Below the pieces are notes generated by a model. It saw nothing but the letters and a program-made list of their open reading frames with translations, was not told where the DNA came from and made no database searches. A DNA stretch of 64,000 nucleotides from Lysobacter silvisoli. Its GTDB lineage: Bacteria > Pseudomonadota > Gammaproteobacteria > Xanthomonadales > Xanthomonadaceae. The position numbers and the translations under genes are program-made. The stretch covers positions 1,612,001 to 1,676,000 of the forward strand of contig NZ_QTSU01000001.1 in NCBI RefSeq assembly GCF_003382365.1, read 5' to 3'. This document shows, piece after piece, positions 1 to 64,000 of this stretch; the first letter of the stretch is position 1, and the number at the start of each line of letters is the position of its first letter.

Positions 1-1438
1 AGCCGCGCTCGCCGCCTTCTTGCGCTGCGGCGTCGCCGGCGGCGGAGTGCAGCAAGGCGCCGCATGCCGCCGCATCGTAAGCCTCCAGTCCTTGTGCGCG
101 CAGTGCGGCGATCGTACCGCTGAGCACGTCGCCCATGCCGCCCACGGCCATGCCGGGATTGCCGGCGGCGATGACGACGACGGGATCTTGCGGCGACGCC
201 ACCAGCGTGCCGGCGCCTTTGAGCACCACCACGCAACCGTAGCGGTCGCACAAGGCCCGCACAGCGGCATAGCGGTCGGCCTGCACTTGCGCGGTGTCGG
301 TGCCCAGCAGGCGCGCGGCTTCGCCGGGGTGCGGCGTGAGCACGCTATCGCCGCGCAGTCGGCGCGGCTGCTGCGCGAGCAGATTCAAGGCATCGGCGTC
401 GAGCAGCAGCGGCCGCGCCGCCTCGATGGCGGCGGCGTACATCGCCCTGCCCCATTCGCCTTGACCCAGTCCGGGGCCGAGCGCGACGGCATCGGCGCGC
501 GCCAGCGCATCCTGCACATCCGCCGCGTTGCCCGCCGCCCGTGGCATCGCTTCGGGCAACCGCGCCAGCAAGGGCGCAACGTGTTCGGCTTGGGTAATCG
601 CCTCGACCAGACCGGCACCGCTGCGCAGCGCCGAGTGCGCGCACAGCACGATCGCTCCGCCACTGCCGTAATCGCCGCCGATGCACAGCACGCGGCCGTT
701 GCGACCCTTGTGGCTGTTGCGCGCGCGCGGCGCCAACCAGCGACCCAGATCGCCGGCGTGGAGCAGGCGCGCGCGCGGCGATCGATCGAACGCATCGCCG
801 TCGAGTTGCAGATCGGCCAGTGCGATTTCGCCTACGTGATCCAAGGCCGCGCCCGTGCGCAAGCCGCTTTTGCGGGCGATGAATTCCAGCGTGGCTGTGG
901 CGACGACCGCAGGCGCATACGCGGCACCGCCATCGGCATCCACGCCGCTGGGCACGTCCAAGGCGAGCACCGGTGCCGACTGCGTGTTGATCGCCTCGAT
1001 CAGGAGCGCCGCATCGGCGTCGGGTGCGCGCGACAGGCCGATGCCGAACAACGCGTCCACCACCACGTCGGCCTGCCAAGGCGCGCCTGCGTGCTCCGAG
1101 ATCGGGCCGCCCGCCGCTGCGTATTCCTGCGCTGCGCGGCGCGCCAAGTCGCTACGCGGCGCATGCGCGGGCAGGCGCAACACCTGCGCCGTGCGGCCGG
1201 CCAATCGCGCATGCATCGCCAGCACATAGCCATCGCCACCATTGTTGCCGGGCCCGCAGACCACCACGATGCGCTGCGCCTGCGGCCAGCGCCGCAGCAG
1301 TTCGCGCCAGGCGGCGGCGCCCGCGCGGCGCATCAATTCGAACGCATCGCCCAGCTGCTGCGCCGCGCGCGCTTCGGCGGCGCGCAGCGCTGCGGCGTCG
1401 TAGAGGGCGGAATCGGAGGGGAATGCGGCCGTGGGCAT
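1..1438 (-). CDS. nnr: Bifunctional NAD(P)H-hydrate epimerase / ADP-dependent NAD(P)H-hydrate dehydratase (3' end cut off by the window)
   Basis: Repairs hydrated NADH and NADPH: the N-terminal domain epimerises the S and R forms and the C-terminal kinase-like domain dehydrates the S form using ADP. Reading the minus strand from the ATG at 1438 gives an open frame to base 1. It holds the epimerase motif VVVCGPGNNGGDGYV near residues 70-85, and the dehydratase motifs GGDYGSGGA, LTPHPGEAARLL and GGMGDVLSG near the left edge. About 479 codons are visible against roughly 500 for YjeF-type proteins, so only the last few dozen residues are missing. Divergent nnr/queG is the arrangement known from E. 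coli (yjeF/yjeS). Longer frames on the same strand lack these motifs and are shadows. Confidence 0.93.
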   Translation of the reverse strand, partial: MPTAAFPSDSALYDAAALRAAEARAAQQLGDAFELMRRAGAAAWRELLRRWPQAQRIVVVCGPGNNGGDGYVLAMHARLAGRTAQVLRLPAHAPRSDLARRAAQEYAAAGGPISEHAGAPWQADVVVDALFGIGLSRAPDADAALLIEAINTQSAPVLALDVPSGVDADGGAAYAPAVVATATLEFIARKSGLRTGAALDHVGEIALADLQLDGDAFDRSPRARLLHAGDLGRWLAPRARNSHKGRNGRVLCIGGDYGSGGAIVLCAHSALRSGAGLVEAITQAEHVAPLLARLPEAMPRAAGNAADVQDALARADAVALGPGLGQGEWGRAMYAAAIEAARPLLLDADALNLLAQQPRRLRGDSVLTPHPGEAARLLGTDTAQVQADRYAAVRALCDRYGCVVVLKGAGTLVASPQDPVVVIAAGNPGMAVGGMGDVLSGTIAALRAQGLEAYDAAACGALLHSAAGDAAAQEGGERG

Positions 1439-1463
1439 CGCCGGATTCTATACTTGCCGCACC

Positions 1464-2552
1464 GTGAGCCCGCAGCCTGCCAGCCCCGATACCGCCACCG
1501 CGCCCGACTACGCGGCGCTGGGCCTGCGCATCCGCGCGCTGGCGCGCGAGCTGGGTTTCCAGCGCTGCGGCGTCGCCGGCATCGAGCTGGGGCCGGACGA
1601 GGACTACCTGCGCGACTGGCTGGCTCAGGGGCTGTACGGCTCGATGGACTGGATGGCCCGCCATGGCGAGCTGCGCGCGCGGCCGCAGGCACTGATCCCC
1701 GGCACCCTGCGGGTGATCTCGGTGGGCCTGGACTACGGTCGCAACGACGACGAGGACGCCTGGGCGACTCTGGCCGACGGCGACCGCGCCTATGTCGCCC
1801 GCTACGCTCTGGGCCGCGACTACCACAAGCTGATGCGGCAGCGCCTGCAGCGCCTGGCCGACCGCATCGCCGAGGCGGTGGGGCCGTTCGGCCACCGTGT
1901 GTTCGTGGACTCCGCGCCGGTGCTGGAGCGCGCGCTGGCGCGCAACGCCGGCCTGGGCTGGATCGGCAAGCACACCTGCCTGATCGACAAGGACGGCGGC
2001 TCCTGGTTCTTCCTGGGCGAAATCTACGTCGACCTGCCGCTGCCCATCGACGCGCCCGCCAGCGCGCACTGCGGCACCTGCACGCGCTGCATCGACATCT
2101 GCCCGACCCAGGCCATCGTCGCCCCGCACCGCCTGGACGCGCGGCGCTGCATCGCCTACCTCACCATCGAACACGAAGGCGCGATTCCCGAGGAACTGCG
2201 CCCGGCCATCGGCAACCGCATCTTCGGTTGCGACGACTGCCAGCTGGTCTGCCCCTGGAACAAGTTCGCCAAGCGCAGCGACGAGCCCGACTTCCGCGCA
2301 CGCAACGATCTGGACCGGGCGACGCTGGCGCAGCTGTTCGCCTGGAGCGAGGACGAATTCCTGCAGCGCACCGAAGGCTCGGCGATCCGCCGCAGCGGCC
2401 ATGAACGCTGGCTGCGCAATATCGCGGTGGCGCTGGGCAATGCGCCTGGCAGCGAGGAAACGCTGGCCGCGCTGCGCTCGCGGAGGGACCACCCGAGCGC
2501 GGTGGTGCGCGAGCATGTGGAGTGGGCGTTGGCGCGGCATGGTGTGAGGTGA
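1464..2552 (+). CDS. queG: Epoxyqueuosine reductase QueG
   Basis: Performs the last step of queuosine synthesis in tRNA, reducing epoxyqueuosine to queuosine with a cobalamin and two [4Fe-4S] clusters. The two ferredoxin-like cysteine motifs are plain: CGTCTRCIDICP in the middle of the protein and CDDCQLVCPWN downstream. Length is about 362 residues, normal for QueG, and a HEAT-like tail follows the clusters (VREHVEWALARHG at the end). An in-frame GTG at 1431 would overlap the divergent nnr start. I prefer the GTG at 1464 because a TATACT hexamer at 1449-1454 would place transcription start almost on it, implying a leaderless or nearly leaderless message. The exact start is uncertain; the identity is not. 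Confidence 0.93.
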   Translation: MSPQPASPDTATAPDYAALGLRIRALARELGFQRCGVAGIELGPDEDYLRDWLAQGLYGSMDWMARHGELRARPQALIPGTLRVISVGLDYGRNDDEDAWATLADGDRAYVARYALGRDYHKLMRQRLQRLADRIAEAVGPFGHRVFVDSAPVLERALARNAGLGWIGKHTCLIDKDGGSWFFLGEIYVDLPLPIDAPASAHCGTCTRCIDICPTQAIVAPHRLDARRCIAYLTIEHEGAIPEELRPAIGNRIFGCDDCQLVCPWNKFAKRSDEPDFRARNDLDRATLAQLFAWSEDEFLQRTEGSAIRRSGHERWLRNIAVALGNAPGSEETLAALRSRRDHPSAVVREHVEWALARHGVR

Positions 2553-2586
2553 AAGCGGTGGCGAGGCGAACGTGTCGCTGCGCGTG

Positions 2587-2690
2587 CCCTCACCCCAACC
2601 CCTCTCCCGCAAGCGGGAGAGGGGCTAAATCAGAAGCAGCGTCGAATGCATCCCCTCTCCCGCTTGCGGGAGAGGGCTAGGGTGAGGGGA
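2587..2690. repeat. Pair of GC-rich palindromes in a larger inverted arrangement
   Basis: Two near-identical palindromes lie at 2599-2624 (CCCCTCTCCCGC, AA, then its complement) and 2653-2676 (11-bp arms around TT). They are flanked by CCCTCACCCC on the left and GGGTGAGGGG on the right, so the whole unit is itself an inverted repeat. The same palindrome recurs at 22998-23023 and 59319-59344. It sits just after queG and could act as a bidirectional terminator or mRNA stabiliser. I see no gene in it. Confidence 0.8.
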
Positions 2691-3082
2691 TGAGCGCAAA
2701 GCGCGAATGCTCTTGATCCTCGCTCGGGCACCGAACTCGCCGTCTCAACAGAAGACCCGTAGGGCGGCGCACAGGACGTGCGCCGTTTTCCGCTCGGGCA
2801 GGAGGCCCGATCGGAAAATCCCGGCGCCCGCTCCGCTCTCGCACGGGAGCTCTGGGGCAGCGTTTTTCTTTGGTGACTTTCTTTTGACGCTTATCAAAAG
2901 AAAGTGACCCGGCCGCTTGCGGACGGAAGCTGTTGCTGTTGCTTGAAGGCAAGAGCAAATCCCCCTCAATCCCCCTCAACAAAGGGGGAAGATAAGCAAG
3001 GGCGGAAGAAGAGGTAACAGGGGTTACGGCGCTGGTGCGGGTTCGCGGTCGCAGCTTGCGCAGCTCCTACAGGGACGATCGT
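2677..3082 (+). repeat. Dispersed non-coding repeat, copy 1 of a long inverted pair
   Basis: This stretch matches, in opposite orientation and nearly end to end, the sequence at 58791-59207. The best conserved core runs from about 2840 to 2945. It contains a hairpin with 11-bp arms (CTTTCTTTTGA and its complement around a 6-base loop) at about 2877-2904, then AGCTGTTGCTGTTGCTT. The left part carries GCACAGGACGTGCGC, which can also fold. Small open frames here are poorly supported and I do not call them genes. It looks like a dispersed family of the Xanthomonadaceae; the mechanism of spread is unknown. Confidence 0.8.
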
Positions 3083-3131
3083 GAGGTGTGTCGCAGGCGG
3101 GATTCGCGGTCGCGGCTGACGCCGCTCCTAC
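3042..3131 (-). repeat. Two GTAG-type REP elements
   Basis: Copies at 3042-3070 and 3103-3131 read on the minus strand as GTAGGAGC followed by an imperfect palindrome of the form GGCGTCAGCCGC and GACCGCGA. A GTAG head plus a GC-rich imperfect palindrome is the hallmark of REP sequences mobilised by REP-associated tyrosine transposases. They lie downstream of pgi. No such transposase gene is in this window. Confidence 0.75.
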
Positions 3132-3153
3132 CCACGAGCGGGAGCGGACCGGC

Positions 3154-4671
3154 TCAGCCGCGCAACTGCGCGATCAACTCCCGCGTCACCGGATCGTCCG
3201 CCTCCACCTCGCCGGCCAGCGCCGGCAGCAGCTTGCTGGCGACCTGCTTGCCCAGCTCCACGCCGAACTGATCGAAGGCGTTGATGCCCCAGTACACCGA
3301 CTGCAGATACACGCTGTGTTCGTACAAGGCCAGCAGCGCGCCCAACGAGCGCGGGGTCAGCGCGTCGAGCAGGATCGTCGTGCTCGGCCGGCCGCCGGCG
3401 TAAGCGCGGTGCGGGTCGTCGCTGGCCTGGCCGTTGGCGAAGGCTTCGGTCTGCGCCAGCAGGTTGGCGTGCAGCGCGCGGTGGTTGTCGGCATAGGGCG
3501 CGTCGCGGCGGACCACGCCGATGAAATCGCCTGGCACGATCGAGGTGCCCTGATGCAGGGCCTGGAAAAAGCTGTGCTGGGTATCGGTGCCCACCCCGCC
3601 CCACCACACCGGCACGGTGTCGGCTTCGACCGCGCTACCGTCCAGTCGCGCGGACTTGCCCAGGCTTTCCATCACCAACTGCTGCAGATAGTTCGACAGC
3701 AGCTTGAGGCGGTCGTCGTAGGCGAGCACGGCTTGGGTGGCGTAGCCGAGCACGTTGCGGTTCCACACCGCCGTGGCGGCGTGCCAGGCGGCCAGGTTCT
3801 GCCGCAGCGGCGTGCGCAGCACGTGCGCGTCGATCTCGGCCGCGCCGGCCAGGAATTCCTCGAAGCGGTCCATGCCGATCGCCAGCGCGATCGGCAGGCC
3901 CACCGCCGACCACAGCGAGTAGCGGCCGCCGACCCAGTCCCACATCGGCAGGATGCGCTCGGGCGGAATGCCGAACGCGGCCGCGGGCCGCTCGAGATTG
4001 GCGCTGATCGCGTACAGGCGGTCGGCGGCGTGCGCGCCCAGCCAGTCGCGCACCACGGCGCCGTTGAGCAGGGTTTCCTGGGTGCCGAAGGTCTTGGAGA
4101 TCAGCAGCGCCGCGGTGCGCGCCGGGTCCAGGCCGGCCAGGATGCGCAGGGCGGCGTGGCCGTCGACGTTGGACAGGAAGTGCACGCGGAAACGGCCCGG
4201 CGCGGCGCCGCTGAGCGCGTCGGCGGCCAGGCGCGGGCCCAGGTCCGAGCCGCCGATGCCGACGCTGACGATGTCGGTGACGTCGCTGGCTTCCAGCGCG
4301 GCCACGATCTCGCGCATGCGCGCACGCGCCTGCAGCGCCTGGGCATGGGCCTGGTGCGCCACGGAACTGGATGAGTAATCGCCGCGCAGCGCGGTATGCA
4401 GCGCCGGGCGGCCTTCGGTGACGTTGACGATCTCGCCGTCGAACAGCGCCTGCAGGCGGGCGACGGCGCCGGCCGATTCGGCGGCGGCGAACAGCCCCTC
4501 CAGCGCCGCGCGGTCGTAGCGCTGGCGGGCGAAGTTGGCGTAGAGCGGGCCGACCCGCAGGGCGAAATCCTGAGCGCGGGCCGGATCGGCGGCGACCAGT
4601 TCGGCCAGCGGTGAGGGGAGGACGCGCCCGACTTCAGCGCGTGGCGGACTCGGTCGGGCGTCTTCGCTCAT
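3154..4671 (-). CDS. pgi: Glucose-6-phosphate isomerase
   Basis: Interconverts glucose-6-phosphate and fructose-6-phosphate in glycolysis and gluconeogenesis in the cytoplasm. The 505-residue product carries [10 protein letters not shown], the SKTFGTQET phosphate-binding stretch, the family signature around [12 protein letters not shown], and the C-terminal [13 protein letters not shown] with the conserved lysine. It is slightly shorter than the 549-residue E. coli enzyme. The gene lies only 12 bases after panD on the same strand, so it is probably the last gene of the pcnB-folK-panBCD-pgi operon. REP elements lie just beyond its stop. The start ATG at 4671 fits the usual N-terminal length. 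Confidence 0.95.
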
Positions 4672-4683
4672 TCGGCAGGATTC

Positions 4684-5064
4684 TCAGGCGGCCTGGGCCG
4701 GCATCGAGGTGTTGGTGTGGGTCAGCTGGTTGTGGCGGTCCACGTAGACCAGGGTCGGCTTGAACTTGACCGCCTCGGCCTCGTCGCAGATGCCGTAGGC
4801 GCAGATGATGACCAGGTCGCCGGGCTGCGCGCGGTGCGCGGCGGCGCCGTTGACCGAGATCACGCCGCTGCCCTCTTCGCCGCGGATGGCGTAGGTGACG
4901 AAGCGCTGGCCGTTGTTGACGTTGTAGATGTGGACCTGTTCGTACTCGCGGATGCCCGAGATGTCGAGCAGGCGGCCGTCGATGGCGCAGGAGCCTTCGT
5001 AGTGCAGCTCGGCGTGGGTGACCGTGGCGCGGTGGATCTTGGCCTTGAGCAGGTTCAGTTGCAT
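4684..5064 (-). CDS. panD: Aspartate 1-decarboxylase PanD
   Basis: Makes beta-alanine from L-aspartate for pantothenate and coenzyme A synthesis. The 126-residue proenzyme has the self-processing site in YEGSCAID, where cleavage between Gly24 and Ser25 generates the pyruvoyl cofactor. The N-terminus [20 protein letters not shown] is typical. It lies between panC and pgi on the minus strand, 165 bases downstream of panC. Its length and motif match the family fully; no unusual feature is seen. Confidence 0.97.
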
Positions 5065-5174
5065 GTTCTGTACTCCGTCCGCGGACGCGCGGGCGCGAAA
5101 GGCCGAAGTCTAGCAGCGCATGGCGCGCTGCAACATGGGCGCCCCACCCCGCCGCCGGGACGGTGCATTCCGGC

Positions 5175-5209
5175 TTCAGCGAGGCGTGTTCAGCGAGGCG
5201 TGTTCAGCG
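5175..5209. repeat. Short tandem repeat, 14-bp unit, 2.5 copies
   Basis: The unit TTCAGCGAGGCGTG appears at 5175-5188 and 5189-5202 and begins again at 5203. It lies in the 165-base gap between panC and panD. It may be slippage-prone; no function can be assigned. Confidence 0.7.
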
Positions 5210-5229
5210 CGGCGCCCGCCGGCGCCGGT

Positions 5230-6078
5230 TCAGGCGCCGAATTCGAGGTTGTCGATCAGGCGCGTGCGGCCCAGGCGGGCGGCGATGAGAGCCACGCGGC
5301 CCCCGTCGGCGGGGCCTGTCTCGGGCAGGCCCAGGTCGGGGCGGCGGATCGCGGCGTAGTCGACGACGAAGCCGGCCGTTTCCAGCCGCTGCGCGGCTTC
5401 GGCCTCGACCGCCTCGCGCGGATGGCCGGCCTGCAGCGCCTGGCGCATCCACTGCAGGCAGCGGTGGATCTCGGCCGCGCGCGGGCGCTCCTCGGAGGAC
5501 AGGTATTGGTTGCGCGAGCTCATCGCCAGGCCGTCGGCCTCGCGCAGGGTGTCGCCGGCCACGATCTCCAGCGGGAAGGCCAGGTCGCGCACCAGGTAGC
5601 GGATCACCGCCAGCTGCTGGTAGTCCTTGCGGCCGAACACCGCCACGTCGGGGCCGACCTGATTGAACAGGCGCGCGACCACCGTGGCCACGCCGTCGAA
5701 ATGGCCGGGGCGGTGCGCGCCCTCCAAGCCTTCGGTCACCTGCGGCACGCTGACCTTGACCGTGGCCTCAGCGCCGTGGGGATACATGGTCTCCACCGAG
5801 GGCAGCCACATCAGATCGGCGCCGGCCGTGGCCAGGCCGGCGGCGTCGGCCTCGGGCGTGCGCGGGTAGCGGCCGTAGTCCTCGTTGGGACCGAACTGGG
5901 TCGGGTTGACGAACACGCTGACCACCACGCGGTCGGCGCGCTCGCGCGCCAGCCGCACCAGCGAATGGTGGCCGGCGTGCAGGTTGCCCATGGTCGGCAC
6001 GAAGGCGATGCGCAGGCCCTGGCGGCGCCAGCCGTCCAGGGTGGCGCGCAGCTGGGACAGGTCGTCGACGGTCAGCAT
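5230..6078 (-). CDS. panC: Pantoate--beta-alanine ligase (pantothenate synthetase)
   Basis: Joins pantoate and beta-alanine with ATP to make pantothenate. The 282-residue protein has the nucleotide-binding FVPTMGNLHAGHHSL with the HIGH-like HAGH, then SVFVNPTQFGPNEDY, FGRKDYQQL, and the KMSKS-like region as MSSRNQYLS. The frame extends upstream to 6120, but MLTVDDLSQLR at 6078 matches the usual PanC N-terminus, so that start is chosen. It is flanked by panB upstream and panD downstream, completing a panBCD cluster. Confidence 0.96.
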   Translation of the reverse strand: MLTVDDLSQLRATLDGWRRQGLRIAFVPTMGNLHAGHHSLVRLARERADRVVVSVFVNPTQFGPNEDYGRYPRTPEADAAGLATAGADLMWLPSVETMYPHGAEATVKVSVPQVTEGLEGAHRPGHFDGVATVVARLFNQVGPDVAVFGRKDYQQLAVIRYLVRDLAFPLEIVAGDTLREADGLAMSSRNQYLSSEERPRAAEIHRCLQWMRQALQAGHPREAVEAEAAQRLETAGFVVDYAAIRRPDLGLPETGPADGGRVALIAARLGRTRLIDNLEFGA

Positions 6079-6150
6079 GCGTAACTCGGAATTCGGGAAA
6101 GGGGATCGAAGGCGCGCCACGATAGCCCAGCCGCGCCGCGGGCGCGGCGC

Positions 6151-6984
<834 letters not shown>

Positions 6985-7046
6985 GGTCGGGAATCTCGCC
7001 CGGCGCGGTGCCGGACGTTCGCGGGGGTAGCCCTATAACTTACCGC

Positions 7047-7547
7047 TTAAGCCAGCGTTTGTATGTCGCCGCTGTCGAGCGCGGCCAGCGCCCGCCGCGC
7101 CGGACCGATGCCGGGGATGTCGGCCTCGGGGTCGATCTCCAGCAGCGGCAGCAGCGCGAACGCGCGCTCGTGCAGGTGCGGATGCGGCACGTGCAGGCCC
7201 GGCAGGTCGATGCGCCGGCGGCCGTACAGCAGCAGGTCCAGGTCCAGAGTGCGCGGGCCCCAGCGGTCGCGGCCGTCCTGTCGGCGCTCGCGCCCGGCGG
7301 CGCGCTCGATCGCCAGCAGCGCCTGCAGCAGCGCCAGCGGTTCCAGTTCGGTGTGCAGCAGCGCGGCGGCGTTGACGAAGTCCGGCTGCGCGGTCACGCC
7401 CCAGGCCGGGGTGCGGTACAGCGAGGACGCGCGCAGCAGGCGCGTGCGCGGCAGTTGCGCCAGCGCGACGAAGGCGGCGCGGATCGCTGCCGCGCTGTCG
7501 CCCAGGTTGCTGCCCAGGCCGACGCAGGCGGTGTCGCCGCGGCTCAT
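7047..7547 (-). CDS. folK: 2-amino-4-hydroxy-6-hydroxymethyldihydropteridine pyrophosphokinase (HPPK)
   Basis: Transfers pyrophosphate from ATP to 6-hydroxymethyl-dihydropterin in folate synthesis. The 166-residue product begins MSRGDTACVGLGSNLGD and contains the signature DRWGPRTLDLDLLLYG plus the loop residues VPHPHLHERAF. The open frame continues far upstream to 8213, but that part is a shadow of pcnB. The start ATG at 7547 overlaps the pcnB stop codon by two bases inside an ATGA-type junction, which strongly supports this start and translational coupling. Confidence 0.95.
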   Translation of the reverse strand: MSRGDTACVGLGSNLGDSAAAIRAAFVALAQLPRTRLLRASSLYRTPAWGVTAQPDFVNAAALLHTELEPLALLQALLAIERAAGRERRQDGRDRWGPRTLDLDLLLYGRRRIDLPGLHVPHPHLHERAFALLPLLEIDPEADIPGIGPARRALAALDSGDIQTLA

Positions 7548-8953
7548 TCGCCGTCGTGCGCGGCCGGAGCCTCGTGGCCGCCGTGGCGACGGCGGCGGCG
7601 GCGCTTGCGCGGACCGGCGCCCTCCTCGCCCGTGGCCTGCGCCGGCTGCGATTCCAGCTGCGCGGCCAGCTCGTCGCCGGACTTGGCCTGGGCGTCGCGC
7701 CAGAACGCGACGTCGGCGGCGTGCTCGTCGGACGCGGCCAGGCGCAGGTTGAGGAAGTCGTAGGCGGCGCGGAAGCGCGGGTGCGAGAGCAGGCGGAACA
7801 CGCGCTTGCGCTGGCGCTGCGAGAAGCGCGTCTGCAGCAGCCAGATCTCCTGCATCGGCAGCGAGAAGCGCCGCGGCAGGGCGATGGTTTCGAGCTGGTG
7901 CACGGTGACCCGGTCGGCGGCGCGGCGCTGCGCTTCCACCGCGTGCACGCCCTGCGCCTGCAGCGCCATCAGCGCGCGGCAGTAGGCCGGCCACAGCAGC
8001 ATGGCGAACAGGAACGCCGGCGAGACCGGCTCGTCGTTGGCCACGCGGGTATCGGTGCCCTTCAGGCCTTCCAGCAGCATGCGCCGCAGCGCGCCGCTGC
8101 GGTTGGACGCGAGCGCGGCGGCGGTTTCGGGCAGCAGCGCCGGCAGCAGGCCGTAGCGCTCCAGGCCCAGGAAGCTCTGCACGGCATGGCCGGACAGGAA
8201 CAGCTTCAGGCATTCCTCGAACAAACGCGCCGGCGCGGCTTCGCGCAGCAGCGGCGCCAGCGCCGGAATCGGCGCGGCGGTGCCGCTTTCGATCTCGAAG
8301 CCCAGCTTGGCCGCCAGGCGCACCGCGCGCAGCATGCGCACCGGGTCTTCGCGGTAACGCGTTTCCGGATCGCCGATCAGGCGCATCAACCGGTTCTGCA
8401 CGTCCTCGAAGCCGCCGACGTAGTCGCGCACCGAGAAGTCTTCGACCGCGTAGTACAGCGCGTTGGCGGTGAAGTCGCGACGCACCGCGTCGTCCTCGAT
8501 GCTGCCGTAGACGTTATCGCGCACCAGCCGGCCGCCGTTGTCGGTTTCGCGGTCGCCGCTGCCGTCGTCGCTGTTGGCGCGGAAGGTGGCGACCTCGATG
8601 ATCTCGCGGCCGTAGACCACGTGGGCCAGGCGGAAGCGGCGGCCGATCAGGCGGCAGTTGCGGAACAGGCTCTTGACCTGCTCCGGGGTCGCGTCGGTGG
8701 CGACGTCGAAATCCTTGGGATGGCCGCCGACCAGGATGTCGCGCACCGCGCCGCCGACCAGATAGCCGCCGAAGCCCGCATCGCGCAGCCGGTACAGCAC
8801 GCGCAGGGCGTTGGGGCTGATTTCCTTGCGCGAGACGTTGTGCTGCTCGCGCGGGATCGTCCGCAGCGTGGGCTGCACGCCGCCGGCATGGCCGGCATGG
8901 CCGGCATGGGAGGAGTCGGTGGAACCGTGGCCGTTGTGCACGTTTTCGGGCAT
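7544..8953 (-). CDS. pcnB: Poly(A) polymerase I (polynucleotide adenylyltransferase)
   Basis: Adds 3' poly(A) tails to RNA, promoting decay by 3' exonucleases. The 469-residue protein has the class II nucleotidyltransferase core YLVGGAVRDILVG followed by KDFDVATDATPEQV with the two metal-binding aspartates, then RRFRLAHVVYG and RRDFTANALYY. The C-terminus is strongly basic (RKRRRRRRHGG), typical of PcnB rather than CCA-adding enzymes. The N-terminus is odd: about 20 residues with HAGHAGHAGG, which is His/Gly-rich and may be a dispensable extension. It is the first gene of the operon with folK and panBCD. Confidence 0.92.
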   Translation of the reverse strand: MPENVHNGHGSTDSSHAGHAGHAGGVQPTLRTIPREQHNVSRKEISPNALRVLYRLRDAGFGGYLVGGAVRDILVGGHPKDFDVATDATPEQVKSLFRNCRLIGRRFRLAHVVYGREIIEVATFRANSDDGSGDRETDNGGRLVRDNVYGSIEDDAVRRDFTANALYYAVEDFSVRDYVGGFEDVQNRLMRLIGDPETRYREDPVRMLRAVRLAAKLGFEIESGTAAPIPALAPLLREAAPARLFEECLKLFLSGHAVQSFLGLERYGLLPALLPETAAALASNRSGALRRMLLEGLKGTDTRVANDEPVSPAFLFAMLLWPAYCRALMALQAQGVHAVEAQRRAADRVTVHQLETIALPRRFSLPMQEIWLLQTRFSQRQRKRVFRLLSHPRFRAAYDFLNLRLAASDEHAADVAFWRDAQAKSGDELAAQLESQPAQATGEEGAGPRKRRRRRRHGGHEAPAAHDGE

Positions 8954-9041
8954 CTGGCGGTCGCTGCCGCAATGTAAGGATCGCTGCCGCGGGGCGGCGG
9001 GATCGCGTGGTTTGGATGAACGGCGGCCGGTCTGAAGCCGG

Positions 9042-9070
9042 TTGCCGAGCGCTATTCAGCCCCCTATACT
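9042..9070 (+). promoter_or_regulatory. Sigma-70 promoter for tRNA-Glu
   Basis: TTGCCG at 9042-9047 and TATACT at 9065-9070 are separated by exactly 17 bases, and transcription would start about 45 bases before the tRNA. The spacing and the position ahead of a stable-RNA gene make this one of the better promoter candidates in the window. Confidence 0.7.
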
Positions 9071-9123
9071 AGCAGGCCACATCCGGTTGAGAGTCGGATG
9101 CGGGGTTTTACCCGGTTTTACCC

Positions 9124-9199
9124 GCTCCCTTCGTCTAGAGGCCTAGGACGTGGCCCTCTCAAGGCTAAAACACGAGTTCGAATCTCGTAGGGAGCGCCA
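9124..9199 (+). tRNA. tRNA-Glu (anticodon CTC)
   Basis: A 76-base cloverleaf. The acceptor arm GCTCCCT pairs with AGGGAGC, followed by G and an encoded CCA. The D arm has the typical Glu sequence TTCGTCTAGAGGCCTAGGAC, the anticodon loop is CTCTCAA giving CTC, and the T loop is GTTCGAATC. It reads GAG codons. It stands alone between pcnB and fdxA with its own promoter and terminator. Confidence 0.95.
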
Positions 9200-9208
9200 A
9201 ACACGATG

Positions 9209-9233
9209 AAAACCGCGGTTCTGCCGCGGTTTT
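9209..9233 (+). terminator. Rho-independent terminator after tRNA-Glu
   Basis: AAAACCGCGG and CCGCGGTTTT form a perfect 10-bp stem around TTCTG, ending in a T-run, ten bases after the tRNA 3' end. Confidence 0.85.
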
Positions 9234-9410
9234 CGCCACGAACGACCCGTGCAGCGATGCGCGGGTTTTTCGTTTGCGGCGCCGGACGCGGCGCGGCGAT
9301 GAGAGTCGCTCGCAACTGCGCCGCGGCGCCCGCGCCGCGCTAGGTTCGCCCCGCCGCTATGGCTACACTAGCGCCGCCACACCCAACTGCCACGCCAGGA
9401 CGCCGCCTCC

Positions 9411-9734
9411 ATGCCCTTCGTCGTCACCGAGAACTGCATCAAGTGCAAGTACACCGACTGCGTCGAGGTGTGCCCGGTCGACTGTTTCCACGAAGGCCCG
9501 AATTTCCTGGTGATCGATCCGGACGAGTGCATCGACTGCACCCTGTGCGAGCCGGAGTGCCCGATCAACGCGATCTACCCCGAGGACGACGTGCCCGCCG
9601 GCCAGGAGGCCTTCGTCGCCCTCAACGCCGAGTTGGCCAAGGCCTGGCCGGTGATCACCACGCGCAAGGACGGCCTGCCCGACTCCAAGGAGTGGGAAGG
9701 CAAGACCGGCAAGATCGATTTGCTGGAGCGCTGA
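9411..9734 (+). CDS. fdxA: Seven-iron ferredoxin FdxA
   Basis: A small cytoplasmic electron carrier with one [3Fe-4S] and one [4Fe-4S] cluster. The 107-residue protein has the cysteine pattern [18 protein letters not shown] followed by [16 protein letters not shown], and a C-terminal tail ([18 protein letters not shown]) typical of the FdxA/7Fe family rather than short 2[4Fe-4S] ferredoxins. The ATG at 9411 is the natural start. It appears monocistronic. The electron partner cannot be told from the sequence. Confidence 0.93.
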
Positions 9735-9805
9735 GCGGTTTCGGGGCGCGCAGCAGCGCGCGCGGCCGACAGCGCGGCCGTGATCGCCATTGCCGCTTAG
9801 GCCGC

Positions 9806-9971
9806 GATCCAAAGACCTCAAAGTCACACCTGGATGCAGCCCTGGGTTCCCGCCTTCGCGGGAACGACGGCTAAAGGCTTTTGCCCGTCATCCCCACAGA
9901 GCGGGGATCCAGAGACTTCAGCGTCATGCCCCGATAAAGCCCTGGGCTCCCGCGTTCGCAGGAACGACGAC
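9806..9971. repeat. Two direct copies of a ~66-bp palindrome-containing repeat
   Basis: The gap 9735-10050 holds no gene. It contains two diverged direct copies beginning GATCCAAAGAC at 9806 and GATCCAGAGAC at 9906. Each ends in a hairpin: GTTCCCGC, CTTC, GCGGGAAC at 9846-9865 and a less perfect CTCCCGCGTTCGCAGGAAC near 9947-9965. This resembles a dispersed palindromic family common in GC-rich proteobacteria. Confidence 0.7.
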
Positions 9972-10001
9972 TGCGGCTTCGCCAAAGCAGGCCGGCAAAC
10001 A

Positions 10002-10027
10002 AAACGGGCGCCTCGCGGCGCCCGTTT
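10002..10027 (-). terminator. Rho-independent terminator of the dapA operon
   Basis: AAACGGGCGCC and GGCGCCCGTTT form a perfect 11-bp stem around TCGC, 24 bases beyond the stop of the lipoprotein gene on the minus strand. Confidence 0.8.
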
Positions 10028-10050
10028 CGCTATCCGGCGATCGCCGCGGC

Positions 10051-10569
10051 TTACTTGCCGCCCAGCGCTTCCTTCAGCGCGCCGATCAGCTTGACCGGCG
10101 GCGCGCCGGTGGCCGGCAGACCGCGCGGGTCCACCGCCGAAACGTAGGCGCCGGCATCGACCGCGCTGACGCGGACCAGGAAGTTGGCGCCTTCGTAGTT
10201 CACGTCGTAGGCGCCCAGCAGCTGCGCGCGGCTGGCGACGGTCAGACCCTCGACCTTGGCCAGGGCCTCGCCGACCTTGGCGAAGACCTCATCGCGCGAG
10301 CCGGCGGCGGAGAAGCCGATCGCCGAAGCGGTGGCGGCGGCCGCCACCGGAGTGCGCTCGGAGGCGGTGACCGAGCCGCTGGGAATGGCCATGGCGCCGT
10401 CGGTGCGCGGACGGTCCAGGTCCGGCGGCACTTCCAGCGGGCGCTTCTCGGCGCTTTCGGCGTACAAGGGGTTGGTGCCCTTGCGGAACCAGCTGCAGCC
10501 GGCGGTGGCGACCAGGCCGATCAACAGCGCGCCGACGGCGACGCGGGAAACGGAAACAGTACGACGCAT
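10051..10569 (-). CDS. BamC-like outer-membrane lipoprotein downstream of dapA
   Basis: A 172-residue lipoprotein. It has a short basic start, a hydrophobic segment and a lipobox LVATAGC giving lipidation at Cys25. The region after it reads NPLYAESAEKRPLEVPPDL, which resembles the flexible N-terminal part of BamC, and a single C-terminal alpha/beta domain ends GALKEALGGK. E. coli BamC is about 344 residues with two helix-grip domains, so this protein seems to keep only one. Position directly after dapA, as for E. coli dapA-bamC, supports the assignment. It may help the Bam complex insert outer-membrane proteins; this is inferred from context. Confidence 0.65.
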   Translation of the reverse strand: MRRTVSVSRVAVGALLIGLVATAGCSWFRKGTNPLYAESAEKRPLEVPPDLDRPRTDGAMAIPSGSVTASERTPVAAAATASAIGFSAAGSRDEVFAKVGEALAKVEGLTVASRAQLLGAYDVNYEGANFLVRVSAVDAGAYVSAVDPRGLPATGAPPVKLIGALKEALGGK

Positions 10570-10589
10570 GGGTGGCTCTCCTGCGGGGT

Positions 10590-11534
10590 TCAGGCCGCGC
10601 GCGCGGCGCGGCAATCGTGTTCGAGTTGGCGCGACAGCGCGTGGGCGCTGGCGGCTGCGTTGCGGTGTTGCGCCGACAAGGGCGTCAGCGGCAGGCGCAG
10701 GCCGTGGCCGACGCCTTGCAGCGCCAGCACCGCCTTCACCGGTATCGGGTTGGACTCCACGCCCAGGAAGTCGTACAGCGGCGCCAGCTGCGCGTCCCAG
10801 GCCTGGGCCTCGTCGCGGCGGCCGCCGCGGGCCAGCTCGGCCAGGCGCGCGAACGCGGCCGGCACCACATTGGACGCCACCGACACCACGCCGTCGGCGC
10901 CGGCCAGCATGGCGCGGCAGGCGGTGGGATCGTCGCCGCTGAGCACGGCGAAGCCGTCGTCGCGCAGCGCCAGCAGCGCGGTCATGCGCTCGGCCTCGCT
11001 GCGCGCTTCCTTGATGCCGACGATGCGCGGATGCCCGGCCAGTTGCGCCACGGTCTCCGGCAGCAGGTCGCAGCCGGTGCGGCCGGGCACGTTGTAGAGC
11101 ACGATCGGCAGCGCGCCATCGTCGGCCAGCGCGCGGTAATGCGCGACCAGGCCGGCCTGGGTGGGCCGCACGTAGGGCGGCGTGACCACCAGCGCGGCGT
11201 CGGCGCCGAGGGCGGCCACGCGGCGGTTGAGTTCCAGGTTCTTGGCGGTGTTGGACAGGCCGGTGCCGGCCAGCACCGGCACGCGCCCGGCCACCCGCTC
11301 CACCGCGGTGCGCAGCAGGGTTTCGTATTCGGGTTCGTGCAAGGCCGCGGCCTCGCCGGTGGAACCGGCGACGACCACGGCCTGGGTGCCGCCCGCGAGC
11401 TGGGCGTCCAGCAGGGCATGCCAGGCGTCCAGATCGAGTTCGCCGGCCGCGTCGAACGGCGTGGCCAGCGCGGTGATGCTGCCGGAAAGTCGCAAGTTGG
11501 GCCTTCGCGCGTAGCGCTGTGTGAGCGGCGGCAC
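10590..11534 (-). CDS. dapA: 4-hydroxy-tetrahydrodipicolinate synthase
   Basis: Condenses pyruvate with aspartate semialdehyde at the head of the lysine and diaminopimelate pathway. The protein has [11 protein letters not shown], the [10 protein letters not shown] loop with the conserved threonine, YNVPGRTG with the catalytic tyrosine, and GIKEA with the Schiff-base lysine. The ATG at 11534 gives 314 residues, about 20 more than most DapA proteins; the true start may lie near LRLSGSI, but no better codon is obvious. It is followed 20 bases later by the lipoprotein gene and diverges from gcvR. Confidence 0.94.
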
Positions 11535-11679
11535 GGTGCGCCGCCAACGGTCGATAATACCGCCGGCGATGTTACTTGCGGGCCGAAAGCGCGGGCAAGT
11601 ATGCTGGCTGCCAGCCGCAGCCCGTGCGCGGGCCGCCGTTCAGTATCGTAAGCCACACGCTCCCCTTGCAGGCGCCGCC

Positions 11680-12240
11680 TTGACCGATTCCGCTGCCCGG
11701 CCGTCGCCGAACGAAAACCACCTCCTGATCAACGCCTATACGACGCATCCGGAGTCGCCGCTGCTGTCGGTGACGCGCCGGATCGCCGATTCGGGCTGCA
11801 ATCTGGTCGACGCGCGCCTGTCCACGGTGGGCCGCGACGTGTCGGTGACCGCGCTGGCGGTGGGTTCCTGGGACGCGGTGGCCAAGCTGGAAGCCATGCT
11901 GACCCGCCTGGAACGCGAGGAAGGCCTGAAGCTGGTGTGGTACCGCACCGGCCCCAAGCAGGTGCAGTCCAACCTGCTGCCCTACATCGTCGAAGTGGTC
12001 GCCGCGGACAAGCCCGGCATCCTGTTCCAGCTGGCCGACTTCTTCGACCGCCAAGGCATCACCATCGAGAGCCTGCATTGCTCGCGCTACCGCGCCATGC
12101 AGACCGGCGCCGACATGTTCTCGGCCCAGGTCACCATCGGCGTGCCCTCGAGCATGCACATCGCCGCGCTGCGGGACGATTTCCTGGAGTTCTGCGATCA
12201 CCTGAATCTCGACGCCATCATGGACCCGATGAAGTTCTGA
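11680..12240 (+). CDS. gcvR: Glycine cleavage system transcriptional repressor GcvR
   Basis: In E. coli, GcvR is a two-ACT-domain protein that restrains GcvA in the absence of glycine. Here the protein shows NHLLINAYTTHPESPLLSVT, SGCNLVDARLSTVGRDVSV for the first ACT domain, and YIVEVVAADKPGILFQLADF, GITIESLHC for the second. The frame reaches back to 11521, but homologous sequence begins about residue 50 of that frame, so the TTG at 11680 (186 residues) is preferred; the ribosome site is weak. It is followed 17 bases later by bcp, the same gcvR-bcp order as in E. coli, divergent from dapA. Confidence 0.85.
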   Translation: MTDSAARPSPNENHLLINAYTTHPESPLLSVTRRIADSGCNLVDARLSTVGRDVSVTALAVGSWDAVAKLEAMLTRLEREEGLKLVWYRTGPKQVQSNLLPYIVEVVAADKPGILFQLADFFDRQGITIESLHCSRYRAMQTGADMFSAQVTIGVPSSMHIAALRDDFLEFCDHLNLDAIMDPMKF

Positions 12241-12257
12241 GGATTACGCTTAAGCGC

Positions 12258-12740
12258 ATGCTCGACACCGGCGACCGCCTAGACAAGACCGTTTCCATCC
12301 TGCCCCTGGCGCTGTCCAGCGGCGTCAGCGCGCGATTGAAGGACTACGCCGGCGGCTGGCTGGTGCTGTACTTCTACCCCAAGGACAGCACCCCGGGCTG
12401 CACCACCGAAGGCCTGGACTTCAACGCCTTGCTGCCCAAGTTCAAGAAGCTCGGCGCCACCGTGCTGGGCGTGTCGCGCGACTCGCTCAAGTCGCACCAG
12501 AACTTCTGCGCCAAGCAGGGCTTCAAGTTCGACCTGGTCAGCGACGGCGACGAGGCCTTGTGCAACGCCTTCGGCGTGATCAAGGAAAAGAGCCTGTACG
12601 GCCGCAAGTACATCGGCATCGAACGCAGCACCTTCCTGATCGATCCCAAGGGCGTCATCGCCCAGTCATGGCGGCCGGTGAAAGTGCCCGGCCATGCCCA
12701 GGCCGTGCTAGACGCACTGAAGGCTGCACAGACCCAGTGA
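12258..12740 (+). CDS. bcp: Thioredoxin-dependent peroxiredoxin Bcp/PrxQ
   Basis: Reduces hydrogen peroxide and organic hydroperoxides using thioredoxin. The 160-residue protein has YFYPKDSTPGCTTEG with the peroxidatic cysteine at residue 48. The cysteine five residues further on, which is resolving in E. coli Bcp, is missing. Instead Cys84 (HQNFCAKQGF) is present. This Cys48/Cys84 pair is the atypical two-cysteine arrangement described for Xanthomonas campestris BCP. It is co-directional with gcvR and probably co-transcribed. Confidence 0.93.
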   Translation: MLDTGDRLDKTVSILPLALSSGVSARLKDYAGGWLVLYFYPKDSTPGCTTEGLDFNALLPKFKKLGATVLGVSRDSLKSHQNFCAKQGFKFDLVSDGDEALCNAFGVIKEKSLYGRKYIGIERSTFLIDPKGVIAQSWRPVKVPGHAQAVLDALKAAQTQ

Positions 12741-12888
12741 CCGCCCCCATGCCCACCGCCGCACGCCGTCCCGCTCCGCGGGCCACGGCGGCGCTGCGGT
12801 GCACGGGGGCGTCTTGCGTGGGGCGGCCGCCAGCCCGCACCCAGCGCAAGTCCCAGCCAATCCCCAGCCCTCTTGCGTTGAGGGGGCG

Positions 12889-12909
12889 GATGTCCGCGCA
12901 GCGGACATC
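12889..12909. repeat. Perfect 9-bp-arm palindrome in the bcp-phoH gap
   Basis: GATGTCCGC, GCA, GCGGACATC lies in the 238-base gap after bcp. A weaker fold, GGAGG to CCTCC, follows near 12918. There is no T-run, so it is probably a dispersed palindrome rather than a classical terminator. Nothing else is recognised in this gap. Confidence 0.6.
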
Positions 12910-12978
12910 GGGGTGGTGGAGGCATGCCCTCCTGCCACAACGAAGCGACGCCCCTCACTCATCCGACGAGCTACCGGA

Positions 12979-14376
12979 ATGACCCGAAGCAAGCGCATTT
13001 ACGTACTCGACACCAACGTGCTGATGCACGACCCGACCGCGCTGTTCAAGTTCGAGGAGCACGATGTCTACCTGCCCATGCAGGTGATCGAGGAGCTCGA
13101 CAACGGCAAGAAAGGCACGTCCGAAGCCAGCCGCAACGCGCGCCAGGTCAGCCGTTTCCTCAACGAACTGATCGAGGCCGAGGGCACCGACAAGATCGCC
13201 ACCGGCATCTCGCTGGTCCGCCCGCAGGGGCTGCAGCTGCGCGGCGCGCAGAGCATCGGCAAGCTGCGCTTCCAGACCGGCTCCTTCGACGCCGGCAAGC
13301 GCTTCGGCGCGGTGATCCCGGACAACCACATCCTGGGCTCGATCCTGGCGCTGAAGGAAAGCGAGCCCGGCGTGCCGGTGGTGCTGGTGTCCAAGGACAT
13401 CAACCTGCGCATCAAGGCCTCGATCGCGGGGATCGTGTCGGAGGACTACGAGAACGACCGCGCGCTGGACGATTTCAGCCTGCTCTACACCGGCTCCACC
13501 GCCCTGCCCGAGGACTTCTGGCAGCGCCACGGCAAGGACCTCAAGTCCTGGACCGAGAAGGGCCGCACCTATTACGAGATCGATCGCGTCGGCGACGAGG
13601 AGTGGTACCCGAACCAGTTCCTGTACCTGCCCGGCGACGAGGAGTCCGAGCTGCGCGTGGTCAAGGCCGGCGAGGAACGCATCACCCTGCAGATCGTCGA
13701 CGACTACCGCCACAACCAGCATGCGGTGTGGGGCATCATCGCGCGCAACCGCGAGCAGAACTTCGCGCTCAACGCGCTGATGGACCCGGAGATCGACTTC
13801 GTCACCCTGCTCGGTACCGCCGGCACCGGCAAGACCCTGCTGGCGCTGGCCGCGGGCCTGGCCCAGACCATGGACCAGCAGCGCTACCGCGAGATCATCA
13901 TGACCCGCGCCACGGTCAGCGTGGGCGAGGACATCGGCTTCCTGCCCGGCACCGAGGAAGAGAAGATGACGCCGTGGATGGGCGCGCTCACCGACAACCT
14001 GGAAGTGCTGACCCACAACCAGGACGGCGGCGCCTGGGGCCGCGCGGCCACCAACGACCTGCTGGCCTCGCGCATCAAGATCCGCTCGATGAACTTCATG
14101 CGCGGACGCACCTTCCTCAGCCGCTGGCTGATCCTGGACGAAGCGCAGAACCTGACGCCCAAGCAGATGAAAACTTTGATCACGCGCGCCGGTCCCGGCA
14201 CCAAGATCGTCTGCCTGGGCAATGTCGAGCAGATCGACACGCCCTACCTGACCGAGACCACCTCGGGCCTCACCTACGCGGTCGACCGCTTCAAGGGTTG
14301 GGCGCACAGCGCCCACATCACCCTGCGCCGCGGCGAGCGCTCGCGCCTGGCCGACTACGCGTCGGAAGTGCTGTAA
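12979..14376 (+). CDS. PIN-PhoH family ATPase (PhoH2 type)
   Basis: A 465-residue protein with an N-terminal PIN ribonuclease domain (KRIYVLDTNVLMHDP near residue 4, VIEELDNGKKG, then VVLVSKDINLRIKA). It is joined to a C-terminal PhoH ATPase domain with Walker A GTAGTGKT at 279-286 and Walker B LILDEAQN. This is the architecture of PhoH2, described as an RNA helicase/RNase. The frame extends to 12799 but MTRSKRIYVLDTN is the natural start. It appears monocistronic. A role in RNA processing is the family inference; no antitoxin-like partner gene is next to it. Confidence 0.92.
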   Translation: MTRSKRIYVLDTNVLMHDPTALFKFEEHDVYLPMQVIEELDNGKKGTSEASRNARQVSRFLNELIEAEGTDKIATGISLVRPQGLQLRGAQSIGKLRFQTGSFDAGKRFGAVIPDNHILGSILALKESEPGVPVVLVSKDINLRIKASIAGIVSEDYENDRALDDFSLLYTGSTALPEDFWQRHGKDLKSWTEKGRTYYEIDRVGDEEWYPNQFLYLPGDEESELRVVKAGEERITLQIVDDYRHNQHAVWGIIARNREQNFALNALMDPEIDFVTLLGTAGTGKTLLALAAGLAQTMDQQRYREIIMTRATVSVGEDIGFLPGTEEEKMTPWMGALTDNLEVLTHNQDGGAWGRAATNDLLASRIKIRSMNFMRGRTFLSRWLILDEAQNLTPKQMKTLITRAGPGTKIVCLGNVEQIDTPYLTETTSGLTYAVDRFKGWAHSAHITLRRGERSRLADYASEVL

Positions 14377-14509
14377 CGCCGGGTCCGTGCGCGTCCGTCG
14401 GGCGCGCACGGGCTAGGCTGCCTTCGACTCGAGAATGCATCGCGCAAAAGGAAGCCGGCCTGCCGGCCGGCTTCCAGGTACCCTCGCGTCCTTGCGCTCG
14501 CTCGTTCCG

Positions 14510-15541
14510 TCAGCGTCCGGGCACGCGACAGCAGGTCGCGTTGACTTGGTAACCGAGCACGCTCAATAGCGAACCGACCAGATCGCACTGCCAGCCCACC
14601 GGCTGACCGCTGACCACCATCGGTTGCGAGTTGCTGATGCCGATGCCGAGCACGCCGCCGCAGCCGCCGCCGGTGGCGGTGTAGCCGGTCGGGCACTGCA
14701 CGTCCTTGGTCTGCAGGCCGCTGAGCAGCGCCAGGCTGCCGCTTTCCTGGGCGATGGTGCAGTCGATCGCGGTGGCTTCGGGCTCGATGAAGTAGCCGGT
14801 GACGTCGATCACCACCTCGGACTGGGCGAAGCTGTAGACGTTGAACTCGCTCGGGCAGGCCGGACGGCACAAACGGATGTGCGATTCGTCGGACAAGATC
14901 ATGCCCGTGGTGTAGTTCAGCGAGGACGCCAGCGGCTTGGCTTCGTCGAACGGATAGGCGGTGAAGTAGCCGTTGCCGGTCGGGAACACCGAGGTGATCT
15001 TCACGGTCAGCGCCGAGACGTTCTGCGGCAGGTTGCAGTTGGACGCGTCGCCGCCCTGTGCCGTGAAGTCGGTGGCGGTGAAAGCGCGGAAGCTGCGCGT
15101 GCCGTTGGCGGCGATCGGCCCGCCGACCACACGTGTATCGACGATGCGGCAGGGGTTGAGCGGCGTGTACACCAGATCCTCGCCAGGCGCCCCCAGGCTC
15201 ATCGGCTGCACGCTGGGTTGGCTGTTCGCCACGCCCATGCCTGCGCCGAGCAACGCTGCGTTCATCTGCTCGAAGCTGGGCGCGCTGGCCGCGGCTTCCA
15301 GGTTGGCGATGTCGGTGCTCTGCATGGTCGCTTCCATGCGATCGCCCCAGCCGGCCGCTGCCGCGCCGTACTGACGTTGCACGTACGGAGACCAGCGTTC
15401 GACGATGTCCTGCGCCATTTCCCCGCGCATGCTTTCGGGGGCCAGGCCGGTGGTGTTGCTTCCGAAGAAGCCGACGCCTACGGCTGCCGCCGGCAGGGCC
15501 ACCGCCAAGAGCGCGATCAGAATCTTGCTTTTCCTGCGCAT
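14510..15541 (-). CDS. Secreted protein of unknown function with a YTPLNPCRIVDTR domain
   Basis: A 343-residue protein. The start ATG at 15541 follows a strong GGGGG ribosome site, and the N-terminus (MRRKSKILIALLAVALPAAA) is a signal peptide or anchor. Residues 125-137 read YTPLNPCRIVDTR and a later segment reads VVIDVTGYF. This pair of motifs occurs in a beta-rich domain found in many secreted bacterial proteins whose function I do not know. The C-terminal 80 residues contain several cysteines (DCTIAQESG, DVQCPTGYTATGGGCGG, ending CCRVPG), suggesting a disulfide-bonded extracellular tail. It is divergent from the XRE regulator gene, which may control it. Confidence 0.8.
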   Translation of the reverse strand: MRRKSKILIALLAVALPAAAVGVGFFGSNTTGLAPESMRGEMAQDIVERWSPYVQRQYGAAAAGWGDRMEATMQSTDIANLEAAASAPSFEQMNAALLGAGMGVANSQPSVQPMSLGAPGEDLVYTPLNPCRIVDTRVVGGPIAANGTRSFRAFTATDFTAQGGDASNCNLPQNVSALTVKITSVFPTGNGYFTAYPFDEAKPLASSLNYTTGMILSDESHIRLCRPACPSEFNVYSFAQSEVVIDVTGYFIEPEATAIDCTIAQESGSLALLSGLQTKDVQCPTGYTATGGGCGGVLGIGISNSQPMVVSGQPVGWQCDLVGSLLSVLGYQVNATCCRVPGR

Positions 15542-15612
15542 ATAACCCCCGTGAGCTGTTTTTTTGAGGGCCTGAAAGTACCGATTGCCGTCGCCGATAA
15601 TCGATGGCGACA

Positions 15613-15815
15613 CCGTAACGCGGCCCCTAACATTCGGTAGGGATAATGCTTATCCGTGGCCTGATAATGCTGCAACGTCCGTTTCCACTAACGTAAACAG
15701 GCGGAGGGACACTGGAAACGCGGCATGTAACGCACTGAAAGGGTGTCTCTTGTGACGCGTTACTCAATCCGCACCAATCGTTGGACATTCCACTATCGCG
15801 TTAGCGAAACGCTAA
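15613..15815. promoter_or_regulatory. Cluster of TAACG/CGTTA half-sites between divergent genes
   Basis: The 308-base divergent region contains repeated pentamers: GTAACGC near 15614, CTAACGTAAAC near 15690, GTAACGC at 15727-15733, GCGTTAC at 15757-15763, and a perfect inverted repeat TTAGCG, AAA, CGCTAA at 15801-15815 just before the XRE gene. Another palindrome, GGATAATGCTTATCC, lies near 15640. I infer operators for the adjacent small regulator; no binding data are available. Confidence 0.45.
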
Positions 15816-15849
15816 GGCATGATCCCTACAGTCTGAGGGGAGACCATAC

Positions 15850-16215
15850 ATGGCGGCTTTACCCGAGCGTATACGGCGCGCTCGTACCTTGTCCCGGATT
15901 TCACAACTCGCCCTGGCCAACTCGGTTGGCGTGCAACGCAGTGCGGTGGCGCAGTGGGAGCGCAAGGACGGCAGCCATCCTTCGATGCATCATTTGATCG
16001 CGATTGCAGTAGCCACGGGCGTTTGCCTGGAATGGCTGGGCACCGGGCGCGGGCCGGTCAAGCCCGGAGAGGACGCCTGGACCCCGGCCATGCGCACCGA
16101 CGATTACGCCCAAGACGATGTGGAATCGGAGTGCCTGGACTCGCTGCGGAAAATCCCATTTCAGATCAGAAAACAATTGGTCGGGATTATTACCCTGGTT
16201 TCGCGCAATTTCTGA
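15850..16215 (+). CDS. XRE-family helix-turn-helix regulator
   Basis: A 121-residue protein whose first 65 residues form a lambda-repressor-like HTH (SRISQLALANSVGVQRSAVA, then QWERKDGSHPSMHHLIAIA). The remainder is a short acidic linker and a basic tail (RKIPFQIRKQLVGI). A GAGGGGAG ribosome site precedes the ATG at 15850. The inverted repeat 35 bases upstream suggests autoregulation. The base composition around it is less GC-rich than its neighbours, which may hint at acquisition. Its regulon is unknown; the divergent secreted-protein gene is the obvious candidate. Confidence 0.85.
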   Translation: MAALPERIRRARTLSRISQLALANSVGVQRSAVAQWERKDGSHPSMHHLIAIAVATGVCLEWLGTGRGPVKPGEDAWTPAMRTDDYAQDDVESECLDSLRKIPFQIRKQLVGIITLVSRNF

Positions 16216-16411
16216 GCCAGGCATGGGCATAAACCCCTACGCCACTGCGAGGTAATAATACCCAACCCCGTTCGGACATTATCTCCGGGCGTGCGGGATT
16301 ATTTTCTTCACGCCATCGTGACGACATGCGGCGGCGCAGCGGACGCCACCGCGACGGGGCGATGCGATATCGTCTGCGCTCCGCTCCGTTTAAGCCCCCC
16401 CGCTGCGCCCG

Positions 16412-17233
16412 ATGACCGCCGTTCCGCTTTCCGCCCCCCCGGCGGCCGCCCTCACCATCGCCGGGTCCGATTCCGGTGGCGGTGCCGGCATCCAGGCCGA
16501 CCTCAAGACCTTCGCGGCCCACCGCGTGCACGGCCTCAGCGCCATCGCCGCCCTCACCGCCCAGCACACCCGAGGCGTGACCGCGGTGCACGTGCCCGAC
16601 CCGGGCTTCCTGCGCGCGCAGATCGATGCCTGCTTCGACGATTTCGCGGTCGCCGCGGTCAAGCTGGGGATGCTGGCCACGGCCGACGTGATCCACACCG
16701 TGGCCGACGCGCTGGAGCGTTACCGGCCCGCGCACGTGGTGCTGGACCCGGTGATGGTGGCGACCTCCGGCGCGCGCCTGCTGGAAACCGATGCCTTGCA
16801 CGCGCTGCGCACGCGCCTGCTGCCGTTGGCCGACGTGCTGACCCCCAACCTGCCCGAAGCCGAACTGCTGCTGGGCCAGCCCCTACCCGACGCCGCCGCC
16901 ATGCGCGAGGCGATCGCCGCGTTGCGCGCGCAAGGCGCGCGCGCGGTGCTGCTCAAGGGCGGGCATCTGCCCGGCGAGGGCGACGTGATCGACACCCTCG
17001 GCGACGACGAAGGTCTGCTGACCTGGGCCCATCCACGCCTGCGCCTGGAAGCGCATGGCACCGGCTGCACCCTGGCTTCGGCCGTGGCCGCCAACCTCGC
17101 CCGTGGCCGCGGCCTGCGCGACAGCGTCGCCGCCGCGACCGACTACGTGCACGCCGCGCTGCGCGGCGGCTACCGCCCCGGGCGCGGCGACGTCGTCGTG
17201 CTGGACCACTTCGGCGCCGCAGCGCATGACTGA
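16412..17233 (+). CDS. thiD: Hydroxymethylpyrimidine/phosphomethylpyrimidine kinase ThiD
   Basis: Phosphorylates HMP and HMP-phosphate in thiamine synthesis and salvage. The 273-residue protein shows [20 protein letters not shown] at the N-terminus, [28 protein letters not shown] and [10 protein letters not shown], the ribokinase-like catalytic motif. The stop overlaps the start of the following hydrolase gene, so the two are translationally coupled. No TPP riboswitch was recognised in the preceding 196 bases, where I see nothing else of note. Confidence 0.95.
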
Positions 17234-18086
17234 CGCGATCGAAGCCCTGGACCTGGCGCTGTCGGCCGACGACGGCCATCAGTGGCGCCTGCTCGCGCGC
17301 GTGCCGGCCGCAGCGACCGCGTCGCTGCTGTGGCTGCCCGCGCTAGGCGTGGCCGCCAAGCACTACCTGCCCTATGCCGAAGCGCTGGCCGCACGCAGCG
17401 TGGCGGTATTCGTGCACGAGTGGCGCGGCAACGGCAGCAGCAACCTGCGGCCGGGCCGCCGGCAGAACTGGGGCTATCGCGAACTGCTGCTGCGCGATCT
17501 GCCGGTCAGCGCGGCGGCGGCGGCCGAGCGTTTGCCGCACACCGAACGCATCCTGGGCGGGCATAGCCTGGGCGGCCAGCTCGCCTGCTGCCGCTTGGGC
17601 TTGCTGGCGCAGGCCGGCGCCACCGACGCGCCGACGCAGCTGTGGCTGGTGGCCAGCGGCGCGCCTTACTGGCGTGCGTTTCCGCCGCGCTCGCGCTGGT
17701 GGCTGCCGTTCGCCTATCGGCTGCTGCCGTGGCTGGCCGAACGCCGGGGCGCCCTGCCCGGCCGCCGCATCGGTTTCGGCGGCGACGAGGCGCGCGGCCT
17801 GATCCGCGACTGGTCGCGCAGCGCGCTCAGCGGCCGCTACGCCGCCGTTGGGCTGGACGCCGACTTGGAAGCGGCGATGGCCCAGGTCCAGGTGCAAGCG
17901 CACAGCGTGGTGCTGGACGACGACTGGCTGGCGCCGGAATCGTCGCTGCGCTATCTGTTGTCGAAACTGCCGCAGGCACAGGCCCGCATCGACACCTTGG
18001 GCGCGCGCGACCTGGGCGTGCGCGCCGACCACTTCGCCTGGCTCAAGCAGCCGCAGGCGGTAGTCGCGGCCCTGCTCGCGCGCTGA
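17226..18086 (+). CDS. Alpha/beta hydrolase, coupled to thiD
   Basis: A 286-residue cytoplasmic protein with the nucleophile elbow GGHSLGGQ (catalytic serine), an upstream LWLPALGVAAKHYLPYAEAL strand-turn, HEWRGNG, and a late histidine in RADHFAW. This resembles serine hydrolases annotated only as alpha/beta hydrolase or YheT-like. The ATG at 17226 lies inside the end of thiD (8-base overlap). The substrate is unknown. The link to thiD may simply be operon convenience. Confidence 0.85.
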   Translation: MTDAIEALDLALSADDGHQWRLLARVPAAATASLLWLPALGVAAKHYLPYAEALAARSVAVFVHEWRGNGSSNLRPGRRQNWGYRELLLRDLPVSAAAAAERLPHTERILGGHSLGGQLACCRLGLLAQAGATDAPTQLWLVASGAPYWRAFPPRSRWWLPFAYRLLPWLAERRGALPGRRIGFGGDEARGLIRDWSRSALSGRYAAVGLDADLEAAMAQVQVQAHSVVLDDDWLAPESSLRYLLSKLPQAQARIDTLGARDLGVRADHFAWLKQPQAVVAALLAR

Positions 18087-18108
18087 GCGCAGGCGCCGCC
18101 CGCCAGGT

Positions 18109-18125
18109 TTTACGGCGAATTTACG
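18109..18125 (+). promoter_or_regulatory. Candidate KdpE-type operator upstream of torF-kdpFABC
   Basis: TTTACG at 18109-18114 and TTTACG at 18120-18125 are direct repeats separated by five bases. A third TTTACG lies at 18153-18158. The E. coli KdpE operator is two T-rich hexamers (TTTATA and TTTACA) as direct repeats five bases apart, so both sequence and spacing agree well. It precedes the porin-kdp operon by about 100 bases. Confidence 0.5.
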
Positions 18126-18220
18126 CCGCCGGCCCGGCGGCGAAATAGAGGCTTTACGGCCGGTGTTTCGAGAATGGCGATGTGGCCGATCCGGCCTCGC
18201 TCGCCTTCCCGGATACCGAT

Positions 18221-18958
18221 ATGCCGATGCAACCGCCGCGCCCGCGCCAGGCGCGCCTTCCCCTGATCTTCGCCGTGGGCGGCGCCCTGGCGCTGCTGAC
18301 GCTGGGCGCGCGCGCCGACGCCGCCACGCTCACGGGCAACGCCGCGCTGACCAGCGACTACGTCTGGCGCGGCAGCAGCCAAAGCCGGGGCGACCCGGCC
18401 GTGCAAGCCGGCTTCAAGCTCGCCGGCGACTCCGGGGTGTATGCCTCGGTCTGGGGCTCGAGCGTGGAGTTCGCGCCCAGCACCCATGCCAGCAGCGAAC
18501 TGGACTTCACCCTAGGCTGGGCCGGTCAGCTCGCGCCGGACTGGACGCTGGACGCGAACCTGCTGCATTACCGCTACCCCGGCACCACGGCCGATCTCAA
18601 CTGGACCGAGCTCAACGGCACACTCACCTATGCCGACCGCTATTGGCTGGCGCTGGGCTATTCCAACCGCGCGCTGGGCGGCCGCGATGCGGGCCTCTAC
18701 ACACAGTTGGGCGCGCGCCTGCCCGTCAATGAGCGCCTGCGTTTCGAAGCCGCGGCCGGCTACTACCGATTCGACCGCGACGCCCGCAGCACGCTCCAGG
18801 ACGGCTACGCGCACGGCCAGCTCAGCGCGATCTGGGCGGTGAAGGCGCCGCTGGAACTGCGTCTGAGCGCGCACGCCACCGACCGCGACGCCGAGCGCCT
18901 GTTCGGCGACGACTACGCCGGCGACCGCATCGAAGCGGCGCTGCAAGCGTCTTTCTGA
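18221..18958 (+). CDS. TorF-family putative outer-membrane porin, first gene of the kdp operon
   Basis: A 245-residue exported beta-barrel protein. Its signal peptide (ARLPLIFAVGGALALLTLGARADA) ends near residue 33. Then comes the TorF-family opening ATLTGNAALTSDYVWRGSSQ, alternating amphipathic strands, and a terminal phenylalanine (ALQASF) as expected for Bam recognition. The frame reaches a GTG at 18182; the ATG at 18221 puts the signal peptide nearer the start. Only 11 bases separate it from kdpF, so it is almost certainly co-transcribed with kdpFABC. I infer that it lets potassium or another solute cross the outer membrane. Confidence 0.82.
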   Translation: MPMQPPRPRQARLPLIFAVGGALALLTLGARADAATLTGNAALTSDYVWRGSSQSRGDPAVQAGFKLAGDSGVYASVWGSSVEFAPSTHASSELDFTLGWAGQLAPDWTLDANLLHYRYPGTTADLNWTELNGTLTYADRYWLALGYSNRALGGRDAGLYTQLGARLPVNERLRFEAAAGYYRFDRDARSTLQDGYAHGQLSAIWAVKAPLELRLSAHATDRDAERLFGDDYAGDRIEAALQASF

Positions 18959-18969
18959 GGAGCACGACG

Positions 18970-19062
18970 ATGCCCGGCTGGCTGGCTTTGGTATGCGCGG
19001 TATCGGCGGTCGTGGCCGCTGCCTATCTGCTGTACGTGGTGTTGCGTCCGGAAGACTTCTGA
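18970..19062 (+). CDS. kdpF: KdpF, small membrane subunit of the Kdp potassium pump
   Basis: A 30-residue protein, too short for many gene finders. It has one transmembrane segment (ALVCAVSAVVAAAYLLYVVL) followed by RPEDF. E. coli KdpF has 29 residues and ends in a comparable YLVYALINAEAF. A GAGGAGC ribosome site lies just before the ATG. It stabilises the KdpABC complex in the inner membrane. It lies between the porin gene and kdpA. Confidence 0.88.
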   Translation: MPGWLALVCAVSAVVAAAYLLYVVLRPEDF

Positions 19063-19183
19063 CGCAGCGCCTGCGCGGACCGCGGGCGGTCCGCGACGAC
19101 GACGACGCGCGTGGCGGGCAGTCCGCGCGTCCCATGCCGCGCCCAGCAAGGCGCGGCTCCCCTTCAGTCTTGGCTTGAAGACG

Positions 19184-20902
19184 ATGATCGAGATCTTGTT
19201 GGTATTCGCGCTCGCCATCGCGCTGGGCTGGCCGCTGGGCCGGTACCTGGCGCAGGTGATGCGCGGCGCGCCCTCGCGGCTGGACCGGGTGTTCGCACCG
19301 CTGGAGCGCGCCCTGTACCGCGCCCTGGGCATCGACCCCGCGCGCGGCATGAGCTGGCGCGGTTACGCCTGGGCGTTCGGCTGGAGCAACCTGGTGCTGG
19401 CCGGGCTGGTGTGGCTGCAGTTCATGACCCAGGCCTGGCTGCCGTGGAACCCCGACGGCGTGCCCAACCTGCGCTGGGACACCGCGCTGCACACCACGGT
19501 CTCGTTCCTGACCAACACCAATCAGCAGCATTACTCCGGCCAGGCGCAGCTGAGCTATCTGTCGCAGATGGTCGGCATCGTCGGCTTGCAGGTGGCGACG
19601 CCGATGATGGGGTTGGCGATCGTGACCGCAACCTTACGCGGACTATTTGGCGGCCGGGAGCACGCTCGCTCCGATGCGGGTGCGGCATCCGCCTCCAATG
19701 ACCGCGACCTCGGCAACTACTGGGTCGACGTCACCCGCGCCAGCCTGCGCGTCATGCTGCCGCTGTGCCTGCTGTGGGCGCTGCTGCTGACCTGGCAGGG
19801 CGTGCCGTCCACGCTGCAGGCCGGTCCCACGGCGACGCCGGTGGACGCCAGCGCGCAGATGGCCGAGCAGAAGATTCCGCTGGGCCCGGTCGCGGCCATG
19901 GTCGCGGCCAAGCAACTGGGCACCAACGGCGGCGGCTGGTACGGCCCCAACAGCGCGGTGCCGCTGGAGAACCCGACGCCGCTGTCGAACCTGCTGGAAA
20001 CCCTGGCGCTGATCCTGATCCCGGTGGCCGTGACCTTCATGGTCGGGCCGTTCACCGGCCGGCGCAAACTGACCGCGTTGGTGTTCGGCAGCATGCTGCT
20101 GATGTCGGTGCTGTCCACCGGCGCCTCGGTGTGGTCGGAAGCGCACTCGGCCAGCAGCGCCGACGCCGCGCTGATAGAAGGCAAGGAGACCCGTTTCGGC
20201 GCCAGCGACTCGGCGCTGTGGTCGGCGCTGACCACGCAGAGCAGCAACGGGTCGGTCAACGCCATGCACGACTCGCTGGCGCCGCTGACCGGCGGCGTGG
20301 CCATGGTCAACATGCTGGTCAATGCGATCTGGGGCGGCATCGGCTGCGGCCTGCAGCAATTCCTGGTCTATCTGCTGCTGTCGGTGTTCCTGGCCGGGCT
20401 GATGACCGGACGCACGCCGGAGCTGTTCGGCCGCAAGATCGAAGCGCCGGAAGTGCGATTGCTGGCCCTGCTGATCCTGCTGCAGCCGCTGGTGGTGCTG
20501 GGCTTCAGCGCGGTCGCGCTGGCGGTTCCGTCGATCGCCGGCAACTCCAATCCGGGCTTCCACGGCATCGGCCAGGTGTTCTACGAGTACACCTCGGCCT
20601 TCGCCAACAACGGTTCGGGCTTCGAAGGCCTGGGCGACGCCAGCTATTGGTGGAACCTGAGTTGCGCCGTGGTCCTGGCGCTGGGCCGCTACCCGGCGCT
20701 GATCGTGCCGCTGGCCGTGGCCGGCCTGCTGGCGCGCAAGCGCGTGGCGCCGGAGGGCAGCGGCACCCTGCACGTGGAGACGCCGACCTTCGCCCTGACC
20801 CTGATCGCGGTGATCGCGATCCTGACCGTCCTGCAATTCCTGCCCGCGCTGGTGCTCGGCCCGATCGCCGACCACCTGACGCTGAGCGCCGCGGCGCTTT
20901 GA
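19184..20902 (+). CDS. kdpA: Potassium-transporting ATPase subunit KdpA
   Basis: The potassium-binding channel-like subunit of the high-affinity Kdp P-type ATPase in the inner membrane. The protein has about 572 residues with around ten membrane segments and the selectivity-filter-like stretches [35 protein letters not shown] and [11 protein letters not shown]. The frame begins with TTG at 19175, but [19 protein letters not shown] from the ATG at 19184 is the typical start. It is followed after ten bases by kdpB. Length and motifs are complete. Confidence 0.96.
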
Positions 20903-20912
20903 GGTGAGCCCT

Positions 20913-22988
20913 ATGAACGAAACCATCCATCCCGCAACACCGCGCCGCGCTAGCGCCGCGAGCAACCGCGCCGCCGCCGGTCTCGATGCGCCTGCATTGC
21001 GCGCCGCAGCCATCGCCTCCTTCGTCAAACTCGCGCCGCAGCACGCGGTGCGCAGCCCGATCATGGCCGTGGTGCTGCTGGGCACCGTGCTGTCGCTGCT
21101 GATCGCGCTGTCCGTGCCGGGCAGCGGCGGCTTCGGCGCCGCGGTCGCGGCGATCCTGTTCGTGACCGTGCTGTTCGCCAACTTCGCCGAGGCCGTGGCC
21201 GAAGCGCGCGGCCGCGGCCAGGCCGCCTCGCTCCGTGCGGCGCGGCGCGACCTGGTCGCGCGCAAGCTCGACACCATGGGCCGCAACGAAACCCGCGTCG
21301 CCGCGTCCACCCTGCGCCCGGGCGACCGGGTGATCGTCTCCGCCGGCGAACTGGTGCCGGCCGACGGCGAGATCGTCAAAGGTCTGACCACGATCAACGA
21401 ATCGGCGGTCACCGGCGAATCCGCGCCGGTGCTGCGCGAGGCCGGCACCGACCGCTCCGGCGTGATCGGCGGCACCAAGGTGCTGTCGGACGAAATCGTG
21501 GTCGAGGTCAGCGCCGAACCGGGCCAGAGCTTCCTGGACCGCATGATCGCGCTGGTCGAAGGCGCCCACCGGCAGAAGACGCCCAACGAGATCGCCCTGA
21601 CCATGCTGCTGGCGGCGATGACCCTGACCTTCCTGATCGTGGTCGCCACGCTGCCGTTCTTCGCCGGCTTCGTCGGCGCCCGCCTGGATCCGCTGCTGCT
21701 GATCGCGCTGCTGGTGTGCCTGATCCCGACCACCATCGGCGGCCTGCTGCCGGCCATCGGCATCGCCGGCATGAACCGCGCGCTGTCGGCCAACGTGCTG
21801 GCCAAGTCGGGCAAGGCGGTGGAAGTGGCCGGCGACGTCGATGTGCTGCTGCTGGACAAGACCGGTACCATCACCCACGGCGACCGCCAGGCCACCGCCT
21901 TCCATCCGCTGGCCGGCGTCGACCGCTCGCAGCTGCGCGATGCCGCCCTGCTCGCCTCGCTCGCCGACCCCACCCCGGAAGGCAAGTCCATCGTGCGCCT
22001 GGCGCGCGAGCAGCACAGCGGCGTGGCCGAGCCGGAACATGCGACCTATCTGCAGTTCAGCGCGCAGACGCGCATGTCCGGTGTCGACCTGCCCACGGAT
22101 GCGGAGGGCGGCGCGCGCGCGATCCGCAAGGGCGCCGCCGATGCCATCGGCCAATACGTGCGCTCGCTGGGCGGCCAAGTGACTGCGGAACTGGCCGCGC
22201 GGGTCGAGCAGGTCGCGCGCGGCGGCGCCACGCCGCTGGTGGTGGCCGAGGGCCGTTATGTGCTCGGCGTGGTCGAGCTGTCGGACGTGGTCAAGCACGG
22301 CGTCAAGGAACGTTTCGCGCGGCTGCGGGCGATGGGCGTGCGCACGGTGATGATCACCGGCGACAACCCGCTCACCGCCGCCGCCATCGCCGCCGAAGCC
22401 GGCGTGGACGACTACATCGCCGAGGCCAGGCCCGAGGACAAGCTTGCCCGCATCCGTGCCGAGCAGGCCGGCGGCCGCCTGGTGGCGATGGTCGGCGACG
22501 GCACCAACGACGCGCCGGCGCTGGCCCAGGCCGACGTGGGCCTGGCGATGAACTCCGGCACCCAGGCGGCGAAGGAGGCCGGCAACATGGTCGACCTGGA
22601 CTCCGACCCGGCCAAGCTGCTGGCGGTGGTGGAAGTGGGCAAGCAGCAGCTGATCACCCGCGGCGCGCTGACCACGTTCTCGCTGGCCAACGACGTGTCC
22701 AAATACTTCGCGATCCTGCCGGCGCTGTTCGCCGCGGCCGTACCGCAGATGGCCGCGCTCAACGTCATGCGGTTGTCCAGCCCGACCCACGCGGTGCTGG
22801 CGGCGCTGATCTTCAACGCCCTGATCATTCCTGCGCTGATCCCGCTGGCCCTGGCCGGCGTGCGCTTCAAGCCGGCCAGCGCGGTGGTGCTGCTGCGCCG
22901 GAACATGCTGCTCTACGGCCTGGGCGGCGTGCTGCTGCCGTTCCTGGGCATCAAGCTCATCGACCTGGCTTTGTCCACTCTCTTCTGA
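20913..22988 (+). CDS. kdpB: Potassium-transporting ATPase subunit KdpB
   Basis: The catalytic P-type ATPase subunit. The 691-residue protein has the actuator TGES ([10 protein letters not shown]), the phosphorylation motif DKTGTITHG with Asp315, [14 protein letters not shown], and the hinge [20 protein letters not shown], with membrane segments before and after. A GTG at 20904 is possible, but the ATG at 20913 has the better-placed GAGGTGAG ribosome site. It sits between kdpA and kdpC. A palindromic element separates it from kdpC. Confidence 0.96.
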
Positions 22989-22997
22989 CCGCCAAGC

Positions 22998-23023
22998 CCC
23001 CTCTCCCGCTTGCGGGAGAGGGG
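22998..23023. repeat. Perfect palindrome between kdpB and kdpC
   Basis: CCCCTCTCCCGC, TT, GCGGGAGAGGGG forms a 12-bp stem in the 80-base kdpB-kdpC gap and is the same element as at 2599-2624. Inside an operon it could protect the upstream message or lower kdpC expression. Confidence 0.8.
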
Positions 23024-23068
23024 TTGGGTGAGGGCAGCCGTCCCTCGCCGCCACAAACCGGAAACCGT

Positions 23069-23692
23069 ATGAACACCGCAACCGTCCCCTCCCTTGACGA
23101 CCGCATCGGCCTGCGCGCTCCGCTGCTGTTCGCCTGCGTCTCTCTGCTGGGCTTCGGCCTGGCCTACTCGCTGATCGGCACGGTGCTGTCCGGCATCGCC
23201 TTTCCGCATCAGGCCACCGGCTCCATCGTCGAACGCGATGGCCGCGCCGTGGGCTCGTCGCTGATCGCTCAGCCTTTCGTCGATGCGCGTTACTTCCAGC
23301 CGCGACCGTCCGCGGCCAAGTACGACCCGATGGCCGCGGCCGGCAGCAATCAGGCGCGCAGCAACCCGGATCTGCGCAAGCGCCTGGCCGAAGAAACCGC
23401 CGCGATCGCCGCTCGCGAAGGCATTGCCTTGAGCGAGGTGCCGCCGGAACTGGCCACCCAGTCCGGCGGCGGCCTGGATCCGCAGATCTCGCCGCGCTCG
23501 GCGCAGGTGCAGGCCGCGCGCGTGGCGCGGGCGCGCGGGATCGACCCGGCCCAGGTCGATGCGCTGATCGCGCAGCACACGCAGCCGCCGCAGTACGGCG
23601 TGCTGGGCGAGCCGCGGGTGAACGTGCTCGCGCTCAATCTGGCCCTGGATGCACAACAGCGACAGCACCTGGATACGCGGACGAGGCGGTGA
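23069..23692 (+). CDS. kdpC: Potassium-transporting ATPase subunit KdpC
   Basis: The single-span accessory subunit of the Kdp ATPase. The 207-residue protein has one membrane helix (LLFACVSLLGFGLAYSLIG), then periplasmic motifs GSSLIAQPF, RYFQPRPSAAKYDP, AAGSNQARSNPDL and the C-terminal RVNVLALNLALD. Upstream sequence in the same frame is a shadow of kdpB. Length is near the family's usual 190. It is the last structural gene of the pump. Confidence 0.95.
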   Translation: MNTATVPSLDDRIGLRAPLLFACVSLLGFGLAYSLIGTVLSGIAFPHQATGSIVERDGRAVGSSLIAQPFVDARYFQPRPSAAKYDPMAAAGSNQARSNPDLRKRLAEETAAIAAREGIALSEVPPELATQSGGGLDPQISPRSAQVQAARVARARGIDPAQVDALIAQHTQPPQYGVLGEPRVNVLALNLALDAQQRQHLDTRTRR

Positions 23693-23745
23693 AGCCCTGG
23701 CGGCCAACCCATTCCCCAGTCCCTACTCCCTAATCCATTCCTAAT

Positions 23746-23775
23746 CCGTCATTCCGGCGAAAGCCGGAATGACGG
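23746..23775. repeat. Strong hairpin with GAAA loop between kdpC and kdpD
   Basis: CCGTCATTCCGGC, GAAA, GCCGGAATGACGG is a perfect 13-bp stem closed by a GNRA-type tetraloop. It lies in the 194-base gap between kdpC and kdpD. No T-run follows, so it more likely acts as an mRNA stabiliser or dispersed repeat than as a full terminator. Confidence 0.75.
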
Positions 23776-23886
23776 GTAGTTGGTCCTTGTCGGCCCCAGG
23801 TCGCCATGACCCATCGTCGCGCAGCCGCATCGCTCACCCAAATACCGCACTACGCGCCCCTCACCCCGCAAGCGCACAATTCCCGC

Positions 23887-26565
23887 ATGAACGACCCCCG
23901 CAGCGCCCAAGCCGACGCCCTGATGGGCGAACTGCAACGCCAGGGCGCCGGGCGCCTGACCGTGTTCCTGGGCGCCGCGCCGGGCGTGGGCAAGACCTAC
24001 ACCATGCTCGGGCGGGCGCGCGAGCTGCAGCGGCGCGGCATCGACGTGGTCGTGGGCATCGTCGAAACCCACGGCCGCGCCGAAACCGGCGCCCTGGTCG
24101 AAGGCCTGGAGCTGCTGCCGCGCAAGCGCCTGGACTACCAGGGCCGCGCGCTGGAAGAAATGGACCTGGACGCCCTGCTCGCGCGCAAGCCGCAGCTGGC
24201 CCTGGTCGACGAACTCGCGCACCGCAACGCGCCCGGCAGCCGTCATGAGCGGCGCTGGCAGGACGTGTCGGAACTGCTGGACGCCGGCATCGACGTCTAC
24301 ACCGCGGTCAACATCCAGCACCTGGAAAGCCTCAACGACGTGGTCCACCGCATCACCGGCGTGCGCGTCGGCGAGACCGTGCCCGATGCGCTGTTCGACC
24401 GCCTGCGCGACATCGTGCTGGTCGACCTGCCGCCGCGCGAGTTGATCGAACGCCTGCAGCAGGGCAAGGTCTACGTGCCCGAGCAGGCCGCGCACGCCCT
24501 GCAGGCCTTCTTCTCGCCGTCCAACCTCACCGCCCTGCGCGAACTGGCGATGCAGACCGCCGCCGACCGCGTCGACAGCGACCTGCGCGAAGCGCAGACC
24601 GCGCGCGGCCTACCCGGCGTGCCGCTGCGGCGCGCGGTGATGGTGGCGATCGACGGCCTGGGCGCGTCCGAATACCTGGTGCGCGTGGCCCGGCGCCTGG
24701 CCGAGCGCCGCGACGCGCCCTGGCTGGTGGCGACCGTGCAGACCGGCGGCGCGCCCGACCCGCAGCGCCAGGGCGAACTGGACCGTGCCTTCGCCCTGGC
24801 CCGGCGCCTGGGCGGCGAGGCCGTGGTCCTGCACGGACACAGCATCGTCGACGCCCTGCTCGACCACGCCGAACGCGCGGGCGTGTCGACCATCGTGCTC
24901 GGCCGCACCCGCGAACGGCCGCTGGCGCGCATGGTCAACCGCACCCTGACCCAGCAACTGATCCAGCGCGGCGCGCATTACGAACTGACCATCGTCAGCA
25001 CGCCCGAAGCGCGCGCACGCGCGCGCCGCTCGTTGCGCGACGGCGGCCAGCGCCTGCGCGGCCTACTCAGCCGCAGCGACGCGGCGCTGGCCGTGGCCGC
25101 GGTGGCCGTGGCCACGCTGCTGGCTTGGTTCGCCGAACGCTGGATCGGGCTGGACGACCTGTCGCTGGTGTTCATCGTCGCGGTGGTGGTGGTGGCCGCG
25201 CGCACCCGCATGACCGCGGCGGTGCTGGCCTCGGCGCTGTGCTTTCTGGCCTACAACTTCTTCTTCATCGAACCGCGTTACACCCTGCTGATCGGCGCCA
25301 GCCAGGGCGTGACCACGGTGACGCTGTTCCTGGTGGCGGCGCTGGTCGCCGGCCGGCTCGCGTCCAAACTGCGCATGCAGGTGCTGGCGCTGCGCGCGGC
25401 CAACGCCCATGCCACCGAACTGCAGGCGCTGGGCCGCGAACTGGCCACCGCCGCCGACGCCGGCCAGGTCGCGCGCGCTGGCAAACGCGCATTGAAACGT
25501 TCGCTGGGCGCCGACGCCTTCGTCCACGTCGGCGCCGCGCCGCTGGCGGGCCCGTCGCTGCCCGAACTCAGCGACAAGGACCGCGCCGCCGCCGACTGGG
25601 CGCTCAAGCACCGCCAGGCCGCCGGTCGCTACACCGACACGCTCGCCGGCTCGGACTGGTGGCTGCTACCGTTGACCGGCGACGCCGGCGCGGACAAGCC
25701 GGCCGCCGGTCTGGTGGGCCTGCGTTTCGATGCCGCGCTGACGCGGCTGGGTCCGGAGCAGCGGCGCCTGGCCGAGGCCATGACCGACGACATCGCCCAG
25801 GCGGTGCTGCGCACGCGCCTGGTCGCCGACCTGGAGGACGCGCGCGTGGGCGGCGAAACCGAGCGCCTGCGCTCTGCCCTGCTGTCCTCGGTCTCGCACG
25901 ACCTGCGCTCGCCGCTGGCCTCGATCATCGGCGCGGCCAGCAGCCTGGACAGCTACGGCGAGGCGATGAGCCGCGAAGACCGCCACACCCTGCTGGATAC
26001 CGTGCGGGTCGAAGGCGAGCGCCTGGACCGCTACATCCAGAACCTGCTCGACATGACCCGCCTGGGCCACGGCGGGCTCACCCTCAACCGCGACTGGATC
26101 GGCGTGGACGAGCTGATCGGCTCGGCGGTGACGCGCCTGCAGCGCTACGAACCGGCCGCGCGTTTCGACGTGGCCACCGCGCCGGAGCTGCGGCCGATCT
26201 GGGTGCACCCGGCGCTGATCGAGCAGGCGCTGTTCAACGTGCTGGAGAACGCGGCCAAGTTCTCGCCCGCGGGCGCGGCCGTGAGCGTGGACGCGCGCCT
26301 GAGCGAGGGCGCGCTGCGCATCGACGTGAGCGACCGCGGCCCCGGCATTCCCGAGGACGAGCGCCGGCGCATCTTCGACATGTTCTACAGCGTCGAGCGC
26401 GGCGACCGCGGCCGCCAGGGCACCGGTCTGGGCCTGGCGATCTGCCAGGGCATGATCGGCGCCCACGGCGGCGGCGTGGAGGCGCTGCCCGGCCGCGATG
26501 GCTTGGGCACCACGATACGCATTACCCTGCCGCTCATCGAACCCGCCGCGCCCGCCACCGCATGA
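23887..26565 (+). CDS. kdpD: Potassium sensor histidine kinase KdpD
   Basis: The inner-membrane sensor that controls kdp expression with KdpE. The protein has about 892 residues, in order: an N-terminal KdpD domain with Walker A GAAPGVGKT, a universal-stress-like domain (near MVAIDGLGASEYLVRVARR), four membrane helices around residues 400-510, a GAF-like domain, and the kinase core. That core carries SVSHDLRSPLAS with the phospho-accepting His671, NVLENAAKFSP, DRGPGIPEDE and GTGLGLAICQG. A start at 23806 is possible, but the ATG at 23887 matches the E. coli N-terminus. Its stop overlaps the kdpE start. Confidence 0.95.
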   Translation: MNDPRSAQADALMGELQRQGAGRLTVFLGAAPGVGKTYTMLGRARELQRRGIDVVVGIVETHGRAETGALVEGLELLPRKRLDYQGRALEEMDLDALLARKPQLALVDELAHRNAPGSRHERRWQDVSELLDAGIDVYTAVNIQHLESLNDVVHRITGVRVGETVPDALFDRLRDIVLVDLPPRELIERLQQGKVYVPEQAAHALQAFFSPSNLTALRELAMQTAADRVDSDLREAQTARGLPGVPLRRAVMVAIDGLGASEYLVRVARRLAERRDAPWLVATVQTGGAPDPQRQGELDRAFALARRLGGEAVVLHGHSIVDALLDHAERAGVSTIVLGRTRERPLARMVNRTLTQQLIQRGAHYELTIVSTPEARARARRSLRDGGQRLRGLLSRSDAALAVAAVAVATLLAWFAERWIGLDDLSLVFIVAVVVVAARTRMTAAVLASALCFLAYNFFFIEPRYTLLIGASQGVTTVTLFLVAALVAGRLASKLRMQVLALRAANAHATELQALGRELATAADAGQVARAGKRALKRSLGADAFVHVGAAPLAGPSLPELSDKDRAAADWALKHRQAAGRYTDTLAGSDWWLLPLTGDAGADKPAAGLVGLRFDAALTRLGPEQRRLAEAMTDDIAQAVLRTRLVADLEDARVGGETERLRSALLSSVSHDLRSPLASIIGAASSLDSYGEAMSREDRHTLLDTVRVEGERLDRYIQNLLDMTRLGHGGLTLNRDWIGVDELIGSAVTRLQRYEPAARFDVATAPELRPIWVHPALIEQALFNVLENAAKFSPAGAAVSVDARLSEGALRIDVSDRGPGIPEDERRRIFDMFYSVERGDRGRQGTGLGLAICQGMIGAHGGGVEALPGRDGLGTTIRITLPLIEPAAPATA

Positions 26566-27290
26566 CCGAGGACCGCTCCGCCGCCAACGCCACCGCCGTG
26601 CCGGCCGCGCGCGTGCTGGTGATCGACGACGAGCCGCAGATTCGCAAGTTCCTCGACATCAGCCTGCGCGCGCAGGGTTACGCCGTGGACAGCGCCGACA
26701 CCGGCGAAGCTGGCCTGGCCGCGCTGGCGACCCACGGCGCCGACCTGGTGATCCTGGACCTGGGCCTGCCCGACCGCGACGGCCATGAAGTGTTGCACGA
26801 GCTGCGGCAATGGTCGTCGGTGCCGGTGATCCTGCTCACCGTGCGCTCCAGCGAGGCCGAGAAGGTCGCCGCGCTGGACGCCGGCGGCAACGACTATGTG
26901 ACCAAGCCCTTCGGCGTGCAGGAGCTGATGGCGCGCGTGCGCGCGCTGCTGCGCGCGCACGCGGCGCAGGACGACGGCGCGCCGGCGGGCTTCGACGACG
27001 GTCGTCTGCAGGTGGACCTGGCCCGGCGAGAGGTGCGCCTGGACGGCGAACCGCTCGCGCTCACGCGCAAGGAATACGCCCTGCTCGCCCTGCTGCTGCG
27101 CCACGCCGGCCGCGTGGTGACCCAGCCGCAGCTGCTGCGCGAGCTGTGGGGGCCCACGCATCAGCACGACACCCATTACCTGCGCATCCTGGTCGGCAAG
27201 CTGCGGCATAAGCTGGGCGACGACGCAGCCGCGCCGCGCTACATCGCGACGGAGCCGGGCGTGGGCTTGCGGTTTATCGACCGGCACTGA
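26562..27290 (+). CDS. kdpE: Kdp operon response regulator KdpE
   Basis: An OmpR-family activator of kdpFABC. The 242-residue protein has a receiver domain with VLVIDDEPQ, the phosphorylation aspartate in VILDLGLPD (Asp66), VRSSEAEKVAAL and the KPFG lysine. A winged-helix DNA-binding domain follows (LALTRKEYALLALLLRHAGR, HYLRILVGKLRHKL). The ATGA overlap with kdpD shows coupling. Its likely target is the direct repeat at 18109-18125. Confidence 0.95.
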   Translation: MTEDRSAANATAVPAARVLVIDDEPQIRKFLDISLRAQGYAVDSADTGEAGLAALATHGADLVILDLGLPDRDGHEVLHELRQWSSVPVILLTVRSSEAEKVAALDAGGNDYVTKPFGVQELMARVRALLRAHAAQDDGAPAGFDDGRLQVDLARREVRLDGEPLALTRKEYALLALLLRHAGRVVTQPQLLRELWGPTHQHDTHYLRILVGKLRHKLGDDAAAPRYIATEPGVGLRFIDRH

Positions 27291-27318
27291 GGCCCGCTCG
27301 CGGCGCAAGCGCTTTGGG

Positions 27319-27765
27319 GTAGGAGCGGCGTAAGCCACGACCGCGGAGCCCCGGGCGCGTCGGAATTGCGAAGGGCGGCGGCGCAGGATGCGCGCATTCG
27401 CTGGCTGGTGGGGCTCAATCGCGGCTTACGCCGCTCCCACAGAATGCAGCAGAACGTCGTCGCATCGACGATGCATAGGTCGATGCGGTTATCGCCGTAT
27501 GTGCCGTTTCGCGGTCGCGGCTCGCGCCGCTCCTACCGGAAGCCGCTGTAGGAGCTGCGCGAGCCGCGACCGCGAGGTCTCAGGCGCGTCGGAATTGCGA
27601 AGGGCGTAGGTGCGCGGTGCGCGCATTCGCTGGTCGGCGGGGCTCAATCGCGGCTCACGCCACTCCCACAGAAGGCATGAGGGCGGCGTCGGCGAAGGAC
27701 GTGGGCGATGCGGTTATCGCAGTGTGTGCCGTTGCGCGGCCGCGGCTTGCGCCGCGCCTACCCCA
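27319..27765. repeat. REP cluster inside a ~229-bp tandem duplication
   Basis: The 563 bases between kdpE and tRNA-Arg hold no credible gene. GTAG-type REP copies lie at 27319-27346, 27414-27440 (inverted), 27510-27536 (inverted), 27548-27574, 27646-27670 (inverted) and 27735-27761 (inverted). The order repeats: GTAGGAG at 27319 and 27548, AATTGCGAAGGGCG at 27364 and 27593, CGATGCGGTTATCGC at 27481 and 27706. So the whole block is two diverged copies of a unit of about 225-229 bp. Confidence 0.8.
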
Positions 27766-27813
27766 AGGCGCGGCGTGGATTTCGCGAAGCGCGAAACGAA
27801 AAGCGCGCAAAAC

Positions 27814-27843
27814 AAAAGGCCGACAATCGCTTGTCGGCCTTTT
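27814..27843 (-). terminator. Rho-independent terminator after tRNA-Arg
   Basis: AAAAGGCCGACAA and TTGTCGGCCTTTT form a perfect 13-bp stem around TCGC, ten bases beyond the 3' end of the minus-strand tRNA-Arg. Confidence 0.88.
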
Positions 27844-27853
27844 GAGGAATAAG

Positions 27854-27930
27854 TGGCGCGCCCGGAGAGATTCGAACTCCCGACCACCAAGTTCGTAGCC
27901 TGGTGCTCTATCCAGCTGAGCTACGGGCGC
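27854..27930 (-). tRNA. tRNA-Arg (anticodon ACG)
   Basis: A 77-base cloverleaf on the minus strand. The acceptor arm is GCGCCCG with CGGGCGC, then G and an encoded CCA. The D arm has TAGCTCAGCTGGATAGAGC, the anticodon loop is CTACGAA (ACG), and the T loop is GTTCGAATC. Its A34 would be converted to inosine by TadA to read CGU, CGC and CGA. Confidence 0.96.
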
Positions 27931-28034
27931 CCAGTCGAAAAAGTATGACGTACAAGTTTCGGTTCGTCAAACCCTTTCGATTTAGTTTCTGCTTCAACCG
28001 ATCGTGCGATGTAGGCGCGGTCGGCGTGGCAGAC

Positions 28035-28055
28035 AAAAGCCGCCCAAGGGCGGCT
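28035..28055 (-). terminator. Rho-independent terminator after tRNA-Ser
   Basis: AGCCGCCC and GGGCGGCT pair around AA, followed on the minus strand by a TTTT run, eleven bases after the tRNA-Ser 3' end. Confidence 0.8.
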
Positions 28056-28066
28056 CTCGTTGCAAC

Positions 28067-28159
28067 TGGCGGAGACTGAGGGATTCGAACCCTCGATGGA
28101 GCTTTTGACCCCATACTCCCTTAGCAGGGGAGCCCCTTCGGCCTCTCGGGCAAGTCTCC
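28067..28159 (-). tRNA. tRNA-Ser (anticodon GCT)
   Basis: A 93-base class II tRNA on the minus strand. The acceptor arm is GGAGACT with AGTCTCC, then G and an encoded CCA. The D arm has TTGCCCGAGAGGCCGAAGG, the anticodon loop is CTGCTAA (GCT, reading AGC and AGU), a long variable arm follows (TATGGGGTCAAAAGCTCCAT), and the T arm has GTTCGAATC. Confidence 0.96.
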
Positions 28160-28230
28160 GCGGAAACACGTGCAGCGTTTGCGGGCGGGAAGCATAACGG
28201 CTCATCCCGCGCGCGGCAAACTTTTTCGTG

Positions 28231-28434
28231 TCAGCCCGCCGCGTTCTTGCCCGAATCGTCGGCCGGATCCTCGCCGCGCTGGATGCGCTGGTAGATCTCT
28301 TCGCGATGCACAGCGACATCTTTCGGTGCGGTAATACCGATACGCACCTGGTTGCCCTTGACGCCGAGCACGGTGACGGTCACCGAGTCGCCGATCATCA
28401 GGGTCTCACCGACGCGACGCGTCAGGATCAGCAT
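28231..28434 (-). CDS. csrA: Carbon storage regulator CsrA (RsmA)
   Basis: A post-transcriptional regulator that binds GGA motifs in 5' leaders. The 67-residue protein begins [16 protein letters not shown] and contains [22 protein letters not shown], the core of the dimer interface and RNA-binding edge. The start at 28434 has a GAGGAGG ribosome site eight bases upstream; that site itself contains GGA, so autoregulation is plausible. The C-terminal tail ([15 protein letters not shown]) is variable in the family. The alaS-csrA order, followed by a tRNA-Ser gene, is the common gammaproteobacterial arrangement. Confidence 0.97.
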
Positions 28435-28590
28435 TGGAAAACCTCCTCGTGCCGGCAATTCGTTTGCCGGCGTTGGCGTCTAACCGCACCCTAAAATCGC
28501 GGAAAGCGCTTACAGTTTTGTACACAAACGTGAACCATCTTAGCCAGCGGCCAAAACCGGCCGCAAGCGATAGAAGTCACCGTTCGCCGT

Positions 28591-31224
28591 TCAGATTAAC
28601 CTACTCTCAACCCAGCCCGCGACCCCGGCCAGGGCCTGGGACAGGGCCGGGCCGTCGTCGCCGCCGCCCTGCGCCATGTCGGCGCGGCCGCCGCCCTTGC
28701 CGTTGATCTGACTGGCAACGTGGGCGAGCAGTTCCCCCGCCTTGACCTTGCCAGCCGCGCTTCCATTCACTCCGGCGACCAGGGCCGCCTTACCCTCGCT
28801 GGCACCAGCCAGCAGGATTACCGCATCGCCCAGCTGCTGCTTGAGGCGGTCGACCGCCTCGCGCAACGCCTTGGCGTCGAAACCTTCCAAACGGGTGGCC
28901 ACTACCTTGACCCCACGCACCTCGGCGGCCTGGCCGGCCAGGTCCGAGGTGGCGCCGGAGGCGGCCTTGGCCTTGAGCGCGTCGAGCTCGCGCTCGAGCT
29001 TCTTCTGCCGGTCCAGCAGCGAACGCAGCTTGTCGGCCACGTCGGCGGCGTTGCCGCCCAGCAGGCGCGCGGCCTCGTCCAGGCGCTGCTCCTCCTGGGC
29101 CACGTAGTCCAGCGCGCCCTGCCCGGTCAGCGCCTCGATCCGGCGCACGCCGGCCTGGACGCCGCCCTCGGCGACGATCTTGAACAAGCCGATGTCGCCG
29201 GTACGGCCGACATGGGTGCCGCCGCACAGCTCGGTCGAGGCCTCGCCCATGCGCAGCACGCGCACCTGGTCGCCGTACTTCTCGCCGAACAGCGCCATGG
29301 CGCCGAAATCCAGGGCTTCCTGCATGCCCATCTGGTGGACTTCGGCCGGGTAGTTGCGGCGCACGTCGGCGTTGACCTGGCGCTCCAGCTCGGCCAGCTC
29401 GGCGTCGCTGAGCGGGTTGAAATGGGAGAAGTCGAAACGCAGGCGGTCGGGCGCGACCAGCGAGCCCTTCTGGGTCACGTGCTCGCCCAGCAGGCGGCGC
29501 AGGGCCGCGTGCAGCAAGTGGGTGGCCGAGTGGTTGAGCACGGTCGCGGCGCGGCGCGCCTCGTTCACGGCGCCCAGCACGCGGTCGCCGACCTTGAGGG
29601 TGCCTGCGGTGAGCTTGCCGACGTGGCCGTGGAACTGGCCGCCGAACTTCTGCGTGTCCTCGACCAGGAAGCGGGTGCCTGCTTCGTCCAGCTCGCCGGT
29701 GTCGCCGACCTGGCCGCCGCTTTCGGCGTAGAACGGCGTGCGGTCCAGGATCACCACGCCCTCGTCGCCGACCCGCAGCTGGTCCACGGCCACGCCCTCG
29801 CGCAGCAGGGCCACCACTTGCAGGCCGCCTTCGGTCAGGCGGTCGTAGCCCAGGAATTCGGTCGGCGCCAGGCGCGCGGCGACTTCGGCCGGCATGCTGG
29901 CCTTGTTGCCGAAGCTGCCGGCCTCGCGCGCCTTGCGGCGCTGCTCTTCCATTTCGGTTTCGAAGCCGGCCATGTCCACGCCCAGGCCGCGTTCGCGCGC
30001 GATGTCGGCGGTCAGGTCGGCCGGGAAGCCATAGGTGTCGTAGAGCTTGAACGCGTCGCTGCCGGCGATGTTGCCCTGCGAGCGCGCGGCGATTTCGTCG
30101 AAGATGCGCATGCCCGCGTCCAGGGTCGCGGCGAAGCGCTCCTCTTCGGCGGCCAGCGCGCCCTCCACCAGCTCGCGCTTGGCGACCAGCTCGGGATAGG
30201 CCTCGCCCATCACCTCGACCAGCACCGGCACCAGCTTGTGGAAGAACGGGCCCTTCTGACCCAGCATCCAGCCGTGGCGCAGGGCGCGGCGGATGATCCG
30301 GCGCAGCACGTAGCCGCGGCCTTCGTTGGACGGCAGCACGCCGTCGACGATCAGGAACGAACAGGCGCGGATGTGATCGGCGATCACGCGCAGCGACTTG
30401 TTGTCCAGGTCGGCGGTGTGGGTGGCCTGCGCCGCGGCCTGGATCAGGCGCTGGAACAGGTCGATCTCGTAATTGCTGTGCGCGTGCTGCAGCACCGCGG
30501 CCAGGCGCTCCAGGCCCATGCCGGTGTCCACGCACGGCGCCGGCAGCTTGACCAGGCTGCCGTCGGGCTGGCGGTCGAACTGCATGAACACCAGGTTCCA
30601 GATTTCGATGTAACGGTCGCCGTCCTCATCGGGCGAACCCGGCGGGCCGCCGGCGATGTGCTCGCCGTGGTCGTAGAAGATCTCGGTGCAGGGACCGCAG
30701 GGGCCGGTGTCGGCCATCTGCCAGAAGTTGTCGGAGGCGTAAGGCGCACCCTTGTTGTCGCCGATGCGCACGATGCGCTCCACCGGCACGCCGATCTTCT
30801 TGTGCCAGATGTCGAAGGCTTCGTCGTCGGTCTGGTAGACCGTGACCAGCAGGCGCTCGGCCGGCAGCTTCCAGACCTTGGTCAGCAGCTCCCAGGCCCA
30901 GGCGATGGCGTCTTCCTTGAAGTAATCGCCGAACGACCAGTTGCCCAGCATTTCGAAGAAGGTGTGATGACGCGCGGTGTAGCCGACCTGGTCCAGGTCG
31001 TTGTGCTTGCCGCCGGCACGCAGGCAGCGCTGCACGTCGGCCGCGCGCACGTAGCCGAGCTTCTCGCTGCCCAGGAAGACGTTCTTGAACTGGACCATGC
31101 CCGAGTTGGTGAACAGCAAGGTCGGGTCGTTGGCCGGCACCAAAGGCGCCGACGGCACGATGGTGTGACCCTTGCCGCGGAAGAACTCGAGGAAATCGCT
31201 GCGGATTTCGTTGGTGGTTTTCAT
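28591..31224 (-). CDS. alaS: Alanyl-tRNA synthetase
   Basis: Charges tRNA-Ala and edits mischarged Ser and Gly. The protein has about 877 residues. Class II motifs are seen in [19 protein letters not shown] and the following region, the editing domain has [12 protein letters not shown] and the zinc-binding CGGTHV, and a C-terminal DHHA1-like C-Ala domain ends the protein ([31 protein letters not shown]). The frame extends to 31272, but [20 protein letters not shown] from 31224 is the canonical start. It lies between recX and csrA. Confidence 0.97.
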
Positions 31225-31392
31225 GCCTGACGCGCGAACTCGATGGGACCGGGCCGGACTGGCGGTCTCCAAGCCCGTGCCCTCACGATGGGGGCGTCGA
31301 CTGGAACAGGCAACCCAAAACCCGAAAGCCGCGTAGCCTAACAGGCTCCGGCCCCGGTTGCGCGGGTTTGAGCAAGCGGTTTCAGCCGCGCG

Positions 31393-32007
31393 TCAGTCGT
31401 CGGGGTCGAAACGGGTCGCGTTTCGGATGCTGTCGCCGTCGTAGCCCCGGCGCAGCAGGAAATCGGCGGCCTTGCGGCGCAGGGCCGGGTCCTGGGTGGC
31501 GGCCTCGCCGAAACGCCGGCGGACCAGGTCGCGGGCATTGGACAGCCAGTCGCCGTCGTAGGCGGCCATGGCCTGGGCCACGGCCTCGCTGCCCAGGCCG
31601 TGGGTGCCCAGTTCGGCGCGGATACGGATGGGGCCATAGCCATTGTTGGCGCGGCTGCGGACCAGGCTGTCGGCGAATCGGGCATCGTCCTGCCAGCCCA
31701 GCCCGGACAGCTTGTCGATCGCGGTCTCGACCTCGCCGGCGTCCATGCCGCGCGAGGTGAGCTTGCGTTGCAGCTCCTTCCTGGAGTGCTCGCGCCGGGT
31801 CAGCAGACCGATGGCGCGTTGGGTGGCGTCGAGCCCGCGCGGGCCGCCGCGGCCGCGCCGGCCGGAGGCCGGTTCCGTACCCCGCTCGCTACCCGGCGCC
31901 GACGAGGAGGCGGCGTTGGGTTCGGGGGACGGACGGCCTTCGGACTGGCTGTCTTCGAACAGGCTGCCAGGCGGCAGCGGGTCGTCGTACGGCGGACGGT
32001 CGCGCAT
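31393..32007 (-). CDS. recX: Regulatory protein RecX
   Basis: Inhibits RecA filament growth. The protein has about 204 residues. The conserved helical repeats begin with [19 protein letters not shown], followed by [30 protein letters not shown] and the C-terminal repeat [18 protein letters not shown]. The first 55 residues are a low-complexity Pro/Ser/Gly/Arg-rich extension that most RecX proteins lack; an internal start is possible, but no obvious methionine lies between it and the core. It is 54 bases downstream of recA on the same strand. Confidence 0.92.
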
Positions 32008-32061
32008 GGCTTAGAGACGCCGGTCTAGGGCACCGGCCGCCCAGAGGCCGGCGCGCCGGAC

Positions 32062-33099
<1,038 letters not shown>

Positions 33100-33280
33100 C
33101 GTGGTGTCCTTGAAGGGGGTTTCGTGTTGGAAGGCAATGTAGGGGACGCGGATCGCAGAGGCTGAGACCGCAGCGCCCGGCAACAAAATTATTTCGGCGG
33201 ACCCTGCCCGCGCTGCCGGCGCGATGCCCGCGCGGGGGTAGGAATTCGCCCCGCCGCGGCCGCGGACTTGTCCGTAGCGC

Positions 33281-33925
33281 TCACCGGTTCGGCCGCACCA
33301 GGCCGCAGTACAGGCCTTCGATGGCGAAGTCCTGATCCGGCCGCACCTCGATGGCCGCGTAGTCGGGATTGCGCGGCAGCAGGCGGATGCGGTCCTTGCC
33401 GACCTTGAGCAGCTTGACCGTGATCTCGTCGTCGATGCGCGCGACCACGATCTGACCCGAGCGCGCGTCGCCGGTGCGGTGCACGCCGATCAGGTCGCCG
33501 TCGAAAATGCCCTCGTCGCGCATCGAGTCGCCCTTGACCTTGAGCAGGTAATCGGGCGACGGGAAGAACATGTTGCGGTCCAGCAGCACGTAGTCCTCGG
33601 TGTCGTATTGGGCGCCGGAGCCGATCGGCAGGCCGGCCGCGACCCGGCCCAGCACCGGCAGGCGCAGGGCGTCGTCGTTGGCGGCCAGCGGCAGGCGGCC
33701 CTGCTGCGCGGGCGGCGGCTGCAGTACGCGGATGCCGCGCGCGCGCCCGGGCATGCGCTCGATGGCGCCGGCGGCCTCCAGGGCCTCCAGGTGGTACTGC
33801 GCCGCGCGCACGCCCTTGAACCCGAAGGCCCGGGCGATCTCGGTCTGCGACGGCGGGAAACCCTCGGCTTCGATCCGCTCCGCGATTAGCGCGAGGATGG
33901 CTTGCTGGGTATCGGTCAGGTCCAT
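33281..33925 (-). CDS. lexA: SOS repressor LexA
   Basis: Represses DNA-damage genes and self-cleaves when RecA is activated. The 214-residue protein has an N-terminal winged HTH ([40 protein letters not shown]). The cleavage Ala-Gly is in [10 protein letters not shown], the catalytic serine in [10 protein letters not shown], and the lysine in [10 protein letters not shown]. The ATG at 33925 lies only two bases beyond the LexA box, leaving no room for a ribosome site, so the message may be leaderless. The frame could extend to a TTG at 33949 inside the box, which I consider less likely. Confidence 0.96.
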
Positions 33926-33927
33926 GG

Positions 33928-33946
33928 TTAGCAGTATTACTACTAA
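33928..33946 (-). promoter_or_regulatory. LexA box (Xanthomonas type) at the lexA start
   Basis: On the minus strand the sequence is TTAGTAGTAATACTGCTAA, a 19-base palindrome with one mismatch. It agrees with the TTAG-N6-TACTA LexA target known in Xanthomonas. It ends two bases before the lexA ATG, so LexA would occlude the transcription start and autoregulate. Confidence 0.9.
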
Positions 33947-34041
33947 CAAGGCGCTATCGCAAGCCCGAAATCGGGAAATTTAGTTGACTTTGTCAAGTAG
34001 TTTCGCGAACGTGGCCGTGCCCTCCCCTGCGAGCCCCGGCC

Positions 34042-34977
34042 ATGCCCGTCGCCGCTGCCGAAGTCGATGCCGTCCGCGCCTTCAACCGCTACTACACCCG
34101 CCGCATCGGCGTGCTGCAGGAAGACCTGCTCGACAGCCCCTTCCCGCTGACCCAGGCGCGCGTGCTGTACGAGCTGGCGCAACACGAACCGGTGGCCGCG
34201 CGCACGATCGGCGAAGCGCTGGGCCTGGATGCGGGCTACCTGAGCCGGATTCTGCAGGCCTTCGCCCGCGCCGGCCTGGTCGAGAAGGCGCGCTCCGGCG
34301 ACGACGCGCGCAGTTATCTGCTGCGGCTCACCGCGCAGGGCCGCGAGGCGTTCGCACGCCTGGACCGCAGTTCGCACGAGGCTATCGAGAAGATGCTGGC
34401 GGCGTTGCCGCCGCTGCGCCGCGCGCGGCTGCTGCACGCGGTGGCGGAGATCGAAACCGCGCTGTCGCCGCAGACTCAGAGCGATGCGCAGCGCCTCACC
34501 GTTCGCGAGTACGGCATCGGCGACCTGGGCTGGGCGATCGAGCGCCACGGCCGCTTGTACGCCGAGGAATACGGCTGGAACGGCGAGTTCGAAGCGCTGG
34601 TGGCCAAACTGTTCGCCGATTTCGCGACCGATCACGACCGCGAGCGCGAACGCTGCTGGATCGCCGAGTTGGACGGCGAGCGCGTGGGCTGCGTGTTCGT
34701 GATCCGCAACCGCGACCACACCGACACCGCGCAGCTGCGCTGCCTGCTGGTGGACCCGCGCGGGCGCGGCCTGGGCGTGGGCCGGCGCCTGGTCGAGACC
34801 TGCCTGGATTTCGCCCGCGCGGCCGGCTACCGGCGCATGCGGCTGTGGACCAACGACATCCTGGTCGCGGCGCGGCGCATCTACGAGGGCTGCGGGTTTG
34901 GTCTGGTCGAGCAGTACCCGCACCACAGCTTCGGCCACGACCTGACCGCACAGGTGTGGGAGCGCGACTTGGACTGA
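34042..34977 (+). CDS. MarR-type HTH fused to a GNAT acetyltransferase
   Basis: A 311-residue two-domain protein. Residues 1-150 form a MarR winged helix (FNRYYTRRIGVL, LGLDAGYLSRILQAFARAGL, GDDARSYLLRLTAQGR). Residues 155-311 form a GNAT domain with the CoA-binding LLVDPRGRGLGVGRRLVETCLDFAR and the late RRIYEGCGFGLVE. Such MarR-GNAT fusions occur in many bacteria. The substrate and target genes are unknown. It diverges from lexA with about 116 bases between and appears monocistronic. The first ATG of the homologous region was chosen. Confidence 0.9.
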   Translation: MPVAAAEVDAVRAFNRYYTRRIGVLQEDLLDSPFPLTQARVLYELAQHEPVAARTIGEALGLDAGYLSRILQAFARAGLVEKARSGDDARSYLLRLTAQGREAFARLDRSSHEAIEKMLAALPPLRRARLLHAVAEIETALSPQTQSDAQRLTVREYGIGDLGWAIERHGRLYAEEYGWNGEFEALVAKLFADFATDHDRERERCWIAELDGERVGCVFVIRNRDHTDTAQLRCLLVDPRGRGLGVGRRLVETCLDFARAAGYRRMRLWTNDILVAARRIYEGCGFGLVEQYPHHSFGHDLTAQVWERDLD

Positions 34978-35134
34978 GCGGGGGCGTGGGCCGTGGCAAG
35001 CCGCTGCCGATCCAACATCGCGGCGTAATCGCGGTGTCTGCAGCGCCTTAGGGCGATCGCGGCCCACGCCGCACCCACAGCAGGCACGTGCGCGACGGCG
35101 AGCGTTTCAAGACGCCGCCATGCCGATGACGCAT

Positions 35135-35632
35135 CTACTCCATCAATCCCAACAAGCCCTGCAGCGCCGCCGCCACGCTCTGCCGGCGCACCGCCTCGCG
35201 GTCGCCGTCCAGGTGCAGCACCTCGGCCTTGGGATAGCCGCCGCGGCGCTTCCAGGCCAGCCACACCGTGCCCACCGGCTTGTCGGCGGTGCCGCCGCCG
35301 GGGCCGGCGATACCGGTGACCGCCACGGCCACGGTCGCGCCGGTGTTGGCCAGCGCGCCGGAGACCATTTCGATCACCGTCTCGCGGCTGACCGCGCCGA
35401 ATTGCTCCAGCGTCTGCGGGCGCACGCTCAACAACGCCTGCTTGGCTTCGTAGCTGTAGGCGGCCAGGCCGCATTCGAACCAGCCCGAGGAACCGGGAAT
35501 GTCGGTCAGGGTCTTGGCGATCCAGCCGCCGGTGCAGCTCTCGGCGGTGACCAGCATGTGGTGGCCCGATCGGGCGGCCTCGCCGATCCGTTCGGCGAGA
35601 CGTTGCAAGGCGGCATCGGAGACGTCGGTCAT
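35135..35632 (-). CDS. pncC: Nicotinamide-nucleotide amidohydrolase PncC (CinA C-terminal domain)
   Basis: Deamidates NMN to nicotinate mononucleotide in pyridine nucleotide recycling. The 165-residue protein corresponds to the CinA C-terminal domain alone: MLVTAESCTGGWIAKTLTDIPGSS, YSYEAKQALL, and VAVTGIAGPGGGTADKPVGTVWLA are all present. Its location near lexA-recA is typical of the group, where it is often called cinA. It lacks the N-terminal ADP-ribose pyrophosphatase part. The start at 35632 gives the normal length. Confidence 0.93.
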   Translation of the reverse strand: MTDVSDAALQRLAERIGEAARSGHHMLVTAESCTGGWIAKTLTDIPGSSGWFECGLAAYSYEAKQALLSVRPQTLEQFGAVSRETVIEMVSGALANTGATVAVAVTGIAGPGGGTADKPVGTVWLAWKRRGGYPKAEVLHLDGDREAVRRQSVAAALQGLLGLME

Positions 35633-35671
35633 GCGCGCACTATAGGGCCTGCGGCATGAACCGGGATTGCC

Positions 35672-36100
35672 TCAGAAGGTGATCCGCACCGACTCGGCGC
35701 TGCGCCGGGCCTGGCCGTGGTGGACCGCCTCGATATTGTTGCCGTCCGGGTCGAGCAGGAAGGCGGCGTAGTAGCCCGGGTGGTAGTCGCGTTCGCCGGG
35801 CGCGCCGTTGTCGCGGCCGCCGTGGCGCAGGCCGGCTTGGTGCACGGCGTCGACGGTGGCTCGGTCCTTGGCCTGGAAGGCGAAGTGGTGGCGGCCGGTC
35901 AGCGCACCCTGCGCGGCCTTGCTGTCGGCGGTGGACACGAACAGTTCGTCGGCCCAGAAGTAGTCGTCGCCGCTGCCGCCCAGCGGCAGGCCCAATTCCT
36001 TGAACACGGCCTCGTAGAAGCGGCGGCTGGCGGCAAGATCGACGACCACCAACTGGATGTGGTCGATCAGGCGTCCGCGGTGCAGTTCGGTGGTTTCCAT
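35672..36100 (-). CDS. VOC-family (glyoxalase/bleomycin resistance-like) protein
   Basis: A 142-residue single VOC domain: RLIDHIQLVVVDLAASRRFYEAVF, ELFVSTADSKAAQ, RHHFAFQAKDRATVDAVHQAGL, and YHPGYYAAFLLDPDGNNIEAV, with the typical metal-binding His and Glu positions. The ATG at 36100 has an AGGA ribosome site; the longer frame to 36259 runs through REP DNA and is rejected. The substrate is unknown. Confidence 0.88.
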   Translation of the reverse strand: METTELHRGRLIDHIQLVVVDLAASRRFYEAVFKELGLPLGGSGDDYFWADELFVSTADSKAAQGALTGRHHFAFQAKDRATVDAVHQAGLRHGGRDNGAPGERDYHPGYYAAFLLDPDGNNIEAVHHGQARRSAESVRITF

Positions 36101-36200
36101 GAGGGATTCCTGTCGTGGGGGACGGGGCCGCGCGTGGGACCAACGCGCGAGGCGGGGCCGATGGTAGGGAACGGGGTGTGTGCGTGGTGTGGGGGGGAAA

Positions 36201-36436
36201 CGCGGCTCACGCCGCTCCCACAGAAAGAAAAGGAGTGGCGCCTGTGGAATCGGCGGCACCGAGGTTTCGCGGTGTGTGCGATGTCGCGGTCGCGGCTTGC
36301 GCCGCTCCTACCCCAAAGTGCCCAGCGGCGCTGCGATTCCGATTGTAGGAGCTGCGCGAGCTGCGACTGCGAAAGCTCGCTCGGCGATGTTTGCGCGGTG
36401 TATGCGGTGGCGCGGTCGCGGCTCACGCCGCTCCTA
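36201..36436. repeat. Cluster of four GTAG-type REP elements
   Basis: The 409-base gap between the VOC gene and the TonB receptor contains REP copies at 36201-36221, 36284-36311 and 36411-36436 (minus orientation) and 36345-36371 (plus orientation). No gene or promoter is evident. A short inverted GC-rich stretch near 36460-36505 may serve as a terminator for the receptor gene. Confidence 0.78.
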
Positions 36437-36509
36437 CCCCAAAGCGGAAAGCCTAGCCGTTGCGGCTGGGCAACGGCGGCCGCGGACTTGCCGCGGCCGC
36501 CGCAGTGGC

Positions 36510-39152
36510 TCAGTACGAAACCCGGAAGGTCACGCCGTAGGTGCGCGGCGCACCGAGGAAGGCGTTGAACGAGTTGAAGGGGTTGTTCGGCAGCGGCGAG
36601 ACGTTCTGCAGCGGCGCGTCGAAGCCGACCTGCACGTAGTCCTCGTCGAAGATGTTCAGGCCCCAGAACTCGACCATCCAGCGCTTGTCGCGGCGGCCGA
36701 TGCCGACGCGGGCATTGACCACGGTGAACGCATCCTGCTCCTTCTCCGGGTCCAGGTCGGAACCGGTGTTGTAGTCGGACATGTACTTGGCGCCGACGTT
36801 GAAGCGCGCGACCAGGTCGTTGCCGAAGTTCCAGTCGTAGGTGATCGAAGCCGAGCCCGACCAGTAAGGCGCGAAGCTGACCTGGCTGCCCGGCAGCTTG
36901 TACAACGCACCGGCCGGCGCGGTGCCGCCGGGGGCGATGAAGTCGCCGCCGGGACGCTCGTCGCCGTAGCGGGTGTCGGCGTAGGTCAGGCCGCCCTGAA
37001 TCATCAGGCCGCGGCTGGGCTGCCACAGCACTTCGGTGTCGATGCCCTGCGAGACCACTTCCGGAATCGAGCGCACCACGAAGCTGGTGCCCAGGAAGCT
37101 GTTGAGCTGGAAGTCCGAATAGGTCTGGTGGAACAGGGTCGCGTTGAGCAGCAGGTTGCCGTCGGCCCAGGTGGTCTTGGCGCCCAGCTCGAAGCTGTTG
37201 ACGAACTCGCCCGGGAACGAGGTGTCGTTGACCGGCAGGATGCCCTGCCCCGCGCTGGACAGGCCGTTGGCCGACTGCACGCGGTCCAGGTTGAAGCCGC
37301 CGGCCTTGTAACCGCGCGCGCCGGACACGTAGGTCATGACATGGTCGTTCCAGCGGTAGGCCAGCTTCAGCGTGCCCGACCATTCCTTTTCTTCGCGTTC
37401 CTGGTGGGTGACCCGGCCGTTGTGCAGCGGGTTGGCCCAGGGCAGGCAGCTGAAGCCGACGATGTTGCTGATGATCGCGGCCTGCTGCGCCGGCGGCAGC
37501 GAGGCGAACGGCAGGCCGCGCCCGGTCAGCGCCGCGGCGATGCGGCCCTGCGCGGCCGCGCTGACCTGGCCGTTGGGGCCGAAGTACGAGGCGCAGCCCA
37601 CGCTGCCGTTGGGATTGCTGTAGCGCGAATCCAGTTCCTTGTCTTCGCGGGTGTAGCGCAGGCCCAGGGTGACGTCGAGCGCGTCGGTGGCGTGCCAGGT
37701 GTTGTTGGTGAAGAAGGCCGCGGTCTTGGAGTTCTGGCGGTACTTGTCGTCGGCGCCGAAGCCGGCGAAGGCGGTGCCGAACGGCCGGCCGGTGGTCTGC
37801 GACAGGAAGGTCGCCGCGGTCGGCGACTGCGCCAACGCCGGATTGATCAAGGCCAGCAGCGCGGTCGACAGGTAGGGCTCGTAAGCGGCGCCGATGCGGT
37901 AGGTCTCGTTGCGGTTCAGGTCTTCGTCGGAGAAGAACAGGCCGAACATCCAATCGACCTTTTCGGTCGAACCGGTCAGGCGGAACTCCTGGCTGAAGGT
38001 CTTGAACTCGGTCAGCGATTCGTCTTCGTCGGCGTTGCGGTACAGCAGGTCGGCGCTGGAGAAGTCGAAGTCCAGGCCGTTGATCGCGCGCCATTCGCGC
38101 TTGGCCGTGATCGAGGTCAGGGTGGCGTTGTTGAACCAGGGCGTGATCCAGTTGATCTCGGCCGAGACGCCCTTGTCCTTCATGTCCTGCTCGGTGCTGC
38201 GGTTGCTGTAGGCCACGCGGCCGAACGGGTCGGCCGTGGGCGACACGCCCGAATCCGGGGACAGCGCGTCGATGATGTTGCCGGTGGCACCACGCACGGT
38301 GGTCACGCCCACGCAGCAGTTCTCCTCGCGGCTGGTGAAATCGCCGATGAGGTTGATGTCCAGGTTTTCGGTGGGTTCCAGCAGCAGCTGCGCGCGCAGG
38401 GTGTGGAAGTTCTGGTCGAAGTCCTCGGTCTCGCGGCGCGGGCCGGCGCCGGTGCGCACGTCGATGAAGCCGTCGCGCTCGCGCTTGGCGCCATAGACGC
38501 GGAACGCGGCGTTGTCGCCGATGGAGGTGTTGAACGCGCCCGACACGCCCAGCGCGCCGTAGTTGCCGACAGTGAGTTCGCCTTCGACGCTGGTGTTGTA
38601 ATCCGGGCGGCGGGTGATCACGTTGATCACGCCGGCCGAGGTGTTCTTGCCGAACACCGTGCCCTGCGGACCCTTGAGCACTTCGATGCGCTCGACCTCG
38701 CCCAGGTCGCCGAAGCCCACGCCGTTGCGCGGCCGGTACACGCCGTCGATCACGACACCCACCGACGATTCCAGGCCGGCGTTGTCGCCGACCGTGCCGA
38801 TGCCGCGGATGCGCGCGGTGGTCTGCGCCTCGCTCTGGGTGCTGGTCACGGTGAGGCCGGGCACCAGTACCTGCAGATCCTTGACGTCGCGCACGCCGTT
38901 GTCCTGCAACAGCTGCTGCGGCAGCGCGGTGATCGCGATGGGCACGTCCTGCAGCGCTTCCTCGCGCTTCTGCGCGGTCACGGTGAGGCCGGCCAGGGTG
39001 GTCGCCTCCTCCTCATCCTGCGCTTTCGGCGCTGGATCCTGCGCATGCAGCGGCGCGGCGGCGAGCGCCGACAGCGCTACGGCCACCGCAAAAGCGAGTC
39101 GACGTCGTCCATGGTTCCGTGTTCCGTGGCCTGCCGGCTTGCGAGCACTCAT
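36510..39152 (-). CDS. TonB-dependent outer-membrane receptor
   Basis: A protein of about 880 residues with a signal peptide (RRRLAFAVAVALSALAAAPLHAQ). The TonB box and plug domain follow (TLAGLTVTAQKREEALQDVP, DLQVLVPGLTVTS, RIRGIGTVGDNAG, EVERIEVLKGPQGTVFGKN), and then a 22-strand barrel that ends in an aromatic residue (YGVTFRVSY). The start at 39152 follows a strong AGGGGAG ribosome site. The sequence type resembles sphingomonad/caulobacter-like receptors for plant or complex substrates rather than a known siderophore receptor; the ligand cannot be told. No regulator or transporter gene is adjacent. Confidence 0.92.
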   Translation of the reverse strand: MSARKPAGHGTRNHGRRRLAFAVAVALSALAAAPLHAQDPAPKAQDEEEATTLAGLTVTAQKREEALQDVPIAITALPQQLLQDNGVRDVKDLQVLVPGLTVTSTQSEAQTTARIRGIGTVGDNAGLESSVGVVIDGVYRPRNGVGFGDLGEVERIEVLKGPQGTVFGKNTSAGVINVITRRPDYNTSVEGELTVGNYGALGVSGAFNTSIGDNAAFRVYGAKRERDGFIDVRTGAGPRRETEDFDQNFHTLRAQLLLEPTENLDINLIGDFTSREENCCVGVTTVRGATGNIIDALSPDSGVSPTADPFGRVAYSNRSTEQDMKDKGVSAEINWITPWFNNATLTSITAKREWRAINGLDFDFSSADLLYRNADEDESLTEFKTFSQEFRLTGSTEKVDWMFGLFFSDEDLNRNETYRIGAAYEPYLSTALLALINPALAQSPTAATFLSQTTGRPFGTAFAGFGADDKYRQNSKTAAFFTNNTWHATDALDVTLGLRYTREDKELDSRYSNPNGSVGCASYFGPNGQVSAAAQGRIAAALTGRGLPFASLPPAQQAAIISNIVGFSCLPWANPLHNGRVTHQEREEKEWSGTLKLAYRWNDHVMTYVSGARGYKAGGFNLDRVQSANGLSSAGQGILPVNDTSFPGEFVNSFELGAKTTWADGNLLLNATLFHQTYSDFQLNSFLGTSFVVRSIPEVVSQGIDTEVLWQPSRGLMIQGGLTYADTRYGDERPGGDFIAPGGTAPAGALYKLPGSQVSFAPYWSGSASITYDWNFGNDLVARFNVGAKYMSDYNTGSDLDPEKEQDAFTVVNARVGIGRRDKRWMVEFWGLNIFDEDYVQVGFDAPLQNVSPLPNNPFNSFNAFLGAPRTYGVTFRVSY

Positions 39153-39476
39153 CGCTATCTCCCCTGACAATAGTTGAACCGCCGGCCCCTGCCGGCGGCG
39201 ATCCGGTGTTGCGAATTGACGACCCCTGCGACCGCAGCGCGAACTTCGCGCCCACGCGCCCCCTAGGCACGGCCGGGTGCGAACGACCTACGCCAACGCA
39301 GTCCGACCGGGACGACGGCCAGGATAGTTGACGCTGTGCACAAAAAAGATAGCCGAAGCTAACACGCCCGTCGCCTGGGTCATGCGGCGCAGCAGCAATC
39401 GCACGACCGTTCGTCCAGACGTCGTTTTCACACGTCACCGCCCCATGCGTTCCTCGACGCGCCGCCGGCAGAAAAA

Positions 39477-39506
39477 TTGACAGCGTTCGCATTACCGCAA
39501 CAGACT
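39477..39506 (+). promoter_or_regulatory. Possible promoter of the hydrolase/unknown gene pair
   Basis: A perfect -35 TTGACA at 39477-39482 is followed after 18 bases by CAGACT. The -10 is weak, but an AGGGA ribosome site and the ATG follow about 30 bases later. The rest of the 395-base divergent gap (39153-39547) shows nothing I can name. Confidence 0.4.
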
Positions 39507-39547
39507 GGCCCGGTCATACATCGGCGAATGCAACAGGGACCGTTCGC

Positions 39548-40378
39548 ATGCCTCATATCGTGGTGGACCAGGTTCGCACGCGCGAACGCGATCCGTCCTA
39601 TGCCTATTGGAATGTCCGGCCGGCCCAATCGCTGGTGGTGTTCGTGCACGGCTGGGGCGGGCATTGCACCGATACCTGGAAGCCGGCCGCCGGCTACATC
39701 GCCGCCCACGACGGCGCGGGCGCCGGACACGACCTGCTGTTTTACGCCTACGACTCGCGCAACCAGCCGGCGGGCGTGTCGGCTGCGCAACTGGCGCGCT
39801 ACCTGCTGGACTTCCTGGCCGACCCCACCGCGGCGATCAACGCCAGTGCCAAGTTCGGACTGCGCAGACAGGCGACCGCATACCAATCGGTGATCTTCCT
39901 TTGCCACTCCCTGGGCGCAGTGGTGACCCGGCAAGCCCTGCTGGATCTGGCGGCCCGCAGCAATGCGCCGCCGGCATGGCTCAACCGGGTGCGTCTGGCC
40001 TTGTTTGCGCCCGCGCACAAAGGCGCGCTGGCCACCGAAGTCGGCAATACCCTGCTGTCCGAGTTGCTCGGGGCACCAGGACGGGCGATCGGAGCGGCGT
40101 TGCGCCTGAAATGGCAGTCGCTGCTCGACTTGGAACAAGGCTCTTCGTTCCTTGCGACCCTGGAACAAGACAGCCGCGCCTATCTGCAGCACAACCCTGG
40201 CGCGGGCTGTGCTCGCGCGGCCGTCGTGGCCTGGGCCAGCAACGACCTGATCGTGGTCCGGCAGAACTTCGCTCTGGATGTCCCGGCCGAAGTGGTGAAC
40301 GGTACCGACCACGTCTCCATCTGCAAGCCGGCGCAACGCGAACACGATGCCTACGCCCTGATGACCGCCCTATTGTGA
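39548..40378 (+). CDS. Alpha/beta hydrolase (DUF676/lipase-like), paired with an unknown gene
   Basis: A 276-residue protein without a signal peptide. It has the oxyanion strand-turn LVVFVHGWGGH, the nucleophile elbow CHSLGAVV with Ser121, an aspartate in ASNDLIVV, and a late histidine in GTDHVSICKP. These make a complete Ser-Asp-His set. The shape recalls cytoplasmic esterases of the DUF676/SERAC1 type. It is followed after only 14 bases by an unknown gene, so the pair is probably one operon. The substrate is unknown; a lipid or a thioester is possible. Confidence 0.85.
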   Translation: MPHIVVDQVRTRERDPSYAYWNVRPAQSLVVFVHGWGGHCTDTWKPAAGYIAAHDGAGAGHDLLFYAYDSRNQPAGVSAAQLARYLLDFLADPTAAINASAKFGLRRQATAYQSVIFLCHSLGAVVTRQALLDLAARSNAPPAWLNRVRLALFAPAHKGALATEVGNTLLSELLGAPGRAIGAALRLKWQSLLDLEQGSSFLATLEQDSRAYLQHNPGAGCARAAVVAWASNDLIVVRQNFALDVPAEVVNGTDHVSICKPAQREHDAYALMTALL

Positions 40379-40392
40379 CCGGTGCCGCGCCC

Positions 40393-41397
40393 ATGAGCGA
40401 TCTGCTGCAACTGCAACGCGACGCGCAATTGGCCCAGCTGCTGGCCAGCTGCAACTTCGATGCCACGGTGGCCGCGGTTTCGCGGCTCGACGACCGCAGG
40501 TTGAAGTACTTGTTGGGCTCGCACCTACTTCACGACTACGAAGGCGAGGAAGTGGCGTTCCGCGATGAGGTGGACGGTGTCGTCAGTACCTTGGGACTGG
40601 TCGAACTGGGGGTGGCCTTCGGCGCGGTCGCGGTGCCTGGGCCGGAAGTGCGCGAGTTCCTCGAACGCCCACGCGTGCACCGCTACACCTTCGATTTATA
40701 CCCGCAGCTCCTGGCAGGGCAGCTGCTGCAGCGCCTGCGCGGAAACCCGGCCTTGCCCGAGGCCGGTCTGGGAGCACCGGAGGACTTCCATCGCGTGCAC
40801 CAGCTCAACGCGCGCAAGCAACAGGAAGACCTCAACCTTTACCTGTCCCTGTTAGACGATATCGCGGTGGACGATTTCGGTCTTTCCGATTTCCTGGAAC
40901 GGCTGAATGATCCCAAGCAGATAGAACGGGCGCTGAGCGGCCGCAAATCGACCTTCGCCACCGCGCTGTTCGGCCTGTTCGCGTTCCTCAAATGGAGCAG
41001 CGACATCCACGCATTGCTGGAGCGCACCGGCAACGACGTCGCGCGCTCGGTCATCTGGCATCAGTTCGGCTATTGGTTCGTCCTCAGCGGCGGCCAGCGC
41101 TACGGGGCGCTCGCTGCCTGCCTGGACAGCGCGCGCGACGCGCTGGGCCAACTGGCCCAAAGCGGCGGCGAGATCGATGCGCCGGAGATCGATCGCTATC
41201 TGGCGGTGCTGCGCGAACTCACCTCGCACCGCTATGGGGCACCCCTCGAAACCCGTATCCGGGAGCAGGCGCTGGGCCTGCAGTACCAGACGCTGGCGCT
41301 GGCACTGAACGATATCTCGTGGGGACCGACGCTGAGCGTGAGCGTGGCTCTGGAGCCTACGATCCAGCCTAAGCTGCTGCTGGGACACGAAGACTAG
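40393..41397 (+). CDS. Protein of unknown function, partner of the hydrolase
   Basis: A 334-residue, apparently cytoplasmic, largely helical protein that I do not recognise. It begins MSDLLQLQRDAQLAQLLASCNF and is rich in Leu, Ala and Asp. It has a single moderately hydrophobic stretch (ATALFGLFAFLKW near residue 195) that is too short for a certain membrane helix, and no nucleotide-binding or metal motif is visible. The 14-base gap after the hydrolase implies co-expression and perhaps a physical partnership. Upstream sequence in the same frame is a shadow of the hydrolase gene. Confidence 0.7.
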   Translation: MSDLLQLQRDAQLAQLLASCNFDATVAAVSRLDDRRLKYLLGSHLLHDYEGEEVAFRDEVDGVVSTLGLVELGVAFGAVAVPGPEVREFLERPRVHRYTFDLYPQLLAGQLLQRLRGNPALPEAGLGAPEDFHRVHQLNARKQQEDLNLYLSLLDDIAVDDFGLSDFLERLNDPKQIERALSGRKSTFATALFGLFAFLKWSSDIHALLERTGNDVARSVIWHQFGYWFVLSGGQRYGALAACLDSARDALGQLAQSGGEIDAPEIDRYLAVLRELTSHRYGAPLETRIREQALGLQYQTLALALNDISWGPTLSVSVALEPTIQPKLLLGHED

Positions 41398-41402
41398 ACG
41401 CC

Positions 41403-42479
41403 TCAGCAATCCCCCGGCTTGAACGGCCCCGCGCTCGCCGGCCTGGCCGCCGGGTCCTGGACGAAGATCTCCTCGCGCAGTACCGCCTCCACCTGGCTCC
41501 AGGGCGTGTTGGCGTCGCGCAGCAGGATCAAGCGGCGCGTGGCGGCGATGGCGGCGCGCACCTGCACCGGGTCCGCGTCGCCGGCCGGGTAACCCTCCTT
41601 GTCGGGCCGGTCGTGGCAGGCCGTGGACTGGCCGGTGTAGCTGTAGTGCTCGAGGATGCGCGAACCGCTGCCGTCGATGGCGAACTCGCGGCCGGTATGG
41701 CTGCGCGAGTACGAGTCCTGCACGGTGTGCAGCAGGGCGCCGAAGGCCATGTCGCGCACCAGCATGTCGTTGTAGTCCTGACCCAGGCGGAACAGCGTCT
41801 GCGCGGTCCAGTCGCGCTTGCTGCCCTGGAACCAGGGCTGCATGGGCGCGAATTCGGCGATCGGCCGGTTCACCGGCAAGCGGTCCGCGCCCTGGCGCAG
41901 GCCCAGCCGATAGGCGTACTGCGACCAGGCCATGATCCGCTCCAGGGTGAGCGGCGCCGGTTCGGCGTCGGCGCTGGCCATCGCGTGCAGGAACTGCAGG
42001 TCGCCGTAGTGGGTGCGGTAGAGCATCAAGTGGTCTTCGCCGAACAGCGGCTGCGGCGGCCCCTTGGGCTTGGGCGCGGTCTTGGCTTTGACGATGGCGT
42101 CGCCGATGAAGCCGATCCAGCAGTCGGGGCGGTGCTTGGGCATCAACACCAGTTCGCCCCAGCACGTGGGCCAGCGCACCGATTTCGGAATGCCCGGCGG
42201 GTTGTCGTTCCAGATCACCCCCAGCATCACCCGCTGGTACTCGGGCCGGCCGGGGCAGTCGCTGGCGGAAATGCAGCCGTAGGCCGACAGGGTCATGCGC
42301 TCGTGCACCGGCGTGGAGCGCGAGCGCAGCACCGTCTCCACGGTGCGCTGATCCACGCCCAGGTGCCGGGCGAGGCCGGCGGCGTCGGCCGCGGCATCGC
42401 GTTCGATCATCAACAGCTGCGAGGCCGGACTGACCCCGGCGGTAGCGGCCAAGGCGGCCGCCAGTATCCACTTGCGCAT
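41403..42479 (-). CDS. Secreted protein of unknown function with an HTVQDSYSRSHT motif
   Basis: A 358-residue exported protein with a signal peptide (MRKWILAAALAATAGVSPAS). The segment AFGALLHTVQDSYSRSHT has the His-x3-Asp-x5-His spacing seen in zinc-dependent phospholipase C/P1-nuclease folds, and the helical sequence around it is compatible. Six or more cysteines (GCISASDCPG, PTCWGEL, DCWIGF, STACHD, a final C) suggest disulfides in the periplasm or outside the cell. I propose a phospholipase C-like fold tentatively. It converges on the hydrolase-unknown pair. Confidence 0.7.
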   Translation of the reverse strand: MRKWILAAALAATAGVSPASQLLMIERDAAADAAGLARHLGVDQRTVETVLRSRSTPVHERMTLSAYGCISASDCPGRPEYQRVMLGVIWNDNPPGIPKSVRWPTCWGELVLMPKHRPDCWIGFIGDAIVKAKTAPKPKGPPQPLFGEDHLMLYRTHYGDLQFLHAMASADAEPAPLTLERIMAWSQYAYRLGLRQGADRLPVNRPIAEFAPMQPWFQGSKRDWTAQTLFRLGQDYNDMLVRDMAFGALLHTVQDSYSRSHTGREFAIDGSGSRILEHYSYTGQSTACHDRPDKEGYPAGDADPVQVRAAIAATRRLILLRDANTPWSQVEAVLREEIFVQDPAARPASAGPFKPGDC

Positions 42480-42586
42480 GGAAGCCCCCTGCTCCCTCCC
42501 CGATAGCCGCGCATGCTCCGCAAACGGATGACGCCGCGTCAAATTTCTTCTAGGCTGCCCAAGCACGCATCGACAGGGGGTCTTGC

Positions 42587-43840
42587 ATGCGCACGCTTCG
42601 GCTAGGGACGGTCGTCGTCCTGCTGGCAGCCGCCGTTGGCTGTTCCAGCATCAATCACGTGGACACGCTGCCCGACGGCAGCGAAATGACGTTCGCCGGC
42701 CTCCGCGACCATTTCGGCGCGCACCCGGCCCTGCATGTGTTGCAGACCCATGGCATGGGCGACCATCCGGCGGCGGACCTCTGCGCGCCCGGTGGGCTCA
42801 ATCTCAAGCTGCAGGACCGGATAGCCGAGCGGCTGAACTTCAAGGTGCTGCCCGAGTTCGCCGCGCCGGCCACGCAGTCGATCCTGCGCGACGGCGTGGA
42901 GGTGGGCAGCTATTCCACCCGGGTGTTCGTCGACGACCTGCAGCGGCCCAGCCGCCAGTTGTACTTCTCGTGCGTGACCTGGGGCGAGGCCAGCCGCCTG
43001 ATCAAGCGCGAGCTGCTGGAGCTGGACGGCGACTTCCTGGAAACCAATCCGCACGAGGGGCGCCGCGCCTTCATCAACCGCAAGGCCAAGCAGTTCGTCA
43101 ACCGCAGCTTTTCCGACCCGGTGATCTACGTCGGCGAATTCGGCCCGTTCATCCGCGAAACCGTGCGCGAGGGCATCGCCCGTATCGACGCGGCCCAAAG
43201 CCATAACCGCATGGGGCTAGTGCAGCGCTACCCCGCCCTGGTACAAGCGGCGCCGGCACCGGCCACGCAGAGCTTCGTCGCCAGCACGCCGATGGCGGTG
43301 ATCACCGACAGCCTCGGCAGCCGGGTCCTGTTCGACGTGCTGTGGCCGCGCGCAGGCACCTCGGCGCAGAACGACGAATTCGCGCTGCATGGCGACAGCG
43401 ATCGCGCCGCCAGCGACCGTGCGCTGCAGCGCGCCGGCCAGCAAGTGCGCGCTATCTATATGCTGGCCAACCAACTGCCGCTGCTGGCCCTGGCCGAACT
43501 CAAGCCTCCGCCGCAGGGCCAGCCGCTGGATCGCTGGGCGCGGCAGTCGCCCTGCCTGATGCCGCCGCAGGCCTTGGCCGAGCTGAAGGCGCTGCGACCG
43601 AGCGAGCCGGCCCTGACCCTGGTCGCCTTCACCGACGTCAACGACGCCCTGAGCTACCGCCTCAGCGACAAGTTCAAGCAACGCTGCGCCCCGCCAGGCT
43701 CCGGCCTGAGCATCGTCAACGTCACCCTGACCAATACCCGCGCCTGGTTCGGCCTGTACGCCAACCTGATCGAGGCCCATGCCGACGGCTTCAAGCACAA
43801 CGAGGACGCCATCGGCTACGTGGTCGAGGGCAATAAGTAA
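42587..43840 (+). CDS. Lipoprotein with alpha/beta-hydrolase-like motifs
   Basis: A 417-residue lipoprotein. The lipobox AAAVGC gives a lipidated Cys19. HGMGDH at residues 55-60 resembles the oxyanion turn of lipases, and VITDSLGSRVLFD has the nucleophile-elbow pattern with Ser242 (TDSLGS, slightly off the GxSxG rule). A late HADGFKHNEDAIGYV could supply the histidine. No function is known to me. It diverges from the secreted-protein gene by 107 bases and precedes mutS by 154 bases. Two hydrolase-like proteins within 4 kb suggest a shared lipid- or ester-related theme. Confidence 0.7.
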   Translation: MRTLRLGTVVVLLAAAVGCSSINHVDTLPDGSEMTFAGLRDHFGAHPALHVLQTHGMGDHPAADLCAPGGLNLKLQDRIAERLNFKVLPEFAAPATQSILRDGVEVGSYSTRVFVDDLQRPSRQLYFSCVTWGEASRLIKRELLELDGDFLETNPHEGRRAFINRKAKQFVNRSFSDPVIYVGEFGPFIRETVREGIARIDAAQSHNRMGLVQRYPALVQAAPAPATQSFVASTPMAVITDSLGSRVLFDVLWPRAGTSAQNDEFALHGDSDRAASDRALQRAGQQVRAIYMLANQLPLLALAELKPPPQGQPLDRWARQSPCLMPPQALAELKALRPSEPALTLVAFTDVNDALSYRLSDKFKQRCAPPGSGLSIVNVTLTNTRAWFGLYANLIEAHADGFKHNEDAIGYVVEGNK

Positions 43841-43994
43841 GCCCCAGGGTCGATCCCTGAACGGCGCCGCCCCCGCGCCGGGGGGCCTGATCTGCTCGGC
43901 ATTTGTCAACCTTGGGCGGGGCGGCCGACTTTAGCTACCCTGTGGCTCCGCGGACGGCACCCGCCCCGCGCCCTGCGCCACCCCACCGCCCCTG

Positions 43995-46595
43995 ATGACC
44001 GATATCGCCGACGCGCGCAAAGCCCCGCAAACCGCGGAGCACACCCCGCTGATGAAGCAGTTCTTCGCCGCCAAGGCGGAGCATCCGGACGTGCTGCTGT
44101 TCTTCCGCATGGGCGATTTCTACGAGTTGTTCTACGACGACGCGCGCAAGGCCGCGCGGCTGTTGGACATCACCCTGACCCAGCGCGGCGCCTCGGGCGG
44201 GCAGCCCATTCCCATGGCCGGCGTGCCGCACCATTCGGCCGAGGGCTACCTGGCGCGGCTGGTGGCGCTGGGCGAATCGGTGGCGATCTGCGAGCAGATC
44301 GGCGACCCGGCGCTGGCCAAGGGCATCGTCGAACGCAAGGTGGTGCGCATCGTCACCCCGGGCACGGTCACCGACGAAGCCCTGCTCAACGAACGCCGCG
44401 ACACCCTGCTGCTGGCGATCGCGCGCGGCAAGCACGGCTACGGCCTGGCCTGGGCCGACCTGGCCGGCGGCCGTTTCCTGGTCAACGAAGTGGCCAGCGA
44501 GGACGCGCTGGAAGCCGAGCTGGCGCGGCTGGAGCCGGCCGAGACCCTGGTCCCCGACGAGGACGGCTGGGCGCCGTTCGTGGCCGAGCGCAGCGGCCTG
44601 CGCCGGCGCGCGCCCTGGCTGTTCGACGTCGACAGCGGCCGGCGCCAGTTGTTGCGCTTCTTCGGCCTGCACGACCTGTCCGGCTTCGGCCTGGAAGACC
44701 GGCCGCTGGCGATCGCCGCCGCCGCCGCGCTGCTGGGCTACGTCGAGGAAACCCAGAAGCAACGCCTGCCGCACCTGACCTCGATCGCGCTGGAATCCGG
44801 CGACGGCGCCATCGCCATGAACGCCGCCACCCGCCGCCATCTGGAATTGGACAGCCGCATCGACGGCGACAGCCGCACCACCCTGCTGGGCGTGCTCGAC
44901 AGCACCATCACGCCGATGGGCGGGCGCCTGCTGCGGCGCTGGCTGCACCGGCCGCTGCGCGACCGCGCGACCCTGCAGCTGCGCCACCAGGCGGTGGCCA
45001 CCCTGATCGAGCGCGGCGCCGGCGACAGCGTGCGCGAGCGCTTCCGCGCGCTGGGCGACCTGGAACGCATCCTCTCGCGCATCGCTTTGCGCAGCGCGCG
45101 CCCGCGCGACCTGTCGACCCTGCGCGACGGCCTGGGCCTGCTGCCCGACGTGCGCGCGGTGCTGGCGCCGCTGGACGCGCCGCGCCTGGCCGAGCTCGGC
45201 GCCGAACTGGGCGAGCACGCCGAACACGCGCACCTGCTGGCGCAGGCGATCGTGCCGCAGCCGCCGGTGCTGGCCCGCGACGGCGGCGTGTTCGCCACCG
45301 GCTTCGACGCCGAGCTGGACGAACTGCGCACGCTGTCGACCAATGCCGACCAGTTCCTGGTCGACCTGGAAGCGCGCGAGCGCGCGGCCAGCGGCATCCC
45401 CACCCTCAAGGTGGGCTACAACCGCGTGCACGGCTATTACCTGGAAATCAGCAAGGCCCAGGCCGAGAAGGCGCCCACGCATTACACCCGCCGCCAGACC
45501 CTGAGCAACGCCGAGCGCTACATCACCGAGGAGCTCAAGCAGTTCGAGGACAAGGTGCTGTCGGCGCGCGAGCGCGCGCTGTCGCGCGAACGCCTGCTCT
45601 ACGAACAACTGCTGGACGCGCTCAACGAACGCCTGGCCCCGCTCAAGCGCTGCGCCGCGGCGCTGTCCGAACTGGACGTGCTGTGCGCCTTCGCCGAACG
45701 CGCGGCCAGCCTGGACTGGGCGCAGCCGGAACTGACGGAGGCGCCGGGCTTGCGCATCGAACGCGGCCGCCACCCGGTGGTGGAGGCGGTGCGCAGCGAG
45801 CCGTTCGAGCCCAACGATCTGATCCTGGACGAGGACAACGGCCGGCGCATGCTGGTCATCACCGGCCCGAACATGGGCGGTAAGTCGACCTACATGCGCC
45901 AGAACGCGCTGATCGTGCTGTTGGCGCATATCGGCAGCTTCGTGCCGGCCTCGCGCGCCGTGCTCGGCCCGGTCGACCGCATCCTGACCCGCATCGGCGC
46001 CGGCGACGACCTGGCCCGCGGCCAATCGACCTTCATGGTCGAAATGAGCGAGACCAGCTACATCCTGCACCACGCCAGCGACCGCTCGCTGGTGCTGATG
46101 GACGAGATCGGTCGCGGCACCTCGACCTACGACGGCCTGGCGCTGGCCGAGGCCTGCGCTCGCCACCTGGCCCATCACAATCGCGCCTACACCCTGTTCG
46201 CCACCCACTATTTCGAACTGACCGCGCTGGCCGAACCCGGCAACGGCATCGCCAACGTGCACCTGGACGCGGTGGAGCATGGCGAGCAACTGGTGTTCAT
46301 GCACGCGGTCAAGGACGGCCCGGCCGACCGCAGTTTCGGCCTGCAGGTGGCGGCGCTGGCGGGCCTGCCCAAATCGGTGGTCAAGCAGGCGCGCGCGCGC
46401 CTGATCGAACTGGAGCAGCAGGGCCGCGACCATCCCACACCCTCGCTGGCCACCGCCGCACTGGACGCACCGCAGCAGTTCGGCCTGTTCGCGCCGTCGT
46501 CGGCGGCGCTGGACGCGCTGGGCGAGGTCGATCCCGACGAGCTCACGCCCAAGCAGGCGCTGGAAGCGCTGTACCGGCTCAAAGCCCTGCTCTGA
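43995..46595 (+). CDS. mutS: DNA mismatch repair protein MutS
   Basis: Recognises mismatches and starts methyl-directed repair. The protein has about 866 residues with the N-terminal mismatch-binding [14 protein letters not shown] (Phe-x-Glu motif), clamp and lever domains, and Walker A GPNMGGKS near residues 624-631. [25 protein letters not shown] and the C-terminal ATHYFELT also belong to the ATPase, followed by a tail ending [11 protein letters not shown]. All domains are intact. The next gene, the AAA-RF2 fusion, starts 55 bases later on the same strand. Confidence 0.97.
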
Positions 46596-46649
46596 GGTCC
46601 GACGCGCCGCAGCCGCTAGACTGTGGCGCAAACGGTCAACGGAGCGGTC

Positions 46650-49600
46650 GTGGAAGCCCTGATTTTCGTCGTCGGCCTGGTCGCCGGCCTGATCCTCGCG
46701 CGCCTGTACCGCCCCGCCCCGCCGGCGCCGCCGGCCACGCCCATCGCCGCACCGCCCGAGCGCGAAGACGAGCGCAGCGAAGCCGCCTTGCCCGCGCCGC
46801 CCAGCGAACCGGAATCCGCGCCGCCCGACGCAGCGCCGGAGACGCCGCAGGATCGTCTGGATCGGCTGGTGCGCGAGGTCATGGCCAACGACGACCGCAT
46901 CCAGCGCCCGCAGGACCTGATCGCCCAGCCCGCGTTCCAGCAGGGCGTGGACCTGCTCGCCAGCGACGCCTTCAGCGCCGACGAACTGCTGCGCCAGGTG
47001 CCCGGCGCGGGTTACGTGCTGCAGTCGATGGCCATCCGCGCCGCTGCGCGCCGCGAGGACGTGGCCTTCGCGCCCTTGCTGGATCAGGCCGGCCAGTTCG
47101 GCGCCTATCCGCTGCATCTGCTGATCGAAGCGCTGCGCACGCGCGCCGACGCCGCCTCGCTGCTGCCGCTGATGCGCCACGCCCAGCCGTGGTGGTGGGA
47201 GTTCGCCCCGCTGCGCCAGTTGCTGCGCGACTACCTGCAGTGGGCCGAGGGCATGGGCGCGGCGAGCGCGGTGCCGCCGCTGGACGATCTGGACGAGGAC
47301 GGCATCGCCCAGCTGCGCGAGAGCCTGAGGCGCTTCGCCTCTCCTGCGCTGGCGCCGCTGGCCGAGCAGTTGGAACGCGCCGCGGGCGCGCGCCGCGAAG
47401 GCCGCGTGCTCGGCGGCTTCGGCCGGGTCAATCCGCAGCCCAAGCCGCGCACCCGCATCGTCCACGACGAACTGGCCGCGCAACTGCAACGCCTGCACGA
47501 GCTCTACAGCGGCGACGACGCGGCCTCGGTGCTGGTCTCCGGCGAACACGGCGTGGGCAAGAGCGTGCTCATCGACCTGCTGACCGAGCGCCTGCAAGCC
47601 GAAGGCTGGCTGGTGTTCGAAGCCTCCGCCGCCGAGGTGCTGGCCGGTCAGAGCTACATCGGCGAACTCGAGGAGCGCGTGCGCGAGATGCTGGCGGTGC
47701 TCAACCGCAAGCGCGCGCTGTGGCGGGTGCCGGAGTTCGTGGACCTGCTCAACAAAGGCGCGCATTCGCGCGACCCGCGCGGCCTGCTCGACCTGGTGCT
47801 GCCGGCGATCGAGCGCGGCGAACTGCGCCTGATCGGCGAGATCACCCCGCGCCAGCTGGCTCAGTTGCAGGTGGCGCGGCCGGTGATCAAGCACCACTTC
47901 CGCGCCCTCAACCTGGAGCCCCTGGCCGCCGACGCGCTGGAGCCGGTGGCGCAACGCTGGGCCCAGGCCGAGCGCGAGCGCCACGGCCGCGAGATCGCCG
48001 ACGCGCGCACCCTGGGCGAAGCCGCGCGCATGGCCGCGCAGTACTTCCCCGAGCAGCACGAACCCGGCCGCCTGCTGCGCCTGCTCGACGACACCCTGCA
48101 GGCCGCCGTCGCCAGCGACCCGCCCCGCCTGCCGCTGGACGGCGAACAGGTGCTGGCGGCGATCGCGCGCCGCAGCGGCCTGCCGCTGGAGGTGATCGAC
48201 GACCGCCAGAGCCTGGACCTGGAGCGCCTGCGCGCGCTCTTCCGCACCCGCGTGATCGGCCAGGACGAGGCCGTGGATGCGCTGCTGGACCGCATCGCCC
48301 TGCTCAAGGCCGGCCTGACCGACAACGGCCGCCCGATCGGCGTGTTCCTGTTCGCCGGCCCCACCGGCACCGGCAAGACCGAACTGGCCAAGGCCCTGGG
48401 CGAATTGCTGTTCGGCAGCGACGAGCGCCTGTTGCGCCTGGACATGAGCGAGTTCCAGTCCGAGGACGCGGCCTGGCGCCTGACCGCCGACGACGACGGC
48501 CAGGGCGTGCGCTCGCTGACCTCGCGCATCCGCCAGCAACCGTTCTCGGTGGTGCTGCTGGACGAGTTCGAAAAGGCCCACCCCAAGGTCTGGGACCTGT
48601 TCCTGCAGGTGTTCGACGACGCGCGCTTGAGCGACCGCAGCGGCCACACCGCCGATTTCCGCCACAGCATCATCATCCTCACCAGCAACGTCGGCTCCAC
48701 GATCACCCGCAGCGCCGGGCCGGGCTTCACCGCCACCCGCGGCGGCTATTCGCGCGCGGCGGTGGAAAAGGCGCTGTTCGAAACCTTCCGCCGCGAATTC
48801 ATCAACCGCCTGGACCGGGTGGTGCTGTTCAACCCGCTGGACCGCAACCTGATGCGCGAGATCCTGCACAAGGAACTGGCGCGGGTGCTGACCCGGCGCG
48901 GCCTGCGCAACCGCGACTGGGCGGTGGAGTGGGAACCCTCGGCGATCGAGTTCCTGCTCGACAAGGGCTTCACCCCGGACCTGGGCGCGCGCCCGCTGCG
49001 GCGCGCGATCGAGCACCACCTGCTGGCGCCGCTGGCGCGCAGCATCGTCGAGCACCGCGCGCCGCAAGGCGACCAGTTCCTGTTCGTGCGCAGCGCCGGC
49101 GACAAGCTGGAGGTGGAGTTCATCGATCCCGAACCCGCGCCGGCCGCCGCCGCGCCGGCGCCGGCGGGCGCGGTGCCGGCACCCGGCGGCGACGATCTGC
49201 GCGACCTGGTCTACGCGCCCACCGCCGATGCGGCCGCGGTCGCGCGCCTGGACGCGCGCCTGAGCGCGCTGGAAGCGACGGTGCAGGGCGCGCCCTGGCG
49301 CAACGAGCGCGAGGCCGACTATGCGCGCATGAGCGCCGCGGATTTCTGGGAATCGCCCGAACGCCACGGCGTGCTCGACCGGATCGAACGCCGCGACCGC
49401 ATCGAAAGCGCGCTCGATACTGCCCGGCGCATGCAGCACCGCCTGCGCGAAGACCGCGGCAGCGACGAATTCGCCGGCCGCCTGGCGCAGTTGCTGTTCC
49501 TGCTCGATCTGGCCGCCAGCGCGGTGGCCGAGCAGCGCCCGCAGGACGCGCTGCTGGAAATCGACACCGATCCGTCCGTGCAGCAGCGCCACGGCGCCGA

Positions 49601-50003
49601 CCTGCGGCTGTGGTGGCAGGACCTGCTGGAGATGTACCTGGCCTGGGCGCGCCGCCGCAACATGCGCGTGGAAGTGCTGCGCCAGGACGGCGAACGCTGC
49701 CGCGCCTGGCTGGCGATCAGCGGCTTCGGCGCCTACGACCTGCTGCGCGACGAATCCGGCCTGCACGTGCGCGAGGAAGCCGACGAAGGCGCGACCCGGC
49801 GCCTGAGCCTGTCGGTGCAGGTCGCGCCCGACCTGCCGGGCCGCGCGCGCGTGCCCGCACCGCGCGCCGAGGACGAGCGGCGGATCTGCCGTCGCTACCG
49901 CGACACGCCCTCGCCGCTGGTGCGCGACGGCGTGCGCGGCTGGCGCAGCGGCCGCCTGGACCGTGTCCTGGGTGGCGAATTCGATGTGATCCAGGGCGGC
50001 TGA
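46650..50003 (+). CDS. Membrane-anchored ClpA/B-like AAA+ protein with a C-terminal RF2-like region lacking GGQ
   Basis: About 1117 residues from the GTG at 46650, which has a GGAG ribosome site (GTG at 46623 is an alternative). A single N-terminal helix (ALIFVVGLVAGLILARLY) is followed by a Pro-rich linker and a helical region. AAA+ module 1 has Walker A GEHGVGKS at about 298-305, but Walker B is degenerate (RVPEFVDLL). AAA+ module 2 has GPTGTGKT at about 570-577, LLDEFEKAHPKVWDLFLQVF and sensor-2 GARPLRRAIEHHLL. After an Ala/Pro linker, residues ~890-1117 resemble release factor 2: DFWESPERHG, LLEIDTDPS with WWQDLLEMYLAWARRRNMRVEVL, GLHVRE, and a tail RLDRVLGGEFD. The SPF and GGQ motifs are absent. 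I infer a ribosome- or nascent-chain-linked unfoldase. It may be co-transcribed with mutS. Confidence 0.85.
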   Translation: MEALIFVVGLVAGLILARLYRPAPPAPPATPIAAPPEREDERSEAALPAPPSEPESAPPDAAPETPQDRLDRLVREVMANDDRIQRPQDLIAQPAFQQGVDLLASDAFSADELLRQVPGAGYVLQSMAIRAAARREDVAFAPLLDQAGQFGAYPLHLLIEALRTRADAASLLPLMRHAQPWWWEFAPLRQLLRDYLQWAEGMGAASAVPPLDDLDEDGIAQLRESLRRFASPALAPLAEQLERAAGARREGRVLGGFGRVNPQPKPRTRIVHDELAAQLQRLHELYSGDDAASVLVSGEHGVGKSVLIDLLTERLQAEGWLVFEASAAEVLAGQSYIGELEERVREMLAVLNRKRALWRVPEFVDLLNKGAHSRDPRGLLDLVLPAIERGELRLIGEITPRQLAQLQVARPVIKHHFRALNLEPLAADALEPVAQRWAQAERERHGREIADARTLGEAARMAAQYFPEQHEPGRLLRLLDDTLQAAVASDPPRLPLDGEQVLAAIARRSGLPLEVIDDRQSLDLERLRALFRTRVIGQDEAVDALLDRIALLKAGLTDNGRPIGVFLFAGPTGTGKTELAKALGELLFGSDERLLRLDMSEFQSEDAAWRLTADDDGQGVRSLTSRIRQQPFSVVLLDEFEKAHPKVWDLFLQVFDDARLSDRSGHTADFRHSIIILTSNVGSTITRSAGPGFTATRGGYSRAAVEKALFETFRREFINRLDRVVLFNPLDRNLMREILHKELARVLTRRGLRNRDWAVEWEPSAIEFLLDKGFTPDLGARPLRRAIEHHLLAPLARSIVEHRAPQGDQFLFVRSAGDKLEVEFIDPEPAPAAAAPAPAGAVPAPGGDDLRDLVYAPTADAAAVARLDARLSALEATVQGAPWRNEREADYARMSAADFWESPERHGVLDRIERRDRIESALDTARRMQHRLREDRGSDEFAGRLAQLLFLLDLAASAVAEQRPQDALLEIDTDPSVQQRHGADLRLWWQDLLEMYLAWARRRNMRVEVLRQDGERCRAWLAISGFGAYDLLRDESGLHVREEADEGATRRLSLSVQVAPDLPGRARVPAPRAEDERRICRRYRDTPSPLVRDGVRGWRSGRLDRVLGGEFDVIQGG

Positions 50004-50041
50004 GCTTGAGCGCCCCTGGGGCGCATGGCAGGATCGCGCCG

Positions 50042-50491
50042 GTGACCACTCCGACCGCCGAGGCAGTGCACCTGCGCGACCTGGCGCGCCTGCGCCGGGT
50101 GCGCGACCGCATGGACCGCGATTACGCCCAGCCGCTGGACGTGGAAGCGCTGGCGCGCGGCGCGCACATGTCCGCCGGGCACCTGAGCCGGCAGTTCCGC
50201 CTGGCCTACGGCGAATCGCCCTACTCCTATCTGATGACCCGGCGCATCGAGCGCGCGATGGCGCTGCTGCGCCGCGGCGACCTCAGCGTGACCGAGGTCT
50301 GCTTCGCCGTGGGCTGCTCCTCGCTGGGCACCTTCAGCACCCGTTTCGCCGAGTTGGTGGGCATGCCGCCCAGCGTCTATCGCGAGCAGGCGGCCGGCGA
50401 CCTGCGCGGCCTGCCCTCGTGCCTGAGCAAGCAGGCGAGCAAACCGATCAGGAATCGAGAAGCGCCGGCGCCCGAGCCGGACCTAGCATGA
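50042..50491 (+). CDS. Short AraC-family transcriptional regulator
   Basis: A 149-residue protein consisting almost only of an AraC DNA-binding domain: DYAQPLDVEALARGAHMSAG, HLSRQFRLAYGESPYSYLM, RRGDLSVTEVCFAVGCSSLG, FSTRFAELVGMPPSVYR. There is no ligand-binding domain. A GTG start at 50042 is chosen; upstream frame is a shadow of the AAA gene. It is followed 31 bases later by a VOC gene, a pairing common in bacteria where the small AraC protein controls the VOC gene. Confidence 0.88.
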   Translation: MTTPTAEAVHLRDLARLRRVRDRMDRDYAQPLDVEALARGAHMSAGHLSRQFRLAYGESPYSYLMTRRIERAMALLRRGDLSVTEVCFAVGCSSLGTFSTRFAELVGMPPSVYREQAAGDLRGLPSCLSKQASKPIRNREAPAPEPDLA

Positions 50492-50522
50492 GCGCTCCTT
50501 TCAACCGCCACGCAGGACCGCC

Positions 50523-50933
50523 ATGGAACTCTCGATCCACGCCAGCTTCCTCCCCCAGAACGACCCCGACGCCGCGCTGAGTTTCTACCGCGACACCCTG
50601 GGTTTCGAAATCCGCAACGACGTGGGCTACCAGGGCCTGCGCTGGATCACGGTGGGCCCGGTCGGGCAGCCCGCGGTCAGCATCGTCCTGTATCCGCCGG
50701 GCGCCGCGCCGGGTGTGACCGACGAGGAGCGCCGCACCATCGCCGAGATGATGGCCAAGGGCACCTACGCCTCGCTGCTGCTGGCCAGCCGCGACGTCGA
50801 CGCCGCCTTCGCCCTGCTGCAGGCGCGCGACGCCGAGATCGTGCAGGAGCCCATCGACCAGCCCTACGGCGTGCGCGACTGCGCGGTGCGCGACCCGGCC
50901 GGCAACATGATCCGCATCCAGCAGCAGCGCTGA
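50523..50933 (+). CDS. VOC-family protein, probable partner of the AraC regulator
   Basis: A 136-residue glyoxalase/bleomycin-resistance fold protein: SIHASFLPQNDPDAALSFYR, GFEIRNDVGYQGLRWITVGP, YASLLLASRDVDAAFALLQ, and QPYGVRDCAVRDPAGNMIRI. Metal-binding positions appear partly conserved (His near the N-terminus, late Arg/Asp). The ATG at 50523 follows an AGGACC stretch. It is co-directional with the AraC gene. The substrate is unknown; binding and sequestration of a small molecule are possible. Confidence 0.88.
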   Translation: MELSIHASFLPQNDPDAALSFYRDTLGFEIRNDVGYQGLRWITVGPVGQPAVSIVLYPPGAAPGVTDEERRTIAEMMAKGTYASLLLASRDVDAAFALLQARDAEIVQEPIDQPYGVRDCAVRDPAGNMIRIQQQR

Positions 50934-50995
50934 ACGCTCCCTCGCGATGCGGCCCGACGCCGCATCGCCCCTTCACCCTCGCCGAGGAACGCCCC

Positions 50996-51502
50996 ATGGC
51001 CAAGACCGCCACCGGTGCCAAGAAAACCGCCCAGCCCGCGGCCAAGAAAGCCGCCGCCCAGAAGACCGCCAAGCCCGCCGCCAGCGGCTTCAGCGCCGAG
51101 GAACGCGCGGCGATGAAGGAACGCGCGCAGGAAGTGAAGGCCGAGGCGCGTGCGCGTGCCGGCCGCGAGGAAGGCGAACGCACGATCAAGGCCGCCATCG
51201 CCGCGATGCCGGCGCCGGACCGCGCCATGGCCAAGCGCCTGCATGAGATCGTGAGCGAGAACGCGCCGGCGCTGATGCCCAAGACCTGGTACGGCATGCC
51301 TGCCTACGCCGATCAGGACGGCAAGGTGGTGTGCTTCTTCCAGGCCGCGTCCAAGTTCAAGGCGCGCTACGCCACCTTCGGCTTCAACGACGCCGCCCAG
51401 CTCGACGACGGCGCGATCTGGGCCACCGCTTTCGCCGTCAAAGAACTGAGCGCGGCCGCGGAAAAGAAGATCGCCGCGCTGGTCAAGCAAGCGGCGGGCT
51501 GA
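50996..51502 (+). CDS. DUF1801 domain protein with a Lys/Ala-rich N-terminus
   Basis: A 168-residue protein. The first 45 residues are a Lys/Ala/Pro-rich, histone-H1-like stretch (GAKKTAQPAAKKAAAQKTAK). The remainder is a DUF1801-type fold (ALMPKTWYGMPAYADQDGKVVCFFQAASKFKARYATFGFND). DUF1801 proteins are often labelled iron chaperones by similarity to YdhG, but evidence is thin. The basic tail might bind DNA, which would suit the next gene, a UvrA paralogue. No function is assigned. Confidence 0.8.
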   Translation: MAKTATGAKKTAQPAAKKAAAQKTAKPAASGFSAEERAAMKERAQEVKAEARARAGREEGERTIKAAIAAMPAPDRAMAKRLHEIVSENAPALMPKTWYGMPAYADQDGKVVCFFQAASKFKARYATFGFNDAAQLDDGAIWATAFAVKELSAAAEKKIAALVKQAAG

Positions 51503-51589
51503 CACGCGTCACGCACAAGCGCGTCACCCATCGGGCCTCCCACGGCGGGACGGTCTCGTAAACTGTCCGGTTCCAACCCAGGAGGCAGG

Positions 51590-53992
<2,403 letters not shown>

Positions 53993-54130
53993 GCCGTCGC
54001 CGATCGCATAACGGCGGGCCGCAAGGTCCGCCTGTGCCGTGGCGACGTCACTCCGCCATCACACCGCCGCTACCGTCGCCTCCGCAGCCTGCGCCAGGGG
54101 CGGCGGGCGTTCGGCTGTGCATCGGCCTTC

Positions 54131-56591
<2,461 letters not shown>

Positions 56592-56640
56592 TCCTGCGGC
56601 TGCGTGCGGATGCGTCCCAAACGGCATCCGCACATCACTG

Positions 56641-56669
56641 GCCCGGCGAGCGATCGCCGGGCTTTTTTT
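56641..56669 (+). terminator. Rho-independent terminator of katG
   Basis: GCCCGGCGA and TCGCCGGGC pair around GCGA, followed by seven T residues, 50 bases after the katG stop. Confidence 0.92.
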
Positions 56670-56700
56670 GAGGTCGGGCTGGCGTCGTCGCTTTGGATGC

Positions 56701-56842
56701 GCGGTCGCGGCTTACGCCGCTCCTACCCCAAGGCGTAATCGGAGTCGCCGCCGCGGGTGCGCGGCCGCGGCTTGGGCCGCTCCTGCACGAAAGCGATGCG
56801 GCACGCTGGCTTTGGGCTAGGAGCGGCGTGAGCCGCGACGCG
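56701..56842. repeat. Three GTAG-type REP elements
   Basis: REP copies lie at 56701-56726 and 56761-56784 (minus orientation) and 56817-56842 (plus orientation, CTAG variant). They fill the gap between katG and the convergent kinase gene. Confidence 0.75.
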
Positions 56843-56865
56843 GGTAACGGACCGCGGCGTGGCGC

Positions 56866-57735
56866 TCAGTCGCTGCCCTCGCCCGCACCCAGGACCAACG
56901 CCGCCCGCAGCACCGACAGCGGCAGCTCGGCTTCGTCTTCCTCGTCGTCTTCCAGATGCCAGGCCGCGGACAGACCTTGCTGCGCCACCACCCAGCGCAG
57001 CATGCGCGAACGCGGGATGCCGCCGGCTTCGGTGACGATGTCCAAACGGCCCGCCAACCGCCCGGGCAGTTCGTCGCCCAGCTGCAAGGGGTCGCCCAGT
57101 TGGGTCGCATAGTCGTAGCCACGCTCGCCGATCACACGCTTGGGATCGATCGCCAGCCAGCCGCGCTGCGGGCCGAAATCGAGCACGTTCTCGTGGTGCA
57201 GATCGCCGTGCAGCGGCACCGGTGGCCAGGGCTGCGACAGCAGTTCGTGCGCGATCGACCAGGCGGTGGCGTACAGGCCGCCGTGATCGCGCGCAGCCTG
57301 TTCCAGCGAATCGAAATAACGCGGCAGCGGCACCAAGCCCTGCGGCGGCGCATGCGGATGGCCGTGCAGGCGCTGGGCCACGTCGCAAAGGATGCGGCAG
57401 GCCTGCGCGTCGCGGCCGTCGCCGGCCATGGCGAGCAGGGTATCGCCGCCGGTCGCGCGTTCCAGCAACAGCACCGGACCCTCGCACGCGAGCACGCGCG
57501 CGGCGCCGTCGCCGTCCCACCAGCGCATCAGCACGCCGCTGCGCTGTTCTTCGGCGTCGTAGGCCAGCTTGAGCATCGCAGGCTGGCCTGCGTGCCGCAC
57601 CGGTTGCAAGGCGCTGGACGGCGTGTCGAAGGCGGCACCGTCGGGCTGCAGCGACCAGCGCGCGCGCCACGGCGCCAGGGCGGTGTCGGGATCGGGGCGG
57701 GCCGCGTTCTCGGACGCGTCGGGCGCTGGGGTCAT
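56866..57735 (-). CDS. APH(6)/StrB-like aminoglycoside O-phosphotransferase family protein
   Basis: A 289-residue kinase-fold protein. The catalytic loop VPLHGDLHHENVLDFG is followed by WLAIDPKRVIGERGYD (metal-binding Asp), then QQGLSAAWHLEDDEEDEAEL, which closely parallels the same region of streptomycin 6-phosphotransferase StrB/APH(6). An upstream ATP-binding region contains AMLKLAYDAEEQ. Start codons exist further out to 57888, but MTPAPDASENAARPD at 57735 gives a typical length. It may confer aminoglycoside or hydroxyurea tolerance, or phosphorylate another metabolite. It is chromosomal and not next to a mobile element. Confidence 0.85.
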   Translation of the reverse strand: MTPAPDASENAARPDPDTALAPWRARWSLQPDGAAFDTPSSALQPVRHAGQPAMLKLAYDAEEQRSGVLMRWWDGDGAARVLACEGPVLLLERATGGDTLLAMAGDGRDAQACRILCDVAQRLHGHPHAPPQGLVPLPRYFDSLEQAARDHGGLYATAWSIAHELLSQPWPPVPLHGDLHHENVLDFGPQRGWLAIDPKRVIGERGYDYATQLGDPLQLGDELPGRLAGRLDIVTEAGGIPRSRMLRWVVAQQGLSAAWHLEDDEEDEAELPLSVLRAALVLGAGEGSD

Positions 57736-58032
57736 CGAGGCTCGGTCCAGGTAGCGGCGGAAGCGGCGGTCGCGGGGCTCCATCTTGACCGTTGCACCTC
57801 GCGAGGGCGATGCCGATTCGGGCCGCTGCGCGCCTGTCTTCATCCTGTAGAGGGTGCCGCCCGGCCGCCGCCGATCCGGAGCGCGCAACCCCTGCCCCTG
57901 TCGCTCGATGTGGAGCCACTACACACTGATTACATACCGCTTTCCGGCCGCGCCGGGCCCCGCCGTGGCCGTCACCACGGCCGCGCCAAACAGCGCTAGG
58001 ATCGGCTTCCACCGCTAACAGGACACGCCCCC

Positions 58033-58662
58033 ATGAGTTCGATGACCGACGACCTCCTCCGCCAACTCCAGGGCCAGCCGCTGGAACAGATGAGCAGCCA
58101 GCTGGGCCTGTCGCAGTCGCAGACCGCGGGCGCGGTGTCGGCGGCGCTGCCGCTGCTGCTGGGCGCGCTGGGCCGCAACGCCAGCCAGCCGCAGGGCGCC
58201 GAGGCGCTGTTCGGCGCGCTGCAGCGCGACCACGCCGGCGGCGCCGGCAGCGGCCTGGACATCGGCAGCGTGCTGGGCGCGGTGCTGGGCGGCGGCGCCA
58301 GCCGTCAGACCGACGGCGCCGGCATCCTCGGCCACATCTTCGGCGGCCGCCAGGACACCGCGGCACAGGGCCTGGGCCAGGCCACCGGCCTGGGCGGCGG
58401 GCAGGCCAATACCCTGCTCAAGATCCTGGCGCCGATCGTGCTGTCCTACCTGGCGCAGCGCATGTTCTCCGGCGGCGGCGGCCGTCAGGCCTCGCCGCAG
58501 GCACTGGGCGACGTGCTCGGCCAGGAGCGGCAGCGCATCCAGCAGGACAGCGGCGCCGGCGGCCTGCTCGGCGCGGTGCTGGACCAGGACGGCGACGGCC
58601 AGCTCGGCCTGGGCGACCTGCTCAAGATCGGCGGCGGCCTGCTGGGCGGCGGCAACCGCTAA
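58033..58662 (+). CDS. DUF937 (YidB-like) protein
   Basis: A 209-residue protein rich in Gly, Leu and Gln. The DUF937 motifs are SQTAGAVSAALPLLLGALGRNA and the Gly-rich middle (GAVLGGGASRQ, GILGHIFGGRQ). The C-terminus carries DQDGDGQLGLGDLLK, which resembles an EF-hand loop, within the repeated GLLGAVLDQDGDG pattern. No function is established for this family. The ATG at 58033 follows an ACAGGACAC stretch. It appears monocistronic and ends in a strong terminator. Confidence 0.88.
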   Translation: MSSMTDDLLRQLQGQPLEQMSSQLGLSQSQTAGAVSAALPLLLGALGRNASQPQGAEALFGALQRDHAGGAGSGLDIGSVLGAVLGGGASRQTDGAGILGHIFGGRQDTAAQGLGQATGLGGGQANTLLKILAPIVLSYLAQRMFSGGGGRQASPQALGDVLGQERQRIQQDSGAGGLLGAVLDQDGDGQLGLGDLLKIGGGLLGGGNR

Positions 58663-58686
58663 GCGCTCGCCACCCTCAGCTCGCAA

Positions 58687-58720
58687 ACAACGGCCGCGCT
58701 CGACGCGGCCGTTGTCGTTT
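58687..58720 (+). terminator. Rho-independent terminator after the DUF937 gene
   Basis: ACAACGGCCGCG and CGCGGCCGTTGT form a perfect 12-bp stem around CTCGA, then CGTTTT, 24 bases after the stop codon. Confidence 0.88.
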
Positions 58721-58740
58721 TGCCCGGCCTGCGCCTCGGG

Positions 58741-58830
58741 GTAGGAGCGGCGTGAGCCGCGACCGAGTATCCGCAACTACGACGAAGGCCGCGATCGCCC
58801 CTGTAGGAGCTGCGCAAGCTGCGACCGCGA
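58741..58830 (+). repeat. Two GTAG-type REP elements
   Basis: GTAGGAGCGGCGTGAGCCGC at 58741 is the clearest REP copy in the window. A second, GTAGGAGCTGCGCAAGCTGC, starts at 58803. The second belongs to the long inverted repeat that follows. Confidence 0.8.
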
Positions 58831-59207
58831 ATTCGCACCTACGGCGTAGCTCTGCGCTTCCGCCTTTGCTTGTCTTCCCCCTCTGACAAAGGGGGATTGA
58901 GGGGGATTTGCTTTGGCTCTTAAGCAACAGCAACAGCTTCCGTCCGCAAGCGGCCGGGTCACTTTCTTTTGATAAGCGTCAAAAGAAAGTAACCAAGGAA
59001 AAACGCTTCGCCAGAGCTCCCGTGCGAGAGCGGAGTTGGCGCGGGGATTTTTCGATGGCACATCCCTGTGCCAGCGAAAAACGGCGCACATCCTGTGCGC
59101 CGCCCTTCGGGTCTTCTATTGGTACTGCGAGTTCGGCGCTCGAGCGAGGGGCAAGAGCATTCGCGCTTTGCGCTCACCCCCTCACCCTAACCCTCTCCCG
59201 TAAACGG
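58791..59207 (-). repeat. Dispersed non-coding repeat, copy 2 of a long inverted pair
   Basis: The reverse complement matches 2677-3082 almost end to end. The 100-base core around the ACTTTCTTTTGA hairpin (about 58963-58989) is nearly identical, with shorter insertions and substitutions elsewhere. It fills most of the 761-base gap between the DUF937 gene and hslR. I see no gene in this stretch. Confidence 0.8.
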
Positions 59208-59344
59208 GGTGAGGGGCAGCGCTTGCGAGCCACTGGCTCGCGCTGCACCGAGCGCCCGACCGCTATGCGGTCGGGCCGGGGTGCTGGTTGAAGTCGGTGA
59301 TGATAATGCCTGCTTTAGCCCCTCTCCCGTTTACGGGAGAGGGG
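59190..59344. repeat. Two CCCTCTCCCG palindromes
   Basis: A near-perfect palindrome lies at 59190-59216 (CCCTCTCCCGT, AA, ACGGGGTGAGGGG). A perfect one lies at 59319-59344 (CCCCTCTCCCGT, TT, ACGGGAGAGGGG). They mirror the pair at 2587-2690. Between them is low-complexity sequence with no recognised gene. Confidence 0.75.
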
Positions 59345-59423
59345 TTGGGGTGAGGGCGCGCGGGGCAGCAACCCACAGCGTTACCTCACCTCCACGCTTC
59401 CGGACCCGACACCGCACGCGCCC

Positions 59424-59852
59424 TCACAACGCATCGATATCCCCCAACGCCCGTATCAACCGCCTGGCGCGCTTATCCGGCTTGGTTTCCGGCGCGCGAT
59501 AGCCGTTGCGTTCGGCCGCCCGCAACGCACGCGCCGCTTCGCGCGCGGCGCGAGAGGCCTCGGTTTCCGCGTACAGCGTCTGCGCCACGCTGGCCGGTCC
59601 GCGCGTGTCGCTGAGCGCGAGCACCTGCAGTTCGAACTGCTCCTCGCCGCGCACCACGCGCAACGCGTCGCCCGCGCGCACGGTGCGCGAGGCCTTGGCG
59701 CGCTGGCCGCCGATCTCGACCTTGCCGGTGTCGATCGCGGTGCGCGCCAGGCTGCGGGTCTTGTAGAAGCGCGCGGCCCACAGCCACAGGTCCAGGCGTA
59801 CGCCGGCTGCGGCCGGGGCCGCGGAATGGGAGGTGTCGGAATTGGGTTTCAT
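59424..59852 (-). CDS. hslR: S4-domain RNA-binding protein, Hsp15 (HslR) type
   Basis: A 142-residue protein. The S4 fold reads VRLDLWLWAARFYKTRSLAR, IDTGKVEIGGQRAKASRTV, and RAGDALRVVRGEEQFELQVL, and the C-terminus is basic and helical (ERNGYRAPETKPDKRARRLI). Hsp15 binds 50S subunits that carry stalled peptidyl-tRNA and helps recycle them. The start at 59852 was chosen over an extension to 59915. The neighbour on the same strand is an unknown gene 66 bases upstream. Confidence 0.92.
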   Translation of the reverse strand: MKPNSDTSHSAAPAAAGVRLDLWLWAARFYKTRSLARTAIDTGKVEIGGQRAKASRTVRAGDALRVVRGEEQFELQVLALSDTRGPASVAQTLYAETEASRAAREAARALRAAERNGYRAPETKPDKRARRLIRALGDIDAL

Positions 59853-59918
59853 CGGATTCAAACTTAGGGCGCCGCACCGGATTCGCAATGACCGCAGCGA
59901 TCCGCCCATCGGCAAAGC

Positions 59919-60284
59919 TCAGATCTCTTCCAGCGCCAGGGTGAACACACCCGCCTCGCCTTTGCCGTAGGCCTCGCGCCAGATCCGATACCCCTCCAGG
60001 TCCGCCTCGGCCACCGGCATCGAGCCGATCACCCGTGGCGAGGCTTCGAGCACCCGGCTGGCGACGATGGGGAAATGGTTGAGCAGCGGCAGGCCCATGA
60101 GCTCGGCGACGTCGTCAATGTGCTCGGCCAGCACTTCGTCGCCTGTGTGCACGTTGAATTTGCGCAGCGACAGCGCCTGCTCGCCGTCAGGCATGGGGTC
60201 GATGCGCTGCACCCAGAAGAACCCCCAGCCTCCGTCGCTGCGAGGATAGGTGCAGATATCGCCTACGGACAGAACCGGTTGCAT
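59919..60284 (-). CDS. Small protein of unknown function
   Basis: A 121-residue, apparently cytoplasmic, acidic protein that I do not recognise firmly. It begins MQPVLSVGDICTYPRSDGG, then WGFFWVQRI, and later IVASRVLEASPRVIGSMPVA. The general layout (a GD-x-YP-x-DG turn near the start, and a late IG-x-MPV stretch) recalls immunity proteins of the Imm26 kind, but the match is weak. No toxin gene is seen next to it. The ATG at 60284 was chosen over 60338. Confidence 0.7.
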   Translation of the reverse strand: MQPVLSVGDICTYPRSDGGWGFFWVQRIDPMPDGEQALSLRKFNVHTGDEVLAEHIDDVAELMGLPLLNHFPIVASRVLEASPRVIGSMPVAEADLEGYRIWREAYGKGEAGVFTLALEEI

Positions 60285-60348
60285 GCGTGCGCTCCTGCGG
60301 CATGAGACATTCCGGACGAAATGTAGCGCATCGCGCAATCCGCCAACG

Positions 60349-60376
60349 AAAACGGCCGCCTCGCGGCGGCCGTTTT
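60349..60376 (-). terminator. Rho-independent terminator of the rpsP-rplS operon
   Basis: AAAACGGCCGCC and GGCGGCCGTTTT form a perfect 12-bp stem around TCGC, 33 bases after the rplS stop on the minus strand. Confidence 0.9.
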
Positions 60377-60408
60377 CTCGCGCTGCGCGCCTGGCGCGCG
60401 TCGCGGAA

Positions 60409-60807
60409 TTACTCGGTGACGGCGGCGTTCTTGGCGCGCGCGTAGGCGGCCAGGTCTTCGCGGATGCGCGCCTTCTTGCCTTCCAGGCCGCGCAGGTAGT
60501 ACAGCTTGCCCGAACGCACCTTACCGCGGCGCTTGACTTCGACCGAGTCGATGATCGCGCTGTGGGTCTGGAACACGCGCTCGACGCCGAAGCCGTGCGA
60601 GATCTTGCGCACGGTGAACGACGAGTTCAGACCGGCGTTCTTCTTGCCGATGACCACGCCTTCGTAGGCCTGGACGCGTTCGCGGTTGCCTTCCTTGACC
60701 TTGACGTTGACGACGACGGTGTCGCCGGGGCCGAAGTCCGGCAGCTGGCGCTGCACCTGTTCGGCTTCGAAGTTCTGCAGCAGGGTATTGAGCGAGGGCT
60801 TGTTCAT
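60409..60807 (-). CDS. rplS: 50S ribosomal protein L19
   Basis: A component of the large subunit at the interface with 30S. The 132-residue protein begins [20 protein letters not shown] and shows [49 protein letters not shown] and [23 protein letters not shown]. Length is slightly over the usual 115. It closes the rpsP-rimM-trmD-rplS operon. Confidence 0.98.
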
Positions 60808-60934
60808 GGCACGGCCTGTTGGATTAGTTGTTGCGCGAGTGCACGAGGACCCGCGTCATGGCATGGATGGAGCAATGAAGCCGCGCATTATAGCGGCATT
60901 TTTCCTTGTGTGACTAGCGTTTAGCCCGTTCCGC

Positions 60935-61735
60935 CTAGGCGGCGGGCTCGCCGTCGGCCGGCTCGGCCGGCCCAGGCATGGCACCGGCGCCATCCGCAGC
61001 GGCCATCTGGGCCTTAAATTCGTCCAACAGGCGCCGATCCTGCTTGGAAAGCGCGGCTTCGTTCAACAAATCAGGCCGCCGCAGCCAGGTCCGGCCCAGC
61101 GACTGCTGGCGCCGCCAGCGCGCGATCAGGGCGTGGTTGCCCGACAGCAGCACCTCCGGCACCGCACCCAGGGGATGCTCGACCGGGCGGGTGTAGTGCG
61201 GGCAGTCCAGCAGGCCGTCCTCGAAGCTGTCCTGGACCGCGGACTCGGCGTCGTTGAGCACGCCCTCGCGCAGGCGCGCGACCGCGTCCACCACCACCGC
61301 CGCGGCCAATTCGCCGCCGGACAGCACGTAGTCGCCGATCGACAGTTCCTCGTCCACCTCGGCCTGGAGCAGGCGCTCGTCCACGCCTTCGTAGCGGCCG
61401 CAGAGCAGGATCAGGCGTTCGCTCTGGGCCAGCTCGCGCACCTTGTCCTGGGTCAGGCGCGCGCCCTGGGGGCTCAGGTAGATCACCCGCGCCGGCGCCG
61501 GGTCGGCCGCGCGTGCGGCCCGCAGGCAGTCGCGCAACGGCTCGATCAGCATGACCATGCCGGGCCCGCCGCCGAAGGGGCGGTCGTCGACGCGGCGGTA
61601 GTTGCCTTGCGCGTAGTCGCGCGGGTTCCAGCCGTGCAGCGACAGCAGCCCGCGCTCGCCGGCGCGGCCGACCACGCCGAAGGCGGCGCACTGGGCGACG
61701 AATTCGGGGAACAGGCTGACGATGTCGATACGCAT
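60935..61735 (-). CDS. trmD: tRNA (guanine-37-N1)-methyltransferase TrmD
   Basis: Methylates G37 of tRNAs to prevent frameshifting, using S-adenosylmethionine bound in a trefoil knot. The 266-residue protein shows [62 protein letters not shown] and [27 protein letters not shown] short extra Ala/Pro tail follows. It sits between rimM and rplS. Confidence 0.97.
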
Positions 61736-61819
61736 AGGGCAGGAGTTAGCGCGTAGGAGTCAGAAAATAGCAAGAGCGGAATCGGCTTCTGCCAACGCCT
61801 GACTTCTATCCTCTATTTC

Positions 61820-62335
61820 CTAGAAATCCGGATCCCAATCGACGGTCACGAGCCCCTGCTCGAAATCCACCGAAGTCACGTACTGCGGAATCACGAACGG
61901 AATCATGCGCTCGCGTTCGTCGTCGCGCGCCACCAGCACGTCGTTGGCGCCGGTGGCGAACAGGTGCGAAACCGTGCCCAGCGCCACGCCGTCGACGGTG
62001 ACCACGCGCAGGCCTTCCAGATCCACCCAGTAGTACTCGCCGTCGCGCGGCGGCGGCAGCGCCGAACGCGGCACGTAGATTTCGGTGCCGCGCAGCGCCT
62101 CGACCGCGTCGCGGTCTTCTACCTGCGGCCATTGCGCGACCAGAAACTTGCCGCTTTCGCGGCCGCGTACGCCGCTGAGCTCGCGCTCGCGCCCTTGCGG
62201 GTCGCGCACGATCCAGGGCTGGTAGCGGAAAATCGCGCTGCGCGGCTGGGTCCAGGACTCCAGCTTGGCTTCGCCACGAACGCCGAAGGCGCCGAGCACC
62301 CTGCCCAGCAGGATGCGGCGCCCGCTATCGCTCAT
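61820..62335 (-). CDS. rimM: 16S rRNA-processing protein RimM
   Basis: Assists maturation of the 30S head. The 171-residue protein has the N-terminal beta-barrel ([19 protein letters not shown]) and the PRC-barrel-like C-terminal half ([50 protein letters not shown]). It is followed by trmD after 84 bases and preceded by rpsP after 52 bases. Confidence 0.96.
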
Positions 62336-62387
62336 CTGAGACAGACCGGAAAGGGACCGCCGCGCGCGGGGCGCGCGGCGGAGCGCC

Positions 62388-62645
62388 TTAGGCGGCCGGA
62401 GCGGCCTTGGCGGCCTGCTTGTACAGGGCGGCGACCTTGTCGGTCAGCTGCGCGCCCTGGCCCACCCAATGCTTCACGCGCTCGAGGTCGAGCTCGACCG
62501 GCTTCTCGTTGCCGGTGGCAACGGGGTTGTAGTAACCGACGCGCTCGATGTTGCGGCCGTCGCGGGCGCTGCGGCTGTCGGTGACGATGATGTGGTAGAA
62601 CGGACGCTTCTTGGCGCCGCCACGGGTCAGGCGGATCTTGACCAT
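62388..62645 (-). CDS. rpsP: 30S ribosomal protein S16
   Basis: An 85-residue protein beginning [20 protein letters not shown], then [20 protein letters not shown] and [18 protein letters not shown]. It is the first gene of the rpsP-rimM-trmD-rplS operon. The ribosome site GGAAATAGC before the ATG is clear. Confidence 0.98.
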
Positions 62646-62876
62646 GTTTGCTATTTCCTGTGTTGCCCAGCCGTCGGAATGACGGGGTAAGCCGGAAAGT
62701 GTAACTGATTCGCGGGCTTAGGCAAAGTCGGCCGCTCCCGGCGGCGCGGATCGCCGCCCCGCCCCGCATCGGCGCGGCGGCAGGCCCCTCCCTGGACCCG
62801 CCGCCCGCCCCGTCGTCTGGCCATCCCTGGCCGGTCCCGCCTTCCGTGGCGGGACCCGTAACGCCTCAGCCCTGGC

Positions 62877-63773
62877 TTACATGCCGTAACGGACGGTGCC
62901 GGTCAGCGGCTTGTCCGCACCGTCGCAGAACTGCTGGAACTCCAGATGGATACCGGTCATGCGGCCGTCCAGGGAGTCGTAGCGCACCCCCTTGACCTCG
63001 ACCTGCCCGCCGCTGATCCAGGAGCAGCGCCCCCCAGTCGGGCGGTCGAACATGAACATCGGGCCGGTCGTGGTACCGATGGGCCAGGTACCGGGCTGGA
63101 TCGCCGTGCCCGGCGACGGCATCAGGTCGATGCGCCAGACGTCGCGCTGGCCGCTGACAGTCAGGTGCATGTAGCCGGTATCGCCGTTCAGCGCGAAGGT
63201 GCTGGTGTCGCCCAGATAGGTCTTCTGCTGCCCCAGCCCGACCGGGTCGTCGCCGCCGCTGACGAACTTCAGCGAGTACGGCGCGACGTTGTGGCGGATC
63301 ACCGCCGCCAGCACCGGCGCGGTGGCGTTGTCGCAGCGCTGCAGCACGGTGGCCTCCAGCGCCGCAATCCGGCCCTGGCGGTCGTACTCGACCTGCTGGA
63401 TGTGGATCTCGCCCCACAGGTCGTTGCAGCGGCGGCCGGTGTTGGCCATGTACACGAACGGCGCGCGGCCGGTGCGCAGGGTCGGATGTTCGGCGTGGTA
63501 GTAACGGCCGACCTCGAACCTGCGCTGCGTCGGCGCGCCCAGCGACACGTACCAGTGATCGTCGTCGCGCGCGACGGTCATGCGGATGGAGTGCGCATCG
63601 CCTTCGAAGGTCATGGCCGAGTCGGTGTCGGTAAAGACCGCGGACTGGCCGAGACCGACCGGATCGCCGTCCTGGCTGGTGGTGGAAAACACCGTCTCCG
63701 CCTGCGCGGAAACGGCGAACAAACCCGCGAACGCGAGGGCGATGGCGGTGCAACGGCGGAACGTCTTCGTCAT
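62877..63773 (-). CDS. Secreted protein with two related internal domains
   Basis: A 298-residue protein with a signal peptide (MTKTFRRCTAIALAFAGLFAVSAQA). The mature part has two similar halves. The first contains DGDPVGLGQSAVFTDTDSAM and IRMTVARDDDHWYVSLGAP; the second contains DDPVGLGQQKTYLGDTSTF and MHLTVSGQRDVWRIDLMP. The DPVGLGQ motif and the following beta pattern appear in both, indicating duplication. Four cysteines (RRCND, QRCDN, RCSW, QFCDG) are spread over the two halves and may form disulfides. No function is known to me. The gene stands alone, with 227 bases of unannotated sequence to the right edge. Confidence 0.82.
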   Translation of the reverse strand: MTKTFRRCTAIALAFAGLFAVSAQAETVFSTTSQDGDPVGLGQSAVFTDTDSAMTFEGDAHSIRMTVARDDDHWYVSLGAPTQRRFEVGRYYHAEHPTLRTGRAPFVYMANTGRRCNDLWGEIHIQQVEYDRQGRIAALEATVLQRCDNATAPVLAAVIRHNVAPYSLKFVSGGDDPVGLGQQKTYLGDTSTFALNGDTGYMHLTVSGQRDVWRIDLMPSPGTAIQPGTWPIGTTTGPMFMFDRPTGGRCSWISGGQVEVKGVRYDSLDGRMTGIHLEFQQFCDGADKPLTGTVRYGM

Positions 63774-64000
63774 GGGCACTTCTCTCCTTGATGGCGGCCG
63801 CGGCACCCTTCCCCGGGGCAGCGCGGCCGATGGCGAACCCGCCGGCGCGAGCGCGCCGGCGGCCAGTCGGTGGCGACTGTGCAGCGCGTGGCGGTCCTGC
63901 CTTGCGCTGCCGGACTATGATCGGCTTCGGCCGTCTCCCTCATCGAGACGGCGCGCGCCGTTGGTCTGGCGATGCGCGGTGAACGCCATCGCAGCGGGCG

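Follow-up and report, generated by a model that had tools for sequence, protein, structure and literature searches.

The window analysed here is a 64,000-nucleotide stretch of Lysobacter silvisoli DNA, in which a gene at positions 46650..50003 of the forward strand encodes, by its translation, a protein of 1117 amino acids. The product is Clp/Hsp100-like and has two AAA modules, preceded by a predicted membrane anchor; in the same frame as the AAA+ part, its last ~240 residues form an RF2-like region. All features described below lie on the same strand. The stop codon of this fusion ORF ends at 50003, and its probable start is the GTG at 46650, upstream of which a GGAG is found at 46641-46644. 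Although the first GTG of the ORF is at 46623, we infer initiation at GTG 46650, because the conserved N-terminus in the relatives starts at that codon. Separate genes for RF1 and RF2, both with GGQ, are present in the fusion-bearing genome. The initial annotation had proposed looking for the AAA+ plus PCRF architecture in other genomes; we compared 39 fusion sequences, and all fusions found were confined to Lysobacterales, with a patchy distribution. The architecture is conserved across the 39 sequences, with the catalytic motifs of the second AAA module intact and loops of both modules altered.

Predicted membrane anchor and N-terminal domain

A Kyte-Doolittle scan predicted an N-terminal transmembrane anchor (EALIFVVGLVAGLILARLY) at 46653..46709. 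In the same simple scan, the strongest hydrophobic window preceded the ATPase in 25/25 sequences (the window protein plus 24 loci, several of whose frames extend upstream of the true start). Since an Arg follows the anchor, the positive-inside rule suggests that the rest of the protein is cytoplasmic. Thus, the fusion protein is probably membrane-anchored with a cytoplasmic remainder. The finding of the initial annotation did not mention this anchor. A family-specific domain (about residues 60-280; 46827..47489) follows and occupies the position of the Clp N domain. A PDB sequence search with a 10-row profile of this domain (A5) returned nothing at E<=1, and none of the 25 Pfam families listed, out of 37, had its best stretch there.

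An ATPase with an altered D1 and an altered D2 pore loop

Alignment to the organism's own ClpA delimited the first AAA module, D1, to 47490..48119. Its Walker A motif (47541-47564) is intact, while its Walker B motif (47724-47738) reads RVPEF, with the Asp replaced. This Asp is missing in 39/39 sequences, the column being occupied by Pro (34), Gln (3), Ser (1) or His (1); the adjacent Glu column holds Glu in 18, Asp in 19 and another residue in 2 of the 39. D1 therefore does not carry the Walker B Asp-Glu of a catalytic Clp/Hsp100 D1. The Arg-Arg finger pair that ClpA has in D1 was found in none of the 39 sequences, 10 of which keep a single Arg. The aromatic residue of D1 pore loop 1 is retained as Tyr or Phe in 38/39.

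The second module, D2 (48147..49139), was recognized by Pfam AAA_2 and ClpB_D2-small. Its Walker A (48357-48380 in the window protein), the Asp-Glu of Walker B, sensor 1, the Arg finger and sensor 2 are intact in all 39 sequences. At about 48483-48509, a shorter loop without aromatics replaces the GYVG pore loop, and none of the 39 sequences has an aromatic residue in the D2 pore-loop columns. (The letters G-aromatic-VG occur elsewhere in the protein in 2/39.) The IGF tripeptide of ClpA is its ClpP-docking loop; such loops have the form [LIV]-G-[FL] and are absent from some Hsp100s. At the place aligned with this tripeptide, the window protein has Gly-Pro-Gly-Phe (48717..48728), and xGF is retained there in 38/39 sequences, the first residue being mostly Pro. 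Scores against the NCBIfam equivalog models fell below the cut-offs for both ClpB (289.5 bits; cut-off 1232.1) and ClpA (277.1 bits; cut-off 993.15). The initial annotation had called the protein an ATP-driven unfoldase. This description is doubtful as it stands: although D2 retains its catalytic motifs, a D1 without its Walker B Asp and a D2 without an aromatic pore loop, each seen in 39/39, argue against an unfoldase of the usual threading type.

The C-terminal module resembles RF2

We divided the C-terminal module into a helical part like RF2 domain 1 (ADFWESPERHGVLDRIERRDRIES...; 49287..49547, from the RF2 model and hhalign), a part like RF2 domain 2 (49548..49841, from Pfam PCRF and PDB matches to RF2) and an RF2 C-terminal tail (RRICRRYRDTPSPLVRDGVRGWRSGRLDRVLGGEFD...; 49878..50000, from a tail-to-tail profile match), which follows the loss of the GGQ block; the boundaries of the first two are approximate. 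The peptides DFWESPERHG, LLEIDTDPS, WWQDLLEMYLAWARRRNMRVEVL, GLHVRE and RLDRVLGGEFD, from which the initial annotation had read an RF2-like C-terminus on a ClpA/B-type AAA+ protein, are all in the translation, about where it had placed them (residues 890-1117 counted from GTG 46650) and in frame with the AAA+ part.

The C-terminal 246 amino acids matched Pfam PCRF with 36.6 bits (E 5.4e-9; curated cut-off 24) and TIGR00020 prfB with 28.9 bits (E 5.6e-7), far below the latter model's cut-off of 370. Comparison of a fusion profile (A3, 30 rows) with an RF2 profile (A4, 9 rows) gave an hhalign probability of 98.5 and an E-value of 3.1e-15, and in a PDB search with A3 every match at E<=1 was an RF2 or RF1 (28/28; best 2e-12). 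The RF2 model matched 39/39 fusion sequences with 14.9 to 34.8 bits, covering residues 892-1068 of the window protein, but neither the own ClpA nor any reversed control. The last 41 residues alone scored 28.2 against the RF2 C-terminus, a value that none of 200 column shuffles equalled (maximum 15.9). Chance similarity or a false match derived from the AAA part is ruled out by the 39/39 matches to the RF2 model, the clean controls and the tail test. With homology to RF2 found across domain 1 and the domain 2/4 core, the C-terminal region is, as judged from its sequence, RF2-derived. The PCRF, RF2-profile and PDB matches being significant, the profile check that the initial annotation had suggested gave a match where none would have told against it.

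The best PDB alignment extends to about residue 227 of RF2 and restarts at 322 with a further piece, which at 5.1 bits is not significant alone, leaving a gap over residues about 228-321. Together with the separate tail match, this gap places the loss over the GGQ-bearing block and sharpens the earlier wording, by which the region was replaced or shortened. In a tree from 228 columns, all 12 fusion sequences used grouped together with a support of 100; their branch, 2.14 in length, is long and lies among RF2s. Supports along the RF2 backbone were 34-62, and RF1 was placed beside gammaproteobacterial RF2 (95), probably through a long-branch effect.

Release-factor motifs are missing

As the initial annotation had noticed, GGQ and SPF are missing. 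GGQ was found in the RF2-like region of 0/39 sequences, one of which (L079) is truncated by a contig end, and SPF in 0/39 fusions as compared with 9/9 in the RF2 comparison set. (GGQ letters occur at an unrelated position within the ATPase part in 14/25 loci.) The stop-codon Gly-Gly at the tip of helix 5, invariant in 9/9 RF2s, was found near the equivalent place in 0/39 fusions, some of which retain one Gly there, and the switch-loop Trp in 0/38 fusions as against 8/9 RF2s. The roles of these two elements in release factors are treated in the portions of two earlier reports available to us, according to which the Gly-Gly is thought to contact the first base of the stop codon (PMC1586002, PMC5378476). 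With GGQ and SPF absent, the RF2-like module should not hydrolyse peptidyl-tRNA, and with all four elements gone, few of the known contacts to the A site are left.

The domain 1 region, which in RF2 contacts the L11 stalk, is the sole ribosome-contacting region preserved in sequence. Its alignment to RF2 would fit a mimic whose domain 1 binds the L11 stalk while the 2/4 core moves into or close to the A site when ribosomes are stalled or idle. The mimic would bring these ribosomes to the membrane ATPase, whose target could be the nascent chain, the ribosome or a bound factor. However, the loss of the Gly-Gly, SPF, the switch-loop Trp and the GGQ block weakens the case for A-site docking, and help from ArfA is unsupported, since ArfA was found in none of 28 genomes from the order (14 fusion-bearing, 14 fusion-free), with a positive E. 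coli control. We consider such docking rather unlikely. Similarly doubtful is the broader idea of a membrane-tethered AAA+ remodeller whose non-releasing release-factor mimic, an RF2 copy turned targeting arm, finds ribosomes, or complexes derived from them, at the inner membrane.

Conservation and genomic neighbourhood

A full-length open frame is present in 17/20 genomes of the genus, the own genome included, and the gene is absent from the other 3. The ATPase and the RF2-like part share one frame in 24/25 loci; the 25th (L077) begins at a contig edge. The RF2-like part had a median dN/dS of 0.41 among ten Lysobacter-type genomes (45 pairs), compared with 0.21 in its tail and 0.17 in D2. Thus, the RF2-like part is under purifying selection, but the constraint is only moderate and it evolves faster than D2. 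The 17/20 open frames, the one-frame loci and the pairwise dN/dS values, all <1, led us to reject both a pseudogene and an artefact of local assembly.

This moderate constraint (0.41), as well as the absence of the gene from 3/20 genus genomes in which mutS and katG lie close together, would suit an evolutionary leftover, in which the RF2-like part serves as a structural cap or oligomerisation piece without a partner of its own. We give this little credence, as the C-terminal 41 residues are well preserved (dN/dS 0.21; many columns of the 30-row alignment invariant) and every sequence examined shares the four motif losses. The tail is also Arg-rich, with the conserved pattern RRY...LVRD.xRGWRxGR. 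Such a tail would be compatible with the RF2-derived part binding a particular RNA, which the ATPase anchors or remodels. There is a parallel in plant chloroplast PrfB3, an RF2 relative without SPF and GGQ that, according to the portion of the report available to us, binds the 3' region of petB mRNA (PMC5897788). Nevertheless, we found no evidence of RNA binding for the fusion family, and nothing in the analyses of the protein and its neighbouring genes pointed to a target RNA; we regard this reuse as improbable.

mutS lies upstream of the fusion in 18/25 loci and katG downstream in 17/25. In the genus genomes without the fusion, the two are ~470 (G013), ~630 (G015) and ~2310 (G012) bases apart; in two further fusion-free members of the family, they were separated by 9.5 kb in one case, and katG was not matched in the other. 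Because mutS and katG are also close in three genomes that lack the gene, the neighbours are uninformative on function, and we rejected an operon partnership with either. In loci without mutS, the common neighbours resemble, by eye, a metalloprotease and a MerR-type regulator, which give no functional hint. A plasmid search returned one record, annotated prfB (E 5e-3), and a phage search two unannotated records (E 1e-3 and 4e-3; 32 and 63% query cover; 29-37% identity); these matches do not support a mobile or phage gene. The PADLOC models with matches align only within the AAA part, leaving a defence reading without specific support.

Discussion

The reading that we favour, by a modest degree, is that of an inner-membrane-anchored Clp/Hsp100 ring ATPase in which a copy of RF2, devoid of domain 3 and the codon-reading contacts, would form a C-terminal recognition arm. 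D1 would probably bind ATP without normal hydrolysis and stabilise the ring, D2 would hydrolyse ATP, the RF2-derived arm would bind a partner, either protein or RNA and possibly still ribosome-associated, and D2 would remodel whatever the arm has bound. Such a protein would not terminate translation. The missing working parts of the RF2 copy suggest a factor that once ended translation and has been reused as a recognition arm. We counted the precedent of PrfB3, described in part of its report as lacking SPF and GGQ, as support (PMC5897788). Counted against were the faster evolution of the RF2-like part relative to D2 and the lost D2 pore loop, as well as a fold that rests on sequence profiles and neighbouring genes that give no functional hint.

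If the arm still recognises ribosomes, the protein would link the state of translation to a membrane AAA+ machine; to our knowledge, no bacterial link of that kind to a membrane AAA+ remodelling machine is known. If it does not, the 39 sequences offer a clear bacterial case of a release factor emptied of its catalytic and decoding parts and turned into a module of another machine, for which the nearest precedent that we found is plant PrfB3. Since the gene stands as one removable unit beside mutS in Lysobacter, the question is directly testable.

The initial annotation knew of no described system with this architecture, and we found none in the part of the open-licence PMC literature covered. 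PrfB3 resembles the fusion as a non-releasing RF2 relative in another role, but acts on petB mRNA, and the portion of its report available to us mentions no ATPase part (PMC5897788). RFH (PrfH) is an atypical bacterial relative of the class-I release factors that occurs alongside RF1 and RF2. As far as the portion of its report available to us describes it, RFH has GGQ and lacks domain 1, a pattern opposite to that of the fusion (PMC1586002). PrfB itself shares domain 1 and domain 2/4 in the same order, C-terminal tail included; in contrast, the fusion is without the GGQ block, SPF, the stop-codon Gly-Gly and the switch-loop Trp, and its RF2 part is not a separate protein.

The nearest other Clp-like ATPases that we found are proteins of the same order (G034 and G316), at 36-38% over the ATPase part; unlike the fusion, those of G034 adjoin a flotillin-like and a DUF3686 protein. 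The tail of one G034/G316 protein shows a weak and insecure likeness to RF2: it scored 32.6 where 100 shuffles reached at most 21.0, yet the hhalign probability was only 20.8, Pfam gave no match, and the score against fusion profile A3 (15.7) was not beyond shuffles (mean 15.1, maximum 24.2). From the other Clp-like protein there, no signal of an RF2-like tail was obtained. Among solved structures, the ATPase matched ClpB best, with ClpC and then ClpA lower. Like ClpB, ClpA and ClpC, the fusion has two AAA modules and a D2 with Walker A and B, sensors, Arg finger and ClpB_D2-small; it differs from them in lacking the D1 Walker B Asp and the aromatic D2 pore loop, and in having a predicted membrane anchor, an unrelated N-terminal domain and a C-terminal module that, by its sequence, derives from RF2.

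Architecture of the fusion protein

The open reading frame of the fusion gene (46623-50003, + strand) comprises 1126 amino acids. It contains a GTG codon at 46650 with GGAG five bases upstream, and the conserved N-terminus of relatives starts at the same codon, which points to a product of 1117 amino acids beginning there. The peptides that the initial annotation had quoted were all found, in frame, in its translation. Pfam matches were AAA_2, ClpB_D2-small and PCRF; PCRF scored 33.2 bits when the whole protein was searched and 36.6 bits with the C-terminal 246 amino acids alone (cut-off 24). The NCBIfam ClpB and ClpA models gave 289.5 and 277.1 bits, both far below their cut-offs, and the prfB model gave E 3.6e-6. 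The nearest solved structures for the ATPase part were ClpB and ClpC, followed by others including ClpA; the N-terminal domain matched no solved chain at E ≤ 1 in a PDB profile search. A simple hydropathy scan placed the strongest hydrophobic window N-terminally, ahead of the ATPase, in 25 of 25 sequences (the window protein and those of 24 loci), and basic residues follow it. We infer from sequence that the ATPase and RF2-like part are cytoplasmic, tethered to the inner membrane by this predicted anchor.

The C-terminal part is derived from RF2 and lacks its functional motifs

A profile of the fusion C-terminal parts (30 rows, two pairs of which are apparently one protein each) aligned with a profile of nine RF2s in hhalign with a probability of 98.5 and E 3.1e-15. 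When all PDB chains were searched with the fusion profile, 28 sequences were returned at E ≤ 1, every one of them RF2 or RF1, the lowest E being 2e-12. The top alignment ended at about RF2 residue 227, and a further segment from residue 322 scored 5.1 bits, which is not significant alone. The last 41 residues of the fusion scored 28.2 against the RF2 C-terminus, compared with a maximum of 15.9 in 200 column shuffles, and found their C-terminal place in the full RF2 profile (30.4 versus a shuffle maximum of 21.5). A model built from the nine RF2s matched all 39 fusion sequences with 14.9 to 34.8 bits (weakest in the relative L078), and matched neither the genome's own ClpA nor any reversed control. 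These four tests are concordant and uphold the proposed relationship to RF2. Besides the fusion gene, the genome encodes RF1 and RF2 in separate PCRF genes, which both bear GGQ and are distinguished by their PAT- and SPF-type motifs; therefore, the copy in the fusion is a third, additional one. A tree groups the fusion sequences together among the RF2s, on a single long branch whose placement is poorly supported.

The absence of SPF and GGQ, also claimed initially, extends to the RF2-like region of 39 of 39 sequences (one, L079, is truncated by the contig end); both motifs occur in all nine comparison RF2s. The letters GGQ do appear within the ATPase part of 14 of the 25 fusion-type loci, unconnected to the RF2 motif. 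In RF2, SPF serves codon reading and domain 3 bears GGQ (PMC5378476). The helix 5 Gly-Gly, thought to touch the first base of the stop codon (PMC1586002), is present in 9/9 RF2s and in 0/39 fusion sequences near that place, some of which have a single Gly. The switch-loop Trp (Trp319), on which A1492 is described to stack (PMC5378476), is found in 8/9 RF2s versus 0/38 fusion sequences. With GGQ, SPF, Gly-Gly and the Trp absent, the fusion proteins have lost the RF2 elements for catalysis, for reading the codon and for the switch at the decoding centre; domain 1 and the 2/4 core of RF2 are retained in sequence. The RF2-derived arm might still dock on ribosomes, as it keeps the domain that contacts L11 (RF2 domain 1 touches the L11 stalk; PMC5378476), but the A-site contacts are lost; we regard docking as unlikely, and most of the remaining probability goes to some recognition role other than ribosome docking.

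The second AAA module retains the catalytic motifs

Motor motifs were scored by alignment to the genome's own ClpA in 39 sequences (the window protein and 38 relatives, of which L106 lacks the N-terminus). D1 has Walker A. Its Walker B Asp is found in 0/39, the Glu column holding Glu in 18 sequences and Asp in 19, and its Arg-Arg finger pair in 0/39, with a single Arg kept in 10; pore loop 1 has an aromatic residue in 38/39. D2 has Walker A, Walker B, sensor 1, the Arg finger and sensor 2 in all 39 sequences, and an aromatic residue in the pore-loop columns in none. The initial designation "unfoldase" needs qualification, given the missing D2 aromatics and D1 Walker B Asp, although the catalytic motifs of D2 are intact. 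We infer that D2 would be the active engine and D1 mainly a structural nucleotide-binding ring, and that threading via the D2 pore, if any, would be unlike that of ClpA and ClpB.

Distribution, selection and neighbourhood

The full protein was found in 17 of 20 genomes of the genus (the window's own included), 0 of 5 sampled genomes from other genera of the family and 1 of 16 from the rest of the order. Among 299 genomes of the order 17 matched, 15 via the RF2-like part and two, G034 and G316, in the ATPase part only. A gene row in G034 (L021:537-17451 and L115) includes three Clp-like double-AAA proteins (1030, 1057 and 802 aa), a flotillin-like protein (25 bits, far under the model cut-off) and a 1747-aa DUF3686 "DNA repair" ATPase; the three Clp-like frames are present in G316 too, and the C-terminal tail of the first Clp-like protein in the row resembles RF2 weakly and colinearly. 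In a set of 274 genomes of the class, a fusion match came from the window's own genome only; the other 29 matching genomes had frames of 344-582 aa, the size expected of RF2. A pattern-limited scan of 84,980 species, one genome each, yielded 36 loci: 25 of fusion type and 11 GGQ-bearing RF2-type frames from other phyla. The former carry the names Lysobacter, Xanthomonas, Pseudoxanthomonas, Luteimonas, Tahibacter, Rudaea and MAGs, all of them members of Lysobacterales; ATPase and RF2-like part share a frame in 24 of them, and the 25th begins at a contig edge. Phages and plasmids searched with the C-terminal part gave no record covering 80%, with weak matches in one plasmid and two phage records.

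Over the 45 pairwise comparisons among ten genomes of the genus, median dN/dS was 0.55 for the N-terminal domain, 0.40 for D1, 0.17 for D2, 0.41 for the RF2-like part and 0.21 for its tail. Fusion loci have mutS upstream in 18/25 and katG downstream in 17/25; the mutS-katG distance is 0.5 to 2.3 kb in the three genomes of the genus without the fusion gene. Between the fusion gene and katG lies a UvrA paralogue of 800 aa (51590-53992, + strand), which with 667.1 bits falls short of the 729.8-bit cut-off of the UvrA model (length 924). On the - strand, a 1943-aa open frame (43935-49766) faces mutS and the fusion gene; it is antisense to well-conserved genes and has the look of an artefact of G+C-rich base composition. 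Two ORFs at 41403-43840 (387 aa, -; 417 aa, +), near an alpha/beta hydrolase at 39548-40378, had no Pfam match at E ≤ 0.001.

A probable mode of action and comparison with known systems

The protein most likely acts as an Hsp100-type ring anchored in the membrane, whose RF2-derived arm would hold something while D2 would spend ATP remodelling that cargo. Among the papers listed in searches of the open-licence PMC literature, judged by titles and abstract beginnings, an architecture of AAA+/Clp plus RF2-like (PCRF) part was not found described; an entry for the AAA and PCRF combination may already exist in automated domain databases. ClpA has an IGF tripeptide, and the fusion proteins have xGF at the aligned place in 38/39 (GPGF at 48717-48728 in the window), kept although D1 Walker B and the D2 pore loop are altered. 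That a relative of RF2 can be reused after the loss of both SPF and GGQ is shown by plant PrfB3, there on an mRNA (PMC5897788).
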